DNA of 64,000 nt, taken from Psychromonas aquimarina ATCC BAA-1526 (GTDB taxonomy: Bacteria; Pseudomonadota; Gammaproteobacteria; Enterobacterales; Psychromonadaceae). The stretch's first letter is position 1. Each line of letters opens with the position of its first letter. Below the pieces are notes generated by a model. That model was not told the origin of the DNA. It ran no database searches and saw only the letters and a program-made list of their open reading frames with translations. The stretch spans positions 62,001-126,000 of the forward strand of contig NZ_KE386791.1 in NCBI RefSeq assembly GCF_000428725.1. The letters are read 5' to 3'. Position numbers and translations under genes: made by a program. Shown in pieces: positions 1 through 64,000 of the stretch.

Positions 1-673
1 TGGAATTAAGTCCTTAATTCTTGATGATTATAAAGATATCACAGCAATTCTCGAAGAAATTGAGAGCAGGTATAAAAAGAAAACAATATTCATTTCTGGA
101 AGTGCAGAAACTTACGAACCGTATGACAAAAATGAAGCACTTGGATTTATACATGTGTTATCAAAGAAAATTATTGAACAAAATTTTCGTATTGTAAATG
201 GTTTTGGGTGGGGGGTTGGTAGTTCTGTTATTAATGGTGCATTAGAAGCAATAAATGATAAGCCTTTAAAGTTTTCAGAATCACAATTAGTGCTCAAGCC
301 ATTTCCACAATTTGAATCTGGTGAGAAGAAATTGCCTGAACTATGGGAAGAGTATCGGGAAAAAATGATTTCATTAAGTGGAATATCAATATTTTTGTTT
401 GGAAATAAACTTGTAAATAATGAAGTGGTTGATGCCATTGGACTTATCCGAGAATTTGAAATATCTAAAGCAATGGGAAACCTTTGTATTCCAATTGGCT
501 CTACTGGCTATGCGACTAAAATAATATCTGATTTAATCCTTAATTCACCTGAAAAATATTTTGAAAATAGCAAAGTTGCAGTACCTCTCATAGAAAAATT
601 AGCCGATTCAAATATCCCGTTACCTGAAAAGGTAGATGTAGTCATTGAGTTATTAAATAAAATAGTACAATAA
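1..673 (+). CDS. thsA: ThsA, C-terminal SLOG part (Thoeris defence effector), partial
   Basis: The left end is cut by the window. Reading in frame from base 2 gives 223 residues before the stop, with no N-terminal start visible. The visible part is a SLOG (Rossmann-like) domain: IFISGSAE, then a glycine-rich loop GFGWGVGSSVINGALEAI, then SGISIFLFGNK, EFEISKAMG and PIGSTGYA. These follow the C-terminal half of Thoeris ThsA as I remember it. In that family the SLOG domain binds a cyclic ADP-ribose signal made by ThsB and switches on an N-terminal SIR2 NADase that depletes NAD+ in infected cells. The SIR2 half would lie to the left of base 1. A ThsB gene follows 13 bp downstream, which supports the call. 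The stretch is AT-rich compared with the core genes. Confidence 0.85.
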   Translation, partial: GIKSLILDDYKDITAILEEIESRYKKKTIFISGSAETYEPYDKNEALGFIHVLSKKIIEQNFRIVNGFGWGVGSSVINGALEAINDKPLKFSESQLVLKPFPQFESGEKKLPELWEEYREKMISLSGISIFLFGNKLVNNEVVDAIGLIREFEISKAMGNLCIPIGSTGYATKIISDLILNSPEKYFENSKVAVPLIEKLADSNIPLPEKVDVVIELLNKIVQ

Positions 674-686
674 AGGAGTTAAAATT

Positions 687-1127
687 ATGGCAAGGCAGGT
701 ATTTTTTAGTTTTAAATATGAAGACGTTTCAAGGGCTATGATTGTAAGGAATAGCTGGGTAACTCAAGGTAAACAAGCCGCTGGATTTATAGATGCGGCT
801 GATTTTGAAGAAGTAAAAAGAAAAGGCGATACAGCCATCAAAAACTGGATAGATAAGCAACTAGAAGGTACTTCTGTAACTGTCGTCTTAGTAGGTGAAA
901 AAACTTGTAGTAGTCGCTGGGTAAAATATGAAATTGAAAAGAGTATAGAGCGAGGTAACGGTCTATTGGGGATTGATATAAGTAAAATTAAAGACTTTCA
1001 AGGTAAGACTGCGTCACGGTGTGGTGAAATTCCAAATGGCTATGACTTCTATCTTTGGAATAATGGGAATGGTTATAAAAATATGGGGGACTGGATTGAA
1101 AAAGCAGCAAAAGATGTTGGTAGATAG
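687..1127 (+). CDS. thsB: ThsB, TIR-domain signal-producing protein of Thoeris
   Basis: This 146-residue protein is a single TIR-like domain of the MTH538/DUF1863 type. It opens with VFFSFKYEDV and VRNSWVTQG, runs through TSVTVVLVGEKTCSSRWVKYEIEKSI and ends with a tryptophan-rich tail (GDWIEKAA). These blocks match the Thoeris ThsB pattern FFSFHY..DV / RN.WV / TSVT.VLIG / RWV.YEI..S. In the family, ThsB senses phage and converts NAD+ into a cyclic ADP-ribose isomer that activates ThsA. The glutamate in WVKYE is the candidate catalytic residue. The start is supported by AAGGAG nine bases upstream of the ATG. It sits 13 bp after thsA and is surely co-transcribed with it. Confidence 0.88.
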   Translation: MARQVFFSFKYEDVSRAMIVRNSWVTQGKQAAGFIDAADFEEVKRKGDTAIKNWIDKQLEGTSVTVVLVGEKTCSSRWVKYEIEKSIERGNGLLGIDISKIKDFQGKTASRCGEIPNGYDFYLWNNGNGYKNMGDWIEKAAKDVGR

Positions 1128-1296
1128 CACCAGTACATAATATATAAAACATAATAAATTGCTACACATGAATTCGATACCATCGTCTCTGATCAATACG
1201 TTATGCGCCAGTTCAGAATCACCAATTTTGTTTATTACTTTCGACTTCAAGGAAGGCTATCTCTGATTACTGAAGAAATAGCTTTTGGGGGGCTTT

Positions 1297-2436
1297 ATGG
1301 CTGGAATGATGAAAAGAAAATTTAATAATGAAACTGGGAAGTACATGAATAATTTTACCTCTCAATTGAATAAAGTTGTAGAGGCATTACCAAGTGAGTA
1401 TGACAAACAAGTATTGCTCGATTTGTATAAACAATTTTATCCTAACCAATGGAGTGAACTTATTGGGCGGTATGAATACTACAGGGCAAAAGATGAACAA
1501 TTGGTTAGTGTTGGTAAAAAAAGGCGATACTATCATAAAAGCCCTATTAACTTCTTTTATAGCTTGGCTAAAGTAAAGCTAATTTGCTCAGATGGCTATA
1601 GGTTGAAGCATAAAAATAACTATATAGAAGAAAATAGGGTTCAAGCTGTAAATTATTTAAAGGCAAAGATACAAAAGCCTAAGTGTATCCCCGTGGGTCT
1701 ACAATTTACAGATCCATATCACTTAGATATTTTTATATCGGCTTATAACAGGCATGGTTCCACGCAGAATGAAAAGATTGAAATAGTTAATGAATTGAAG
1801 AAATTTAAAACTAAAGAAACGATCATTTTTTTTCAGAAAATTAATGATGCAGAAAGAAACACTCAAATACGAAATATGGCATTTGAGCACTTGCAGTCCA
1901 TTGGTGCTTATGTTCAAAAGAGGAGGGGCTTTAAAGGTAAAAAAAAAGATTATTATCACAGTACTGATAAGTTTATTGTAACTCCTGCAGATTTGGCTGA
2001 TAGGTTAAAGTGTGGTGGAATTCAGTCTAAGAAAGAGTTTGATGTATTTATCTCTCATAGTTACAAAGATAATAAATTAGTCAATGAAGTGATGGTTGAA
2101 CTTAATAAACATGGCCTAAGTATTTATTGTGATTGGACTAGTGATAACGATTTTCTAAGACGAAATTTAGCCAGTGAATATACAGAAATAGTATTAAAGG
2201 CACGGTTAAGCCAATCTAAATATGTTTTGTTTTTACAAACAGATAATTCTGTAGATTGTGGCGGAGATTTCTTATCAAAATGGGTTAAAATGGAACTAGA
2301 TCATGCAATTAAAAATGGCAAGGATATTTTTTGTATCAATGTAAGTAGTCAGTTACCTTTATTTTCAGAAGTTACATCAAGCGCTGATAAATATAAACTT
2401 ACAACAGATGAGGCCAACAAGCTTCGTATACAGTGA
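1297..2436 (+). CDS. TIR-domain protein with an uncharacterised N-terminal half, probable second Thoeris TIR
   Basis: About 379 residues. Residues ~245-370 form a classical TIR domain: FDVFISHSYKD (strand A and box 1), IYCDWTSDNDFLRRNL, SKYVLFLQT, and WVKMELDHAI, where the glutamate aligns with the usual catalytic position. The first ~240 residues are lysine-rich and helical looking (RRYYHKSPINFFYSLAKVKL, then a region with IIFFQKINDAERNTQIR). I recognise no family there. The frame opens with a TTG at 1285, but the ATG at 1297 follows a GGGGGG tract and is the more likely start. ATGs at 1306 and 1309 are alternatives. It lies 169 bp after thsB, so it may have its own promoter. Thoeris loci often carry several TIR genes feeding one ThsA. 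A second signal producer is an inference. Confidence 0.7.
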   Translation: MAGMMKRKFNNETGKYMNNFTSQLNKVVEALPSEYDKQVLLDLYKQFYPNQWSELIGRYEYYRAKDEQLVSVGKKRRYYHKSPINFFYSLAKVKLICSDGYRLKHKNNYIEENRVQAVNYLKAKIQKPKCIPVGLQFTDPYHLDIFISAYNRHGSTQNEKIEIVNELKKFKTKETIIFFQKINDAERNTQIRNMAFEHLQSIGAYVQKRRGFKGKKKDYYHSTDKFIVTPADLADRLKCGGIQSKKEFDVFISHSYKDNKLVNEVMVELNKHGLSIYCDWTSDNDFLRRNLASEYTEIVLKARLSQSKYVLFLQTDNSVDCGGDFLSKWVKMELDHAIKNGKDIFCINVSSQLPLFSEVTSSADKYKLTTDEANKLRIQ

Positions 2437-2511
2437 AAGTAAATATGATCAAGTTTTACATTTTAGAATAAATAAACCTTTGATTTTGTGGTAGATAAAA
2501 ATAAAAGGCCT

Positions 2512-2722
2512 TCATCGGTTGGGCGTTATATACTGTTCTTGATACTGCTTTTCCAGCCAGTTGTTAAATCGACTTCTTTCCAGCCTGGGGTGCGTCTTCC
2601 CATTTTTATCGGTTGTGGAAATAACCCTTGATTCACCCAGCACCATACATGGTGCGTGAACGGTTTATTTTTTCACAAACATCGGTAATAGATAGGATGT
2701 TGTTACTGATTGTTTTGTACTG
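2512..2722 (-). pseudogene. alpA: AlpA-family phage/island transcriptional regulator, frameshifted remnant
   Basis: Read on the minus strand, three consecutive frames give pieces of one AlpA-like winged-helix protein. They are NNILSITDVCEKINRSRT, then WVNQGLFPQPIKMGRRT with PGWKEVDL, then NNWLEKQYQEQYITPNR and a stop. The joins fit two single-base losses, near 2650 and near 2559. The pattern W-x3-G-x-FP-x-P-x3-G-x-R-x3-W is diagnostic of the AlpA (CP4-57 regulator) family, which controls excision of integrated elements. No start codon survives. It lies just beyond the TIR gene and just before a core dehydrogenase, so it probably marks the boundary of the element that brought in the Thoeris genes. 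Confidence 0.72.
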
Positions 2723-2771
2723 CTGCTACTTGTATGCGGCACCGTTTAGCAAAACGATTAGGCATGAAATA

Positions 2772-2803
2772 AAAAATCCGGTGCCCAGGGCGCCGGATTT
2801 TTA
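2772..2803. terminator. Bidirectional rho-independent terminator
   Basis: The stem AAATCCGGTGCCC/GGGCGCCGGATTT is flanked by an A-run on the left and a T-run on the right, so it can stop transcription in both directions. It ends the minus-strand alcohol dehydrogenase and shields it from the accessory block. A second hairpin (ACCCGTTT/AAACGGGT with a following T-run on the plus strand) sits at 2824-2850 against the dehydrogenase stop codon. Confidence 0.75.
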
Positions 2804-2849
2804 TGATTAAAAACAGCTGTTGATTACCCGTTTAATAAACGGGTAATTT

Positions 2850-3998
2850 TTACATTGCCTGACGGTAAATATCAGTAATTTCAGCGTGAGTTGCTTGAAT
2901 CGGGTTAGTAAATCCACAAGCATCTTTTAATGCATTTTCAGAAAGAACATCGAAATCTTCTTCTTTAACACCTAGGTCTTTAAGGCCTGCTGGAATACCA
3001 ACATCAGTAGAAAGCTGTGCAATGGCAGCTAATGCCGCATCTGCGCCTTCTTCATTAGACATATTTTCTACATTTACGCCCATTGCTTTAGCAACATCTT
3101 TAAGGCGTGCTGGAGATACTTTAGCGTTGAAACGCTGTACATGTGGTAATAATACCGCATTACAAACACCGTGCGGCAGGTCGTAGAAACCGCCCAGCTG
3201 ATGCGCCATTGCATGTACGTAACCTAGAGAAGCATTGTTAAATGCCATACCGGCCATGAATTGTGCGTATGCCATCTGTTCACGTGCTTCAATGTTCTGA
3301 CCGTCTTTAACAGCAGTGCGCAGGCTCTGATGAATGATTTCGATTGCTTTAATTGCAACAGAATCAGTAATTGGTGTTGCCGCAACTGAAACATAAGCTT
3401 CAACCGCATGAGTTAATGCATCCATACCCGTTGCCGCTGTTAAAGAAGCAGGTTTAGCAAGCATAAGCTCAGGATCATTTACAGACATAAGCGGTGTTAC
3501 GTTCTTATCAACAATTGCCATTTTGATATGACGCGCTTCGTCAGTAATAATACAAAAACGAGTCATTTCAGATGCAGTACCGGCAGTAGTATTGATTGAA
3601 ATAAGCGGCAGTTGTGGTTTAGGTGACTGGTCAACACCTTCGTAATCAGCAATTTCACCACCGTTAGCCGCAACAAGTGCGATACCTTTAGCACAGTCAT
3701 GTGGTGAACCGCCGCCAAGAGAGATAATGAAATCACACTGGTTTTCTTTTAAGATTTTCAGACCGGCTTCTACATTACCGATAGTTGGATTCGGCTGAGT
3801 ACCGTCAAATACAACTGTTTTTACTTCACTTGCTGCTAATAAATCTGCAACTTGTTTAACCATGCCGATGCTGCTTAAAATTTTATCGGAAACAATCAGG
3901 CCTTGTTTGAAACCTTGCGATTTAATACTCGCAACAGCATCATTCAAACAACCCGCACCCATTAAATTAACAGTTGGCATAAAAAAAGCAGAACTCAT
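2850..3998 (-). CDS. yiaY: Iron-containing alcohol dehydrogenase (YiaY/AdhB type)
   Basis: This 382-residue protein is a full-length group III (Fe-dependent) alcohol dehydrogenase. The NAD-binding half carries [14 protein letters not shown] near residue 97. The metal-binding half has [14 protein letters not shown] (Asp and His ligands) and [16 protein letters not shown] (two further His ligands). The sequence is closest in my memory to E. coli YiaY and Zymomonas AdhB, which oxidise short-chain alcohols or reduce aldehydes with NAD(H). Substrate choice cannot be read from the sequence, so adhB or fucO-like naming is equally possible. It stands alone, with a terminator downstream and a very long untranslated or regulatory gap upstream. 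Confidence 0.9.
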
Positions 3999-5386
3999 AA
4001 GTAACCTCTAGATTTGTTGTAAAAAATATTTATGTATAGTTGATTAATTCGTATTATTAACGCCGCCACGATGAGCAAGAACATTCAAACATTCAGCTGA
4101 CCAGATATAATTCTCAGTGATTCTGCTGAGTGCTTATATAGGGTGCAGACCGTAAATAATTAAACTTCTGTTATTATCAATAAGATTTATTCTAATCCGT
4201 TTCTAATTTACGGCTATAAAAACACTTAATTATAAGTAGTTGAAATAAAGTGTTTTTAGTTTGACTAATCTATATAGATAAGCAGTTAAATGCTGACACC
4301 TTGTGGATTAATTAATTGAAATCAGTTTATTTACTAATCCATACAAAAAGTGTGAGCTATAGCTACAGAATAAAAATAACTGCGATTTCCAAAAAAATCG
4401 TTTACAAAATCTGTTGTTTTTATGTTTTTATGACTGCTGGGAAAATCGTTGTTTTTGCTGATTAAATTTTGATTACCTGGGGGCTGTTCAGATTAAGTTT
4501 GTTAATTGTAATCCCGTTTTATAATCTGTTTTTATATTTGTCGGTGCTTAAAATTAACTGTGTCAATAAAGGCGCATAACAGATAAAGCAGTTTTGCCGT
4601 CCATTTTTCTGTCTTTAAAGTGCCGCAAATACAAATGCTTATACTTTGCTGGTGAATTTTAATCGTGTGTAGAGTTAATTTAATAGTTACTGCCGACTTG
4701 TTATAAGAGATCTGATTTAAGCTTATTTTAAAGGTCCATTTGTTGTGGTGGTGAACATTTGAATGGTGTGGTTAAATTGCGGGATTTTGATGTTGTTTAT
4801 TTGATATTTCTATATTTATCTATTTGCGTAGAAAACTAAAACAACAGCAAATAAAAAAAATTATTTTCTAACTTCTGATTTTGAACTGTCTGAAAACAGG
4901 CTTCTGATCCCCTCATTTTGAGCTTTGTCACACTTTTAAGTTTTCCTTTGCCGGCAGTTTTTAAGCAGTTTTCTGTGTTTTTTAACAATCCGGTCACTTC
5001 CCATTACTCTTTGTAACAAAGTTTGTTTTTCAATTTGTTATGTTGTTGATCGGCAGGAGGGAGTAAGTCTGCCGCTGTTTCTGGACTGTCTGATGCTGCT
5101 GCTGAAGGCAGGCCCGAAAGGGCATGTTTGAAATTTTACTGTTGAATTATTAATTATCATCTGTATTGCTTGTTTGTATTTGGCTGTCGGTATTTCTCTG
5201 TGAAAAAGCTGAGTAATATTTAAATGCCAGAGTTGTAACTCTAACTTCCGTGTTATAAAAATGACAAGTCTTTGCCTTTAATTTATAAATAGTTATGAAT
5301 TTATCTTTGTTAGCATGCGCTCCCTAAGTGATCAATTGAGCATCACTAGGACATATGAAAGATAATTGTTAGAAGGATTAATTGTA
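3999..5386. other. 1.4 kb intergenic stretch without recognisable gene
   Basis: This AT-rich region separates the divergent dehydrogenase and cpdB genes. I find no convincing reading frame, tRNA, repeat or known RNA in it. It must hold the promoters of both flanking genes. An inverted repeat AGTGAT-N9-ATCACT at 5327-5347, just ahead of cpdB, is the only small symmetrical element I would flag as a possible operator. The length is unusual for this otherwise compact window. Confidence 0.5.
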
Positions 5387-7450
5387 ATGGTAAACAAGTT
5401 AACAAAAGGCTTAGTGGCGGCCGCAGTACTGGCTGCTTTAGCTGGATGCACTGCTAATGAAGATAAAGTTTCATCTGCGCAGGTGACACTTAGAATTATG
5501 GAAACCACGGATCTGCACAGCAATATTATGGATTACGACTATTACCAGTCGCGAACGGATCCGACTATCGGCCTTGCCCGAACTGCCGGCCTGATCCACA
5601 AGGCTAGACAAGAAGTAAGCAACTTTGTACTGGTAGATAACGGTGATCTGATTCAGGGTAGCCCGATGGGGGACTACATGGCAAACAAGGGGTTAGATAA
5701 AGGTGATATTCACCCTGTTTATAAGGCGATGAACCGTCTGGATTATGATGTAGCTAATATCGGTAATCATGAATTTAACTATGGTTTGGATTACTTAGAA
5801 AAAGCATTGAGCGGCGCGCAGTTCCCTTATATTAACGCCAATGTTTATTGTGCCGCTGATGACTGCTGGAATGATGTGAAAGACGGGGAAAACCTGTTCA
5901 CACCGTATTTAATCAAAGACAAAGTCGTTGTTGACAGCAATGGTAAAGAGCATAGCATCAAAATTGGTTATATCGGGTTTGTCCCGCCGCGGATATTAAC
6001 CTGGGATAAGCGTCATCTTGAGGGCCGGGTTACGGCTCGAGGTATTGTAGAAACCGCTGAAAAATTTATTCCTGAGATGAAAGAGCAGGGCGCTGATGTG
6101 ATTATTGCTATTCCACATTCGGGGATCGGCTCTACGGAAAATCCGGGTGATCCTATGGCGCCTAATGCTACATTTGCGCTGACTAATGTTCCCGGCATTG
6201 ATGCTGTTATGTTTGGTCATAGTCATTCAATCTTCCCGCATGAAAACTATGCTGACCTGCCGAATACTGATGTTGACAAAGGGCTGTTAAACGGCGTTGC
6301 AGCTGTTATGCCGGGCCGCTGGGGGGATAATTTAGGCATCGTTGATCTTAAACTTGAGCTTAAAGGAGGAACCTGGACTGTGACTGACGGGCGCAGTGAA
6401 GCCCGTCCAATTTATGACGGAGCAGCACAGCAGGAGCTGGTGAGTGCCGATTCAGGTATTCATAAGGCTGTAGAAAAAGAGCATCAAGGCACATTAGATT
6501 TTGTGGAGCAGCCTATCGGTGCGGCCGCTTCTGATATGTACAGCTTTTTAACACTTGTACAGGACGACCCTACGGTACAGATTGTTGCTGATGCACAGAT
6601 TGCACATGTCAGCGCTAATTTACCGCCTGAATTAAAAGGTATTCCGGTATTGTCTGCCGCCGCACCGTTTAAAGCAGGCGGGCGTTTTTCAACCGAAGCG
6701 GACGCAACGCAGTATGTACAGGTAGATGCCGGTGAGCTGACCTTTAAAAATGCCGCGGATCTTTATTTGTATCCTAATACAATGGCGGCAGTAAAGGTTA
6801 CAGGTGTGCAGGTAAAAGACTGGTTAGAGTGCAGTGCTAATCAGTTTAATCAGATCGATCCTGACTCTAGTGCACCTCAGCATTTAATTAACTGGGGCGG
6901 CCATCGAACTTATAACTTCGATGTCATTGACGGTGTGACTTATAAAATTGATGTTACCCAGCCGAGTAAATTTGACGGTGACTGTGCGCTGGTTAATGCA
7001 GATGCTTCCCGCATTGTTGACTTAACTTACACAGATACGGACGGCACGGTTGTCAGCGGTAGTGACTTAGATAAGAAAGAGTTTATTGTGGTTGCAAACA
7101 GCTATCGTGCATTTTCCGGAAAATTTGCCGGTACCGGCTCTGAATATGTTGCACTGGAGCTTCCTGATGCCAATCGCGACGCATTAGCTGCTTATATAAG
7201 TGCACAGTCTAAGCCGAATAACAGCGGCGGATATGACAGCATGGTTGATCCGCGCGCAGATTATAACTGGGACTTTAAAAATATAAATACAAAAACCAAG
7301 CTTGATGTACGTTTTGAAACTCAGAACAGTGCCAAAGCAGATCGCTTTATACAGAAAAATCAGCTGCGCAGTATGGTCAAACTTGCTGAAACAAATGATC
7401 TTGGTTTTGCTGTTTATAAAATTGATTTAACAACGCCGGCGGAGAAATAA
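5387..7450 (+). CDS. cpdB: 2',3'-cyclic-nucleotide 2'-phosphodiesterase / 3'-nucleotidase, lipoprotein form
   Basis: About 687 residues, the usual CpdB length. The N-terminal metallophosphatase domain shows the metal ligand motifs TTDLHSN, DNGDLIQGSP, GNHEFNYG, IPHSGIG and GHSHSIFP in order. The C-terminal 5'-nucleotidase domain follows. The enzyme hydrolyses 2',3'-cyclic nucleotides and then 3'-nucleotides outside the inner membrane, salvaging RNA breakdown products. The signal peptide ends LAALAGC, a lipobox, so this copy should be a lipoprotein rather than a free periplasmic protein like the E. coli one. The frame is open from a TTG at 5366, but the ATG at 5387 has AGAAGGA at a good distance. 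A strong terminator follows. Confidence 0.9.
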   Translation: MVNKLTKGLVAAAVLAALAGCTANEDKVSSAQVTLRIMETTDLHSNIMDYDYYQSRTDPTIGLARTAGLIHKARQEVSNFVLVDNGDLIQGSPMGDYMANKGLDKGDIHPVYKAMNRLDYDVANIGNHEFNYGLDYLEKALSGAQFPYINANVYCAADDCWNDVKDGENLFTPYLIKDKVVVDSNGKEHSIKIGYIGFVPPRILTWDKRHLEGRVTARGIVETAEKFIPEMKEQGADVIIAIPHSGIGSTENPGDPMAPNATFALTNVPGIDAVMFGHSHSIFPHENYADLPNTDVDKGLLNGVAAVMPGRWGDNLGIVDLKLELKGGTWTVTDGRSEARPIYDGAAQQELVSADSGIHKAVEKEHQGTLDFVEQPIGAAASDMYSFLTLVQDDPTVQIVADAQIAHVSANLPPELKGIPVLSAAAPFKAGGRFSTEADATQYVQVDAGELTFKNAADLYLYPNTMAAVKVTGVQVKDWLECSANQFNQIDPDSSAPQHLINWGGHRTYNFDVIDGVTYKIDVTQPSKFDGDCALVNADASRIVDLTYTDTDGTVVSGSDLDKKEFIVVANSYRAFSGKFAGTGSEYVALELPDANRDALAAYISAQSKPNNSGGYDSMVDPRADYNWDFKNINTKTKLDVRFETQNSAKADRFIQKNQLRSMVKLAETNDLGFAVYKIDLTTPAEK

Positions 7451-7491
7451 ATATACAAATGATGTTAGTCATAATGCCGTTAAGTTAAGCA

Positions 7492-7522
7492 AAATCCGCT
7501 GCAGAGTCAGCGGATTTTTTTA
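7492..7522 (+). terminator. Rho-independent terminator of cpdB
   Basis: The stem AAATCCGCTG/CAGCGGATTT with a five-base loop is followed by a run of T. It lies 40 bp after the cpdB stop codon. Confidence 0.85.
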
Positions 7523-7611
7523 TTTATATAAAACTAACTACTGTGCAGCGTAAAACAGCTGTGCTTCGGGTGTATAATTAATCTACTAGAGAAAAATATA
7601 CTGGGTGTTTT

Positions 7612-8388
7612 ATGACGTTAGCGGCAGCTTTGAAATATATACTTGTTTTAACCAGCTTACTTTTTTTCAGCGCCCTTGGTACTGCTAAAGAGATGCGGGT
7701 TGTTGTTTCTGATAACTATCTACCGTTTTCCTGGCAGGAAGATAAACAGGTTAAAGGTATATTAAAAGACTTTTTAGATGAAATTGTAGTGCAGCGTATG
7801 GGTATAAAAGTCAGTTATGAAATATGCCCCTGGGCCAGATGTCAGATTATGGTAAAAGAAGGTCAGAGAGATGCTTTTTTTACGATTTCCAGTGCCGAGA
7901 GAGACAGATACAGCATCAAAACGGAACTGCCGTTGTTTATTTCTGATTTTTATATTTATAGTGGTGCTAATAATAAAAATTTACCTTTGCTGCTGAAAGT
8001 TAAAAATTTAGATTCGCTATTAGCGTTAAAAAACTTGAGATATGTTTATCTACTCGGGGCCGGCTGGCACCGTCAGAATCTATCGACCGTGCATAATGTT
8101 ACCACGGTTTTATATTCAACTAAGATCCTTGAGCTTCTTAAATTCAATCGCGCGGATGTCTACATTGAACAGGCCGCATTGATGAATTATCAGATAAAAC
8201 GTTTTAACCTGGAGCAGGATATTATACAAATACCTGCGCTAATGGATCATACTAACTGGCATCTGTATATTAGCAACAAATCCGACTTTATAACCATACT
8301 GCCGCAGCTGGATCAGCTTCTTAATAAAATGCACCAGGAGGGGTCGCTGCAGAAACTGCGTCATAAAATATTTTCTAAATACCAGTAA
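7612..8388 (+). CDS. Orphan family 3 solute-binding protein
   Basis: This 258-residue protein has an N-terminal signal peptide ending near SALGTAKE and then a family 3 periplasmic binding fold. It opens MRVVVSDNYLPFSWQEDKQVKGILKDFLDEI, then has PWARCQIMVKEGQRDAFFTIS, a second lobe, and a C-terminal LNKMHQEGSLQKLRHKIF tail. Such proteins bind amino acids or similar small polar ligands. No ABC permease or ATPase lies nearby, so a role in sensing, or in supplying an unlinked transporter or receptor, is possible. The ligand is unknown. It starts at an ATG, but no good ribosome site is obvious. Confidence 0.75.
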   Translation: MTLAAALKYILVLTSLLFFSALGTAKEMRVVVSDNYLPFSWQEDKQVKGILKDFLDEIVVQRMGIKVSYEICPWARCQIMVKEGQRDAFFTISSAERDRYSIKTELPLFISDFYIYSGANNKNLPLLLKVKNLDSLLALKNLRYVYLLGAGWHRQNLSTVHNVTTVLYSTKILELLKFNRADVYIEQAALMNYQIKRFNLEQDIIQIPALMDHTNWHLYISNKSDFITILPQLDQLLNKMHQEGSLQKLRHKIFSKYQ

Positions 8389-8491
8389 TTAAACAATTCG
8401 TTGTTCAATACATTGGGGCTTTTACAACTCATTTCCAATATACTTTTCTTTATAGATAAGTTTTTTCGAACATCTACAAATGAGGACATTC

Positions 8492-9406
8492 ATGAATCAG
8501 CCGCAGCCAGCCTTGAAAAAATGGGCAACAGAGCAGAAAACAGCCTGGTTATCCAGACAGAAAAAACACCGTTCTTATCAGGACAATGTAGTGAACAGAC
8601 TGAACTCTTTAAGCGATCGTTTTGATATTGTTCAGTACGGACAGCTTGATTATGCCCTGGATCAATATCCGCTTTATATTGTGACAACAGGATGCCGGGA
8701 TAACAGCAAACCGACTGTTCTGATCACCGGAGGTGTTCATGGTTATGAAAGCAGCGGAGTTCACGGTTCTATCAGCTTTCTGGAAAACAGGGCATTAGAC
8801 TATGCCGAAAAATTTAATATTATTGTGGCACCGTGTGTCAGCCCATGGGGGTACGAGACGATAAACCGCTGGAATCCGCAGGCTGTAGATCCGAACCGCT
8901 CTTTCTATGAAAGCAGTCCGTCTCAAGAGGCTGCTTGTTTGATGCATTATATTAAGTCACTTAATACCAAGATTACAGCGCATATCGATTTACATGAAAC
9001 AACCGATACTGATAACACTGAATTTAGACCGGCATTAGCCGCCAGAGATGCTGTGGAGCAGAATAACTGGGATATTCCGGATGGTTTTTATCTGGTTGGT
9101 GATATAGACAATCCAGTAGAGAATTTTCAGCGCGCTGTTATCAGATCCGTAGAAAAAGTTACCCATATAGCGCCGTCAGATGATAATGGTAAGATCATTG
9201 GCGAGCCTTTAGCGCAAAACGGCGTAATCAATTATGACTGCCGCAAACTGGGGCTTTGTATTGGTTTCACTCATGGTGTTTATTCTACGACCACGGAGGT
9301 TTATCCTGACAGCCCTAAGGTTAACGATCAGGATTGTGTTGATGCGCAGGTCGCAGCCGTTAGCGGCGGGCTTGATTATATTATCTCTGAATTTAACAGT
9401 CGCTGA
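8492..9406 (+). CDS. M14-family zinc carboxypeptidase-like protein
   Basis: About 304 residues. The zinc ligands of the M14 family can be seen: GGVHGYESSG (HxxE) and AHIDLHET (third His). The substrate-binding DPNRSF and the catalytic glutamate in TTEVYPDS are also present. No signal peptide is visible, so it is likely cytoplasmic and may trim peptides or deacylate N-acyl amino acids as aspartoacylase-like members do. The frame opens at 8480, but GAGGA lies just upstream of the ATG at 8492, which I take as the start. It follows the binding protein by about 100 bp in the same direction; a shared transcript is possible but not shown. Confidence 0.78.
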   Translation: MNQPQPALKKWATEQKTAWLSRQKKHRSYQDNVVNRLNSLSDRFDIVQYGQLDYALDQYPLYIVTTGCRDNSKPTVLITGGVHGYESSGVHGSISFLENRALDYAEKFNIIVAPCVSPWGYETINRWNPQAVDPNRSFYESSPSQEAACLMHYIKSLNTKITAHIDLHETTDTDNTEFRPALAARDAVEQNNWDIPDGFYLVGDIDNPVENFQRAVIRSVEKVTHIAPSDDNGKIIGEPLAQNGVINYDCRKLGLCIGFTHGVYSTTTEVYPDSPKVNDQDCVDAQVAAVSGGLDYIISEFNSR

Positions 9407-9551
9407 CAGTCATTTTTTATTTAAGCTTAGGTAGAGGCTGCTCCTATTAACCCTGTCTCGAACTGCTGTTTAAGTGCTTTTTATACAGAGTATGGATAAA
9501 CATATTTAGAGGGATATAAATATTATTTATTTGCTGAAAGCAGGTCGGTAT

Positions 9552-10391
9552 ATGTGTTTTAAATATGCGCTTAAGCGTCGTTTTGTATTCGTGCTTGAAG
9601 GAAGTTTAAGCGTTTTTTTCTGTTTTTTTCTGCTGTTAACCTGCAGTTTTTCTTATGCACAGGATAAGGCATTGCTTTACAGAGAGGGGACGAATACAAA
9701 AACTTTAGTGGTTGCGAGTGATGAATGGCCGCCGTTTCGTATGATTGATGCACAGGGAAATTTTTCTGGTTTTGATATAGATATACTGGCAGCGGTTGCA
9801 AAGCTCACTGCTGTTGAATTTAAGGTTAAACGCTACCCCTGGTCCCGTGCCTTAAAAACAATGCGGCTTGGCGGGGTTGATATGATGACCGGCCTGGCAT
9901 ATACCCAGGAGAGGGCGTTATATATCAACTATGTGGATTTTCCATATTATACCTGTTCGCCTGCTTTTTATATGCAGAAACACTTAGACAATGATATTAA
10001 AGAGTACCGGGATCTTTATCAGTATAAAGTAGGTTATGTATTAGAGTCCGCTTATTTTGAGCCGTTTAACTCTGATCCTAAAATTCTTCGTCACGGTGTG
10101 GTAACTGAAACCCAGTTGTTGAAAATGGCTTCTAGGGACAGGATGGATGTATTTATTGGTACTGACTGCCAGGTTGATTATGAAATAACCAAAAGAGGTC
10201 TATGGCCTAAGATAAAAAAAGCCAGTTTCAGACCTGCCGGCAAAGTCGAGCTTTATCTGGGAGTATCACGGCGAAACAGCTCTAAGCCGCTGCTTGAAAT
10301 ACTTCGCCTTGCTTTAATCGAATTACAGCAGTCTGGCCAGCTGCAGCAGATCGCCGCCAGGTATTTTACTCCTGAATCTATTCATAATTAG
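9552..10391 (+). CDS. Orphan family 3 solute-binding protein
   Basis: About 279 residues. A long hydrophobic signal segment (VFFCFFLLLTCSFSYAQ) precedes the binding fold, which opens TLVVASDEWPPFRMIDAQGNFSGFDIDILAAVAK, a textbook family 3 start. It then has YPWSRALKTMRLGGVDMMTGL, and ends LQQSGQLQQIAARYF. A TTG at 9531 extends the frame, but the ATG at 9552 gives a better signal peptide. No transporter genes adjoin it. Its last codons lie inside a 79-bp tandem duplication that also includes the end of the converging GGDEF gene. Confidence 0.75.
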   Translation: MCFKYALKRRFVFVLEGSLSVFFCFFLLLTCSFSYAQDKALLYREGTNTKTLVVASDEWPPFRMIDAQGNFSGFDIDILAAVAKLTAVEFKVKRYPWSRALKTMRLGGVDMMTGLAYTQERALYINYVDFPYYTCSPAFYMQKHLDNDIKEYRDLYQYKVGYVLESAYFEPFNSDPKILRHGVVTETQLLKMASRDRMDVFIGTDCQVDYEITKRGLWPKIKKASFRPAGKVELYLGVSRRNSSKPLLEILRLALIELQQSGQLQQIAARYFTPESIHN

Positions 10392-10500
10392 CTGAACTTT
10401 TATTGTGAGCAGGCGCAGATAACTGCCTGCTGCCGCTAGATATTTTACTCCTGAATCTATTCACAATTAGCTGAACTTTTATTGTAAGTAGGTACAGATC
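10353..10500. repeat. 79-bp tandem duplication at a convergent gene junction
   Basis: TATTTTACTCCTGAATCTAT occurs at 10362 and again at 10441, a 79-bp period. About 65 bp around it match with a few substitutions. Each copy carries the last residues of the plus-strand binding protein and, read on the minus strand, the last residues of the GGDEF protein (VICxxxQ-stop). Only the outermost copy of each is in use. The pattern shows a slipped-strand or unequal-crossover duplication across the ends of two converging genes. Confidence 0.85.
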
Positions 10501-11900
10501 ACGGCTTGATCTCGTCCGTTATTTTTTGCCTGGTAAAGCAGGGTATCTGCATGCTGCAGCAGGGACAACGGTTCCAGATCTGCGCCTGACTTAACCAGTG
10601 TACAACCGATACTAATAGTAACGGTTAATACTGCCGATTGATGTTTAATCGGGTTTTCTGCTATTTTTTTATTTATCTTGGCGCATATCTCAACTGCTTT
10701 CTGTTCACAGACTCCCTGCAGTATTAAACAGAACTCTTCTCCTCCGATGCGTGCCAGAGTATCCTGGTGACGTATGCAGGATGTGATACGTTTTGATATT
10801 ATTGAAAGCACCTGATCGCCGACCAGATGACCGTAAGTATCATTAATTTTTTTAAAATAATCGATATCCAGCATTAACAGGGCAAAATCTTTTTGTTTAG
10901 ACGGTTGAGTTAAGCGGGTCAGTTTGTCCATTAAAAAACGTCGGCTGTAAAGTCCGGTAAGTGTATCTGTATTTACTTGAGCTAATAATTTCTGGTTAGC
11001 TTCTGCCAGAGAACGGGTACGATTTGCGACTGTTTTACGAAGAATATATATATAGGGGAGCACCAGTAAAAAAAGTCCTAAAATTAAACTCCGATAAAAC
11101 CATAGCGGTACTATTGTTTCTGTATTTATCCATTTCTGCCGGATAAGGTTGAGATCCTGTTCATTGATTTTTTTAACGTTTAAATTTAGATCCGCCAGCA
11201 GCTTCTGATTACCTTTTTTTACCGCAAATTGAATGGCTTTATCGTATAAAAAGGCATAAGGTGCATAATTGTTTGAGCCGGCGCTCTGGCCGGCCATATA
11301 AAAATTAGCAACCTGCATATCTGCAACAAAAGCAGTTATTTCACCGCCTCTAACAGCGTCAAACATCAACTGGTTATTAATATACGCCACGAGTTTAATT
11401 TTCGGGTAATTGTTTGACACAAACTCCTGTTCATAGCCGCCCTGTACAACACCAACGGCCTGCTGCAGCTTATTAAGATCCTTTTCAATTAAGCCCAGCA
11501 GACTAACTTTTATATATATTGATGTTTGTAAATTAAATATGTCTGCGCCGAAGTCAAAAAGCTCAGCGCGTTTATCTGAGTACAATAATCCTGCATGCAC
11601 TGCCGCCCGGTTATCGCTGACTGCATCTAAAGAAGCCTGCCAGTCCAGCAGGACAAATTTAACTTTGCGCCCGCTGACCAGACTGTACTGCCGCCAGAAA
11701 TCAATTAATAATCCTTTCGGCTGACCGTCTTCGAGATAAGAAAAAGGTTTCCAGGCTTTGGAGTTTGCAATAATAAGAGCAGGCTCTGCGGAAGTATCTG
11801 CAGCCCGCAGTTTTAAAGATACTGTGTCAGCGGTAAATAAAATCAGCGCGATACAAAGCAGCATGCTCCAGCTGCGCATAATCTTTATAAAGTTAAGCAT
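10479..11900 (-). CDS. Diguanylate cyclase with periplasmic binding-protein sensor
   Basis: This 473-residue protein has a signal/anchor helix (~10-28) and a family 3 binding-protein sensor (~40-265: LIIANSKAWKPFSYLEDGQPKGLLIDFW). A membrane helix follows near 272-290, then a short coiled stretch and a GGDEF domain (~315-470). The active-site loop is intact (GGEEF near residue 387), and an RxxD inhibitory site (RHQD) sits five residues before it. It should therefore make cyclic-di-GMP with product feedback, driven by a periplasmic ligand. Its end is inside the tandem duplication, and only ~90 bp separate its stop from that of the converging binding-protein gene. The two sensors may be functionally related, but that is inference. 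Confidence 0.88.
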   Translation of the reverse strand: MLNFIKIMRSWSMLLCIALILFTADTVSLKLRAADTSAEPALIIANSKAWKPFSYLEDGQPKGLLIDFWRQYSLVSGRKVKFVLLDWQASLDAVSDNRAAVHAGLLYSDKRAELFDFGADIFNLQTSIYIKVSLLGLIEKDLNKLQQAVGVVQGGYEQEFVSNNYPKIKLVAYINNQLMFDAVRGGEITAFVADMQVANFYMAGQSAGSNNYAPYAFLYDKAIQFAVKKGNQKLLADLNLNVKKINEQDLNLIRQKWINTETIVPLWFYRSLILGLFLLVLPYIYILRKTVANRTRSLAEANQKLLAQVNTDTLTGLYSRRFLMDKLTRLTQPSKQKDFALLMLDIDYFKKINDTYGHLVGDQVLSIISKRITSCIRHQDTLARIGGEEFCLILQGVCEQKAVEICAKINKKIAENPIKHQSAVLTVTISIGCTLVKSGADLEPLSLLQHADTLLYQAKNNGRDQAVICTYLQ

Positions 11901-12191
11901 GGTATCTAATCACATCTATGACCTTTTATCAGGAAAATTTATCAAGAAGACATCATTAGAATAAGCGCCCTCGGGTATTTCAGCAAGTGCAGCAGAACAG
12001 CTCTAATTAATAATTTTTGTAATAACAAACTTTGCTCGTGCGCATTATTTTCTGACAGACAATGCAGCTTGCAGCACGCTGTTAAATTCAAGCACTGCAG
12101 CGTGTGCTGAGGGTAATTTGCCTAAATATTAAAAGGTGCATATTCTCTTGGTAACGTGCCGGTTATTTAGAAAATGTGTCAGGAGGATACA

Positions 12192-14309
12192 ATGAAAAGA
12201 TTATCCATCAGTATTAAATTACTCTGGATCACCTCGGGCCTTTTTTTGGCGACAATCAGTATTTTATCTGTCAGTTTATGGTGGGCGCTCAGCAGTAAAA
12301 ATGCTGATATAAGTACAGAGGTTGAGCAGGCTATTAATGAAGAGGCTATTGCGAAATTAGAAGCAAAAGCAGATCAATACGGGCAGATGGTTGCCGGTTT
12401 TATCAATGAAGCGTACCGCATTCCTTATTCATTTGCCGGTACCGTTGAGCAGCTCTCCGGTAGTGAGCTGTTAAGCCGTGAAACCGTAGAGGCCAGTGTC
12501 GGTGCGATTTTAAAGAAAAATAAGCAGTTATCTTCTATGTATGCACAGTTTGAAGCAGACGGCTTCGATGATGATGATGCATTGAATCTTTCAGACACTA
12601 GCCATAGTGTGCCGGGCGTTGGTACTTTAGAGCTGTATTTTCTGCGTAACAGTGACGGCACCATTGAACAGGAACAGGTTGATGATGCCGATGAAAAATA
12701 CCTGGCCGGCGTTAATGAGTTCGGTATCCGTAAATCTGAATGGTATTTGTGTGCCAGAGACAACAAAATGCCGTGTTTAATGGAACCTTATCTGGATGAA
12801 GTAACGCCGGGTAACAAGGTCCTTATGACTTCATTAACTGTACCGGTAATTAAAAACGGTAAATTCTCCGGTTTGATCGGTGTGGATATTAATTTACCGA
12901 TATTTCAGAAGTTAATAAAAGAGTTGTCAGATAACCTTTATCAGGGGCAGGCCAAGGTTACCCTGCTGAGCAGTAAAGGTTTAATTGTTGCAGCCAGTCA
13001 TTATGACAAAATATCCCGCCCCCTTAAGGAGGCGGTCAGTGCTGAACTTGCTTCTACGCTGCTGACACTGCATAAAAATAAAGGGCATTTTGAAAATGCA
13101 CAGCAGATCGCAGTATCGCACGCGATTGATATTCCCTTAGCGGGCAGCCGCTGGTCATTAGTTATTCAAATCCCTAAAGATGCGGCTTTTAAACGCTCCA
13201 TAGAGGTAAATGCGGATATGTCTTCAATGGCACAGTCACTAGGCAGTCTGCAGCTTACTTTAGGTATACTGGTTTCCGTTGCTGCGGTATTCAGTATATG
13301 GATAGTTATCCGCAGCATTATCTCACCCCTGAAAATAATTCAGAGCAGGGTGGAAAACCTGGGCAGTGCCGAGGGGGATTTGACCCAGACAATTGAGGTT
13401 GAATCTCATGCCGAGCTGATTGCGCTGGGCAGTGGTTTTAACGCATTTATTTCTAAGCTTAAATTATTAATTGTGGAGCTAAAAGAGCTTGCCGGACAAA
13501 CGCAGCAGGAAAGTTTATCGGTTGCACAGATCGCTGAAAATATCCGTGATAATGTTAATCATCAGTATAAAGATATTGAAAGTGTGGTTACCGCAGTCAA
13601 TCAGATGAGCGCGGCAGCATTACAAGTTGCAAAAGCCTCTGAGCAGACAGCCGCTGAAACGGACTCCATGAGCCGTAATGTCAAAAACAGTGAGCAGGGT
13701 TTAGAGATGGCGATGCAGTATGTGACTACCATGTCGGAAGAGTCAATACAGGCCAAAGATGCCGTCGGCAAAGTATCTGACAGCAGTGATAATATCAGTA
13801 GTATTGTTGAGGTGATCCGCTCCATTGCCGAACAGACAAATCTACTGGCACTCAATGCCGCCATAGAGGCCGCCCGCGCCGGCGAGCAGGGAAGAGGTTT
13901 TGCAGTGGTGGCTGATGAAGTAAGATCGCTTGCTTCAAGAACTCAAAGTTCAACTGATGATATAACTAAACTTATTAATTCACTGCAGCTTGATGTCAGC
14001 AGCGCATCAGATGTTATCGAACAGGGTACTGAGAAGGCGCAGCTTGCTGTAACTAAAACTCAGGAATCGCTCGCATCACTAAATGAAATGGTTGGACAGA
14101 TTGGTGAAGTTTCTGATCAGGTTACTCATATTGCAGCCGCTGCTGAACAGCAGAGTTCAGTAACCGAAGAGGTAAATAATAATATTACTGGAATTTCAGA
14201 CTCGACATCTGAGCTGGCTGCGCTTTCAGATCAGGCTCTGCACAGCAGTAATACCCTGGCTGAGTTAGTTAAATCCCAGCATGAACATCTGGGCAGATTG
14301 AAAACCTAA
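12192..14309 (+). CDS. Methyl-accepting chemotaxis protein with dCache-type sensor
   Basis: About 705 residues. A transmembrane helix (~9-31) leads into a ~310-residue periplasmic dCache-like domain (ELYFLRNSDGTIEQE; SLTVPVIKNGKFSGLIGVDINL). A second helix (~354-376), a HAMP segment and a long coiled-coil signalling domain follow. The hairpin tip is NLLALNAAIEAARAGEQGRG with AVVADEVRSLASRT, the standard CheA/CheW contact region. It directs swimming or twitching in response to a small ligand such as an amino acid. The frame opens at 12174, but AGGAGG lies just before the ATG at 12192, so that is the start. It is transcribed alone, divergently from the GGDEF gene. Confidence 0.92.
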   Translation: MKRLSISIKLLWITSGLFLATISILSVSLWWALSSKNADISTEVEQAINEEAIAKLEAKADQYGQMVAGFINEAYRIPYSFAGTVEQLSGSELLSRETVEASVGAILKKNKQLSSMYAQFEADGFDDDDALNLSDTSHSVPGVGTLELYFLRNSDGTIEQEQVDDADEKYLAGVNEFGIRKSEWYLCARDNKMPCLMEPYLDEVTPGNKVLMTSLTVPVIKNGKFSGLIGVDINLPIFQKLIKELSDNLYQGQAKVTLLSSKGLIVAASHYDKISRPLKEAVSAELASTLLTLHKNKGHFENAQQIAVSHAIDIPLAGSRWSLVIQIPKDAAFKRSIEVNADMSSMAQSLGSLQLTLGILVSVAAVFSIWIVIRSIISPLKIIQSRVENLGSAEGDLTQTIEVESHAELIALGSGFNAFISKLKLLIVELKELAGQTQQESLSVAQIAENIRDNVNHQYKDIESVVTAVNQMSAAALQVAKASEQTAAETDSMSRNVKNSEQGLEMAMQYVTTMSEESIQAKDAVGKVSDSSDNISSIVEVIRSIAEQTNLLALNAAIEAARAGEQGRGFAVVADEVRSLASRTQSSTDDITKLINSLQLDVSSASDVIEQGTEKAQLAVTKTQESLASLNEMVGQIGEVSDQVTHIAAAAEQQSSVTEEVNNNITGISDSTSELAALSDQALHSSNTLAELVKSQHEHLGRLKT

Positions 14310-14448
14310 AGCATAAGTTTTGTTCTGTTTGCTGCAGATATCTGTGCGCCTGCAGCTGCTTCTGTGAATAAGCGTAATTGTTAATTGTATATTAGGTTTA
14401 AACTATTTAAGATCGGCCTAATTTATTATATTGAAAAGGTTCTACCTA

Positions 14449-15048
14449 ATGATTCCTGAGTTATATTTCATTTACGATTCTCATTGTCCCTGGAGCTACG
14501 CAACTTTGCCGCTGCTTAATGCGCTTGAAAAAGCATACCCGGAAATGATCATTCATGTCTGGCATTGTGCGCATTATGACGGTAGTGACAGTGCCGGTTA
14601 TAAGCAGGTGGATGATGCTTCGCGCCAGAGTTCGGTGAAATTCGGTCAGGAGCATATCCGTTTTGCCGACAGCCCTAAAGACTCAACCATGACGGCTAAC
14701 CTGATGGCCTGGCTGCAGAATAAACAGCCGGAGAAAAGTCTAGCAGTATTAAATGCACTGCAGAAAGAGCATTTCATTAAAGGCAATGCTTTCGGCTGCA
14801 AGCATGACTTTAATGCGCTGATCGAGCAGTTTAAACTGTCACCTCCGAATAAAATCTTCAGAGAAGAGTTAAGCGATGAAGCTTTATATACTCAGTCTGA
14901 TATTCAAGAGCTTCGCGAGTTTATGGGAACAAATGCATTTCCTGCTCTATTGTTAGCCTCGGGTGATAATGCGGTACTGCTGAATCACTCAGCATATTTA
15001 GCAGATCCTGATGCCATTGTTGAAGCTGTAAAGCAGGAAATAAAATAA
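14449..15048 (+). CDS. DsbA-family thioredoxin-fold protein
   Basis: About 199 residues, with a thioredoxin-like start ELYFIYDSHCPWSYATLPLLNAL. It carries a single-cysteine CPWS motif where DsbA proteins have CxxC. No signal peptide is seen, so it acts in the cytoplasm. It resembles the FrnE/2-hydroxychromene-carboxylate-isomerase branch of the DsbA superfamily, which uses glutathione or thiol chemistry. The true substrate is unknown. A TTG at 14431 would extend the frame by six residues; the ATG at 14449 with AAAGG upstream is preferred. A bidirectional terminator follows. Confidence 0.75.
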   Translation: MIPELYFIYDSHCPWSYATLPLLNALEKAYPEMIIHVWHCAHYDGSDSAGYKQVDDASRQSSVKFGQEHIRFADSPKDSTMTANLMAWLQNKQPEKSLAVLNALQKEHFIKGNAFGCKHDFNALIEQFKLSPPNKIFREELSDEALYTQSDIQELREFMGTNAFPALLLASGDNAVLLNHSAYLADPDAIVEAVKQEIK

Positions 15049-15082
15049 CAGCTTTCTTTGACCGCCCTTAAGCAGATGATAT

Positions 15083-15116
15083 AAAAATACCGCGCTTCTG
15101 ACAGCGCGGTATTTTT
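15083..15116. terminator. Bidirectional terminator between convergent genes
   Basis: A perfect stem AAAAATACCGCGC/GCGCGGTATTTTT with an eight-base loop lies between the converging DsbA-like and VOC genes. A and T runs on both sides serve both strands. Confidence 0.88.
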
Positions 15117-15127
15117 GTATCACGGAT

Positions 15128-15547
15128 TTAAATATTTAGATTTCTCTGCTCGGTAAGATCGCTGAAATACTGTACAAACTCTACCTCGTTACCGTCGGGA
15201 TCGAGAAAATAGATATTCTGACGGAAAGGGTGTTCCGGTCCGCGTATTCTCGGCTTAAACCCTGCGTTCTGCAGACGATGGGTAAGGCCTTCAACATCAC
15301 CTACTTCAAAAGCAAAGTGTGCGATACCTACCTGATGGCCGGTTAATTTTCGAGCATCCTGCTCGCCGTTATCATTTAATGTCAGGTATAAATTGTTATC
15401 CCCGAAGTGGATCCAGTTTCTCGGCTTTCCATACCATTCGGATTCACCGCCGTCACGAATTATCCATTCAGGGAAAGCCGCCTGATAAAATGCAAGGCTG
15501 ATCTGGATATCTTTAACTACCAGATTGAGGTGCTCTAATCTAATCAT
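15128..15547 (-). CDS. VOC (glyoxalase/bleomycin-resistance fold) family protein
   Basis: This 139-residue protein has two βαβββ units. It starts RLEHLNLVVKDIQISLAFYQ, has GIAHFAFEVGDVEGLTHRLQ at the second unit, and ends FLDPDGNEVEFVQYF. The conserved His and Glu positions of metal-dependent VOC enzymes are present. Members include glyoxalase I, dioxygenases and antibiotic-binding proteins; I cannot choose among these. The MITE at 15564 lies immediately upstream of this gene, between it and its probable promoter region. Confidence 0.8.
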   Translation of the reverse strand: MIRLEHLNLVVKDIQISLAFYQAAFPEWIIRDGGESEWYGKPRNWIHFGDNNLYLTLNDNGEQDARKLTGHQVGIAHFAFEVGDVEGLTHRLQNAGFKPRIRGPEHPFRQNIYFLDPDGNEVEFVQYFSDLTEQRNLNI

Positions 15548-15563
15548 AATTTATTCCTTTTCA

Positions 15564-15833
15564 TTAGGGCCTGTTTATCTTTGAAAATTGCCCCTGTTGA
15601 GCCTGAAAGTTTCTCAATCAAGGCGCGAAGAATGAAGTTTAGTTGTTCTAAATGAATGATGAGCAACACAGAGTGAGGAATTTTCAGCCTCAACCCGAAG
15701 GGCTGGGGCTATTTTTACACTCAACTTCGTTATCAGTCATTAATGTAGAGTGACTACACTGTATGACTTCTGCCTTGCTGAGCATAAAAATAGCCTCCAG
15801 CAGGAACAAAGAGCAAAGATAAACAGGCCCTAA
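15564..15833. mobile_element. Complete MITE with perfect 20-bp terminal inverted repeats
   Basis: The element begins TTAGGGCCTGTTTATCTTTG and ends with its exact reverse complement. It is about 270 bp long and has no reading frame. Inside are further small palindromic blocks (for example around AACCCGAAGGGCT) and the segment CATTAATGTAGAGTGACTACACTG. A decayed relative with the same internal blocks is at 24058. This is the structure of a non-autonomous transposable element moved by a transposase encoded elsewhere. No clear target-site duplication longer than a TA-like overlap can be seen. Confidence 0.85.
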
Positions 15834-15993
15834 CTGCTATTTTAGTGCAGATCTATTATTTAATCACTGTCCTGTCTGTGTCTGCATCGATTTTTAGTTT
15901 TCTTAATTAGTTTAAAAGTCTGTTTGATGATTCAGCTGCTGTCAGGTTAAACTGCGTTTTTCCCTATTAAGTGACTAATCAGTTTTTCTATTT

Positions 15994-17739
15994 ATGTATA
16001 CTCTTCGTCCATATCAGCAAGACAGCGTTAAAGCGACCATTCATTATTTTCGTAAAAACAGTACACCGGCTGTACTTGCGCTTTCCACCGGTGCGGGGAA
16101 AAGCCTGATAATTGCCGAGCTGGCACGTCTGGCAAAAGGCAGAGTGCTGGTTTTGGCGCATGTTAAAGAGCTGGTGGAGCAGAATCACAGCAAGTATGAA
16201 AGTTACGGTCTGCAGGCGTCAATTTTCTCTGCCGGATTGGGGCGTAAAGAAACACATCATCAGGTGGTGTTTGCATCGGTACAGTCTATCGTTAACAGTC
16301 TGGAACAGTTCAGCGAGCAGTTTTCCCTGCTGGTTATTGATGAATGCCACCGCGTGCCGCAGGACGAAAACAGCGCCTACCAAAGGGTGATTAAACATCT
16401 GCAGACAACCAATGCGCATATTAAAATACTGGGACTTACTGCTACACCATACCGTCTCGGACTCGGCTGGATTTATCAGTATCATACCCGCGGTCAGGTA
16501 CGCAGCTTAGAAAAACGTTTTTTTCGCGACTGCATATTTGATCTGCCGATCCGTTTTCTGCTCGATGAAAAATATCTGACGCGCCCTAAGGTGATGGATA
16601 TGGCGGTTATAGGTTATGACTTTTCCAGTATTAAGCCCTCAGCCTCCGGACATTATCAGGAAGCGCAGCTCGACAGTGTAGTTAAAAAGTCAGGGCGTGT
16701 AACCCCGATGATTATCAGGCAGGTGATAGAGACAGCGAAAGACCGCCTCGGCGTGATGATTTTTGCGTCGACGGTTAATCATGCACAGGAGATAATGGCT
16801 TATCTGAAGGGAGAAAATGCGGCACTGGTAATCGGTGATACACCGCTGGATGAACGTGACCGGATTATTAATGCGTTTAAACAGCAGAAGATAAAATACC
16901 TGGTTAATGTATCGGTTTTAACCACAGGTTTTGATGCACCGCATGTAGATCTTATTGCTATTCTGCGTCCGACTGCGTCTATTAGTTTATATCAGCAGAT
17001 TGTCGGCCGCGGTTTGCGTTTGTCTGCAGGTAAGAAAGACTGCCTGGTGATGGAGTTTGCCGGTAACTGTTATGATTTATATCAGCCTGAAGTCGGAGAT
17101 GCGAAACCCGATAGTGACAGTGAAATTGTTACTATTCCCTGTCCGGCATGCCGCTTTAATAATAACTTCTGGGGCAAACTGGATACTGCCGGCTTTGTAC
17201 TTGAGCATTACGGCAGGCAGTGTCAGGGTTATAGTGAAAATGACAGCGGTGAGCGTAATATCTGCGGCTACCGTTTTCGCGCAAAATTTTGTGATATGTG
17301 CGGCGCTGATAATGATATTGCCGCACGGCGCTGTCATGACTGTGACCATGTGCTGGTGGATCCGGATAAAAAACTGCGTGAAGCTATGAAACTCAAAGAT
17401 GCGCTTATTATGAGATGTGTTGATTTAAGATTAGAAGCAGGTAAAAACAAGTTTGGAAAACCGCAGCTTAAGGTCACTTATATCAGTGATCAGAATGCCG
17501 AAATAAACGAATTCTGGCAGCTGTCGACTAAAGCGCATAAATCTGAATTTCTTAATAGATTTATCAATGCACATCTGATTGATCGTCACCGGCCGTTTAC
17601 CGATACCGCTCCTTCAAAGGTGGTTAATAATGAGCATAGGCTGCGTCCGCCGCAGGTTGTGATTGCCAGAAAGAGCGGCCGTTTCTGGGTTATTCGCGAT
17701 AAGTTATTTGATCTAAACTTGTATCAAAAAAGCGAATGA
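15994..17739 (+). CDS. radD: RadD (YejH) superfamily 2 DNA helicase
   Basis: This 581-residue protein has all SF2 motifs in order: STGAGKS (Walker A), DECHR (motif II), LTATP (motif III), VSVLTTGFDAPHVD, and QQIVGRGLRL (motif VI). A C-terminal zinc-binding region follows: CPAC, then CDMCG and CHDCD pairs. That arrangement and length match E. coli RadD, which acts in recombination-dependent DNA repair, stimulates RecA and helps resolve over-replicated DNA. The first codon ATG at 15994 fits the family N-terminus LRPYQQDSV. It is preceded by the MITE and stands as a single transcription unit. Confidence 0.92.
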   Translation: MYTLRPYQQDSVKATIHYFRKNSTPAVLALSTGAGKSLIIAELARLAKGRVLVLAHVKELVEQNHSKYESYGLQASIFSAGLGRKETHHQVVFASVQSIVNSLEQFSEQFSLLVIDECHRVPQDENSAYQRVIKHLQTTNAHIKILGLTATPYRLGLGWIYQYHTRGQVRSLEKRFFRDCIFDLPIRFLLDEKYLTRPKVMDMAVIGYDFSSIKPSASGHYQEAQLDSVVKKSGRVTPMIIRQVIETAKDRLGVMIFASTVNHAQEIMAYLKGENAALVIGDTPLDERDRIINAFKQQKIKYLVNVSVLTTGFDAPHVDLIAILRPTASISLYQQIVGRGLRLSAGKKDCLVMEFAGNCYDLYQPEVGDAKPDSDSEIVTIPCPACRFNNNFWGKLDTAGFVLEHYGRQCQGYSENDSGERNICGYRFRAKFCDMCGADNDIAARRCHDCDHVLVDPDKKLREAMKLKDALIMRCVDLRLEAGKNKFGKPQLKVTYISDQNAEINEFWQLSTKAHKSEFLNRFINAHLIDRHRPFTDTAPSKVVNNEHRLRPPQVVIARKSGRFWVIRDKLFDLNLYQKSE

Positions 17740-17927
17740 CTCAGTTTGAAACATTTTCCGTATAAACAAAGTTATTTACATATCTGAAATGTGATGCATT
17801 TATTTGTTTTTCTAATCAACTTTGCTGCAGGTGACTATCATTAAATAAGCTTCATTATCATATTGGTGCAAATACAAACTAATATTTAGCCATTTCTAAT
17901 ATGAAAATCATCTACCATGGAGAATCT

Positions 17928-18479
17928 ATGAAAGATAACTTACAAGCTATAGTTACATTACTTGCTCTGGTTAATCCTGCTGTGTGTGCTGTTAAAACTG
18001 CTTTTGTGGTTTGTATAGTACTTGGTTTAGCTGCATTATTTGGTGCAAATATTTTAGCGTTATTTGGTGTTTCTTTAGATGCTTTTGCCATTGCCGGAGG
18101 CGGTATCTTATCATTTATCGGGATTAAGATGCTGATGCAGAGCGGCGGCTCTGCAGGAAATGCTGATCAGCTTGAACATGATAAAGATGTGAGCCTTTCA
18201 CCGCTTATTTTATTTGCGGCCAGCCCGGGTACTATTACCGGGGTCATTACTATTTCATCTAGTCACAGTGATGTAGGGGTTCCAGTATCTTCTTTAGTTG
18301 CGATTGCAGTTGTGACAGTGGTCTTGCTATGTGTCCTGTTAGCTGTCTCCTATCTGCCAAAAAGATCGAGTAAAATCGGCCTGGGCCGGCAAATGATAAC
18401 TAGTTACCTGGGCGTAATAGTGATTGCCATGGGGGTACAGTTTGCCTTTACTGGTATTAAGCAGTTTATGTATGGATAG
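17928..18479 (+). CDS. MarC-family membrane protein with a shortened first loop
   Basis: About 183 residues of strongly hydrophobic sequence with the MarC (UPF0056) pattern: NPAVCA, then ALFGANILALFGVSLDAFAIAGGGILSFIGIKML, a cytoplasmic loop rich in charge, then SPGTITGVITI and three more helices. In relatives as I know them, about 20 residues lie between the NPxxxA motif and the next helix. Here VKTAFVV follows NPAVCA directly, suggesting a short in-frame deletion. The frame opens at 17901, but the ATG at 17928 has GGAGA upstream. Function of MarC proteins is unproven despite the name. A second, broken family member is at 62039. Confidence 0.72.
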   Translation: MKDNLQAIVTLLALVNPAVCAVKTAFVVCIVLGLAALFGANILALFGVSLDAFAIAGGGILSFIGIKMLMQSGGSAGNADQLEHDKDVSLSPLILFAASPGTITGVITISSSHSDVGVPVSSLVAIAVVTVVLLCVLLAVSYLPKRSSKIGLGRQMITSYLGVIVIAMGVQFAFTGIKQFMYG

Positions 18480-18565
18480 TAGATGTACTGGCGCCGGGCA
18501 GCCTGCCGCAGGTATTAATATATAATTCCGATTACTCAAATGTATCTAACAGTGAGCAGCTGGCA

Positions 18566-19009
18566 ATGAAAAAATATAGTACTGACAATGTGAGTTACAA
18601 AACATTCAGGCCTCATGGGCGAGTTGAATTCTCTGTTGTTGATGAAAATATCATTATTTATCGAGCGTGGGGCCCGTTTAATAGTGAGTTTTTTAGCGTC
18701 CTTGAAGCAATTGAACCTGATGCTTTAATAGAAGTGCAGAGTAATGTTAGGAGCTGGGGGGAGGTTGTTGTTTTTGAGGACTCCTGCATGGCTGTGGATA
18801 ATTTTTTCCTTGAATTTAGTGCTTATTTGAAATCCATGAAAGCGCGTGATTTAGTACCAATAGCCAGCGCATATGTTTTTTCAAATAACATTGAGGGCGG
18901 CTTACTTATGAAAGATAAATATAAAAAATGTTACCAAGATGCTGGATTAGTATTTTCAACATTTGCTGATGAGGAAACTGCATTGTCTTGGATTAAATCC
19001 TGTTTTTAG
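18566..19009 (+). CDS. Hypothetical protein, 147 residues
   Basis: A soluble protein with no signal peptide or membrane helix. It contains FRPHGRVEFSVVDENIIIYRAWGPFNSEFF, which has the rhythm of a STAS/SpoIIAA-like sheet, and ends with ALSWIKSCF. I do not recognise the family with confidence. It lies 86 bp after the MarC-like gene in the same direction. The coding region has a believable codon pattern and starts at an ATG, so I take it as real. Confidence 0.6.
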   Translation: MKKYSTDNVSYKTFRPHGRVEFSVVDENIIIYRAWGPFNSEFFSVLEAIEPDALIEVQSNVRSWGEVVVFEDSCMAVDNFFLEFSAYLKSMKARDLVPIASAYVFSNNIEGGLLMKDKYKKCYQDAGLVFSTFADEETALSWIKSCF

Positions 19010-19243
19010 TAAATTAATAAGTCAGTTATTTGTTTAACACGACTTAAGGCGGCTGCCGCAGGTAGAATTGAAAAAGTCTGCAGTTCTATTGACGTGGATC
19101 CGAAAAACAACTTTCTATCGCTGACCATGTAAAGATAATACTTCATACCATTCCGCCTAATTATCTGATTCATTTCTTTTTCTGTATATAGTTTTTTCTT
19201 CTAAAGGACAGCTATTGCGCTTCATTTGCTTGGCTCGTGATGG

Positions 19244-19395
19244 AGAAAAAGAACAATCCAGTCAAAAAACTCAGTAAAGCTGCCCTAAACGTTCCATTCA
19301 CTAATATTTTTTCTCGTTATAAAAGAAACTACGCTCATCACTTAAACACACCGAGGAAAAGTATGAGCTTAATCAGTATGCCGTTTGTAGACACC
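19244..19395 (+). repeat. Duplicated leader, copy 1 (5' region of the outer-membrane protein gene)
   Basis: About 150 bp, running from GAAAAAGAACAATCCA through ACTACGCTCATCACTTAAAC and GAGGAAAAGT to the ninth to eleventh codons of the gene. They match 21233-21384 without gaps at roughly 85-90% identity. Both copies carry the same ribosome site and the same first residues MSLISMPFV. The strand is that of the genes. Confidence 0.85.
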
Positions 19396-20313
19396 GAAAT
19401 TAAAGCTGGACGCGGCACTTCTCAGAAGAATAAATGGAAAATGCTGCTGGCCCTGGCTGCTGCAGGATTTGCCGGCCCCGCACTTGCAGACGGAGTCGTC
19501 GGCGCAGGTCATTATGCACCGGCAATTTCCAATATCCGTGACCTTACTGTGCCTGATCAGGCCGGTTTTGTGTATGAGCAGTATAATTTCTATTACACAA
19601 GTGACACCCTCACGACAAGCTCAGGTAAAGATATCGATGCTGAACTTAGCTCAGGCGGTATTGCACCATTGTTCTTGTGGGTGACGGACTGGGAAGTGCT
19701 GGGGGCGCGTTACAGTTTTTACTTCAACCCGGTTTACCTGTCTAACGACTTCGAGGAGGAAGAAGATCAAGGACTAGGTGATCTCTACATTCAACCGCTT
19801 TGGCTTAGCTGGCTGAATAAAAATTACGACGTTACGCTTGGTGTGGGTGTGTACGCACCGGTAGGTGATGAGGATGTTACTCTAGATATGTGGACAACTC
19901 AGTTTCAACTTGCCGGGTATTATTACATGATGGACCAGGCGACAGCCTTAATGCTTGCCGCCACCTATGAGATTCACAGCGAAGTTGACCAGAGCGGAGT
20001 GACACCGGGTGATCACCTTACTATTGAGTATGGATGGAGCCAATACTTGAGCCCGCAATTTGAAGTCGGTATCCGTGGTTACAGTCAGTGGCAAATGCAC
20101 AGAGATGACCTGCCGTCCTCTCTCAACAACTTGAATCAGCGCTTAGGCTCTGATATTGGGAATAAATCAGAAGTACACGGGCTGGGTATACAGGCTGCAT
20201 ACTGGTTTGATAATCAATGGAACCTCGCGTTTAACTACACTAAAGAATATGGTGCAGAGTCTCGATTTGAAGGTGAAATGTTTTCTCTTAATATAACTTA
20301 TATGATGAATTGA
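19363..20313 (+). CDS. SphA/MetA-type outer-membrane beta-barrel protein
   Basis: About 316 residues. After the shared leader residues MSLISMPFV comes a cationic segment and a signal helix (KMLLALAAAGFAGPALADG). Alternating aromatic beta strands follow, for example EQYNFYYTSDTL, YSFYFNPVYL and DVTLGVGVYAPVG. The C-terminus is FSLNITYMMN. This looks like the phenol-degradation meta-pathway/SphA outer-membrane family, thought to pass hydrophobic substrates. The frame extends upstream to 19237, but in the paralogous leader at 21233 the equivalent frame has a stop codon just before the ATG. The ATG at 19363 is therefore the start. It is likely regulated together with the gene at 21352 through the duplicated leader. 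Confidence 0.75.
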   Translation: MSLISMPFVDTEIKAGRGTSQKNKWKMLLALAAAGFAGPALADGVVGAGHYAPAISNIRDLTVPDQAGFVYEQYNFYYTSDTLTTSSGKDIDAELSSGGIAPLFLWVTDWEVLGARYSFYFNPVYLSNDFEEEEDQGLGDLYIQPLWLSWLNKNYDVTLGVGVYAPVGDEDVTLDMWTTQFQLAGYYYMMDQATALMLAATYEIHSEVDQSGVTPGDHLTIEYGWSQYLSPQFEVGIRGYSQWQMHRDDLPSSLNNLNQRLGSDIGNKSEVHGLGIQAAYWFDNQWNLAFNYTKEYGAESRFEGEMFSLNITYMMN

Positions 20314-20325
20314 ACTTAATAAAAA

Positions 20326-20390
20326 CGGACATTCATAAGTTAGCATAACTAAAGAAGCTAAAGGGGGGAACTTCTGAATGTCCGATTTTA
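20326..20390 (+). terminator. Long imperfect inverted repeat after the outer-membrane protein gene
   Basis: CGGACATTCATAAGTT at 20326 pairs with AACTTCTGAATGTCCG ending at 20384 with one mismatch, across a ~27-base loop, followed by ATTTTA. It could act as a terminator or an mRNA-stabilising hairpin. Confidence 0.5.
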
Positions 20391-20714
20391 GGATGCTTAA
20401 GGGTATTCACAATACTAAAATAATGCACGTATGCGGCGTGTTCTTAAAACTGCTCAGCTCCTGATCTAATTCTAAGGGCATATATTCTTTTTGAAAGTGG
20501 GGGGATTATTTTGATTGTCCAGCTGTACGACTACATCAATACTTAGCTTATTGAATGTGTTGAACTTATCATGTTCATATCGCCTAAATCTTCAAAAATT
20601 TACTAATAACTGTTTGCCTAAATGCAAACTATAATTCGATTTACAGCCCGTTAAAATACGATAGTATAATGCGGCTGTTTTGTGCATTTACGCTTCTTAG
20701 GTGGAGAGCTGAAG

Positions 20715-21059
20715 GTGAAAAATCTATTATTAATTTTGTTATCTCTATTTTCTTTAAATGTGCTTTCTTCAACTCAAGATGAAATTGACCACCTTATACG
20801 CTTTGTGGCTGCAACTGACTGTAAATATGAGCGAAATGGTACTATACACAATGGGACTAAAGCAGCTGAACATATAAACAAGAAGTATGAGTATTTTTCG
20901 GATGATATTCAGTCAACTGAAGACTTTATAAAATATTCCGCGACTCAAAGTAAGATGTCGGGTAAATTTTATAAAGTTCACTGCGGCAATAAAGCGCCAA
21001 TAAAAAGTCGGGACTGGCTCTCTGCTGAATTAAAGGCTTATAGAAAGACACAAAAGTAG
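20715..21059 (+). CDS. DUF5329-type small exported protein
   Basis: About 114 residues. A signal peptide (KNLLLILLSLFSLNVLSS) precedes a small domain: TQDEIDHLIRFVAATDCKYERNGT, HINKKYEYF, TEDFIKYSATQSKMSGKFYKVHC and WLSAELKAYR. This matches the pattern of DUF5329 proteins, whose function is unknown. Two conserved cysteines may pair in the periplasm. A frame opens at 20682, but GGAGAG precedes the GTG at 20715, giving a clean signal peptide. Confidence 0.68.
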   Translation: MKNLLLILLSLFSLNVLSSTQDEIDHLIRFVAATDCKYERNGTIHNGTKAAEHINKKYEYFSDDIQSTEDFIKYSATQSKMSGKFYKVHCGNKAPIKSRDWLSAELKAYRKTQK

Positions 21060-21232
21060 TGCAGGTAAACGAATTGAATTTATAAGTCAGGAGATAAAAT
21101 TGTCTTTTATACCTGCTTAATTACTGCAAACTTACAAGCAGCTAAAATTTGTCTTATTCTGCAGTACCTTCATTTTATACTTCACTCGACTTTGTGTGAT
21201 TTTCCCTGTTATCTGCATCTGTCCTGGTAACG

Positions 21233-21384
21233 CGAAAAAGAACAATCCAATCAAAAAACACACTAAAGCAGCCTCGAATGTTCCATTTGCTAATATTTTC
21301 CCTGGTTATAGAAGAAACTACGCTCATCACTTAAACACATAGAGGAAAAGTATGAGCTTAATTAGTATGCCGTTTGTAGAAACA
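21233..21384 (+). repeat. Duplicated leader, copy 2 (5' region of the DUF3302-like gene)
   Basis: Gap-free counterpart of 19244-19395. Here a TAG in the leader frame just upstream of GAGGAAAAGT shows that translation begins at the ATG at 21352. The high identity in a non-coding segment points to a shared regulatory function or a recent duplication. Confidence 0.85.
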
Positions 21385-21675
21385 GGAGTCGATACAGGTC
21401 TGCACATCGCAGCAGCAGTTGTGATGGTTGGCTCTATTGTCGCCATTGCTGCTGGTTTTTGGAAAATTCATGAGCTGCCTATACATAAAGCGCATCAAAC
21501 TGAGCACCAGCAAATTGGGCTTATAACTGCGCTTACCTGGATTGGTTTTGTCTGGCACTGGGTATGGGTCGTTGCGGTAATTGTCGCTTTTGTTGACGGC
21601 GAAAAAATTCTTAGAAAAATTCGTAATATTTGGCAGGAAACCGACGCCGACAACAACAATAAGATTGAGGAGTAA
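21352..21675 (+). CDS. DUF3302-like small inner-membrane protein (YiaW/YibI type)
   Basis: This 107-residue protein has two membrane helices (LHIAAAVVMVGSIVAIAAGFW and ALTWIGFVWHWVWVVAVIVAFV) separated by an IHELPIHKAH loop. It ends in an acidic tail, DADNNNKIEE. The layout and position just ahead of an HlyD-like gene match E. coli YiaW-YiaV and YibI-YibH. The start is fixed by AGAGGAAAAGT and the upstream stop. Its first nine residues equal those of the outer-membrane protein at 19363. Confidence 0.7.
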   Translation: MSLISMPFVETGVDTGLHIAAAVVMVGSIVAIAAGFWKIHELPIHKAHQTEHQQIGLITALTWIGFVWHWVWVVAVIVAFVDGEKILRKIRNIWQETDADNNNKIEE

Positions 21676-21679
21676 TAAA

Positions 21680-22903
21680 ATGCTTGAAGGTTTAGCTGTT
21701 TGGTCATTATTTATTTTCCTGCTGCGTTTAGTCGGCATGCCCTGGAACAAATTTTCTAAGATTTTTGCATATTTAGGAGGAACTCTATGGTTATTGTTTG
21801 TCTGGGTAGGACTGCTTAATTTTACGCCTATGGATATGTCCGGAGGATCTCTGGTTCAGTCTCCTCATATTCAGTTGAGGCCTGCTTCCAGCCAGGTAAA
21901 AGGCTATGTTAAGGCTATCTATATCAAACCTAATGAACGAGTGAGTAAAGGGCAGCTGGTATATGAGCTGGAAGATGAACCTTTTCAAATCGCTGTAAAT
22001 CAAGCACAGGTTGATGTGGATACGAAAGAAATTGAAGTTAATGTTGCGCTGGAGGAAGTTCTTATTGCTGAGCAGAAACTTGAGAGTGCACAGGCTGATA
22101 TCAGCATTAGTGAAGCTAAATTAAATGCTGCAGAACGTGATTTTGCATGGAAAAAAACAACCTTAGAGCGTTATATAACTCAAAACAACAAAGCGCCGGA
22201 TACTGTAACCCGAAGCACACTGGATGAGCAGCAGACATCGGTTACAGTGGCTCAGGCAAAGGTTAATGCTTTAATAAGCGAGTTGAAAAAGTCAGAAATG
22301 ACAGTCACTAAAAACCAGCTTGAAATTAAAAAATCTAAGCTCAAGGTTAAAAGTGAACAAACAGAGCTGGCTCGTGCTGTAGAAACACTGGCTCAGCAAA
22401 ACTGGAACTTGGACAGCACTAAAATTTATGCACCAGACGATGGTTATGTCACTAACTTTATCATGCGGGAAGGGCAGTATATCGGTGCTATGCCTAGAAT
22501 TCAGATGTATACAGACGAAAAATACGTATTGATGAGAGTTAACCATCAGGCTATCCGTAACGTCAAAGTTGGTCAAAAAGCCGAGTTTACCAGTGCGGTT
22601 TACCCGGGAAAAATCTTTAATGCTCGAGTTGAAGGTATTATTGAAGCAACAGGAGAGTCACAAGGCTCATTAGTGGCAAAAGAAACTAACGTGCGTCAGA
22701 CAACGGCTCTGAATGCCAGTAATAAGCACCATTTGGTGCGCTTAAAAATTGATGAAACACAAGGCAGAGATCTTCCGGTGGGAGCTGTTGGCCTGGCCTG
22801 GATATCAGGAGAAAAGCCGATGAGCTTTCTTGATTTCCTCGACCCTGTCCGGGGAATTATTATCCGCATGAAATCGCAAATATACTTCTTCTACTCTATG
22901 TAA
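21680..22903 (+). CDS. HlyD-family membrane fusion protein (YiaV/YibH type)
   Basis: About 407 residues. Two N-terminal membrane helices are followed by a biotinyl-lipoyl half (PASSQVKGYVKAIYIKPNERVSKGQLVYELED). A long coiled-coil hairpin (~80-235) comes next, then the second lipoyl half (KIYAPDDGYVTNFIMREGQYI) and a beta-barrel domain. These proteins bridge the inner membrane to an outer-membrane channel. In the YiaV/YibH class no dedicated pump is known. The ATG at 21680 lies four bases after the preceding stop, with GAGGAG inside the end of that gene, so the two are translated together. A terminator closes the pair. Confidence 0.82.
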   Translation: MLEGLAVWSLFIFLLRLVGMPWNKFSKIFAYLGGTLWLLFVWVGLLNFTPMDMSGGSLVQSPHIQLRPASSQVKGYVKAIYIKPNERVSKGQLVYELEDEPFQIAVNQAQVDVDTKEIEVNVALEEVLIAEQKLESAQADISISEAKLNAAERDFAWKKTTLERYITQNNKAPDTVTRSTLDEQQTSVTVAQAKVNALISELKKSEMTVTKNQLEIKKSKLKVKSEQTELARAVETLAQQNWNLDSTKIYAPDDGYVTNFIMREGQYIGAMPRIQMYTDEKYVLMRVNHQAIRNVKVGQKAEFTSAVYPGKIFNARVEGIIEATGESQGSLVAKETNVRQTTALNASNKHHLVRLKIDETQGRDLPVGAVGLAWISGEKPMSFLDFLDPVRGIIIRMKSQIYFFYSM

Positions 22904-22908
22904 CTCTA

Positions 22909-22937
22909 TCCCCTTTAGTGCAGGCTAAAGGGGATTT
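22909..22937 (+). terminator. Rho-independent terminator after the HlyD gene
   Basis: The stem ATCCCCTTTAG/CTAAAGGGGAT with a short loop is followed by TTTTT, directly after the stop codon of the HlyD-like gene. Confidence 0.88.
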
Positions 22938-23026
22938 TTTCATTTCAAAAAAATTTATGAAACTGCTGTGGTCAGTGCTAATCTTGATATAAGCCACTCT
23001 TTGAGATTTTCAGTAAAAGGATGCTT

Positions 23027-24061
23027 ATGTCAACAGCTAATGCGACAGCGTTTGGAAGAACCGGCGTTTTTTGGCTTTTTATTAAAGCCATGGATGATTA
23101 TTACGGCGGCTGCATAAAAAAAGTAAACCTTCCGGTAAGTCTTTTCAACGACCATATGCGGTTAATGCCGTTAACAGAAATGACCCGTTTTTTCGGCATT
23201 CTTGAAGAGGGCATCAGTGATGAACTTTTTATTGCTAAGGGCTGCTCAAAAATGCAGTTAAAAAACTTTGCTCCCTTAGACTCTATTGTCTGTTCCTCCC
23301 CGGTATTTTTTACCGCTCTGATGCGCTTTAACTCGTTGTTTAAATGCCTTCAGTCAGGCTGTGACGCCAGAACAGTCCGCAGCGGCGGCATATTCAAGTG
23401 GTGTTATCGAACAGAACTTACGGTTTCTGAAGAACGTTTACAGGACGGGATTGTAGGGGCCTGGACATTTATCCATTTACTGCGTTTATATCATGACCAG
23501 AGTTATGCGCCGATTGCTGTTCATCTGCCTGGCTCTTGTCTAGGAGAGCCGGGAGAAATGCAGCAGATATTGGGCTGTGATGTTATCTGGAATGCCAAGC
23601 AGACCGAAGTCTGGTTTTCGGCAGGCAGTATGAGTAAATTAGCTCCTGAAAAGACTAAATTCCGACCCAAGGTGCGCATAAATCAGATGGATATATTGAG
23701 CTATATTAACATTCCTGCGGCTGATGATTTTGTACGCTGTGTTTATGAGCTGATCAATTATGCGAGAGCTTTTGGTTATCCAAAGTTAGAGTTTATCGCT
23801 GAAATACTTATGATATCACCGCTGACTCTGCAGCGGCGTTTGCAAAAAGAGAACACCAGCTTTTCAGACTTAGTTAAATATCAACTGCTTTATAATCTGG
23901 CCCCGCAAATGCTGGCAAAAGGTGAACTATCAGAGCAGATCAGTAAAGAGTTAGGGTTTAGTAATCCGCAAAGTTTTTCTAAAGCCTTTAAAAAAGCACA
24001 CGATGTTACACCTAAACAATTTGTAGAGCATACTGACATGTTTAAGGGCTTGTGTGATTAG
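23027..24061 (+). CDS. AraC-family transcriptional regulator (Arabinose_bd type)
   Basis: About 344 residues. The N-terminal ~220 residues are the ligand domain of the OruR/ArgR-like AraC group (PLTEMTRFFGILEEGI, then HLPGSCLGEPGEM). The C-terminal ~100 residues form the two helix-turn-helix unit (LEFIAEILMISPLTLQRRLQKENTSF; ISKELGFSNPQSFSKAFKKAHDVTPKQF). The ATG at 23027 follows AAAGGATG. Downstream of a terminator, it is separately transcribed but is the nearest candidate regulator of the preceding YiaVW-like pair and outer-membrane gene. Its TAG stop codon is formed by the first bases of a degenerate MITE. Confidence 0.82.
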   Translation: MSTANATAFGRTGVFWLFIKAMDDYYGGCIKKVNLPVSLFNDHMRLMPLTEMTRFFGILEEGISDELFIAKGCSKMQLKNFAPLDSIVCSSPVFFTALMRFNSLFKCLQSGCDARTVRSGGIFKWCYRTELTVSEERLQDGIVGAWTFIHLLRLYHDQSYAPIAVHLPGSCLGEPGEMQQILGCDVIWNAKQTEVWFSAGSMSKLAPEKTKFRPKVRINQMDILSYINIPAADDFVRCVYELINYARAFGYPKLEFIAEILMISPLTLQRRLQKENTSFSDLVKYQLLYNLAPQMLAKGELSEQISKELGFSNPQSFSKAFKKAHDVTPKQFVEHTDMFKGLCD

Positions 24062-24205
24062 AGTCTGTTCACCTTTGAAGTTTGCCCCTGTTGAGCAATG
24101 CAGAGTGGGCTGTTTTTAGACTTAACCCGAAAGGCTGAGACTATTTTTTTTATCAGCCATTAATGTAGAGTATCTACACTGTTTGACTTCCGCCTTGTTG
24201 TGTCT
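24058..24205. mobile_element. Degenerate, truncated copy of the 15564 MITE
   Basis: The sequence TTAGAGTCTGTTCACCTTTGAAGTTTGCCCCTGTTGAGC aligns to the left end of the intact element. Further blocks AACCCGAAAGGCTGAGACTATTTTT, ATCAGCCATTAATGTAGAGT and CTACACTGTTTGACTTCCGCCTTG follow in the same order. The right end cannot be found, and some internal parts are deleted. It overlaps the stop codon of the AraC gene. Confidence 0.75.
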
Positions 24206-24564
24206 GGGAAGATTTACCTCATTTATCCCGCCTGATCTGCTATATACATTCCAATTGCTGTTTCTTTGAGGCTTCGTTGCATATATTAGTGCCGTCAAAG
24301 ATTAGAGGCTTATTAATATTGCTGTTAATACTGCTCAGGCTGATAAATCCGCGGGATTTGATAGTCTATCCCAAGCGGAATTTTCTGCGGGAAGCAGTGG
24401 CTTTATTATTAGGTTCGCTAAATATTATGACGCGGGCTGATATAAAATTGTATCTGCCTGCTTAAAATAAAATGCATAGGCGGCTCAGTGACAGAGGATT
24501 ATGGTTCGGCAAAACTATTCCATATTTCATTCATTTACTGGTTAAACAGACCGCTGGAGTTGTT
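24206..24564. other. Intergenic stretch with no supported gene
   Basis: It lies between the MITE remnant and the small hypothetical gene. A 62-codon frame at 24277 begins with TTG, has no ribosome site and no recognisable features, so I do not count it. No hairpin or repeat stands out. Confidence 0.4.
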
Positions 24565-24879
24565 ATGAGTATTGTAAAAACGAGAGAGTTGTTTCACAGC
24601 GCACTGCATATTCTGTGCGGCAGCGGAAGCACAAAAAGCCGTATGTTAAGAGCTTATCAAATCATTGCTAATATTGTGCCCGCAAGAGATTTACCAAGAG
24701 AGTTAATAAGCGATTATTATGAGCTTCAACTGCAGCTGAATACAATAGAACCGCGTAAAGGAGAAAGTGCTGTATATGCCGGCGTAGTCAGTTTAAACCA
24801 GATGGACTGCGCAGTAATTATTGATCTTTATATAAATATTTATAAGAGGCTGGCAGTGTCTGCGTCTAAATATGCATAA
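24565..24879 (+). CDS. Hypothetical protein, about 104 residues
   Basis: A small soluble protein beginning MSIVKTRELFHSALHILCGSGSTKSRMLRAYQ and ending NIYKRLAVSASKYA. It looks all-helical and has no signal peptide. I recognise no family. The frame continues upstream to 24472, but the ATG at 24565 preceded by GGAG is the sensible start. The coding pattern is reasonable and it is followed by a symmetrical hairpin. Confidence 0.5.
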   Translation: MSIVKTRELFHSALHILCGSGSTKSRMLRAYQIIANIVPARDLPRELISDYYELQLQLNTIEPRKGESAVYAGVVSLNQMDCAVIIDLYINIYKRLAVSASKYA

Positions 24880-24899
24880 ATTTCGATAGGTATATCCAG

Positions 24900-24932
24900 A
24901 ACCGCCATGTAAGCTGCAGTTTACATGGCGGT
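24900..24932. terminator. Hairpin between convergent genes
   Basis: The stem AACCGCCATGTAA/TTACATGGCGGTT with a short loop lies between the 24565 gene and the converging phospholipase D gene. The T-run is weak, but the position and stem strength suit a shared terminator. Confidence 0.65.
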
Positions 24933-24939
24933 TAATAAG

Positions 24940-26487
24940 TTAAAGCTGTGATTCTACAGGTAACCACTGCAGGAAACCGTTCTTAAAGCGATCCCACCAG
25001 CTGCTGTAAGGATCATTGTTATAGGTTCTTATTTCGTCTCCATCCTTTTGAGTCCAGATAATCTCACCTTCTTTAAGTGATAATTTAAAAGCCCCGTCTT
25101 TAACGATACTGTCAAAATCCTTAACAATAAAAGCCCCTAATTTTTCTGATTCTGCAATCACACCTATTTCTGTATTTTCACTTCGCGAACGAGGATCAAG
25201 GTTCATTGAGCCAATAAAAGTAACCTTACGGTCAATGACAAAATACTTAGCATGTAATGTGAGTTTGGATGCGGTTGAAGAGGCAGCTTTATCGGTATAT
25301 TTTTTTAATACATCTATACGGGTGCTATCGACTTCATATAATTCTACACCAAGTGCTAATAATGCTTTTCGGTACTTTGAATAACCAGAGTGTACTATGG
25401 TGACATCATTGGATTTCATCGAATTGGTTAAAATTCTAACGGTTACACCTTTTTTTACCAGATCGCCGAATAACGCAACACCTTCATCTCCTGGTACAAA
25501 GTAAGGTGAAACGATTACGAGTTCGTCTTTTGCATTATTTACGTAAGGGCGTAATTTTGGAGTCAGGTGGTATTCTGTTTTTTCACGTGAAGAGACAACT
25601 TTTAACGGGTCATCATATAAGACTTCTGCATTACCCGTATATTCGTTTACTATATCTTTTTTCACTAAACTTATTAAATCGTTTTCACGCAGTGCCTGCG
25701 CATATTGAGAATCCCGGTGTTCCTCTATGAAGGACTGTAAAGTTTGACCGACTTCCTTTAAGTCATTTTTTGACGGCTGGTAATCATTTAATAAATTGAT
25801 GCCGTAGGTGATTTCACTGTTCCAATATAAGTCAAAAGAAGTCTGCACCTCTTGTACAACGCCGCCTGTAAAAGCAATATCTAAATCTCCAAAAGCAACA
25901 TCTGAGTGTGCGCCGTAATATTGGTCTCCTATATTACGCCCGCCTAAAATGGATATACTGCTGTCTACCGTGAACGTTTTGTTATGCATTCGACGTGTTA
26001 CTGAACCAAAACCGGTAATAAACTGTCGAGTGCGTCTTTTATCACGTAAAAACGGATTGAAAATGCGTACTTCAAAATTTGGATGAGCAGTCAGTTTAGC
26101 AATATCAATATCTTTGCCGGCTAAATCCATATCATCTACAAGCAGTCGTATGCGCACCCCTCGCTCAGCCGCCTGCCATAAAGCTGCCGTTAACAGCCCT
26201 CCACTTAAATCAGAGTGATATTGATAATACTGCAGATCTACACTCTTTTGCGCCGCATTAATCAGGGAAACTCGAGCAACAAAAGCATCAACGCCGTCTT
26301 CAAGCAGCATCATTAACGCGTCATCATTATTTAAACCGAGCAGCCTACGTTCTTCATCAAGCGCCATGGTTAACTGACTCTCTTGAGATTTACTCATTGC
26401 GTAACTTTTACTGCTGGTATTGTCCGGCAGGCCGGCACAGGAAAATAAAAAGAAAACGGCTAACAGAGGGATAATATGTTTAAGCAC
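24940..26487 (-). CDS. clsC: Phospholipase D-family lipoprotein, ClsC-like cardiolipin synthase
   Basis: This 515-residue protein carries two HKD catalytic motifs: MHNKTFTVDSSISILGGRN (H168, K170) and LHAKYFVIDRKVTFIGSMN (near residue 410). The signal peptide ends FLFSCAG, a lipobox, so it is tethered to a membrane facing the periplasm. E. coli ClsC makes cardiolipin from phosphatidylglycerol and phosphatidylethanolamine; length and order of motifs are comparable. A generic phospholipase D role remains possible. It lies next to cti in the same direction, so both may adjust membrane lipids. A partner like E. coli YmdB is not seen. Confidence 0.75.
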   Translation of the reverse strand: MLKHIIPLLAVFFLFSCAGLPDNTSSKSYAMSKSQESQLTMALDEERRLLGLNNDDALMMLLEDGVDAFVARVSLINAAQKSVDLQYYQYHSDLSGGLLTAALWQAAERGVRIRLLVDDMDLAGKDIDIAKLTAHPNFEVRIFNPFLRDKRRTRQFITGFGSVTRRMHNKTFTVDSSISILGGRNIGDQYYGAHSDVAFGDLDIAFTGGVVQEVQTSFDLYWNSEITYGINLLNDYQPSKNDLKEVGQTLQSFIEEHRDSQYAQALRENDLISLVKKDIVNEYTGNAEVLYDDPLKVVSSREKTEYHLTPKLRPYVNNAKDELVIVSPYFVPGDEGVALFGDLVKKGVTVRILTNSMKSNDVTIVHSGYSKYRKALLALGVELYEVDSTRIDVLKKYTDKAASSTASKLTLHAKYFVIDRKVTFIGSMNLDPRSRSENTEIGVIAESEKLGAFIVKDFDSIVKDGAFKLSLKEGEIIWTQKDGDEIRTYNNDPYSSWWDRFKNGFLQWLPVESQL

Positions 26488-26638
26488 GATTATTTCCTTA
26501 TAAATTATTGATAAATATTATTTAAGCTGCGAATGGCGGCAAAAGCAAGGTTAAAAGGAGGTTTTACTTTTGTTCGCAGGCCTGCAGTAAAAGACAAAAA
26601 ACTGAATTCATAAAAGCATTCTTTCTGGCCAGAATAAT

Positions 26639-26671
26639 ACCCGTGAAACGAACTGTCAGCTGTTTCACGGG
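26639..26671 (-). terminator. Hairpin after cti
   Basis: CCCGTGAAAC and GTTTCACGGG form a 10-bp stem with a 12-base loop just after the cti stop codon (minus-strand sense). The following T-run is poor. Confidence 0.6.
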
Positions 26672-26678
26672 CAAAGGA

Positions 26679-29006
26679 TTAACGGTTTTCTAAACGGTTA
26701 TAATCAAACAAGCCGTAAGTGGTTGGATTTTTCTGCAGATGAGTTTGATGTAATAAATCACTGACTTTCCAAAAATCAGGATTAGTACGACGTACGCCGT
26801 AATCATCTAACAACTGATTATAACCTGCAGCATTATTAACCTGCTGTAACTGCTGCACAAAGTCTTTTTGCTGATGTTTATTTAGTTTGAAGATTATCTC
26901 CGGGTAACTGACTATCAAGCCTTTAAATACTTCTGCGCTGTCTAAATGAGGACGAGTGGTTTTCTTTTCGAACAGCAGTGTTGAAATATTACTGCGCTCG
27001 TTATGGCGGAGCAGAGTAAATAATTGCGGCATGTCATTTATATCTTCAACAATAATGAAGCTTGATTGTGCCAGCTGCTGCACAGCTGCATTCGGCAGCT
27101 TATTTAATCCCGTTAACGGCCCGTTAGTTATATCTAACCGGTATTGCTCTGCCGTTTTATAACGTTCTTTTAAATTATCAAATAACTCTTTTTTAGACTG
27201 GTCTGTCTTATATGTAACGCTGTTCTTTTGTTCGAAAAAGAAGCTGGTATCATCAATAAACTCCTCTAAATCTTCTGTTGATTCTAGATACCAGGATTCA
27301 ATTTCAGACTGACGTTGTTCTTTCGGCAGCAGGGTGATAAATGCTATTTCACTTTCAATACGCAAAAGGTCCATATACAGACGAGTAACAAGTTGATGGT
27401 GGATTGATCCGTACACATCATAGCCGGCAACTAAGAGATAATGGATCCGCTCTAACACTGGATAGTCGATGATCCAGGCTGTTTTTGGTGTTTGCCCCTG
27501 TAATCCACGTACCACTACGGCACTGTCGAAGTGTCTGAAAATAGTCAGAGACGCATTATTGTTATTTTTCCATAAACTATTAAAACCTAAATATTTATCA
27601 GGATCTTTTATCTGTCTTAAAATCTCTTTCTGGGCCGCGATATAAGCTTTTTCACGTTTGGCGAATTTTTTCCATGATTTTCGCGCACGGTGATTAGCAC
27701 TATAATCCGACGGCAGCGCTAAGTTGTCTGCTTGTTCATAGAAAAATTTATCGAAACCTTTACTTTTAATATTATCGGGATCGGTAAAAAACACCCAGAA
27801 TTTATCCTGGATAACATTAAGTGCAGTTTGACCTCGACACACTGGACCTTTAATAAAGCCCATAATAGTGAACTCTGCTTCATCAAGCATAAACTGGTAA
27901 CGTGCATCAGCTGGAATTGCAGCAAACACTTTAAAAGGGTTACTGCCGTTATCGTAATTCGGTAAAGATTCGACTGAGAAAGGGGCTTGATATAATAACT
28001 TATTCCAGCGAGTTAAACGTTGTTGATTTAATGCATAAGGCATGTGTGTTTTTGTTAATATCGTCGATGTAACTTGACGTAAACGATAATAAAACTGATC
28101 TCTATTGGGATTATCATAAGGACGGCGGCTGGCAATTTCTTTAACTGCTTCACCGGGGGGAGTCGTTGAGCGAACTAAACGGAAATACACAGGCAATTGT
28201 CCTTTTTTAACGGGCAGCTCAGAAAAGTAGAGGTGTCCAAGAAAAAGATGCTCGTATATATAACGATTAATCAGCTGGGATTTATGATCTGTGCCGTTAA
28301 ATACCTGCTCCCATTGATCTACCTCTTTCTGTAATGAACTGCTCAGCGGTTTTGGTTGAGCCATGGGAGAGCCTAATTTTATCCACTCGGTTAGGGTACT
28401 AAACTCACTCGACTGTAAGTTAGGTAAACCGTACGGCATACCGGCCAACGGGAAATCTTCCTGGTATTTCTTCACTGAATGGATATCTGGACACTGCTGC
28501 TCTCGATCTAAAGAAAAATCAAAATCCTTTTCAGATAATACTTCAACGTCAGGTAACGGATAAGCCATTTTTTGTGCAAGTAACTGCAGTAACACACTTT
28601 GTTCAAGATTAATTTCAGGAGTTTGGTCGCGCTCATTTAATACTGATTTATAACCTTTATCACGCCATTCTTGTGTATGTTGAGCGTCAATAAATAAACG
28701 AGTCGGTGCTGTCTCATGAAAACGCGTTGCATAAACTAATTCCGGTGAAAAGCCGCGTTCAATCCCTTCCGGCGAAGAGAGTTTTAACTGGCAGGGGGAA
28801 TCATAACATCCATGACAAACCACACAGCGTTTTTCGAGTATCGGTTTAACCTGGCTGTGGTAGTGCTGTGCAAGCGGATCCTGCTGTTCAACAATACGGT
28901 CTCGAGGTTTGGCAGGGCTGTGAACAACAGCGTCTTGTTTACCCCAGTCAGAACAAGCTGCTAAAAATAACGAAATAAATGCAAGAACAGTCAGCTGTAT
29001 CTTCAT
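26679..29006 (-). CDS. cti: Fatty acid cis/trans isomerase
   Basis: This 775-residue protein has a lipobox-like signal end (LFLAACSD) and, at residues 61-65, the cytochrome-c type haem site CVVCH inside CVVCHGCYDSPCQLKL, typical of Cti. The rest is the long periplasmic domain of the family (GSPMAQPKPLS; PYALNQQRLTRWNKLL; NPTTYGLFDYNR at the end). Cti converts cis-unsaturated acyl chains of membrane phospholipids to trans, stiffening the membrane under solvent, heat or salt stress. It works on existing lipids without new synthesis. It is found in Pseudomonas, Vibrio and other marine gammaproteobacteria. It lies upstream of, and in line with, the ClsC-like gene but about 190 bp away. Confidence 0.9.
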   Translation of the reverse strand: MKIQLTVLAFISLFLAACSDWGKQDAVVHSPAKPRDRIVEQQDPLAQHYHSQVKPILEKRCVVCHGCYDSPCQLKLSSPEGIERGFSPELVYATRFHETAPTRLFIDAQHTQEWRDKGYKSVLNERDQTPEINLEQSVLLQLLAQKMAYPLPDVEVLSEKDFDFSLDREQQCPDIHSVKKYQEDFPLAGMPYGLPNLQSSEFSTLTEWIKLGSPMAQPKPLSSSLQKEVDQWEQVFNGTDHKSQLINRYIYEHLFLGHLYFSELPVKKGQLPVYFRLVRSTTPPGEAVKEIASRRPYDNPNRDQFYYRLRQVTSTILTKTHMPYALNQQRLTRWNKLLYQAPFSVESLPNYDNGSNPFKVFAAIPADARYQFMLDEAEFTIMGFIKGPVCRGQTALNVIQDKFWVFFTDPDNIKSKGFDKFFYEQADNLALPSDYSANHRARKSWKKFAKREKAYIAAQKEILRQIKDPDKYLGFNSLWKNNNNASLTIFRHFDSAVVVRGLQGQTPKTAWIIDYPVLERIHYLLVAGYDVYGSIHHQLVTRLYMDLLRIESEIAFITLLPKEQRQSEIESWYLESTEDLEEFIDDTSFFFEQKNSVTYKTDQSKKELFDNLKERYKTAEQYRLDITNGPLTGLNKLPNAAVQQLAQSSFIIVEDINDMPQLFTLLRHNERSNISTLLFEKKTTRPHLDSAEVFKGLIVSYPEIIFKLNKHQQKDFVQQLQQVNNAAGYNQLLDDYGVRRTNPDFWKVSDLLHQTHLQKNPTTYGLFDYNRLENR

Positions 29007-29130
29007 TTTGATTTCCTTATCGTAATTAAGAATAGGAGCTAGATTAATTTCAGGTGAGGTTATTTACTTCTGAACATCATATAAATGTAGCACAACTCTT
29101 TTCTTGACCAGTATTATAAAGTCAGTTGAA

Positions 29131-29157
29131 TCTAACCGTTTGTAATTAACGGTTAGA
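29131..29157 (-). terminator. Hairpin after the LysE-family gene
   Basis: TCTAACCGTT and AACGGTTAGA pair perfectly across a seven-base loop, 14 bp beyond the stop of the exporter gene on its strand. The T-tract is weak. Confidence 0.55.
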
Positions 29158-29170
29158 TAGTTAAGCCTTT

Positions 29171-29779
29171 TTAAAAAGCGATGCGGGCGGCAACGGCTAA
29201 TAACGCCATGCCCGTTACTTTTTCAACAATGTGCACGTTACTGCGCAGTTTAGTCAGTATCGCTGACTGAGATAAAAGAAGAGCAGTCAGGCAGTACCAT
29301 AGAGTATCTATACCGCTGACGGTAGCGACTAAAATAACATTCTGCTCCCAGCCGGCCTGTGCATCAACAAACTGACTGAACAGAGCAAGAAAAAATATCG
29401 CCAGTTTGGGATTAAGGAAAGCGATCAGCAGACCTTCGCGAAAACTCTGTCTTTTTGATACTTTTGTCTCCTGTGTGATCATTTCAGCAAATGATGATTT
29501 GGATGTTAATGCTTTATAAGCCAGCCATAACAGTAAAAGCACACCTGCGTATTTAATCAGATTAAAAAGCCAGGGGGTGGATTCAATGATGACTGCCAGC
29601 CCGATTACGGTCAGTAATGCATACATAGCGACACCGATACCGTGAGCAATGCTGGTTAGAAACCCGTTAAAGCGTCCTCCGGAAACCGTGTGTTTTAATA
29701 CTATAATCAGGCTCGGCCCGGGAGTCATGGCTCCCATTAAACAAATAGCAGCCAGGGAAATCCATGCGCTCAATTCCAT
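29171..29779 (-). CDS. LysE/RhtB-family amino acid exporter
   Basis: This 202-residue protein has six predicted membrane helices. The family signature is at the N-terminus (LMGAMTPGPSLIIVLKHTVSGGRFNGFLTSIAHGIGV), and FREGLLIAFLNPKLAIFFLALFSQF is in the middle. RhtB-type proteins export amino acids or homoserine lactones. It lies downstream of a LysR gene in the same direction with an 80-bp gap, and that regulator may control it. Confidence 0.85.
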   Translation of the reverse strand: MELSAWISLAAICLMGAMTPGPSLIIVLKHTVSGGRFNGFLTSIAHGIGVAMYALLTVIGLAVIIESTPWLFNLIKYAGVLLLLWLAYKALTSKSSFAEMITQETKVSKRQSFREGLLIAFLNPKLAIFFLALFSQFVDAQAGWEQNVILVATVSGIDTLWYCLTALLLSQSAILTKLRSNVHIVEKVTGMALLAVAARIAF

Positions 29780-29859
29780 TATATTCTCCTGTTGAATCTT
29801 TATTGTAGAGTAGTCAGGCTATATTAGCGGAATCAAAGCATGAGCAAAAATCCTTATTT

Positions 29860-30795
29860 CTACTTGCTGGTATGAAGTAATTTCATGCCTTGGCTGATGG
29901 TTGTTTCGAGGTGTCCTTTAAGGTGCGGATAACATAACTCTCTAAACCATTTATGTTCGGCATTATGATGATGTTTAGCGTGCCATAGCAGATAATACTG
30001 CTGTGCTTCAATGTCAATTGGTAATGCCCGGATCTGCAGATCATAACGCTGCGCAAAATCCGCAGCTATATGCAGAGGTGTTGTCAGCATAGTGTCTGTC
30101 TGCAGCAGCAGTTCGACGGCGGACTGGAAAAAAGGCACGCAGGCAAATATTTTTCTGGATCGCCCGGCCGCGGCTAATGCTTTGTCGACCGGGCTGTCTT
30201 TGTCACCGCCTCCGCTGATTAATATATGCCGGGCGTTACAGTAATTGTCGATTGAGAGCTGATCCGTGCTCAGGGGATGAGAAGAACGAAACACGGCGAC
30301 CAGCTGATCTTCAGCCATCATTTTTCCGTGTATATTAGCAGGTATTGACTGGGCAATGGTTGATACCAGATCCAGATTATGCTCCGATAATTCAGCTAAC
30401 TGCTCTTTCTGCCATAGCAGGTATTCAATGCCGGCATGCGGCGCTTGACGCTCAATATTGTGACAAATCGCCGGCAGAACGGCCTGTGCCACATAATCAC
30501 TGGATGCAAAAGTAAATTTCCGCCGGCAGCTGCCGGGATCCATCACATTGGGTAGATAGAGGTTATCCAGCTGCAGCAGCAGTGAGGGCAGCTGCTGCAT
30601 CAGCTCTTCGCCCCTGCGGGTAAGTACAAAGTGATTACCTTCGCGGATAACAATCTGATCATGAAATGCATGACGAATTTGAGTTAATGTTTTACTCATC
30701 GCCGACTGAGTTACGTTTAAATCTTTCGCACTTTGAGTAAGGTTGCGGGTCTGCAGTATTGAAATAAGTGCAGGCAGTAACTTGTAGTTATTCAA
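29860..30795 (-). CDS. LysR-family transcriptional regulator
   Basis: This 311-residue protein has an N-terminal winged helix (LPALISILQTRNLTQSAKDLNVTQSAMSKTLTQIRHAFHDQIVIREG). Its ligand domain follows the NodD/MexT-like pattern (FTFASSDYVAQAVLPAI; VSTIAQSIPANIHGKMM). It is divergent from the short-chain dehydrogenase at 30968 across 172 bp and upstream of the LysE gene, so either could be its target. Confidence 0.86.
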   Translation of the reverse strand: MNNYKLLPALISILQTRNLTQSAKDLNVTQSAMSKTLTQIRHAFHDQIVIREGNHFVLTRRGEELMQQLPSLLLQLDNLYLPNVMDPGSCRRKFTFASSDYVAQAVLPAICHNIERQAPHAGIEYLLWQKEQLAELSEHNLDLVSTIAQSIPANIHGKMMAEDQLVAVFRSSHPLSTDQLSIDNYCNARHILISGGGDKDSPVDKALAAAGRSRKIFACVPFFQSAVELLLQTDTMLTTPLHIAADFAQRYDLQIRALPIDIEAQQYYLLWHAKHHHNAEHKWFRELCYPHLKGHLETTISQGMKLLHTSK

Positions 30796-30967
30796 TAGAA
30801 ACAGGCCGAAGTAGATAAACAGACTGTTATCTTAACGTAAAGTGTTTAGATGTTAAGCCGTCAGCGCTAAATTAAACTTTTTCTGATATAAAGCGCCGGT
30901 TAGATCTCAGTGTCATCTCTGCTGAAGCAGTAAAATGTATTAAATTAAATTTTATCAAAGGAATTTT

Positions 30968-31633
30968 ATGATTTTAATCACAGGTGCCAGCAGCGGCTTA
31001 GGTGCTGCACTGGCAAATTTGTATTATCTTGACGGCAAAGCGCTGCTGCTCAGTGGCCGTAATCAGCAGCGCCTTGAGCGGACTGCTGAAAAAATGTCTG
31101 ACCGGGTGAAGGTGCATCAGGCTGATCTTTGTCAGGCGCAGGACTGTGCCTCGTTACTGGATACTCTAGATCAAGTGCCGGATACGGTAATTCACTGTGC
31201 GGGCAGCGGTTATTTCGGACCTATCGAAGAGCAGGAACCGCAGGCAGTTAATAACCTGATCCAGAATAATGTTACTTCAACTATTTTCTTATTACGCGAA
31301 CTAGTCAGGCGTTATCGTGATCATAAGGTAAAAGTGGTGATTGTTATGTCGACAGCCGCCCTCGCTGGTAAAGCAGGGGAATCAACCTATTGTGCGGCCA
31401 AATGGGCTGTGCGGGGATTAGTGGAATCCGTCCGCTTAGAGCTGAAGGGCTGTCCGATGAAGCTGGTTGCGGTATATCCCGGCGGAATGGCTACCGATTT
31501 CTGGCAGAGCAGCGGCAAAGAGCTGGATACTTCTGAATTTATGAGTGCTGATGAAGCCGCCACTATGCTTAAACAGGCGCTGATTAGTACTGAGCATGGT
31601 TTTGTGTCAGATATTACCATTAACCGCGGCTAG
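30968..31633 (+). CDS. Short-chain dehydrogenase/reductase
   Basis: This 221-residue protein has the classical SDR layout: ITGASSGLG cofactor loop at the N-terminus, HCAGSG (NNAG position), the catalytic serine in VMSTAALAG, YCAAK (Tyr and Lys of YxxxK) and YPGGMATDF. It is an NAD(P)-dependent oxidoreductase of unknown substrate. AAAGGAATTTT precedes the ATG. Divergent to a LysR gene. Confidence 0.85.
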   Translation: MILITGASSGLGAALANLYYLDGKALLLSGRNQQRLERTAEKMSDRVKVHQADLCQAQDCASLLDTLDQVPDTVIHCAGSGYFGPIEEQEPQAVNNLIQNNVTSTIFLLRELVRRYRDHKVKVVIVMSTAALAGKAGESTYCAAKWAVRGLVESVRLELKGCPMKLVAVYPGGMATDFWQSSGKELDTSEFMSADEAATMLKQALISTEHGFVSDITINRG

Positions 31634-31840
31634 TTCTGTTTAAGCTGCCTGCTGCTTGTCATGCGCAGTCGACTCCGGTTGTGCATGACCGCAGTATCAT
31701 TTCCTTGTTCTAATAAGTTACTGATCTAAATCTACAATTGATAAAAGTTCCCGAGAGTAATAATGATCTTATTGTGACCTTCTACTATGCTCGTAGTAGC
31801 TTCTTATTCACATCGTTTTGAAGCGGGCATAGTGAATGTG

Positions 31841-31856
31841 TCAGGGGCTGTTTATA
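31841..31856. repeat. Solo MITE-end-like sequence
   Basis: TCAGGGGCTGTTTATA differs by two bases over the first 15 from the end of the MITE at 15564 (TTAGGGCCTGTTTAT). No second end is seen, so it may be a remnant or chance. Confidence 0.3.
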
Positions 31857-31913
31857 GTAAGTTAACCGGCTCGGCGTTAAATTATATAAGCTCAATGCAA
31901 TTTATCGGGGTGA

Positions 31914-34900
31914 ATGGTGAACAGGACTTTTCAGGATTTTAAAACCAGTATTCTACTCTTTGCTGTATTACTGCTCTGCTTTGCATCCGCCCCCGTTCCG
32001 GCTGGGGAGCCGCAGCTGCAGGCGAGCCCCCGAGAATTATTTACCTTAGAGGAGCGCCGCTGGCTGGCTGAACATCCCCAAATTCAAATTGCAGTCAATG
32101 ACTCCTGGCCGCCGATGGATTATCTGGATCAAAACGGCCGGCCTCAAGGTATCGGAGTTAGATTTATCAATGCCCTTAACAAACGTCTGGATAATCGACT
32201 GCAGATTATTTCCGGACCCTGGAAGCAGCTTTATGAAGGGGTTAAGAATAAAGAGATTGATGCCTTGATGGATTTCACACCAAGGCCTGACCGCGAGCCG
32301 TATTTCAATTTTACCGAAGCCTATATAAATGTTCCTCATGCACTGTTTGCCCGCAGCGATTACCCGTATTTGAGCGCTGTTAATGAATTAAACGCTAAAA
32401 AGGTCGGAGTGGAGCGCGGTTTTCACATTGTTAAGTTTCTGCATGACAGTTATCCAGATATTGATGTGACTGAGTACCGCTCGACTAGTGATGCACTTGA
32501 TGCAGTATCTAAAGGTGATGTAGATGCTTATATCGGTAATCGAGCTGTGGCTATGTATATCATCGAAAATGAACTGTTGACCAATGTTCGTCAGCACGCC
32601 AAGGCTGCCGAAACTTCATCAGTGAATGCGATTGCCGTTCGTAAAGACTGGCCTGTACTGCGCAATATTCTGAACAAGGCGCTGCAGAATATTTCTAAAA
32701 AAGAGAGAACAGAAATTCTGGATCTGAGAGGGCTTTCTGAATCTTCTTTGTCCAGTGTGATGTTAACCAATGCGGAACATAAGTGGCTTGAAGAGCACCC
32801 GGTTATTAATGTACATAATGAGAAAGACTGGGCACCGTTTAATTATTTTGATTATGACACCCCTCGTGGACTTTCTATCGATTATATGAATCTGTTAGCT
32901 GAAAAGCTCGGTATTGAGGTTAATTATCGGACCGGGCCCAGCTGGAGTGAGTTTCTGGATCTGATAAAAAACAAGAATCTTGATGTGATGCTCAATATAG
33001 TAAAAACTCAGGATCGTCAGAAGTATCTGCTGTTTACTGAGCCGTATATGAAAAACCCCAATGTTATTATCAGCCGCAGTGATAAACCCTTCGATAATAT
33101 TGATGATTTATACGGACGTACTGTTGCGTTCCCTAAAGGTTTCTTCTACGAGGAGGTACTTATCCGGAATTACCCGCAGATAAACCGTCTTGCTGTAGAA
33201 GATTCTCTGGCGTCGCTTAAAGCTGTTGCTTTGGGAAATGCTGATGCAGCTTTAGGTGAAGACGCGGTGGTACGCTACCTGATGAGTAAAAACCTTCTAT
33301 CTAATCTGTATATATCCGGTGAGGCGAATATTGGTAATCCGGATGTGGTTAATCTCAGGCTTGCAGTGCGTGATGACTGGCCGGTGCTTCACTCTATACT
33401 TTCTAAGGCAATGTCTCAGGTAACTCAGGAAGAGATGACCGCTATTCAGCAGCGCTGGCTGAGTGAAATGCTGACTTCAGCAAGCAAGAGCAGCGTCACA
33501 CAGGAGGATTCGGGCGAGTCAGTGCAGAATCTGCTGCTGTCTGTTTTTATTATTGTTGTTGTAATGCTGGCCGCACTGGCGCTGCTCAAGCTTTCTGGGC
33601 ACAGTATCAGCGACCGCATTTTTGCACGGCGTAATTTATCTATGCTGGTCGCTGTTCTGGTGACTGCATTTGTGTCGCTGGTCATTCTTGTTGCGCTTAA
33701 CGCCCTGGATCGTATGGACAAACAGCTGCGGGAGGGGCTGGGGGAAACGCTGCTGACAGTTAACAACTCAGTGAAGCAGTCAATCGAGCTCTGGGTGGAC
33801 AGCCGTTCCAGCGAGGCATACCGCATTGCTGATGATCCGCGTGTACTGCCGCTGCTGAAAGGACTTCTGGCGCTGCCTTTGAACACAGAGGTTTTACGAC
33901 ATAGTGCTGAGTTAAGAAAATTTCGCAGACTCTACGATCAGGATAATAAAAGAACAGGTGCGGTCGGTTTCTTTATTATTTCTCCCGACGGCAATAACCT
34001 GGCTTCCGAACGAGACACTAATCTCGGAGAATATAATCTGATTTTGGAGCAGCGTCCGGATCTGGCTGAACGGGTATTTAACGGCGAGAGCTTATTTATT
34101 CCTCCAGTCTTTTCCGATGTGCCTTTGAAGGATGCCACCGGGCGTATTGTTGCCGATGCACCTACCATGTTTTTTGCAACTCCGCTGCGCGGCTTATCAG
34201 GAAATGTTATTGCAGTGCTGGCATTGCGTTTTGATCCCGTTGAATATTTTTCTCATATTGCCAGTGCCGGCAGAGTAGGTGAAAGCGGCGAGACCTATGT
34301 TTTTGATCGCGAAGCCCGGCTTATCACTAAGCTGCGTTTTGCTGACCGGCTGTTGTCCATTACCGAGCTCTATCGTGAAGGTGCGCAGCTGCTGAGTTTA
34401 CGTATTCGCGATCCCGGCGGCAATTTAGCTGAGGGCTACCGTCCGCAGAGCAGGCGTTCCGAGTGGCCTCTGACTCTGGCCGCTGAACAGGCGCACAGCG
34501 GCCGCCATGGCGTAAATACATCGGGTTATAATAACTACCTTGGTGAGCCCGTTATGGGGGCATGGAGCTGGTCCGAAGAGCTGGGTATCGGGCTGGTAAC
34601 TGAGATTGATCTTTCCGAATCACTGCAGCCGTATCACAGCATGAAGGTTCTGGTGCTGGGGGCGCTTGGCGGCATTACGTTTATTGCACTGCTGCTGACC
34701 GCGGTAACGGTATGGCTCGGTGAAAAAGCCAGAAGCAGTCTGACAGTTCTGGTCCAGGATCGTACTGAAAAACTGCGCAAAGTGGTACAGGCAGTGGAGC
34801 AGAGCCCGCTGTGTGTGGTTATCACGGATATTAACGGAACCATCGAACATGTTAATCCTACATTCACTCGTGTTACAGAGTATGAGGCAGATGAAGTGAT

Positions 34901-37900
34901 CGGTAAGAACCCTAGTATTCTGAAAAGCGGTGAGACGTCCTCTGAACAGTATGCAGATCTGTGGAAGACCGTTCTTGCCGGCAATGTCTGGCGCGGCGAG
35001 ATCCTCAACCGCAAGAAGAACGGCGCTCTCTACTGGGGATCAACCTCCATCGCCCCGGTTACTGATGAAGCGGGAAAAGTAACTCATTTTGTGGCAATGA
35101 CTGAAGATATTACCCAGGCAAAAAAAGTGAAGCTGGCCCTGAAGGAGGTTCAGGAACGTAATGAGCTGATTCTCGACTCAGCCGGTGAAGGAATTTTCGG
35201 TCTGGATACGGCCGGGCAGGTAACATTTAATAACTGTGCCGCAGCAGATATGCTGGGTTATGACCTCAAGGAGCTTATTGGCGTTTCTATGCATGAGGCT
35301 GTTCATTATGCCTACAGCGATGGAAGTTACTATGACGAAGTTGACAGCCCTATGAGTGCGGTGCTGCTTGATGGTGCTGTACATCAGATAGATAATGAAG
35401 TGTTATGGCGGAAAGACGGTTCGTTTTTCTCAGTAGAATATACTGCTACCCCGATCAGCCACGACGGGGATATTGTCGGTGCAGTGGTGGTGTTCCGCGA
35501 TATCAGCGCCCGGCTGCTTGCGGAGGCACAGGTTAATGCAAGTATGGAACGTTTTCGAGTCTTGTTTGATAAAGCTGCGGATGCCTACTTTATTCTTGAT
35601 GGAGAAAAATTCGTCGACTGTAACCAGGCCGCTGTTGATCTGCTGCGTTTTCGTGATAAGGAAGAGCTGCTGGGACGTACTCCTGCACAGTTTTCTCCTG
35701 AGTTTCAACCGGACGGGAGCCATTCGGAGAAGAAGCGTGCCGAGATGGTTTTTTCTGCATATGTTAACGGCGGGCATCACTTTGACTGGATCCATTGTAA
35801 TAAAGAAGGTAAAGAGTTTCCGGTAGAGGTAACACTGACCCCAATTGAAGTGAATGAAAAATCAGTAATGCTGGCGGCCTGGCATGATCTTACTGAAAGG
35901 TATGAGTCAGAAGAGCAGATAAAACGCATCAATTTCCTTAGTGATCTTGCCCTTGAGCTGACTCACAGCGGCTACTGGCATATTGACTATAACGAGCCGG
36001 ATTATTATTGTCAGTCAGAGCGCGCCGCCAAAATTCTCGGCGAGCCGCTTAGAGCGGACGGCCGTTATCATCTTCAGGATGAATGGTTTGCACGTATGAT
36101 AGAAGCAGATGCAGAAACCGCCGCCAAGACACAGGAACGTTATCAGAGGGTGACGGAAGGTAAATACAGCAGTTTTGATTCGGTTTTTGCTTACCGGCGT
36201 CCCGTTGACGGCAATATTGTCTGGATTCATTCCGCCGGTAAGGTTGTGCATGATGAATGCGGCAATATTCGTTATATGTATGGTGCCCACCAGGATATTA
36301 CCGAGCAGAAGCTGTCTCAAGCTGCGCTTGCCAGCGAGCGTGAGCAGCTTCAGGCAATTCTGGATTCCAGTCCGGTAGGTGTGAGTATCAGTATCGATTC
36401 CGTTCTTAAGCTAACTAATCCGCGTTTTTCTGAGCTTTTCTGTCTTGGTAAAGGCTCCAATATGATGGATGCTTATGTTGATCAGAAAGATAAAGAAAAG
36501 ATGCTGTCTGTGATGCACAACCTGGGGACTGTTAATAATTATGAACTGCAGGCCTACGGTGCGGATCAAAAAACGCGGGATTTTATGGTTACCTATCAGC
36601 CGATTGATTATCAGGGAAAGCAGGGTTATCTGGGCTGGCAGGTTGATATTACCGATCTGAAAGCCATTCAGAATGAATTGATCCAGGCAAAAGCACTAGC
36701 TGAAGAGGCAACGAAGGCTAAATCGGACTTTCTTGCCAATATGTCCCATGAGATCCGTACACCGATGAATGCCATTATCGGCATGTCGCATTTAGCTTTG
36801 CAGACGGATCTTAATGTCAAACAGCGTAACTATGTTGAGAAGGTGCACCTTTCCGGAGAGGCACTGCTCGGTATTATCAATGACATTCTCGACTTTTCTA
36901 AGATTGAGGCCGGCAAACTGGATATAGAAAACATAAATTTCCGCCTCGAAGATGTGTTTAATAATATCGCCAGCCTGGTTGGCCTGAAGACTGAAGAGAA
37001 GGGCATAGAATTTATGTTCAGCTTATCAGCGGATGCCCCCAGTGCACTGATCGGCGATCCGCTCCGACTTGGACAGATTTTGACCAATCTAAGCAACAAT
37101 GCGGTGAAGTTCACTGATTCAGGCGGGGAGATCGTGATTGCCATTGATGTAGTTGAGCAGGATGCTCAGCAGGTTAAATTACATTTTTCAGTGCATGACA
37201 GCGGTATCGGTATGACCACGGAGCAGCAGTCTAAACTCTTCCAGTCTTTTAGTCAGGCAGACAGCTCGACCACCAGAAAATACGGCGGCACGGGGCTGGG
37301 TCTGGCTATCTGTAAAAATCTAACGGAGCTTATGCTCGGAGAGATCTGGGTTGAAAGTGAGCAGGGGCTCGGCAGTACTTTTCACTTTACCGTGCAGCTG
37401 GGGAAACAGCAGGGAGTAGAGCCGGCACGCCGCTCTGTGGAGACAGAGCTGGACTCGTTGAGGGTTTTAATTGTAGATGACAATGCATCTGCCCGGGAGA
37501 TTTTGAGCTCGATGCTGAGCAGTTTCAGTCTGCGTGTGGATCAGGCCGCTGACGGTGACAGGGCGGTTACTCTGCTGGAAGGTGCTGACCAAAGCGATCC
37601 TTACCAGCTGGTATTAATGGACTGGAAGATGCCGGGAATGGACGGCGTCGAAACTACCCGCGCTATTCAGTCAAATCCTAACCTGAATACAATACCTGCG
37701 GTAATTATGGTTACGGCTTATGGGCATGAAGGAGCATCCCGGGCAACGGAAGGTGTCAGTCTAGCAGGTTTCCTCAGCAAGCCGGTTACACCCTCTACTC
37801 TCTATGATGCAATTATGGTTGCGCTGGGCCGAGAGGTCAGTAGTGAGAAGCGTAGCGCTAATCGTCAGGAGAAGCAGAATAATGATATCGCCCGGCTGCG

Positions 37901-39125
37901 CGGTGCTAAAATACTGCTGGTGGAGGATAATGAGATCAATCAGGAGCTGGCGTTAGATTTACTCACCAGCAACGGGATTATAACGCAGGTTGCTAACAAC
38001 GGGCAGGAGGCGCTTGAGATTCTGGAAAGAGAGAATTTTGACGGGGTTCTGATGGATTGTCAGATGCCGGTGATGGACGGTTATGAGGCGACCCGTAAGA
38101 TCCGGCTTAAAAAATGTTTCACAGGTCTGCCGATATTAGCGATGACGGCAAATGCCATGGCTGGCGATCGGGATAAGGTGCTTGAGGCGGGCATGAACGA
38201 TCATATTGCCAAGCCTATTAATGTTAATGATATGTTCCAGATAATGGCGAAATGGATCACGCCTGCAAATCCAGCTGCTGAAGCTGCGGTTAAGCAGGAG
38301 GAAGCGGTTGATATCCCCGAACTGGACGGTATTAATACCGAAGCTGGTCTGGCCCGTACTTTAAAGAACAGTAAACTTTATATCAAACTGCTGCGTAAAA
38401 CTGCGTTAAACTACAACCGTTTTATGGATGAGTTTGACGAAGCTGCGGCTGCTGCTGACTGGGAGCTGGCGCAGCGCCTGGCGCACACTTTAAAAGGTGT
38501 TGCCGGCAATATCGGAGCAGAGTCACTGCAGGCTGCATGCGCTGTGCTGGAGGCTCAGGCCAAAGATAAACAGGCCGGCAGCAGTGAACGCCGGGTGATG
38601 GAAACGGAGCTGCAGCGGGTTCTTCATTCACTTGCATCTCTGCCCGTGGCCACTGATGAGAGGGCTGCACAGGAGATAGATATTGAAGCGGTTAACGAAG
38701 TGCTGACAACAATGGCAAAGCAGCTTGAAGACTACGATACCGCCGCCCAGGATACATTAGACGATAATCGTTCACTGCTCTCAGGGGGAGCTCTGGGGAC
38801 TCTAGCTAAAGCTGTTGAGAAGGCTTTAGCTGATTATGACTTTGAAGAAGCACAGGCAGTGGTGGTTAAGATGCAGGAAGCTGTGTCGCAGAAAAATAGT
38901 GTTGATAAGCAGAAATTAGCCGGGGTGGTGCTGCGTTTTGCTGAGCTGCTTATGGATAACAACGCCAGTGCACTTGATGTGATTGAAAGTGAGGGCGAAT
39001 TTATTGGTGCTTGTGGATACTCAGTTGAACTTAAAGAAATTAATAATGCGCTCAATGAATATGATTTTGATCTGGCGATGGTCAGCCTTAAACAAATCGC
39101 CGCTCAAGCCGGTATTGTTTTATAA
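31914..39125 (+). CDS. Giant hybrid sensor histidine kinase (two binding-protein sensors, Cache, PAS array, two receivers, HPt)
   Basis: 2403 residues. In order: signal peptide; two family 3 binding-protein domains (~45-265 and ~285-520, each starting [11 protein letters not shown]- or [12 protein letters not shown]-like); membrane helices near 540-560 and 575-598; an extracytoplasmic Cache-like domain (~610-905); and a helix near 912-935. Then come about five PAS domains (~945-1575), HisKA with [16 protein letters not shown] (His near 1610), and HATPase ([12 protein letters not shown]). Receiver 1 (VLIVDDN, phosphoacceptor in [12 protein letters not shown]), receiver 2 ([23 protein letters not shown]) and an HPt domain ([13 protein letters not shown]) close it. 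It should run an internal His-Asp-His-Asp relay in answer to periplasmic ligands. The ATG at 31914 (or GTG at 31917) is the start. An HD-GYP regulator follows 39 bp downstream and is the likely output. Confidence 0.9.
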
Positions 39126-39164
39126 GAGCAGCGGCTGTGTCTGAAGTATGGACAGGGGGAAGTA

Positions 39165-40193
39165 ATGGATATTAATAAGCAGACCGTTCTGGTTGTGGAT
39201 GACACTCCCGAGAATATCGATGTTCTGGTCGGCACTTTAAAACAGGATTATCACGTTAAGGCCGCCATTAACGGTTTAATGGCTTTGAAGATTGTTCAGG
39301 CCAGCCCTCCGGATATTATTCTGCTGGATATTATGATGCCGGGAATTGACGGCTATGAGGTCTGCCGGCGTCTTAAGGCTGATCATACCACCAGACATAT
39401 ACCAGTCATTTTTGTTACCGCTAAAATCGCCCTGGAGGATGAAATTATGGGGCTGGATTTAGGAGCGATAGATTACATTTCTAAACCGATAAATCCCCCG
39501 CTGGTACAGGCACGGGTGAGGACGCATCTGGCACTGTATGATCAGAACCGGGCGCTGGACAGAAAGGTTTTTGCCCAGACTTTAGAACTGCATCAGACAC
39601 GGCTGCAGATTATTCAGCGATTAGGGCGTGCCGCTGAGTATAAAGACGATAATACCGGGCTGCACGTTATTCGTATGAGTGAATACTCGCGTATTCTTGG
39701 TCTGGCGGCCGGCATGAGCGAGACTGAAGCCGACATGTTAATGGATGCCGCGCCGATGCATGATATCGGCAAAATAGGTATTCCAGACAGTATTCTTAAA
39801 AAACCGGGCAAGCTGGATTATGCGGAATTTGAGATAATGAAAACCCATTGTGATATTGGTGAACAGATTATTGGAGATGATAAATCTGAGCTGCTGCAGA
39901 TGGCTAAGATCCTGACTCTGACCCATCACGAAAAATGGAACGGCAGTGGCTATCCGAATCAACTTAAGGGAGAGGATATTCCGCGTATCGGGCGCATTGT
40001 GGCGATAACCGATGTCTTTGATGCGTTAACCTCCGAAAGACCCTATAAAAAAGCCTGGTCCGTTGAGGACGCCGTGGAGCAGTTACAAAAAGATGCCGGT
40101 GAACATTTTGATCCGCAGCTGGTTGCGCTGTTTATTGAGGAGCTGCCAAAGATATTAGAAATTAAAGCTAAATATGACGATAAACAACCTTAG
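39165..40193 (+). CDS. Response regulator with HD-GYP cyclic-di-GMP phosphodiesterase domain
   Basis: This 342-residue protein has a CheY-like receiver (TVLVVDDTPEN; phosphoacceptor Asp in IILLDIMMPGIDG; KP at the end) joined by a helical linker to an HD-GYP domain. That domain shows MHDIGKIGIPDSIL, the HHEKWNGSGYP motif (GYP intact) and ITDVFDALTSERPYKKAW. Intact HD-GYP proteins degrade cyclic-di-GMP to GMP. It is placed 39 bp after the giant kinase with GGGGGA before its ATG, so it is the likely cognate output. Signals sensed by the kinase would then lower cyclic-di-GMP and favour motility, opposing the GGDEF protein at 10479. Confidence 0.9.
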   Translation: MDINKQTVLVVDDTPENIDVLVGTLKQDYHVKAAINGLMALKIVQASPPDIILLDIMMPGIDGYEVCRRLKADHTTRHIPVIFVTAKIALEDEIMGLDLGAIDYISKPINPPLVQARVRTHLALYDQNRALDRKVFAQTLELHQTRLQIIQRLGRAAEYKDDNTGLHVIRMSEYSRILGLAAGMSETEADMLMDAAPMHDIGKIGIPDSILKKPGKLDYAEFEIMKTHCDIGEQIIGDDKSELLQMAKILTLTHHEKWNGSGYPNQLKGEDIPRIGRIVAITDVFDALTSERPYKKAWSVEDAVEQLQKDAGEHFDPQLVALFIEELPKILEIKAKYDDKQP

Positions 40194-40385
40194 CCTAAAA
40201 CTGCATAGATTTATTTAACTATCAGTGTTCAGTATTTTCTGTTTTACTGCGCAAAGCTGTTTGTTGACATGGTGTTATACCAATTCCATTAATTAAATGA
40301 ATAGAAAATTAGTGGATTTGCTATTACTACTAAGGTGAAAGTTAATTCGCTGGATGTTACTGCAGACTGTAAATTACTTTTTCAG

Positions 40386-40408
40386 AAAGGGCGGCCGCCG
40401 CCGCCCTT
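40386..40408 (-). terminator. GC-rich hairpin after glgC
   Basis: AAAGGGCGGC/GCCGCCCTT gives a strong short stem within 30 bp of the glgC stop codon. On the minus strand it is followed by TCTGAAAAAG rather than a T-run, so termination is likely but not certain. Confidence 0.6.
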
Positions 40409-40436
40409 AAGCTGTTATTGGCTGTAAGCTAAATGC

Positions 40437-41708
40437 TTAACTTTGGCTTTTAGCTAATGCTTCCAGCATCTTGTTAGTGACCAGGGTAATTCCTTTTTCA
40501 GAAACCCGGAAGCCGTTGGCAATATCCTGCTCTTTATCATAACCGATAACTAAATTAGCCGGGATACGGCAGTTACTGTCCACAATCACGCGGCGCAGTT
40601 TACAGTATTCACCCACATGACTGCCGTGCAGCAGTACCGATTCTTCAATCAGGCTGTGAGAATGGGTATGAACACTGGAATACAGCAGGGACTTACGGAT
40701 TGTTGAGCCGGAGATAATACAGCCTCCGGAGACCGTTGAATCAAGCGCAGTACCGCGGCGTTCATCATTATCAAAAATAAACTTAGCCGGTGGAAGCTGC
40801 TCCTGATAAGTCCAGATTGGCCAGGATTTATCATATAAATCCAGCTGCGGCTCCGGCTCTACCAGCTCCATATTCGCTTCCCAGAATGAATCCAGTGTAC
40901 CTACATCACGCCAGTAAGGCTGATTGTTGCTGTCCGGATCTTTGAAAGCAAAAGCATAAACATTATGCTCTTTAATAATTGACGGGATGATATCGTGTCC
41001 GAAATCACGGCTGGAATCGGCATTTGCGCAGTCTTTTTCTAACTGTTCAAATAAAAAGTCGCTGCTGAAAACATAATTACCCATTGAAGCTAAACACTGG
41101 CCTGACTTGCCGGGGATTTCATTAGGTTGAGCTGGTTTTTCATCAAATGCGATAACTTTGTTATCGGTATTAACCGTCATCACACCAAAGCTGCCGGCTG
41201 CTTCTTCTGTCGGCACTTCTAGACAGCATACAGTCATATCAGCGTTATTTTCTACATGCTGAGCTAACAGTACACCATAATCCATGCGGTACACATGGTC
41301 GCCGGACAGTACCAGTATATATTTAGGACGCTCGGCTTTAATGATATCTAAATTCTGATAAACGGCATCGGCTGTGCCCACGTACCAGTCATCACCACTA
41401 CGCTGTGAAGCCGGTAATACATCGACAAATTCAGAGATATCGGCTTTAAAATGCCCCCAGCCCCGGTTGATATGACGAATTAACGAGTGAGATTTGTACT
41501 GCGTGGCAATACCGACTCGGTGAATACCTGAGTTGATACAGTTTGATAAAGGAAAGTCGATAATGCGGAATTTACCGCCAAAGTATACTGCAGGTTTTGC
41601 CCGCCAGTCGGTCAGTTCAAATAAACGGCTGCCGCGGCCTCCGGCTAGAACTAATGCATAGGTATCTTTGGTAAGGTTACTGATATATCTATCTTGATTG
41701 TGCCCCAT
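40437..41708 (-). CDS. glgC: Glucose-1-phosphate adenylyltransferase
   Basis: This 423-residue protein has the ADP-glucose pyrophosphorylase signatures: [32 protein letters not shown] (nucleotide and activator loop), [22 protein letters not shown], and a C-terminal left-handed beta-helix region ([21 protein letters not shown]). It makes ADP-glucose for glycogen synthesis and is the pathway's allosteric control point. No glgA, glgB or glgP lies in the window, so it stands apart from the usual glycogen operon here. Confidence 0.94.
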
Positions 41709-42246
41709 AAACGATTCTCCATGTAATTTGAAATTTTATTGCCTGCAGACGTTAGTGTAACTGCTGATATCCAGGCTGTTGAGCAGGTTCTATTTTGTAA
41801 TTTATAATTTCCTGACTTTGGGTGAAACTAACGCTGTAAACGTTTTCTTTTGTATCACCGAATAAAGCCTGATTCAATGCAATCACTACATAGGATATTT
41901 TTGATGGTTTTATTTGAGAGCAGGTTCATAAATACATTATTTATTTTATTTACAGCTGTTTAATAAACAAACAGGAAAAAATTGGCGCTGTTCAATAAAG
42001 AATTTCAGCTAAAGTAAAAATGCCAACTGTCAGTGACTATTTTTTTGCTGTTGATGCTGCTTTACTCTTAGATTGCGCAAAAATACCGCTGCTGTTATTT
42101 TCAAACTATAATTGAAACATAATCCATACAATTATATACATGACAGTTATCAGTGAGCGACGTATTATCTGCTTTGCACTTAAATGGGTACAACCGGCTG
42201 AATTCAGGCCAAGATTACAGACACTCGCCTTCAAACGGATAATACT
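41709..42246. other. Intergenic region between divergent glgC and the efflux operon
   Basis: This 538-bp AT-rich gap must hold both divergent promoters. I see no reading frame of note, no repeat and no known RNA motif in it. Confidence 0.45.
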
Positions 42247-43392
42247 ATGAAAAAACGCTGGATTGCAGCCGCTGTTATAACGGCAGTCACGCTAGGCACT
42301 GTTTATTACTTCAATACTCCTCATAAAGAGGTTTTGTCTTTACCTCTGATCACCGCTGAAACAGGCAGCATAGAAAAACAGGCTGTCGCAGTCGGGCAGA
42401 TAGTGCCGGCTCATTCCGTGCAGATTAAATCGCAGATAGAAGGCATTGTCGGAGAAATTTATCACGGTGTCGGTGAGCAGGTAAAAGCCGGTACCGCTTT
42501 GATCAAAATTCGTCCTAACCCGACACCGCAGCGTTTGACGCAGGCGATCACTGAATTAATGTCGAGTCAGGCGCAGCTGCAGTCCTCTAAACAAAAACTA
42601 TCTAATTTAGAGCGTCTGGTTCGGGATGATGTTATTCCTTCAAATTATGGTGAATATATTCAGGCTAAAGCAAATGTAAGTCAGAATAATGCCGATCTGC
42701 AGCAGAAACAGCAGAATTTAGATCTGATCCGCAGCGGGGAATCATCAGTGGGCTCATCCAAGCTGACATCAACCATCACCGCGCCGATAACCGGCACTGT
42801 GTTAAGTTTGAATGTAGAAGTAGGTGAACCTATTATTTCAACTGAATCAAGTCAGTCAGCAACGCAGATGATGTCACTGGCGGATATGAGCGATATGATT
42901 TTTAAAGGCAGTGTCAGTGAACACGATGCTGCTCAGCTGCAGGCGGGTATGCCGGTTACTATGACACTGGCCCCGTATCCGGAAGTTGAGATGACAGGTA
43001 CATTAAGTAAAGTAGCAGTACAGTCTGAGAAGCTTAATTTACAGCAGAACTCTTCGTCATCCAGCGAACAGCGCAGTTTTGATAACGGTTTTCAGGTGGA
43101 AGTGAATAACATCCTCTTTCCTGCGGATCTGATTATTCGTTCCGGTTTTTCAGCTACTGCACAAATTACCCTGAAAAAAGCCGATCAGGTCACCACAATT
43201 CCAGAGCGTGCTCTGCAGTTTTCAGACAATAAGCCGGAAATACTGCTTCCCGATGATTCTGCGCAGGGCTTCCACGCAGTTCCAGTGGAATTAGGGCTGT
43301 CTGACGGAATAAATGTAGAAGTTATTTCAGGGCTGCAGCAGGGGCAGGAGATTGTTGACAGCAGTATGATGGGAGCGCTTCCCGATGCCTGA
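42247..43392 (+). CDS. Periplasmic adaptor (MacA-like) of a tripartite ABC efflux system
   Basis: This 381-residue protein has an N-terminal membrane anchor (RWIAAAVITAVTLGTVYYF). A split lipoyl domain follows (VPAHSVQIKSQIEGIVGEIYHGVGEQVKAGTALIKI … APITGTVLSLNVEVGEPI) around a coiled-coil hairpin, then beta-barrel and membrane-proximal domains (PERALQFSDNKPEI; VELGLSDGINVEVISGL). It links an inner-membrane ABC pump to TolC. The next gene begins eight bases before its stop, which shows translational coupling in a five-gene operon. Confidence 0.87.
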   Translation: MKKRWIAAAVITAVTLGTVYYFNTPHKEVLSLPLITAETGSIEKQAVAVGQIVPAHSVQIKSQIEGIVGEIYHGVGEQVKAGTALIKIRPNPTPQRLTQAITELMSSQAQLQSSKQKLSNLERLVRDDVIPSNYGEYIQAKANVSQNNADLQQKQQNLDLIRSGESSVGSSKLTSTITAPITGTVLSLNVEVGEPIISTESSQSATQMMSLADMSDMIFKGSVSEHDAAQLQAGMPVTMTLAPYPEVEMTGTLSKVAVQSEKLNLQQNSSSSSEQRSFDNGFQVEVNNILFPADLIIRSGFSATAQITLKKADQVTTIPERALQFSDNKPEILLPDDSAQGFHAVPVELGLSDGINVEVISGLQQGQEIVDSSMMGALPDA

Positions 43393-44695
43393 TTTAATAT
43401 TCTCACAATACTGGTTAATGGTCAGGGGCATTTCCCGCCGGGCACTTGTTTTTCTACCGGCAGCGCTGTTAAGTCTGCCGCCGCCGGGTTATGCGGTCAC
43501 CATCGAGCAGGCATGGGAAGCGGCAAAAGCTTTTGATCCTGATTATCAGAAAGCACAGATTAATACGCGTATCAGTGAAACTGATATTCGTTCAAGCCGC
43601 AGTGGTTTAATGCCGGGCCTAAGTGCAGGTGCAGAGTCCAGCTGGAATGATAACGGTGACAATACGAATGGTTATTCTCTGAGTTTAAGTCAGACCATAT
43701 GGGACAGCTCAAAGTGGGCGGGATTAGATGCATCACAGGCATCCTTTGTCAGTGCACAGCTGAGCGAGCAGCAGGCGCATAATGAGCTTGCCGAAAAACT
43801 GATCACTGCTTATCTTGATTTAGCTAAAGCGCATGGCGATCTGCGTCTGGCACAGCAGAAACTCGACGAAGGGCAGAAAATGCTGCGTATTACCGAGCAG
43901 CGTTATGCAGCCGGTGTACTGATGGTGACAGACGTCGAAGATATGCGCGCCAACCACGTTGATGAACAAGCGCTTATTCTGCAGAAACGCTCTGAAATTG
44001 ATACCCTGCAGGCCGCTTTGACTGCTTTAATAAATCAGAAGCCTGGTTTTATTGACGAGATCAGCACAACTGCACTGCAGCAGCCGAAAATGCTGGTCAA
44101 CAGCGGGGAAGAATGGCTGGCACTTGCCCGTAATAACAGCCCGCAGCTGCTGGCCGCCCAGCAGGCATTAAAAGCCAGCCAGTACCAGTATCAGCAGAGT
44201 AAAGCAGGATATTACCCTACTGTACAAGGTTCAATTAATTATAGTGATGACGACCGGCGCGCCAATGATGATTTAAGTGCCGGACTTACCCTGACCATTC
44301 CACTGGATCTAAACGGGGCAACTCGTGCTAGTGTTGACCGCTCCAGCCTGCTGGTTTTTCAGGCCAAACAGGATGTGCGTATAGTTGAAATAAATATTAA
44401 GCAGACTATCGACAGCCGCTATAATCAGGTGCTTCTAGACTGGCAGCGGGTAGAGATGGCGCTGCAGCAGGTTAAATCCCGGGAAAGGGCGTTAAAAAGT
44501 AAAAAGACGGTTTACAATGCCGGACTTGCTGATGTAACCGATATTATCACTGCTCATAACAATCTGTTCAGCAGTAAAAACAGCCTGCAGGCACTGCTTT
44601 ATCAGTACTGGCAGGACAGGGTGTCGCTGCTTAAAGCCGCCGGGCAGTTAGATGACGATACCGTTAAGCAGATTTCCAGAGCACTGCAGTCATGA
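43385..44695 (+). CDS. TolC-family outer-membrane channel protein
   Basis: This 436-residue protein has a signal peptide (ALVFLPAALLSLPPPGYA) and then two OEP repeats (VTIEQAWEAAKAFDPDYQKAQI; SPQLLAAQQALKASQYQYQQSKAGYYPTV) of the TolC type, each with long helices. It should trimerise as the exit duct for the adaptor and ABC pump of this operon. It overlaps the adaptor gene by eight bases and the next permease gene by four. Confidence 0.87.
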   Translation: MPDLIFSQYWLMVRGISRRALVFLPAALLSLPPPGYAVTIEQAWEAAKAFDPDYQKAQINTRISETDIRSSRSGLMPGLSAGAESSWNDNGDNTNGYSLSLSQTIWDSSKWAGLDASQASFVSAQLSEQQAHNELAEKLITAYLDLAKAHGDLRLAQQKLDEGQKMLRITEQRYAAGVLMVTDVEDMRANHVDEQALILQKRSEIDTLQAALTALINQKPGFIDEISTTALQQPKMLVNSGEEWLALARNNSPQLLAAQQALKASQYQYQQSKAGYYPTVQGSINYSDDDRRANDDLSAGLTLTIPLDLNGATRASVDRSSLLVFQAKQDVRIVEINIKQTIDSRYNQVLLDWQRVEMALQQVKSRERALKSKKTVYNAGLADVTDIITAHNNLFSSKNSLQALLYQYWQDRVSLLKAAGQLDDDTVKQISRALQS

Positions 44696-45909
44696 GACCT
44701 ATGTTACAACAGATTGTGCAGATGCTTTTTGCGCATCGTCTGCGCAGCCTGCTTGCTGTTACAGCAGTTGTCTGGGGAATCGTTTCAGTATTAGTTCTGA
44801 TGGCATTAGGTGAGGGTTTTTATCAGATCAATGCCAAGTCATTTTCACTGTTAATGAGTGATACCCAGCTGGCTCTGCCGGAAATGACCAGTAAACCCTG
44901 GCAGGGACTGCCTGCCCGCCGAGAGGTTTCTTTTACTGAACCTGAATTTCGTCTTTTAGAAAAACAGTCCGCGATAAAAGCGCTGTCGGTGGTATTCCAG
45001 AAGTGGGATGCCGCTGTGACGGATATTACCGGACATACGCTGCCCGGTTATATTCGCGGAGTTGATAATAATTATATCGCTATGCGCAAAATAAAACTGG
45101 CGTCCGGTTCGCGCAATATTAGTACGCGTGATATCAACAGGTACAGCCGCATTGCAGTTATCGGCTGGCAGCTGGCGCAGCAGGGCGGTTTGACTATCGG
45201 TGATAAGCTGCGGGTTAATGGTGTTCCTTTTCTTGTCGCGGGCATTACCCGGCAGAGTGAAGGCGGCATGTCTATGGGACGTGAAGATAATCAAGTTCTT
45301 ATTCCCAGCAGTACATTTACGGAATTGTGGAATGACAAACCTGTGCAGATTATGGTCACACCGGCAGCGGGTATTTCAGGCGTGGTGCTGCGGAAAAATT
45401 TATTGTCATTTTTTGCCAGTCAAAAACACTTTGATCCCAGTGATAAACGTGCTGTCTGGCTGCCTGATTTTAGTCAGGATGTTAAATTTTTCACCACCTT
45501 ACTGCGCGGCATACAACTGTTTCTTGGTGCTAGCGGCGCCATGACTTTAGCGGTCGGCGCATTGGGCGTTGCTAATATTATGTTTTTATCAGTTACTGAG
45601 CGAACCAGAGAAATTGGTGTGCGCCTGGCGATTGGGGCGAGTCCGAATAATATCCTGGTGCAGTTTCTTCTTGAGGGAGGAGTGCTGGTGTCGATCGGTA
45701 CTGCTGTGGGGATCGCGCTCTCCTATGTTTTAATTCTACTGCTGAACCAGATGGGACTGCCTGACTGGCTGGGAAGTCCGGTTATCAGCGCTGATGCCGT
45801 GTTAATGGCGCTCTCTGTCACTGTAGTTTTAGCACTGTTAGCTTCATTTTTTCCGGCACGACGTGCATCGAATCTGATCCCCGTTATTGCATTAAGTGCG
45901 AGGGTCTAA
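44692..45909 (+). CDS. FtsX/MacB-type ABC permease, first of two
   Basis: This 405-residue protein has one N-terminal helix (LLAVTAVVWGIVSVLVLMALGEG), a ~230-residue periplasmic MacB core domain, and three C-terminal helices (ASGAMTLAVGALGVANIMFLSVTERTREIGVRLAIGAS…). There is no ATPase domain, so it relies on the separate ATPase at 47212. The ATG lies in an ATGA overlap with the preceding stop. Confidence 0.87.
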   Translation: MRPMLQQIVQMLFAHRLRSLLAVTAVVWGIVSVLVLMALGEGFYQINAKSFSLLMSDTQLALPEMTSKPWQGLPARREVSFTEPEFRLLEKQSAIKALSVVFQKWDAAVTDITGHTLPGYIRGVDNNYIAMRKIKLASGSRNISTRDINRYSRIAVIGWQLAQQGGLTIGDKLRVNGVPFLVAGITRQSEGGMSMGREDNQVLIPSSTFTELWNDKPVQIMVTPAAGISGVVLRKNLLSFFASQKHFDPSDKRAVWLPDFSQDVKFFTTLLRGIQLFLGASGAMTLAVGALGVANIMFLSVTERTREIGVRLAIGASPNNILVQFLLEGGVLVSIGTAVGIALSYVLILLLNQMGLPDWLGSPVISADAVLMALSVTVVLALLASFFPARRASNLIPVIALSARV

Positions 45910-45910
45910 C

Positions 45911-47191
45911 ATGATTGCATTTCGCCAGATTATACAGGAGATGGCCGCTGAAAAACTGCACCTCGGGCTGACCATTTTAGCGATTGCCTGGGCGACCGTT
46001 TCCATTGCTTCAATGCTTGCTGTTGGTGAGGGGCTGCGCCAGGGGCTTATTCGCACCACCAGTAACGGTAACGGTGATCTGATTTTACTAACGGGCGGCT
46101 TTGCCACGCTGGATTACGGTAATTTTTCTAAAGGTAAACAGTTAAATCTTAAACCTGATGATGTTGATCTGCTGCGTGCTTTACCTTCGCTGGCACAAGT
46201 TGAACCAAGTGCTGTATGGTCGGCTTCGGTAACCTATAAAGATAACGGCACCTGGCAGCAGCCTTTAGCTGTTTATCCGCAGTATAAAAATCTCACCGGA
46301 CTGCAGATTGACAGCGGCGGGCGCTGGTTTAATCCTTTAGATATTAAAGAGCAGCGGAAAGTTATTGTGATCGGTAAAAGCGCCGCTGTCAGTCTGTTTA
46401 ATGAAGATGATGATTTTGACTGGGAGAATATGCCGGATCTTGAATCTTCTCCCATTGGTAAACAGCTTAAAGTCGGTGAAGAAAAATTTACTGTTATCGG
46501 TGTATTAAAAAGTAATCCGTCTAATATAGAAAACGGTATACCCATTGATTATGCTGTTTTTGTCCCCTTTACCACCTGGCTGCGTTTCCATGTAAATCCT
46601 TCATTAGGCGCGATCAATATTAAACCGGCCGCCGGGGTGGACAGGGAAAAGGCGGCCGCATCGGCGCGCCAGGTTATCGCCCGGAAATACGGTGCAAGTA
46701 CAGAGGATCTGCAGCTGCTACAGGCTCAGGATATGCTGCTTAGACAAAAAACCATGCGTCAGTTTCTAATTGGTCTGCAGAGCTTTCTGGGTATTATCGG
46801 TTTAGTAACCTTAGCCGTTGCCGGTATTGGTATCGCTAATGTTATGTATGCCACAGTGAAACGCGCAACGCGGGATATCGGTATTAGAATGGCCGTCGGA
46901 GCAAGGCCTGGCGCCATTAAACTGCATTATCTTATCCAGGCGTTTATCACTATTTCTATCGGCGGGGTTATCGGCCTGATCCTTACTTATGCTCTGGTCC
47001 AAGTGCTGCAGAATATTCCTATTCAGGGAAGCGGGTTTTATGATTATCTCGGGCAGCCGACACCAGAGCTGTCATTTACCATTGTCAGTCTGGTGATACT
47101 GGCACTCAGTGTTGTCGGCATTGCCGCAGCCTGGTTTCCTGCTCGTCATGCGGCCGCTATTACGCCCCTGGAAGCGCTGCAGGGTGAATAA
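45911..47191 (+). CDS. FtsX/MacB-type ABC permease, second of two
   Basis: About 426 residues with the same layout as its neighbour: one N-terminal helix (HLGLTILAIAWATVSIASMLAVGEGL), a large periplasmic domain, and three C-terminal helices (IGLVTLAVAGIGIANVMYATVKRATRDIGIRMAVGA). Two different permeases with one ATPase suggests a heterodimeric membrane part. A GTG at 45896 would overlap the previous gene; the ATG at 45911 after the stop is preferred. Confidence 0.85.
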   Translation: MIAFRQIIQEMAAEKLHLGLTILAIAWATVSIASMLAVGEGLRQGLIRTTSNGNGDLILLTGGFATLDYGNFSKGKQLNLKPDDVDLLRALPSLAQVEPSAVWSASVTYKDNGTWQQPLAVYPQYKNLTGLQIDSGGRWFNPLDIKEQRKVIVIGKSAAVSLFNEDDDFDWENMPDLESSPIGKQLKVGEEKFTVIGVLKSNPSNIENGIPIDYAVFVPFTTWLRFHVNPSLGAINIKPAAGVDREKAAASARQVIARKYGASTEDLQLLQAQDMLLRQKTMRQFLIGLQSFLGIIGLVTLAVAGIGIANVMYATVKRATRDIGIRMAVGARPGAIKLHYLIQAFITISIGGVIGLILTYALVQVLQNIPIQGSGFYDYLGQPTPELSFTIVSLVILALSVVGIAAAWFPARHAAAITPLEALQGE

Positions 47192-47211
47192 TTGTTTATT
47201 AAAGGAAGATT

Positions 47212-47931
47212 ATGTCCCTAGTTCAGCTTAAAGATATCAGCAAGCATTACCAAAGCGGTGATGAACATGTGTACGCATTAGATGGTGTCACTCTTACCAT
47301 TAAGAAGGGGGAGTTTTTATCGATTCTCGGGCCGTCGGGCTCCGGCAAATCAACCCTTATGAATGTACTAGGCTGCCTGGATAAACCGACAGCCGGTTTT
47401 TATCAGTTAGATGATCACGATGTATCGTCTTTCAGCAGTAAGGAGCTGGCTGCAGTTCGTAATAGTAAGATTGGTTTTGTTTTCCAGAGTTTTAATTTAC
47501 TGGAATATGCTACTGCACTGGAAAATGTAATGCTGCCGCTGGTATATGCCGGTGTAAATCTTAGAAAGCGCCGGGCTAAAGCCGCTGAATTATTAGAGCG
47601 GGTCGGCTTAGGCGACCGCATGAGTCATAAACCTAATCAACTTTCCGGTGGTCAGAAGCAGCGTGTTGCTATTGCCCGCGCATTAGTTAATGATCCGCAG
47701 ATTATTCTTGCCGATGAGCCGACCGGGGCGTTAGATTCAAAATCAGGCGCGGAGATCGAAGCCTTGTTCAGCGAACTGCATCATGAAGGACGTACATTAA
47801 TTGTGGTTACTCATGATATTTCCCTGGCTCGTCGTACCAAACGTATTATTAATATTAAAGACGGAAAAGTGGTGGACGATGAAATACTGGAGCCTTCATC
47901 TACCATTTACCACAGAAGAGAAGGGGATTAA
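47212..47931 (+). CDS. ABC transporter ATP-binding protein (MacB/LolD type)
   Basis: This 239-residue protein has GPSGSGKST (Walker A), the Q-loop VFQSFNLL, the signature LSGGQKQRVAIARAL, IILADEPTGALD (Walker B) and VVTHD (H-loop), all intact. MacB/LolD-class ATPases drive mechanotransmission of export from the periplasm rather than transport across the inner membrane. It ends the five-gene operon. A ribosome site AAAGGAAG precedes its ATG. Confidence 0.92.
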   Translation: MSLVQLKDISKHYQSGDEHVYALDGVTLTIKKGEFLSILGPSGSGKSTLMNVLGCLDKPTAGFYQLDDHDVSSFSSKELAAVRNSKIGFVFQSFNLLEYATALENVMLPLVYAGVNLRKRRAKAAELLERVGLGDRMSHKPNQLSGGQKQRVAIARALVNDPQIILADEPTGALDSKSGAEIEALFSELHHEGRTLIVVTHDISLARRTKRIINIKDGKVVDDEILEPSSTIYHRREGD

Positions 47932-47973
47932 GGCATGTGCTTTATGCGGGTATTTTCAAGTTAATTAAGCAGG

Positions 47974-48004
47974 TTAGAGGCTGCTTAAAATAAACAGCCC
48001 CTAA
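47974..48004. repeat. Small inverted repeat with MITE-like ends
   Basis: TTAGAGGCTG…CAGCCCCTAA forms a 10-bp stem with one mismatch. The reverse strand begins TTAGGGGCTGTTTAT, one base different over 15 from the MITE end at 15564. It could be a deletion remnant of that element now serving as terminator between the ABC operon and the converging uspA gene. Confidence 0.5.
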
Positions 48005-48042
48005 TTGACGGCAGATATAAAATTAGCGTCGACTACCCGGTA

Positions 48043-48480
48043 TTATTCTTCAAGATAAACAATTAATAAGTCTGAGACTGCAGTTTTTACGAATTTACTC
48101 ACTGAAGTTGTAAAATTACTCCATAGGTCATGGTGGTGTCCGCAAACTAATAGATCTACATCCTTCTCGATAATTGTTCTGTGCAGTTTATCGTTCAAAT
48201 CACCCATTAAAACCCAGGTGTTTGTGACCGGGTAATCAAGTGGCTCGGCTAATTCCTGCAGCTGTTGGCGAAGCTCATCTTTCTCTTGCACATTGTCATC
48301 GTGTACTATTACCTTGCCGGTTTTCGGCTGGCGTAATGCTATGTTGCTCGCATACTTAACATCAACAAAAATAAACGAAAGCGTACAATTAGCATCTTTA
48401 GCTAATGAGACAGCTTTATCGATCACTACCTTACTGGATTTAGACAAATCAACAGCGACTAATATATGTTTATAGCTCAT
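48043..48480 (-). CDS. Universal stress protein (UspA family), first of two
   Basis: This 145-residue protein is a single Usp domain: YKHILVAVDLSKSSKVVIDKAVSLAK at the N-terminus, VLMGDLNDKLHRTI in the middle and DLLVCGHHHDLWSN followed by TSVSKFVKTAVSDLLIVYL. The C-terminal motif lacks the usual GxxGS of ATP-binding Usps (it reads HHHDLWSNFTTSVS), so it resembles the UspA branch. A paralogue at 51834 is about two-thirds identical, and upstream DNA is similar too. The pair flanks clpC. Confidence 0.88.
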   Translation of the reverse strand: MSYKHILVAVDLSKSSKVVIDKAVSLAKDANCTLSFIFVDVKYASNIALRQPKTGKVIVHDDNVQEKDELRQQLQELAEPLDYPVTNTWVLMGDLNDKLHRTIIEKDVDLLVCGHHHDLWSNFTTSVSKFVKTAVSDLLIVYLEE

Positions 48481-49123
48481 TGTAAATCCTCCAAACTTGA
48501 TCTCTCATAGTTAATAGCAAGACATAAAACAAATAATCAATCTAACAGTTAATTCAGCTTGAGGTTGTTATCAACCTGCGTCCGGTATCTTCTTATTCAC
48601 AGCCGTCTGCACTGTTTTTGTGCCTTAAAAACTCTGCAGACGATTTGTGAAATGCTTAATAAAACCTATAGTCAATTAGTATTTATTTTATGTTGTGTAA
48701 AACCACATTATTAATGTGTTTAGTCTAAGTCTAGCCGCTGTATGGTATTTTTCATTTTCTAGTGATTTTTTTTTACCTTTAATATCAATGTGTCGATATA
48801 GAAAAGGGTATATTTGACAAGTACAAAAACAAGCAGATGATTTTTGGAACTGGTTAGTGCAGCCAATGATTTGTTTCCATCTACTTTTCCTGCATCTAAT
48901 AACGTTGTTTTCTGCAGCCGCTGAGCTGCGGGGCGGATCATATAAAGGTTTTACTTAAATCATTACAAAGCCAAGCTTCTCTAACTCTTAACGGGCTAAA
49001 CTAACACTATAATAATGCAAGGTTTTTTTAGGGCACTACACTTAGAATATAAGTTCAGGCTCCTTTTAGGGGCTTTGATCTGAGACGTTTAGAATAGTGA
49101 ACATTCTATCATTGGAGTAGGTT
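48481..49123. other. Intergenic region shared by divergent uspA and clpC genes
   Basis: 643 bp without a supported gene. The block TAAGTCTAGC…GTAT-GGTATTTTTCATTT at 48726-48757 recurs at 52499-52531 upstream of the second uspA gene and is a candidate shared promoter or operator. A TATAAT at 49008 is a possible -10 box for clpC, but the matching -35 is weak. A 60-codon minus-strand frame at 48759 looks spurious. Confidence 0.5.
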
Positions 49124-51616
49124 ATGGCTGACTTGGTTACCCCGGCAGGATCGGGAGCGACGTTTCATAATTATGTGCAGAAAAGTACCCAGAGGGTTAT
49201 TAACTGTCTGGAGATGGCGTTTGCTGAATTAGCCAGTCTGCAGCAGAATGTACTCACTCCAGATTTTCTGCTGGTGGCGCTGCTTTCTCAGCCGGACAGT
49301 GAGGCGCGCAAAGTGCTGGAGGATCTGCTTCCTGATACTGAGCTTGCAGTCAATCGTATTATTGACCGGGTGCGCCGGCAGTATCGCAATGTTTCAGCAT
49401 CACAGGCACAGCAGATTGTCGCTTCCCGGGAAATTCCTGAAGTATTTCGTATTGCTTATGGTGAAGCGAAGAACCTTGGTGATGATTATATCGGCACCGG
49501 CACGCTGCTGATTGCTCTTTTCGATAAGGAGGCAGGGCCTGCAGCTGTTCTTCTTGAAAATGAAGGCCTCACAGCGGATCTTGCGCGTCAGACACTTAAA
49601 CGCATCCGGGCTGGACGTACGCTTAGCAGCCAGGACGGGGAAAGTAAGCAGGATGTGCTGGAGATTTATACCAAAGATCTTACCGAAATGGCGCGCAACG
49701 GTGAACTGGATCCAGTTATCGGACGTGACGATGAGATTGCATTGATTATTCAGACGCTTTCCCGGCGTAAGAAAAACAATCCGGTGCTGATCGGTGAACC
49801 CGGAGTCGGCAAAACAGTTATTGTGGAAGGGCTGGCGCAGCGAATTGTGGCGGCTGATGTGCCCGATACGCAGCTCAATAAACGTCTGCTTGCTTTAGAT
49901 ATGGGGGAGCTGGTCGCCGGTGCCGCCATGCGCGGCGAATTTGAAGAACGTTTAAAGTCGGTACGTGATGCAGTTATTCAAGCCGGCGGCAAGGTGATTT
50001 TATTTATTGATGAACTGCATACTGTTGTTGGTGCCGGGGCAAGTTCCGGAGGACTTGATGCGCCCAGCCTGCTCAAGACCGCCTTAGCTCAGGGCAGCCT
50101 GCAGGTGATCGGGGCGGACACACTGGATGAATATCGGAAATATGTTGAGGTAGATAAAGCCCTGGAACGCCGCTTTCACCCGGTTCTGGTTAGAGAGCCG
50201 AGTATTGAAGATACAGTTGAAATATTGAAAGGTATTGCTCCCCGTTATGAAAAACATCATAACGTTCATTATTCGCCGGATGCTTTTGAAGCTGCTACGC
50301 GTCTAGCCGAACGATATATTACCGACAGACGTTTGCCTGACAAAGCAGTAGATCTGCTTGATGAAGCGGGCTCCCGCAAACACTTAAGTATTACTGCTAT
50401 TCCGCAGAATCTTCGCGATTGTGAGCGCAGACATCAGGGCCTGCTGCGTGATAAAACCGACGCTTTTAATAAGCAGGATTTTGAACAGGCCGCGCAGCGC
50501 CAGATGGAGATACTTGAAGTTGAAGAGCAGCTTAAGAGTGTGCGCAGCAGCTGGCAGCTGGGACGTTCAAAAGAAGATGATATTGTAAGTGAAGATGATA
50601 TTGCTGAAGTTGTAGCACGCTGGACGGGCATTCCTGTCGCCCGTATGGTGGAGTCAGAGTCAGATAAACTGGCTAGAATGGAAGAGAAGCTGCATAAACG
50701 CATTGTCGGACAGGAAGATGCGGTACGTACCGTGGCCGATGCTATCCGCAGAAACCGTTCCGGTATTACTTCAAGCCTGCGCCCTATAGGTTCATTCCTT
50801 TTCCTTGGTCCTACCGGAGTCGGAAAAACTGAGCTGGCACGTGCTTTAGCCGCTTTTCTTCTCGATGATGAATCAAGAATTGTACGTTTAGATATGTCGG
50901 AATATATGGAGCGCCATGAGGTTTCCAAGATGATCGGTGCGCCTCCAGGATATATTGGTTACGGTGAAGGCGGGCAGTTAACTGAGCGTGTCCGCCACAA
51001 CCCTTATACTGTGGTACTGCTCGATGAGATGGAAAAAGCGCATCCCGATGTATTTAATATGCTCCTGCAGATTCTTGAAGACGGTCAGCTTACCGATGCT
51101 CTCGGCCGTACCGTGTCATTCCGCAATACAGTGCTGATAGGTACTTCTAATCTTGGTACCGATACGCTGCAACCTGATAAGCGGCGTATAGGTTTTGTGC
51201 ACTCGGAAATGCCGAACTATAAGGAAGCGCAGCAGCTGGTGATGCACGAAGTTAAAAAGTTTTTTAAACCGGAATTTCTCAACCGGCTTGATGACATTAT
51301 AGTATTTCACTATCTGGAAAAAAATCATGTACACCAGATAGCAGAGATGTTTGTCTCTGAACTGGTAGAGAGAATGCTGCTTAAGGATATACAGCTTGAG
51401 GTGGATAAAACGGTGATTAACAAGCTGTCAGAGGATGGTTTTGATCCTATTTACGGTGCCAGGCCTCTGCGCAGGGAAGTTGAACGTCAGATTGAAAACC
51501 CGCTGGCGATGAAAATAGTAAAAGGTTTGTGCCCGGATAACAGCCGGGTGCAGGTTAGGGTTAAAGATAAAGAGATTGTCTTTAAAATTAGTGCTGCTAA
51601 GGCTTCTAAGCGCTGA
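49124..51616 (+). CDS. clpC: ClpC-type AAA+ unfoldase
   Basis: This 830-residue protein has an N-terminal double Clp repeat (~15-155). D1 has GEPGVGKT near 222, [12 protein letters not shown], and arginine-finger region ALERRF. A short middle domain with a UVR-like helix ([25 protein letters not shown], ~447-470) follows. D2 has GPTGVGKT near 562, [16 protein letters not shown], and [10 protein letters not shown]. The short M-domain marks ClpC rather than ClpB. KRRIGF near 690 is a candidate ClpP-docking loop. ClpC is unusual in gammaproteobacteria, which normally have ClpA and ClpB. Odd point: the D1 sensor-1 stretch reads GADTLDEY where the family has GATTLDEY. No clpP or adaptor lies nearby. 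Likely a stress-induced protein-quality factor. Confidence 0.85.
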
Positions 51617-51833
51617 ATTTACGCCGTCATGTGGGCTGCGTCGGCGCAGCTGATTGATTTAATATGCACTAGAAAGAAGATGCTTTTGCTGCTGCAGCTG
51701 CTGAGACGTTTTGTTGAACAATATATTATCTTTGTCTGTGCGGAGAGTTGTGAAGGGTTTTGAACGGGGCGGTAATAAACTGCAGGTTGAATCTCAAGCT
51801 GCTGTCCAAACCGCCCGTTAACCGTTGACTCTA

Positions 51834-52274
51834 TTAGTCCTCTTTATCAAGATAAACAATCAGCAGATCGCTGACGGCTGTTTTGATAAATTTTTTCACT
51901 GAAGTTGTCATATTACTCCAGAAATCATGATGGTGTCCGCAAACCAAAAGATCAATATCCAGCTCTTTAATTGCCGCATGCAGTTTATGATTTAAATCCC
52001 CCATAACTACCACAGTATCTGCGACTGGATAATCACAGCGATCGGCCAGTGCTTGAAGCTGTATATGCAGCTCATTTTTTTCCTTTTCATTATTTATAGC
52101 CACTAACTTTTCAACTTTTGGCTGAGCCAGCGCGACACTGCTTACAAAACTGACATCAACAAAAATAAATGACAGTTTAGCATCAGAATCTCTGGCTAAG
52201 GAGACCGCTTTGTCGATCACTTTATTGCAGGATTTAGATAAATCAACAGCGACTAATATATGTTTATAGCTCAT
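51834..52274 (-). CDS. Universal stress protein (UspA family), second of two
   Basis: This 146-residue paralogue of the protein at 48043 shares its opening residues (MSYKHILVAVDLSKS) and the C-terminal pattern DLLVCGHHHDFWSNMTTSVKKF. The two genes lie in the same orientation on either side of clpC, with similar upstream DNA. This suggests a local duplication of gene plus promoter, followed by or predating insertion of clpC. Confidence 0.88.
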   Translation of the reverse strand: MSYKHILVAVDLSKSCNKVIDKAVSLARDSDAKLSFIFVDVSFVSSVALAQPKVEKLVAINNEKEKNELHIQLQALADRCDYPVADTVVVMGDLNHKLHAAIKELDIDLLVCGHHHDFWSNMTTSVKKFIKTAVSDLLIVYLDKED

Positions 52275-52701
52275 GGTATTCCTCCCGACTTTATCTCTCG
52301 TGTTAACAGCAGATACATAAAAAAATTAACCTAACGGTTGTGATTCCCGGCTTGTTCTTATTCACCACTGCTTAAGCTTCGCTGCATCAATCGATGCGAT
52401 GATTTGGTGAAAACAAAAGTAACTAAAGCCCAAAACCCATTGTTTGCCAGTAATAATTTTATTTATGCACACCAGATCACATCATGAATCTGTTAAATAT
52501 AAGTCTAGCACCAGTATAGGATTTTTCATTTATACATGAATTATTAATGCCTTATGTAAGAAGATATATAACCATTTAACTCGAGGATTGTCTGTTGGTG
52601 CGAATGTACAAGGCTGTGCTAGATTAAAACACATAAGTAGAGTCTGCCGCAGCCTTGACTGGCAGGTATCTGCATTATCATCTGTTATTCAGGGGAAAAC
52701 G
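52275..52701. other. Intergenic region upstream of uspA and 5-oxoprolinase
   Basis: This 427-bp stretch resembles the DNA upstream of the first uspA gene, including TCTTATTCAC and the TAAGTCTAGC…TATAGGATTTTTCATTT block. The plus-strand frame that continues upstream of the 5-oxoprolinase ATG is not supported as coding. Confidence 0.45.
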
Positions 52702-55700
52702 ATGGCGGCAGACAGATGCACTAACGGCTGGCAGTTCTGGGTTGACCGCGGCGGCACTTTTACCGATATCGTGGCGAAAAGCCCGGACGGCCGCTTACTG
52801 ACCCATAAACTGCTTTCTGAAAATCCTGAACATTATATTGATGCCGCTGTGCAGGGGATCCGGGTGATACTTGGGATTGAGTCTGGCAGAGAGATTCCTG
52901 CCGGGTTGATTGACACGGTTAGAATGGGCACTACGGTTGCAACAAATGCGCTTCTTGAACGTCGTGGTGAGCGGCTGGTGCTTGTGACTACCCGAGGATT
53001 TGCTGACGCCCTGCGAATTGGTTATCAAACCCGTCCGAAGATTTTTGCCAGGCATATCGAGCTGCCGAGCCTTTTATATGAGTCCGTTGTTGAGGTTTCT
53101 GAGCGTTACAGTGCCGATGGAGAAGAGCTGCTTGCGCTTGATATTAATGCAGTCCGGGCCGGTCTGCAGGCCGCTTATGACGATGGAATCCGCGCCGCCT
53201 CCATTGTTTTTATGCATGCATACCGCTACCCGGCACATGAGCAGAGTGCTGCTGATATTGCCCGGCAGATAGGATTTACTCAGATATCTGTATCTCATCA
53301 GGTCTGCCCGAGTATTAAATTTGTCGGCCGCGGTGATACCACTGTGGTTGATGCTTATCTTTCTCCGATTCTGCTGCGTTATATTGAACACATTGCTGTT
53401 GAACTGGGTCATGCCAGGCTGATGTTTATGCAGTCAAACGGCGGCCTGGCAGATGCCGCTTTTTTTCACGGCAAGGACAGTATTTTGTCCGGACCTGCCG
53501 GAGGCGTGGTCGGGGCTGTGAAAACGGCGGTTATGGCTGGATTTAGTAAGATCATCAGCTTTGATATGGGCGGCACATCTACCGATGTGGCCCATTACAG
53601 CGGTGAATATGAACGGACTTTTGAAACGCAGACAGCCGGTGTACGTATCAAAGCTCCGATGATGTCTATTCATACTGTTGCCGCCGGAGGAGGATCTATT
53701 CTGCACTTTGACGGGGGCCGTTTGCGGGTAGGCCCGGATTCGGCTGGTGCTGATCCAGGGCCTGTCTGTTATCGACGCGGCGGGCCCTTGTGTGTAACCG
53801 ATGCTAATGTGATGGTCGGCAAGATCCAGGCGCACTGTTTTCCTAAAGTATTCGGCCCCGGTGCTGATCAGTGTATGGATGAGCAGCTGGTGCAGGAAAA
53901 GTTTGCGACACTGGCGGCAGAGATTGAGTCTGAGACGGGCAGGAAAATAAGTCCGCTTGAAGCCGCTGACGGCTTTTTGAAAATTGCTGTAGAAAATATG
54001 GTCAATGCAGTTAAGCAGATTTCAGTACAGCGCGGCTATGATGTTTGTGAATATACACTGAACTGCTTCGGCGGCGCGGCCGGTCAGTTTGCCTGTCGGG
54101 TAGCGGATGCTCTGGCAGTGACCTCTGTGCTGGTCCATCCCTATGCAGGTGTGCTGTCGGCTTACGGAATGGGGCTGGCAGAGCAGAGGCTGATACTTGA
54201 GCGGGCAGTGCAGGCCGTTCTAGATGAGGCACTGGTGAGTAAATTACACTCTGTGTTTGCGGCCCTGAAGGCAGAGGGATGCGCTAAAATGTCAGCTCAG
54301 GGTATTGATGAATCAAAAATATCTTTGCTCCAGAAACTGCATCTTCGTTATCAAGGCAGTGATACAACACTGTTGGTAGATTTCAGCAGTTACGCGGAGA
54401 TCTGTGCTGCATTTGCACAGCAGCATCGTTCTCAGTTTAGTTTTATTACTCCGGAAAAGGCGCTGATCGTGGATGCTGTTTTACTAGAGGTGATAGGGCA
54501 TGGTGAACAGATGTCCGGGCATCATATTGTTATTGAGCAGAGTACAACACCTGTTGAGGTGCAGGAGCAGGTAAAAATATACAGTGGCGGAAAGTTTTAT
54601 ACAGCGGCTCTGTATCAGCGTTGTGAACTGAACCCGGGAAACCGTATTGTCGGACCTGCTGTTATTATCGAAACTAATGCTACAACGGTAGTAGAGGCCG
54701 GCTGGGATGCCCGGGTCGGCGTCAACAGGGAACTGCTTCTTAAGCGTATACAGGCACAGCCTGAACGGACAGCCGTTGGAACTCATGTCGATCCGGTTAT
54801 GCTGGAAGTCTTCAATAACCTGTTTATGTCCATTGCCGAACAGATGGGAGTTGTACTGCAGAATACTTCCTATTCGGTTAATATCAAAGAGCGTCTGGAT
54901 TTTTCCTGTGCTGTTTTTGATGCTGATGGTGCACTGGTCGCTAATGCGCCGCATATTCCGGTGCACCTCGGTTCGATGGAGAAAAGTGTGCAGATTATCG
55001 CGCGAAGCCGCAGAGCATGTATGAAGGCGGGTGATGTGTTTATGCTTAACAGCCCCTATAACGGCGGTACTCATCTGCCGGATATTACGCTGATAACACC
55101 GGTTTTTGATAAGACTGGAAATCTGTTGTTCTATACGGCCTGCCGCGGCCATCATGCTGAAATAGGCAGCATTACACCGGGCTCGATGCCTGCGCAGAGC
55201 ACCCATATTGATCAGGAGGGCGTGCTGATAAATGACTTCCTGCTGGTACAGGCCGGTCACCTTCGTGAGGATGAGACCCGGGAACTGTTCACTTCGGGGT
55301 GTTACCCGAGTCGTAATTTCAGGCATAATCTTGGGGATCTGCAGGCGCAGATTGCCGCCAATGAAAAAGGTCTGTGTGAGTTACATAAAATGGTCAGCCA
55401 TTTCGGTTTAAAAACAGTTCATGCCTATATGCGCCATGTACAGAGCAATGCTGAGGAGATGGTGCGCCGGGTAATTGATCAGCTGCAGGACGGGTTGTTT
55501 GTTTATAAAATGGATATCGGGGCCAGGATTAAAGTCAGTATCAGGGTGGACAAAATAAAGCGCACTGCAGAGATTGATTTCAGCGGCACCTCTGCGCAGC
55601 TGGGCTGCAATTTTAACGCGCCGTCGGCTGTGTGTACGGCGGCGGTTTTGTATGTATTCAGAACTCTGGTTGATGATGATATCCCTTTAAATGCCGGCTG

Positions 55701-56316
55701 CCTGAAACCGTTAAGGATAATCATTCCTAAGGGATCCATGCTGGATCCTGTTTATCCGGCCGCTGTGGCTGCCGGTAATGTTGAAACCTCGCAGGCGTTA
55801 ACCGATGCATTGTTCGGCGCACTGGGGACTGCCGCCGCCAGTCAGGGCACCATGAATAACTTCACCTTCGGCAACAAAAGCAGGCAGTATTATGAAACTA
55901 TCTGCGGAGGGGCGGGAGCCGGTTCAGGTTATAACGGCTGCAGCGCAGTGCATACCCATATGACTAATACCCGTCTGACAGATCCGGAAGTACTGGAGAG
56001 CCGTTTTCCTGTGCTTGTGCAGTCCTTTGCTATTCGGCGCGGCTCCGGCGGGCAGGGAGCTTATTGCGGGGGGGACGGAGTTATCCGACGGCTGTGTTTT
56101 CGAGAAAGCATGACCGCATCTATCCTGTCCGGACACCGACGCGTGCCTCCCTACGGCCTGGCTGGTGGTTTTCCCGGGCAGGTGGGGCGAAACTATGTTG
56201 AACGCTTTGATGGTACGTTTATTGAATTACCTGGAAATGCACAGGTCGAGATGCTGCCTGGAGACTGTTTTGTAATTGAAACGCCGGGCGGAGGGGGGTA
56301 CGGAAAAGAAAAATAA
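52702..56316 (+). CDS. 5-oxoprolinase / hydantoinase, fused HyuA-HyuB
   Basis: About 1204 residues. The N-terminal HyuA part (~1-690) has [34 protein letters not shown] and [14 protein letters not shown], the phosphate-binding motifs of an ATP-using actin-like fold. The C-terminal HyuB part (~700-1204) has [20 protein letters not shown], a histidine-rich [17 protein letters not shown] and ends [10 protein letters not shown]. Fusion of both in one chain is the 5-oxoprolinase (OplAH) form, which opens 5-oxoproline to glutamate at the cost of ATP. Related hydantoin and acetone enzymes cannot be fully excluded. The frame extends to 52588, but the family N-terminus fits the ATG at 52702. Confidence 0.87.
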
Positions 56317-56336
56317 GCAAGTCTTAGCTCAAAGCT

Positions 56337-57185
56337 TTAGCCTGGTGTAGATAATAGTTTTCTGCACTGTTCAGGTTTTACTTTGACAGCTGTTTTTGTA
56401 CTGCTGCTTTTTAGTTTAGGCTGAGATTTCCACCAGGCGATCTCATTACAGCCGTTTCCCGGTGCCGGTACAGGCTGATTTGTACACAGCTTGCTGTCTT
56501 TGGGGCAGGTCAGCCTGATATGCATATGAATTGAATGTCCCCACCAGGGACGTACCTTGTTAAGCCAGTTGTCATCATGCCAGGGCATCTGGCAAAGCTG
56601 CTGCTTAATAACCGGATTAACAAAAATGCGTGCTACACGTTTATCTTCGGCAGCCAGCTGTATCATAGCCGCATGCTTATTCTGCCAGTTTGAATTGACT
56701 TTGAATTCTTTCTGGTTTGTCAGGTCTAAGGCTTGAGGTGTTTCAAGCCGCTCTGCTGATAATGAGCTGTCGGTCTGTTGAAACCACACATCCACATCTA
56801 GACCAATCTGATGGCTTGAGTGTCCGGAAATAAAGCGTCCTCCCCGCGGCATGGATATATCGCCAATCAATAGGTTATTACCACTGCTTGATTTAAACTC
56901 AGCTGCAAAATCTGTTATAAATTCAATAAGCTCTGGATGGCCGTAATAACGATGCCGTGATGCCCGGATCACCTGAAAGCCTTCTCCCTGCAGCGGCAGT
57001 GCCTGTGCGCCCGACAGGCAGCCGTTATTATAAAAACCGATAGCTTCAGGCGGATGAGGATAAGGGCTGTCGAAATCGTGCCAGGAGGCGGCTGCAGTAT
57101 CTGTGATACATATAATCATCACAGTTATGGATTTAAGCATCAACCACAGTGTAGATATTGAAGTGTTCTGTTCTGCATTGCACAT
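56337..57185 (-). CDS. mepA: Penicillin-insensitive murein endopeptidase
   Basis: This 282-residue protein has an N-terminal hydrophobic export segment followed by the MepA (M74) domain: PRGGRFISGHSSHQIGLDVDVWF (zinc His and Asp) and WWGHSIHMHIRLTCP (further His ligands), with cysteines at NNGCLSG, TCPKDSKLC and NGCNEIAWW. It cleaves D-alanyl-meso-diaminopimelyl crosslinks in peptidoglycan. The usual start may be the internal MLKSITVMI at about residue 16, which would give a tidier signal peptide. It converges with the 5-oxoprolinase gene. Confidence 0.9.
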   Translation of the reverse strand: MCNAEQNTSISTLWLMLKSITVMIICITDTAAASWHDFDSPYPHPPEAIGFYNNGCLSGAQALPLQGEGFQVIRASRHRYYGHPELIEFITDFAAEFKSSSGNNLLIGDISMPRGGRFISGHSSHQIGLDVDVWFQQTDSSLSAERLETPQALDLTNQKEFKVNSNWQNKHAAMIQLAAEDKRVARIFVNPVIKQQLCQMPWHDDNWLNKVRPWWGHSIHMHIRLTCPKDSKLCTNQPVPAPGNGCNEIAWWKSQPKLKSSSTKTAVKVKPEQCRKLLSTPG

Positions 57186-57393
57186 TATTCACAACCACCT
57201 GTTCTGCTCTTACACCGTTAATGAAATTCATCATGAATGTAATTATAGCTCCATAAGGAACTGTTATGAGAGGCTGCTGATATAGATTTTACAGCCCGCT
57301 AAATAGCTGCGATTGAACTTTTAAATTACACTTATATGTAAATGCGTTTTATTACAGTCTGCCTGCAGTGAGCCTCTGTTAAAGGAAAATGGA

Positions 57394-58137
57394 ATGTATA
57401 AATCTTTAATTATACAGATGTTTTTCCTGTTTTTTAGCTTTATACATGTAAGTGATATTAAAGCTGAAGAGCAGTCCCATGACGTGCTGGTTAATGTAGA
57501 GATTAGCGAATGGCTGCCTTATGCTTATCAGGAGAACGGTGAATTTAAAGGGTTTGCCTATCAGATTGCCAGGGATGTATTTACCAGAGCGGGTATTGCT
57601 TATGAATTTCGTATTAAACCCTGGGCAAGGGTTTATGACTTGGGCTTAAAAAAAGAAAATTATTTGATATGCGGTGTCGGTAGAACCCCGAAAAGAGAAA
57701 AACTGTTTAACTGGATTGGTCCGGTAGCTAAAAATATTGATATCTATTTTTATAAATTAAAAAGCAGTCCGATTGAAATTAATAATCTTGAAGAAGTCAG
57801 GAAATATGTGGTGGGTGTTGAAAGAGATGCTTATACGCACGATTTTATGGTGATCAGCGGTTTTGATGAAGCGGGTTATCACCATGTGAGTAAAACCGAT
57901 CAGCTGCTTAAAATGCTCCTGGCAGGCCGGTTTGAGCTGTTTCTTCTAGAGGAATCGCGAGTATTAAAAGAGGCTGAAAAACTCAGTCTGGATCCTGCAT
58001 TGTTTGAAAAAGCCTATTTTGCTTTTAATGTCACTGACTATATGGCATTTAGTAAAATGACTTCTCCAGCGTTAGCGGACAAGGTTCGAAAGGCTTATCA
58101 GGAACTGTATAGTGAAGGAAAAATAAGTCTGCATTAG
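57394..58137 (+). CDS. Orphan family 3 solute-binding protein
   Basis: This 247-residue protein has a signal peptide (MFFLFFSFIHVSDIKAEE) and then the family 3 fold: VEISEWLPYAYQENGEFKGFAYQIARDVFTRAGI, KPWARVYDLGLKKENYLICGVGRTPKREKLFNWIGP, and the C-terminal LADKVRKAYQELYSEG. AAAGGAAAA precedes the ATG. No transporter genes are adjacent. Ligand unknown. It is the fourth stand-alone or sensor-linked protein of this kind in the window. Confidence 0.78.
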   Translation: MYKSLIIQMFFLFFSFIHVSDIKAEEQSHDVLVNVEISEWLPYAYQENGEFKGFAYQIARDVFTRAGIAYEFRIKPWARVYDLGLKKENYLICGVGRTPKREKLFNWIGPVAKNIDIYFYKLKSSPIEINNLEEVRKYVVGVERDAYTHDFMVISGFDEAGYHHVSKTDQLLKMLLAGRFELFLLEESRVLKEAEKLSLDPALFEKAYFAFNVTDYMAFSKMTSPALADKVRKAYQELYSEGKISLH

Positions 58138-58336
58138 AATTCTATGATCTTCCTTTTTTGGTTAAACGCTGTTTTTTTAACTGCCTGCCTGTCCGCTGTG
58201 TACAGCGTTTCATTCCTCAGCTGCTTGAACTAAACTCATTAATATACCCAAGCTCTGAATCTGTATCTTCAAGTGGTTTGGTTATAAATGCACGCTTTTC
58301 CGGCGCATTTTTAAGAAAGATTATTGAGGAGTTATC

Positions 58337-58777
58337 ATGTCTATTTTAAAACAGCTCAGCCGCTTTCTGTTGACCTTGGTTCTGCTCGGCTGCAGCTTGA
58401 TGAGTTCTGCTGAGCAGTCTTTGGATTTTGGAAATCTGCAGGTACATTATATTGCGCTGCCCACCACTTTTTTACCTGCAAACACTGCTAAAGAGTATGC
58501 CATTAAGCGCAGCAGATACACGGCTTATATTAATATTTCCGTATTAGATAAAAATGCTGAACTAAAAGCAGTAACAGCTGAAATTTCCGGGATAGGTAAA
58601 AACTTAATCGGGCAGAATGAAGTACTTAAGTTCAAAGAGATAAGAGAGCAAAATGCAGTTTATTATATTGCTGAATATCCTTTTAATAATGAAGAACTTG
58701 TACACTTTAATATTGATATAAAAGCACAAAATAAAAAACATAATCTGAGATTTAAGCACAAATTTTATGTAGAGTAA
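58337..58777 (+). CDS. DUF4426 exported protein
   Basis: This 146-residue protein has an N-terminal signal (FLLTLVLLGCSLMSSAEQ) and then a beta-rich domain, LDFGNLQVHYIALPTTFLPANTAKEYAIKRSRYTAYINISVLD, which is the DUF4426 pattern known from Vibrio and relatives. Function is unknown. LLGC could be a lipobox, but the fit is weak and cleavage at SSAEQ is as likely. GAGGAG lies upstream of the ATG. Confidence 0.82.
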   Translation: MSILKQLSRFLLTLVLLGCSLMSSAEQSLDFGNLQVHYIALPTTFLPANTAKEYAIKRSRYTAYINISVLDKNAELKAVTAEISGIGKNLIGQNEVLKFKEIREQNAVYYIAEYPFNNEELVHFNIDIKAQNKKHNLRFKHKFYVE

Positions 58778-58839
58778 GATGCAGTGAGTGAAGTCTTAAA
58801 GCTGCATAGCCAGATATATTCAGTAATAAATCGGCAACT

Positions 58840-59763
58840 TCATTGATTCTTCGCCTTTAACCAGGGGCGGCCGGCGAAGCGCTCCTTTAACAGCTGCAGA
58901 AACTGAGCTGTTCTGGCTGAACGGGAGCGTGCATCTGTACCCAGTAATGCAACTATATCAGCGCCGGGCAGCTCATATTCAGGCAGTACCCGCTGCAGTT
59001 CTCCACTGTTTAATGCAGACTGCACATCCCATTCTGAGCGCATAATAATACCGTGTCCGGCTAAGGCCCAGTCCTTTACCACGCGGCCTTCATTACTTGC
59101 CAGTGTCGGGTTGATACGAATAGATGTCTGTTCCCCGCTGGTGCTGTGAGTGAAGCGCCACAGGGTTACATCTTCACTGTTTTCACGCAGAGCAATACAG
59201 GCATGATCACGCAGGGCTTTTGGTGAGGTCGGCTCACCTCTGCGCGCCAGGTAATCTGGAGAAGCACATAAAAATCGCCGGTTGGGGGCAAGTAAAGCTA
59301 ACTTGAGCGATGAGTCGCGCAGTTCTCCGATATAAATGATGATGTCCCACTGGTGGCTGTCTGCCCAGCTGGGGTTATCAGACAGTTCCAGTTCCACGCT
59401 GAGATTCTGGTGGCTGCGCTGAAATTCGCCCACTAACGGTGCTATATAATCATTACCGAAACCTAGCGGAGCAAGTACTTTCAGTTTACCGCTTACCTGG
59501 GATTTTTTGTTGTTCATCAGTTCCTGAAGCTGATCCATTTCACTAAGGATAAGTTTAGCTTTATCCAGCAGAAGCAGGCCTTCTTCTGTTAATGTGATAC
59601 CTCTTGCCTGACGCTGCACCAGTTTTACCTGCAGTTTTCCCTCAATCAGCTGCAGCCGCTGCGTTACTGTCGGCGGGGTGACATTTAAATTTCTGGCGGC
59701 CGCGGTTAAAGAGGGATGAGTGGCAATAACATAAAAAAAACGCAGATCTTCACTGGTCAGCAT
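58840..59763 (-). CDS. LysR-family regulator divergent to the DSD1/OCD pair
   Basis: This 307-residue protein has an N-terminal winged helix (LRFFYVIATHPSLTAAARNLNVTPPTVTQRLQLIEGKLQVKLVQRQARGITLTEEG) and a CrgA-like ligand domain. It is divergent from the PLP enzyme gene at 59887 across 123 bp, which is the normal arrangement of a LysR protein and the operon it controls. The probable target is therefore the two-gene amino acid unit. Confidence 0.88.
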   Translation of the reverse strand: MLTSEDLRFFYVIATHPSLTAAARNLNVTPPTVTQRLQLIEGKLQVKLVQRQARGITLTEEGLLLLDKAKLILSEMDQLQELMNNKKSQVSGKLKVLAPLGFGNDYIAPLVGEFQRSHQNLSVELELSDNPSWADSHQWDIIIYIGELRDSSLKLALLAPNRRFLCASPDYLARRGEPTSPKALRDHACIALRENSEDVTLWRFTHSTSGEQTSIRINPTLASNEGRVVKDWALAGHGIIMRSEWDVQSALNSGELQRVLPEYELPGADIVALLGTDARSRSARTAQFLQLLKERFAGRPWLKAKNQ

Positions 59764-59886
59764 TAGGTCATATCCTAATATAGTAGTTAGTTATACTTAA
59801 TTCTATTCTAAAGCTTATTCAAGCACAATGTTCTCATTAGCGAGAAATACCGCATGTATGTTTATTTTAATTAGGAATAACTTTTT

Positions 59887-61023
59887 ATGGCCCTTGAGCA
59901 GCAGTTACAGAGTATAGACACCCCGTTTTTATTAATTGATAAGCCCAAGTTTGAGGCCAACATCGTAGCTTTAAGGCTAAGACTGAAGCCGTTTCAGGTA
60001 CAGCTGCGGCCGCATTTGAAAACCGTAAAATCAGTTGAAGGGGCGAAGCATGTATTACCCGATTTTGAATCTCCGGCTGTTGTTTCAACGCTGCGCGAAG
60101 CAGAGGTATTTGCTCAGGCCGGTTACAGAAACTTAACCTATGCGGTTGGTATAACAGCACAAAAACTGCCGCGTATTCTGGCTTTATTAAACAAAGGCAT
60201 TGATATCAGTATTCTGCTTGACAGCATAGCGCAGGCACAAGCAGTGGCTGCATTTTGTCAGACACATGAGTGCAGCATTCCAACCCTGTTAGAAATTGAC
60301 TGTGACGGTCATCGAGGCGGTATAAAGGCTTCAGATCCGCTGTTAATTGAAATAGGTAACATTCTGCATCAAGGCGGCGTAGAGCTTCGCGGGGTATTAA
60401 CTCACGCCGGTGAATCCTATGCCTGTGACAGCAGACAGGCACTGATAGAGGCTGCCGAAGGAGAGAGAGCCGCTGCGGTTGAGGCTGCTGTTAATTTAAC
60501 TACACAGGGGCTGCCTTGTCCCGTGGTAAGCGTGGGGTCAACACCTACCGCACATTTCGCACAAAACCTGGACGGTGTGACCGAAGTGCGGGCGGGGGTT
60601 TATACCTTCTTTGATCTGGTCATGGCGGGTATAGGCGTATGCAGTGCAGAAAATATTGCTTTGTCTGTGGTAACCAGTGTAATCGGCCATAATCCAGAAA
60701 AAAACTGGCTGTTTATTGATGCCGGCTGGATGGCGCTGTCACAGGACAGGGGGACCAGAAATCAGAAAATTGATCGTGGTTACGGTCTGGTATGTGATAT
60801 TAACGGGCGCATTATTCCCGGCTTACAGGTAAGCGCTGCTAATCAGGAGCACGGCATTATTACGGCCTGCGGTGATCAGAATTTGACTGATATTGTTCTG
60901 GGCACGAAGCTGCGTATCCTGCCTAATCATGCCTGTGCGACGGGTGCTATGCATAGCGGTTATTACGTGGCTGACCCTGATTCAAGTGAGCTGGATTACT
61001 GGCACAGAATACAGGGGTGGTAA
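59887..61023 (+). CDS. DSD1-type PLP enzyme (D-threonine/3-hydroxyaspartate aldolase or D-serine dehydratase family)
   Basis: This 378-residue fold-type III PLP enzyme has the PLP lysine in RPHLKTVKS near residue 44, EIDCDGHRGGI, VSVGSTPTAHF, EVRAGVYTFFDLVM and a C-terminal metal site PNHACATGAMHSGYYV (His and Cys ligands). Family members cleave D-threonine or 3-hydroxyaspartate to glycine plus aldehyde, or deaminate D-serine. The order LysR, this gene, ornithine-cyclodeaminase family gene recalls parts of the beta-hydroxyaspartate pathway (BhcC, BhcD), but the aminotransferase and dehydratase are not here. The substrate is thus open. Confidence 0.8.
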   Translation: MALEQQLQSIDTPFLLIDKPKFEANIVALRLRLKPFQVQLRPHLKTVKSVEGAKHVLPDFESPAVVSTLREAEVFAQAGYRNLTYAVGITAQKLPRILALLNKGIDISILLDSIAQAQAVAAFCQTHECSIPTLLEIDCDGHRGGIKASDPLLIEIGNILHQGGVELRGVLTHAGESYACDSRQALIEAAEGERAAAVEAAVNLTTQGLPCPVVSVGSTPTAHFAQNLDGVTEVRAGVYTFFDLVMAGIGVCSAENIALSVVTSVIGHNPEKNWLFIDAGWMALSQDRGTRNQKIDRGYGLVCDINGRIIPGLQVSAANQEHGIITACGDQNLTDIVLGTKLRILPNHACATGAMHSGYYVADPDSSELDYWHRIQGW

Positions 61024-61025
61024 TA

Positions 61026-61967
61026 ATGAAATATATTAGTGAGGTTTTATCCAGCAGGCTGATTAGTCATGAGCTGGCATTTAATGCAGTAAGGGCCGCC
61101 TTTATCGCCGCTGCTGAACAGGCCGAATTATTTCCTGTAGTGATCGCGCAGGGGCATGGCCCGGGCAGCATATTTTCATTAAAATCGGCAAATACGGCTG
61201 AACTTACGGGCTGGAAAGCCGGTAGTTACTGGCCGGGTAACGTTGATAAGAATATACCTTGTCATGCTTCCACTATATTCCTGCTTAATCCGGAAACAGG
61301 GTATTTAGATGCGGTGATTGAGGGCAGTACCGTTAATGCTTACCGAACGGCCGCTGCTGATGCGGTAGCCGCCGCTGAACTGGCTCGTGCTGATGCGCAG
61401 TGTCTGGTTATTTTCGGCACAGGTCATCAGGCTTTTTATGAATGTATGGCAGTATCGAAAGTTCGTAATATAAACACAATCCTGGTGGTAGGGCGGGATC
61501 CGCAAAAGGCGCATAAACTCGCTGCTAAGTTAAATAAGCAGGGATTATCCGCATCTCCCTGTGATGCACAAACTGCCTGCCGCCGTGCAGATATAATAAT
61601 AACTGCAACCACAGCTGCAAGCCCGTTATTTGCCGCAGAATGGGTACAGCCCGGCACTCATATTTCAGCAATGGGAGCTGATACGCAGGGTAAGCAGGAG
61701 CTGCCCGCAGATTTACTTGAGAGCGCCAAATTATACTGTGATTTTACCGCACAATCGCTGGTCATCGGCGAATTTCAGCATCTTAGTAAGGATGCACAGC
61801 AACCGCAGATGATCGGGCACGTTCTTGCCGGTAAAAGCGCCGGGCGAACTAATGACCGCGAAATTACGGTCTTTGACAGCTCTGGTATTGCGGTGCAGGA
61901 TTTGTTTATCGGACAACATCTGTTAACCGCCGCCGTTGAAGCAGGTTTTAACATTACAGCCTGCTGA
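61026..61967 (+). CDS. Ornithine cyclodeaminase/mu-crystallin family enzyme
   Basis: About 313 residues. It has a Rossmann domain (LVIFGTGHQAFYECMAVSKVRNINTILVVGR) with GSTVNAYRTAAADAVAAAELAR just before it and FDSSGIAVQDLFIGQHL near the end, standard for the family. Members reduce imines (for example iminosuccinate, ketimines) or cyclise ornithine using NAD(P)H. The ATG at 61026 lies two bases after the stop of the PLP enzyme, so the two are coupled. A GTG at 61017 is a less likely start. Confidence 0.85.
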   Translation: MKYISEVLSSRLISHELAFNAVRAAFIAAAEQAELFPVVIAQGHGPGSIFSLKSANTAELTGWKAGSYWPGNVDKNIPCHASTIFLLNPETGYLDAVIEGSTVNAYRTAAADAVAAAELARADAQCLVIFGTGHQAFYECMAVSKVRNINTILVVGRDPQKAHKLAAKLNKQGLSASPCDAQTACRRADIIITATTAASPLFAAEWVQPGTHISAMGADTQGKQELPADLLESAKLYCDFTAQSLVIGEFQHLSKDAQQPQMIGHVLAGKSAGRTNDREITVFDSSGIAVQDLFIGQHLLTAAVEAGFNITAC

Positions 61968-62038
61968 GTGTTGTTTGTCAGCAGCCCGCGTTATTGTCCT
62001 ATAAAACAGCGCGGTGCTGTTGCTGTATTGTATGAGGA

Positions 62039-62473
62039 TTAGACGGCAAACGCTCTGTATGCCTGATCTAAACCTTCAATAAGCATCTGTGTGCCGATCA
62101 CAGCGAGAATTAATCCCATCATACGAGAGAGCACGTTAAGTACACTGTGGCCTAATGCTTTGACAAATTTTTCGCCGAAGACAAACAGTGTATAGGTTAA
62201 GGCACACAGCAGAAAAAACGGCACGATAGTAATAAGCACTTCATAAAATCCGCCGACAGTGGCGAAATTCATCGCTGCTGCAATGGTACCGGGGCCCGCA
62301 AGGATCGGCATTGCTAATGGTTATACCGCAATACTGAGCGCCGCCTGCTTCTGCGCTTTTTGGGTTTTACTATGCGGCTCACCGCCCTGGAGCATATGAA
62401 AAGCAATTAGAAAAACTAAGATCCCCCCGGTGATCTGCAGCGTATAGAGGGTGATATCAAACAGATCAAAGAT
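62039..62473 (-). pseudogene. marC/yhgN-family membrane protein, broken
   Basis: On the minus strand the sequence reads FDLFDITLYTLQITGGILVFLIAFHMLQGG, a loop, LSIAV, then a TAA stop at 62321-62323, and resumes at once in the same frame as PLAMPILAGPGTIAAAM through three more helices to the end. This is a MarC/YhgN-type protein with one in-frame nonsense codon. The first ~35 residues are also missing upstream of 62473. The 90-residue remnant after the stop could be translated from the ATG at 62311 but would not make a whole protein. Confidence 0.8.
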
Positions 62474-62739
62474 AACTTACCATTTTCCTTCATTCAGTTT
62501 TGATTCAACCTTACTGATATTCCCGCCAAGCGGCGGCGCGTATAAAAACGCCAATGAATAATCCTGCTGTTCCCTTTACCGATACTTTCTAAGTTATAGA
62601 ATTAACTTGATAAATTAATACTTTATAACTCAGATCTTAATCTCAAAGTCAAGCAGCTGCACTTGACGTATCTGTAATGCAGTCCTAAACATATAGTAAG
62701 TGTTATGGTTTATGGATTAAGCAACCCTAAGGGTGCGAT

Positions 62740-63222
62740 ATGAAAAATTCAGGTTTCACTGTTACTGAGCTGCTGGTTAGTATCGCTATATTTGCAATAT
62801 TATTATTTATTGGGATACCGAGTTATCAAGGGCTTTCCGAGAGTGGTAATTTGGTTTCCAGTACGAATGGTATGATCGGTGCATTTAATTACGCACGAAT
62901 TGAAGCTGTTAAACGCGGCAACACGGTTCAGTTAGGGCAGCTGGACGGATCCAGCTGGACCGGCGGTATAGTTGCATGGGTGGATCTCGATGCTGATGGT
63001 GTAAGGGATAGCGGCGAAGAGCTGCGCCTCTGGAAGGGACTGGCAAGCGGCAGTACCGTAGACAGTGTTCACAATAGAAGTGCTTTTGCTTTTCGAGCCT
63101 CCGGTGAAGTCGACAATGATGACGAATTAACAATCTGTGATAACCGTACGGGGGAAGAGGGGCGGAAAATTTCAATCTTAACATCGGGGGCTGTTATTGC
63201 TGAAAAGGTGACCTGTGGATAA
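62740..63222 (+). CDS. fimT: Minor type IV pilin FimT/GspH
   Basis: This 160-residue prepilin has the processing site and helix GFTVTELLVSIAIFAILLFIGIPSY, with glutamate at +5 after the cleaved glycine. A GspH/FimT domain follows (FNYARIEAVKRGNTVQLGQ; AWVDLDADGVRDSGEELRLW). Minor pilins prime assembly of type IV pili. It starts the fimT-pilV-pilW cluster and overlaps the next gene by eight bases. Confidence 0.88.
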   Translation: MKNSGFTVTELLVSIAIFAILLFIGIPSYQGLSESGNLVSSTNGMIGAFNYARIEAVKRGNTVQLGQLDGSSWTGGIVAWVDLDADGVRDSGEELRLWKGLASGSTVDSVHNRSAFAFRASGEVDNDDELTICDNRTGEEGRKISILTSGAVIAEKVTCG

Positions 63223-63718
63223 ACATAACCCGATACCTAAGCAAAGAAAATTAAGCAGACACAGTCAACGGGGCAGTTCACTTTTAGAGATTTTGATCTC
63301 CGTGTTTATTATGGCTATTGGGTTATTAGGGCTGGCCTTAGTTCAGGTGGTAAGTCTTAATAATATTAATAATTCACAGTTTCGTTCACTCGCGACAGCT
63401 TATGCTTATGATATGGCAGAGCGGATGCGTTCCAACCGGGCGGCTGTAGCTGCTGGAGATTATGATGCAGTGACTGCCGCGGAGACAGATCCTAACTGCT
63501 CACCATGTAATTTCTCACAAATTGCACAGCTTGATGCCTATCAATGGAACCAGCAGATAAAGCAGGCTGCCAATGCCGGCGGTCTGCCGCAAGGCGAAGG
63601 AACAGTAACTAAAAACGGCAGTTTACATGATATCAAAATTGTCTGGCAGGAACAGATGCATGACGGCAGCGGAGGAAAAGTAGATACCGTTGAGTTTACA
63701 CTCAGCATTCAACTTTGA
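63215..63718 (+). CDS. pilV: Type IV pilus minor pilin PilV
   Basis: This 167-residue protein has the prepilin helix RGSSLLEILISVFIMAIGLLGLALVQ (glutamate at +5) and the PilV-type segment YAYDMAERMRSNRAAVAAGDYD, with a CSPC cysteine pair. The GTG start lies inside the end of fimT with AAAAGG upstream, so translation is coupled. It belongs to the minor pilin complex at the pilus tip. Confidence 0.87.
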   Translation: MDKHNPIPKQRKLSRHSQRGSSLLEILISVFIMAIGLLGLALVQVVSLNNINNSQFRSLATAYAYDMAERMRSNRAAVAAGDYDAVTAAETDPNCSPCNFSQIAQLDAYQWNQQIKQAANAGGLPQGEGTVTKNGSLHDIKIVWQEQMHDGSGGKVDTVEFTLSIQL

Positions 63719-63828
63719 GCTTACATAAAATAAGAATATTTGTACCCGGCTGCGCAGGCAAAGAGTACAACACAGGGATGTCGGATAGAAAATATAAGGG
63801 CGTATATGACGTCTAGACAGAGGGATGT

Positions 63829-64000
63829 ATGGATATTAACACAATTAATAACCTCCAGTTAGTACGCCAGCGCGGTTTTTCATTAATAGAATTAATGATA
63901 GCGGTACCTTTCGGTCTGCTTGTTATGCTTGCGGTACTGCAGGTATTTACCGCTAATATACAAAGCGTCAACCTGCAGAATGCCTATTCAAGAGTTCAGG
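63829..64000 (+). CDS. pilW: PilW-like minor pilin, partial at the right edge
   Basis: The frame from the ATG at 63829 runs off the window after 57 codons. It has the prepilin motif RGFSLIELMIAVPFGLLVMLAVLQVFTANIQS, with AGAGGGA upstream. Position after pilV and the sequence identify PilW. The ATG four bases earlier (63825) reads only three more codons to a stop and is rejected. Confidence 0.85.
   Translation, partial: MDINTINNLQLVRQRGFSLIELMIAVPFGLLVMLAVLQVFTANIQSVNLQNAYSRVQ

Follow-up and report, generated by a model that had tools for sequence, protein, structure and literature searches.

A Thoeris locus with one ThsA and two different TIR proteins on an inserted island of Psychromonas aquimarina

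Thoeris systems that carry a long and a short TIR protein have been characterized in two Gram-positive bacteria. In the S. aureus 08BA02176 system (ThsA-B1-B2), the phage major head protein is bound by ThsB1 (F242/E318), which recruits ThsB2; catalysis by ThsB2 (F6/E81) is needed, while the catalytic residues of ThsB1 itself are dispensable (PMC12578639; preprint, PMC11312562). In S. equinus CNU77-23, catalysis by ThsB1 (F260/E336) is needed, and ThsB1 alone suffices against one phage (PMC12578639). Head-protein binding was shown for the whole ThsB1, and the term "N-terminal" does not occur in the main text of that article (PMC12578639). The signal of type I Thoeris is defined as 3'cADPR, or 1''-3' gcADPR, in the part of PMC12948488 that deals with it. 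Two systems with two TIR proteins, both Gram-positive, have been shown to sense capsid proteins; the locus described here adds an example from another lineage. The tested system of B. cereus MSX-D12 (ThsA-ThsB; structures 6lhx and 6lhy) has, to our knowledge, one ThsB and no long ThsB.

We analyzed a stretch of 64,000 nucleotides from Psychromonas aquimarina ATCC BAA-1526 (contig NZ_KE386791.1, positions 62,001 to 126,000; G000:C1:62001-126000), hereafter the window, together with the contig to its left, which was read as stretch L002 (window position = L002 position minus 16000). At the left edge of the window, thsA, a short thsB and a long thsB are neighbours on one strand and form an intact-looking locus. 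Like the type I systems of S. aureus and S. equinus, it combines a STALD-containing ThsA, a long ThsB with a C-terminal TIR domain and a short ThsB. Its type of Thoeris is already known, and the locus itself is solid but largely ordinary; the more interesting side would be the family of its long TIR protein, should a shared function of these apparently recombining putative sensors be demonstrated.

The three genes and their characterized homologues

The first gene is cut by the window edge, and only its 3' part lies inside the window (positions 1 to 673, plus strand). The corresponding open reading frame (ORF; 2-673) is open at its left end and encodes a STALD/SLOG domain (Pfam PF18185, E 7.9e-72), in agreement with an earlier note on this DNA that had read it as the SLOG half of ThsA. 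Of the checks suggested in that note, extending the contig to the left and an HMM search both bore it out. The full gene (L002:15231-16673 = G000:C1:61231-62673, plus strand) starts with a GTG codon 770 bp left of window base 1 and encodes 480 amino acids (aa), with an N-terminal SIR2 NADase domain (PF13289 SIR2_2, E 1.5e-30) followed by the C-terminal STALD/SLOG domain (E 1.2e-71), the architecture by which ThsA of type I Thoeris is recognized. The protein matches the PADLOC ThsA model PDLC00407 with 654 bits across residues 3-478 of 480, and solved ThsA chains align with it nearly end to end (8wc0, E 1.2e-165; 6lhx, E 2.2e-137). The reading as ThsA stands because the full gene has a SIR2 domain and matches ThsA; together, the two domains, PDLC00407 and the ThsA chains in the PDB rule out that the first gene is something else. 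By alignment, residues N111, H151 and R376 correspond to N112, H152 and R371 of B. cereus ThsA (BcThsA), so that the asparagine and histidine of the SIR2 active site and the arginine of the SLOG pocket are kept; we take H152 to be a catalytic residue. The N112A and R371A variants of BcThsA, and the roles of N112 and R371, are described in a section of PMC10022894. A terminator-like hairpin (L002:15176-15197) ends 33 bp upstream of the thsA start codon and is perhaps an attenuator or a small RNA; it may also be due to chance, since 4 such sites were found and 1.9 (sd 1.4) occurred in shuffled sequences. Rfam gave 0 matches at gathering thresholds on L002 and the window.

The short thsB gene (687..1127, plus strand) begins 13 bp after the thsA stop codon and encodes a 146-aa TIR protein of the B. 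cereus ThsB (BcThsB) class. It matches PF08937 ThsB_TIR (E 2.7e-24), the PADLOC ThsB model PDLC00431 (E 1.2e-58, residues 1-145 of 146) and the B. cereus ThsB structures 6lhy and 9b7d (E 2.3e-28). The order of the SLOG gene and the ThsB TIR gene and their spacing are thus as previously noted. The protein has F6/F7 and, at the catalytic position, E82, which aligns with E85 of BcThsB, named as the catalytic glutamate in a passage of PMC10022894. At least one ThsB TIR protein with the catalytic glutamate therefore stands beside thsA, as type I Thoeris is defined. The homologous ThsA and short ThsB of B. cereus MSX-D12 share the active-site residues with those of the window; the 6lhy chain differs in length (194 aa, against 146 aa). 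Relatives of the short ThsB at E 1e-10 were present in 9 of 394 genomes of the order, its own included, and a search of viral contigs with the short ThsB as single query yielded no confirmed relative.

The long thsB gene follows 169 bp downstream on the same strand (1297..2436, ATG at 1297, stop at 2436), as the earlier note had it, and encodes 379 aa: a helical N-terminal half (residues ~1-240) and a C-terminal TIR domain (~246-348) with the residue pair F251/E333. The TIR domain was recognized by PF13676 (28.8 bits; cut-off, 28) and by PF08937 at its cut-off of 21.2. The ORF is intact, and its predicted fold is confident (pLDDT 88.4). The note had further described the N-terminal half as novel, a claim that did not hold: the ThsB models of PADLOC-DB 2.0.0 (2023) already span it (PDLC00426, residues 21-352; PDLC00425, residues 3-348 of 379) and match 33 of 33 members of the long ThsB family alignment, and a layout of ThsA, long ThsB and short ThsB has been characterized in S. 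aureus and S. equinus (PMC12578639). F251 is kept in all 33 aligned members and E333 in 32, the exception (L036) having a gap there. Pfam contained no family for the N-terminal half of the window protein, and five Pfam families each matched 1 of 31 N-terminal halves. Foldseek searches returned no match at E 0.001 or below, either for the whole model, whose top-ranked matches were mostly TIR domains, or for the N-terminal half alone. Over residues 138-215, the candidate region for a HEAT-like alpha solenoid, a further comparison gave only weak helical-repeat matches; as it bore little on the rest of the half, a known fold is neither claimed nor rejected. A comparison of the three window proteins with NCBIfam, ThsA being represented by its 223-aa part, was uninformative; for the long ThsB it returned a weak Retron_TIR match (20.8 bits; cut-off, 600) and two weaker ones. 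In a phage collection, a single record matched the long ThsB, weakly and over the TIR part only. The N-terminal half was present in 2 of 398 genomes of the phylum, namely the window's own and, as a broken copy, G734. The matches in Pfam, PADLOC and the PDB thus support the core of the earlier reading, a Thoeris locus with two different TIR proteins beside one ThsA, both TIR proteins belonging to PADLOC ThsB families (PDLC00431 for the short; PDLC00425 and PDLC00426 for the long).

As the S. aureus and S. equinus proteins were represented by proxies, the comparisons with them are to be read accordingly. The proxies, L013 and L012, were chosen because their residue numbers equal those in PMC12578639. 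L013, a plasmid record labelled Stenotrophomonas rhizophila, encodes a 344-aa long ThsB (F242/E318) and a short one with F6/E81; L012, a plasmid of Mammaliicoccus lentus, encodes a long ThsB with F260/E336 and a short one with F6/E81. The calculated masses of the L013 long protein (41.8 kDa) and the L012 short protein (23.4 kDa) equal values printed for the tagged S. aureus proteins (PMC12578639), which is loose support, because the proteins in that article are tagged and their masses vary within it. Judged by these proxies, the window long ThsB is homologous to ThsB1 over both the N-terminal half and the TIR domain, including the F/E pair (37.9% identity over 94% of its length with L013; 40.3% over 91% with L012), with a spacing from F to E of 82 residues instead of 76. 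The short proteins, in contrast, differ in class: that of the window belongs to the B. cereus class and not to that of S. aureus ThsB2, with 28% identity to the L013 short over 107 aa, no blastp match to the L012 short and 53% identity to the BcThsB-class short of L045.

An AT-rich island at the 3' end of a norR-like gene

An AT-rich island of 7.27 kb carries the Thoeris genes. It is inserted at the 3' end of a gene (L002:9953-11503) that we call norR-like because of its GAF, sigma-54-activator and Fis-type domains and an adjoining flavorubredoxin-like gene. The insertion is evident from direct repeats and from an empty junction in a relative. The right repeat (window 2739..2841, plus strand) copies the last codons of the norR-like gene and the terminator region that follows, and is 89% identical to the left repeat (L002:11470-11575); as placed by the repeat finder, a 38-nt piece has its second copy at a distance of 7269 bp (97% identity) and a 74-nt piece at 7266 bp (84%). 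Within the genus, the norR-like protein was found in 11 of 24 genomes and an Fe-alcohol dehydrogenase in 5 of 24 (E 1e-150; own genome included). In G207, which has the most similar norR-like protein (91%), the matches to these two genes are 81 bp apart, and the junction matches the left side up to L002:11564 and the right side from L002:18739, with an overlap of 90 bp. As the island is absent from this relative, an ancestral origin was rejected.

The G+C content is 0.328 in the Thoeris stretch and 0.338 in the island, against 0.468 in the left flank (L002:4572-11564) and 0.442 in the window from 2739 to 64000. The three genes are therefore AT-rich compared with their surroundings, as had been noted earlier, although the property is not unique to them, since positions 4001-5250 of the window, beyond the island, are about as AT-rich (G+C 0.30-0.35). 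The insertion site does not coincide with a tRNA gene detectable by ARAGORN, as none was found in the window, L002 or L003.

A decayed AlpA-type excisionase/HTH gene (2471..2710, minus strand) adjoins the right repeat on its inner side. At the DNA level it shares 83% identity with an intact gene of 90 aa in the same genome (L059:9550-9822, minus strand), which matches PHROG excisionase families (best E 2.2e-08) and whose region also contains a DNA methyltransferase and a phage-type replication endonuclease. In that second element (L059:7428-9822; G000:C21), the intact AlpA-type gene stands beside the DNA methyltransferase and a 281-aa protein without a PHROG match; related AlpA genes thus adjoin two different cargoes in one genome. 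Among the ORFs of the island, with a minimum length of 80 aa left of the window and 60 aa inside it, no integrase was seen. The remainder of the island is taken up by five other genes (L002:11721-14626, minus strand), one of which encodes a TerB-like protein (PF05099, E 5.7e-09), whereas the other four had no Pfam match at E 0.01; the three of the five that were scanned with PADLOC gave no match.

Probable wiring of two TIR proteins to one ThsA

The three proteins have no single nearest relative common to all of them. Among the long-bearing loci with ThsA, the window ThsA and long ThsB are nearest to gammaproteobacterial loci, namely those of P. rubra (L027; ThsA 52%; one part of its split long ThsB, 61% across 180 aa), Kosakonia (L017; ThsA 48%, long 49%) and Photobacterium (L018; ThsA 47%, long 47%). 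The short ThsB has its nearest relatives in L045 and L028, from Clostridia-type bacteria (53% each); with the shorts of L027, L017 and L018 its identity is no higher than 31-45%. The wider search retrieved closer short relatives beside ThsA in stretches without a long ThsB match: G141 (L088, 14 kb; short 81%, ThsA 51%), the Zymomonas plasmid pZM32 (L090, 8.4 kb; short 60%, ThsA 45%) and G023 (L089, 13 kb; short 53-56%, ThsA 71%). The last of these shows the highest ThsA identity seen, so that the idea of shared nearest kin of ThsA and the long ThsB was abandoned. The short TIR class of the window thus stands with ThsA alone elsewhere. Since ThsA and this short class occur without a long ThsB in these three stretches, they look like a self-standing pair to which the long TIR protein appears to have been added as a further sensor. 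The three gene kinds of the window were found within one locus in 7 of 38 other loci (L017, Kosakonia sacchari; L018, uncultured Photobacterium; L023, Acinetobacter sp.; L025, Butyrivibrio proteoclasticus; L028; L044; and L045), which differ from the window in gene order and strand, in some cases by extra TIR genes, and have shorts 37-53% identical to that of the window.

We consider it very likely that we are dealing with type I Thoeris and that its ThsA is fed by the two TIR genes or, at the least, by the short one. By homology with the characterized systems, its trigger, signal and anti-phage effect may be pictured as follows. During infection, a phage component, probably the major head protein by analogy with S. 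aureus, would be sensed by the long ThsB, probably through its helical N-terminal half; we infer the role of this half because the text of PMC12578639 does not map the binding part of ThsB1. The short ThsB would also sense, separately or in the same complex as the long one. One or both TIR domains would, by analogy, turn NAD+ into the cyclic ADP-ribose isomer 3'cADPR (= 1''-3' gcADPR), and both sensors would probably switch on a single self-sacrificing, NAD-destroying enzyme, ThsA.

This raises the question of whether two TIR proteins on one ThsA widen the range of phages recognized or must act together. Most likely, the two act on ThsA as inputs that are separate or cooperate in part. More specifically, we favour, though not strongly and with about an even chance of being right, two largely self-sufficient TIR inputs, because ThsA and the short ThsB look self-standing and the long ThsB looks like an addition. 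Separate promoters find no evidence, since promoter-like sites were fewer than in shuffled sequences (11 found; 20.3 expected), and the stretch between the short and long genes (1120-1300) had no other genomic copy beyond a 21-base match (E 0.87).

A division of labour as in S. aureus is possible but rather unlikely. The long ThsB would then be a capsid receptor that needs no catalysis of its own and that recruits and activates the short cyclase, both proteins being required. The layout is alike, with the three genes as same-strand neighbours, and the long protein is homologous to S. aureus ThsB1, which is bound by the major head protein (Mhp) and recruits ThsB2 (PMC12578639). Nevertheless, the window short is of the BcThsB class, found with ThsA but without a long ThsB in the G141, G023 and pZM32 stretches, and the transfer of the S. 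aureus wiring is uncertain because this class, as judged by the proxies, differs from that of ThsB2. On the tree of the long ThsB family, moreover, the short class changes at least eight times (simplified labels, counted without a shuffle comparison), so that no obligate pairing of long and short proteins is visible. The long ThsB also keeps both active-site residues; this does not prove activity, because the catalytic residues of S. aureus ThsB1 are dispensable (PMC12578639).

The favoured reading of two inputs also competes with the improbable one that the long TIR gene was acquired beside the pair and is uncoupled from this ThsA or decaying, so that only ThsA and the short ThsB work. The wider gap before the long gene (169 bp, against 13 bp between thsA and the short thsB), the self-standing pairs elsewhere, the nearest ThsA seen (G023) lacking a long neighbour and the split long genes of the related loci L027 and L050 would all fit such a passenger, but the long gene has an unbroken ORF, its TIR residues are conserved, its fold is confidently predicted, and long ThsB and ThsA co-occur in 17 of 39 loci. 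That the SIR2/SLOG and TIR genes have a role other than defence, for example as a metabolic NAD regulator, is very improbable: the proteins match over their full length ThsA and ThsB families with tested anti-phage members (PMC12578639), and the inserted island that carries the genes also holds the decayed excisionase gene of phage type.

The long ThsB family and its effectors

A scan of genome contigs for the long ThsB family yielded 42 loci. Gene context was compared across 39 loci whose long member has 340 aa or more: the window itself, 32 of these 42 loci, and 6 loci on plasmids, selected among 51 matching records; the 10 loci dropped had a split gene (L027, L050), fragments (L040, L043, L046), or a TIR-only match or none (L054-L058). 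Besides the long thsB genes of L027 and L050, which are each split into two ORFs, a split gene was seen in the thsA of L053.

ThsA was present in 17 of the 39 loci, each time with a short TIR protein. Another 15 loci lacked ThsA and had a small membrane protein (118-219 aa) in its stead (L011, L014, L021, L024, L031-L034, L038, L039, L041, L042, L047, L049 and L052), 3 of them with a TIR-SLOG protein in addition; 1 locus had a TIR-SLOG protein only, and 6 had none of these effectors within the DNA stretch covered. Where 3 kb or more was available on each side (24 loci), the numbers were 13 with ThsA, 8 with the membrane protein, 1 with TIR-SLOG only and 2 with none. The membrane protein matched the PADLOC candidate PDC-M50A in all five proteins scanned (L021, L033, L014 and two in L011), the remaining ones being assigned by phmmer similarity to these five, which suggests a membrane-effector version of Thoeris. 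A literature search for PDC-M50 paired with TIR found no paper.

A tree of 39 long ThsB sequences, with 21 of its 36 inner branches starred and with long branches leading to L051 and L047, shows six or more changes of the effector label (ThsA or membrane protein); as for the short class, labels were simplified to one per locus, with some loci unlabelled, and the count was made without a shuffle comparison. The window long ThsB joins, with weak support (84/26), that of Vibrio chagasii (L011), a locus with the membrane protein and no ThsA within the stretch covered. Across phyla, the long TIR family pairs with at least three kinds of effector: the SIR2-STALD ThsA, the small membrane protein of PDC-M50A and the TIR-SLOG protein. 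This wider survey hints that the long TIR protein is an interchangeable sensing part. We tentatively propose, while thinking it somewhat more probable that matters are otherwise, that the protein with the helical N-terminal half and TIR domain is a portable receptor for phage structures that would be freely reshuffled across phyla among various short TIR cyclases and three or more kinds of effector, a single sensing module thereby serving several outputs.

Proteins of 613-625 aa that are alike lie near long ThsB genes in four loci (L019:3384-5261, L031:2387-4264, L033:2774-4615 and L052:113-1957). In the three that were scanned (L019, L033, L052), a TIR domain is combined with one of SLOG type (LD_cluster2/3, STALD), and this TIR-SLOG protein is a possible further effector type. 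Finally, a caspase-domain protein (L042:8842-9813; PF00656, E 1.5e-14) is encoded ~1.7 kb from a long ThsB relative.
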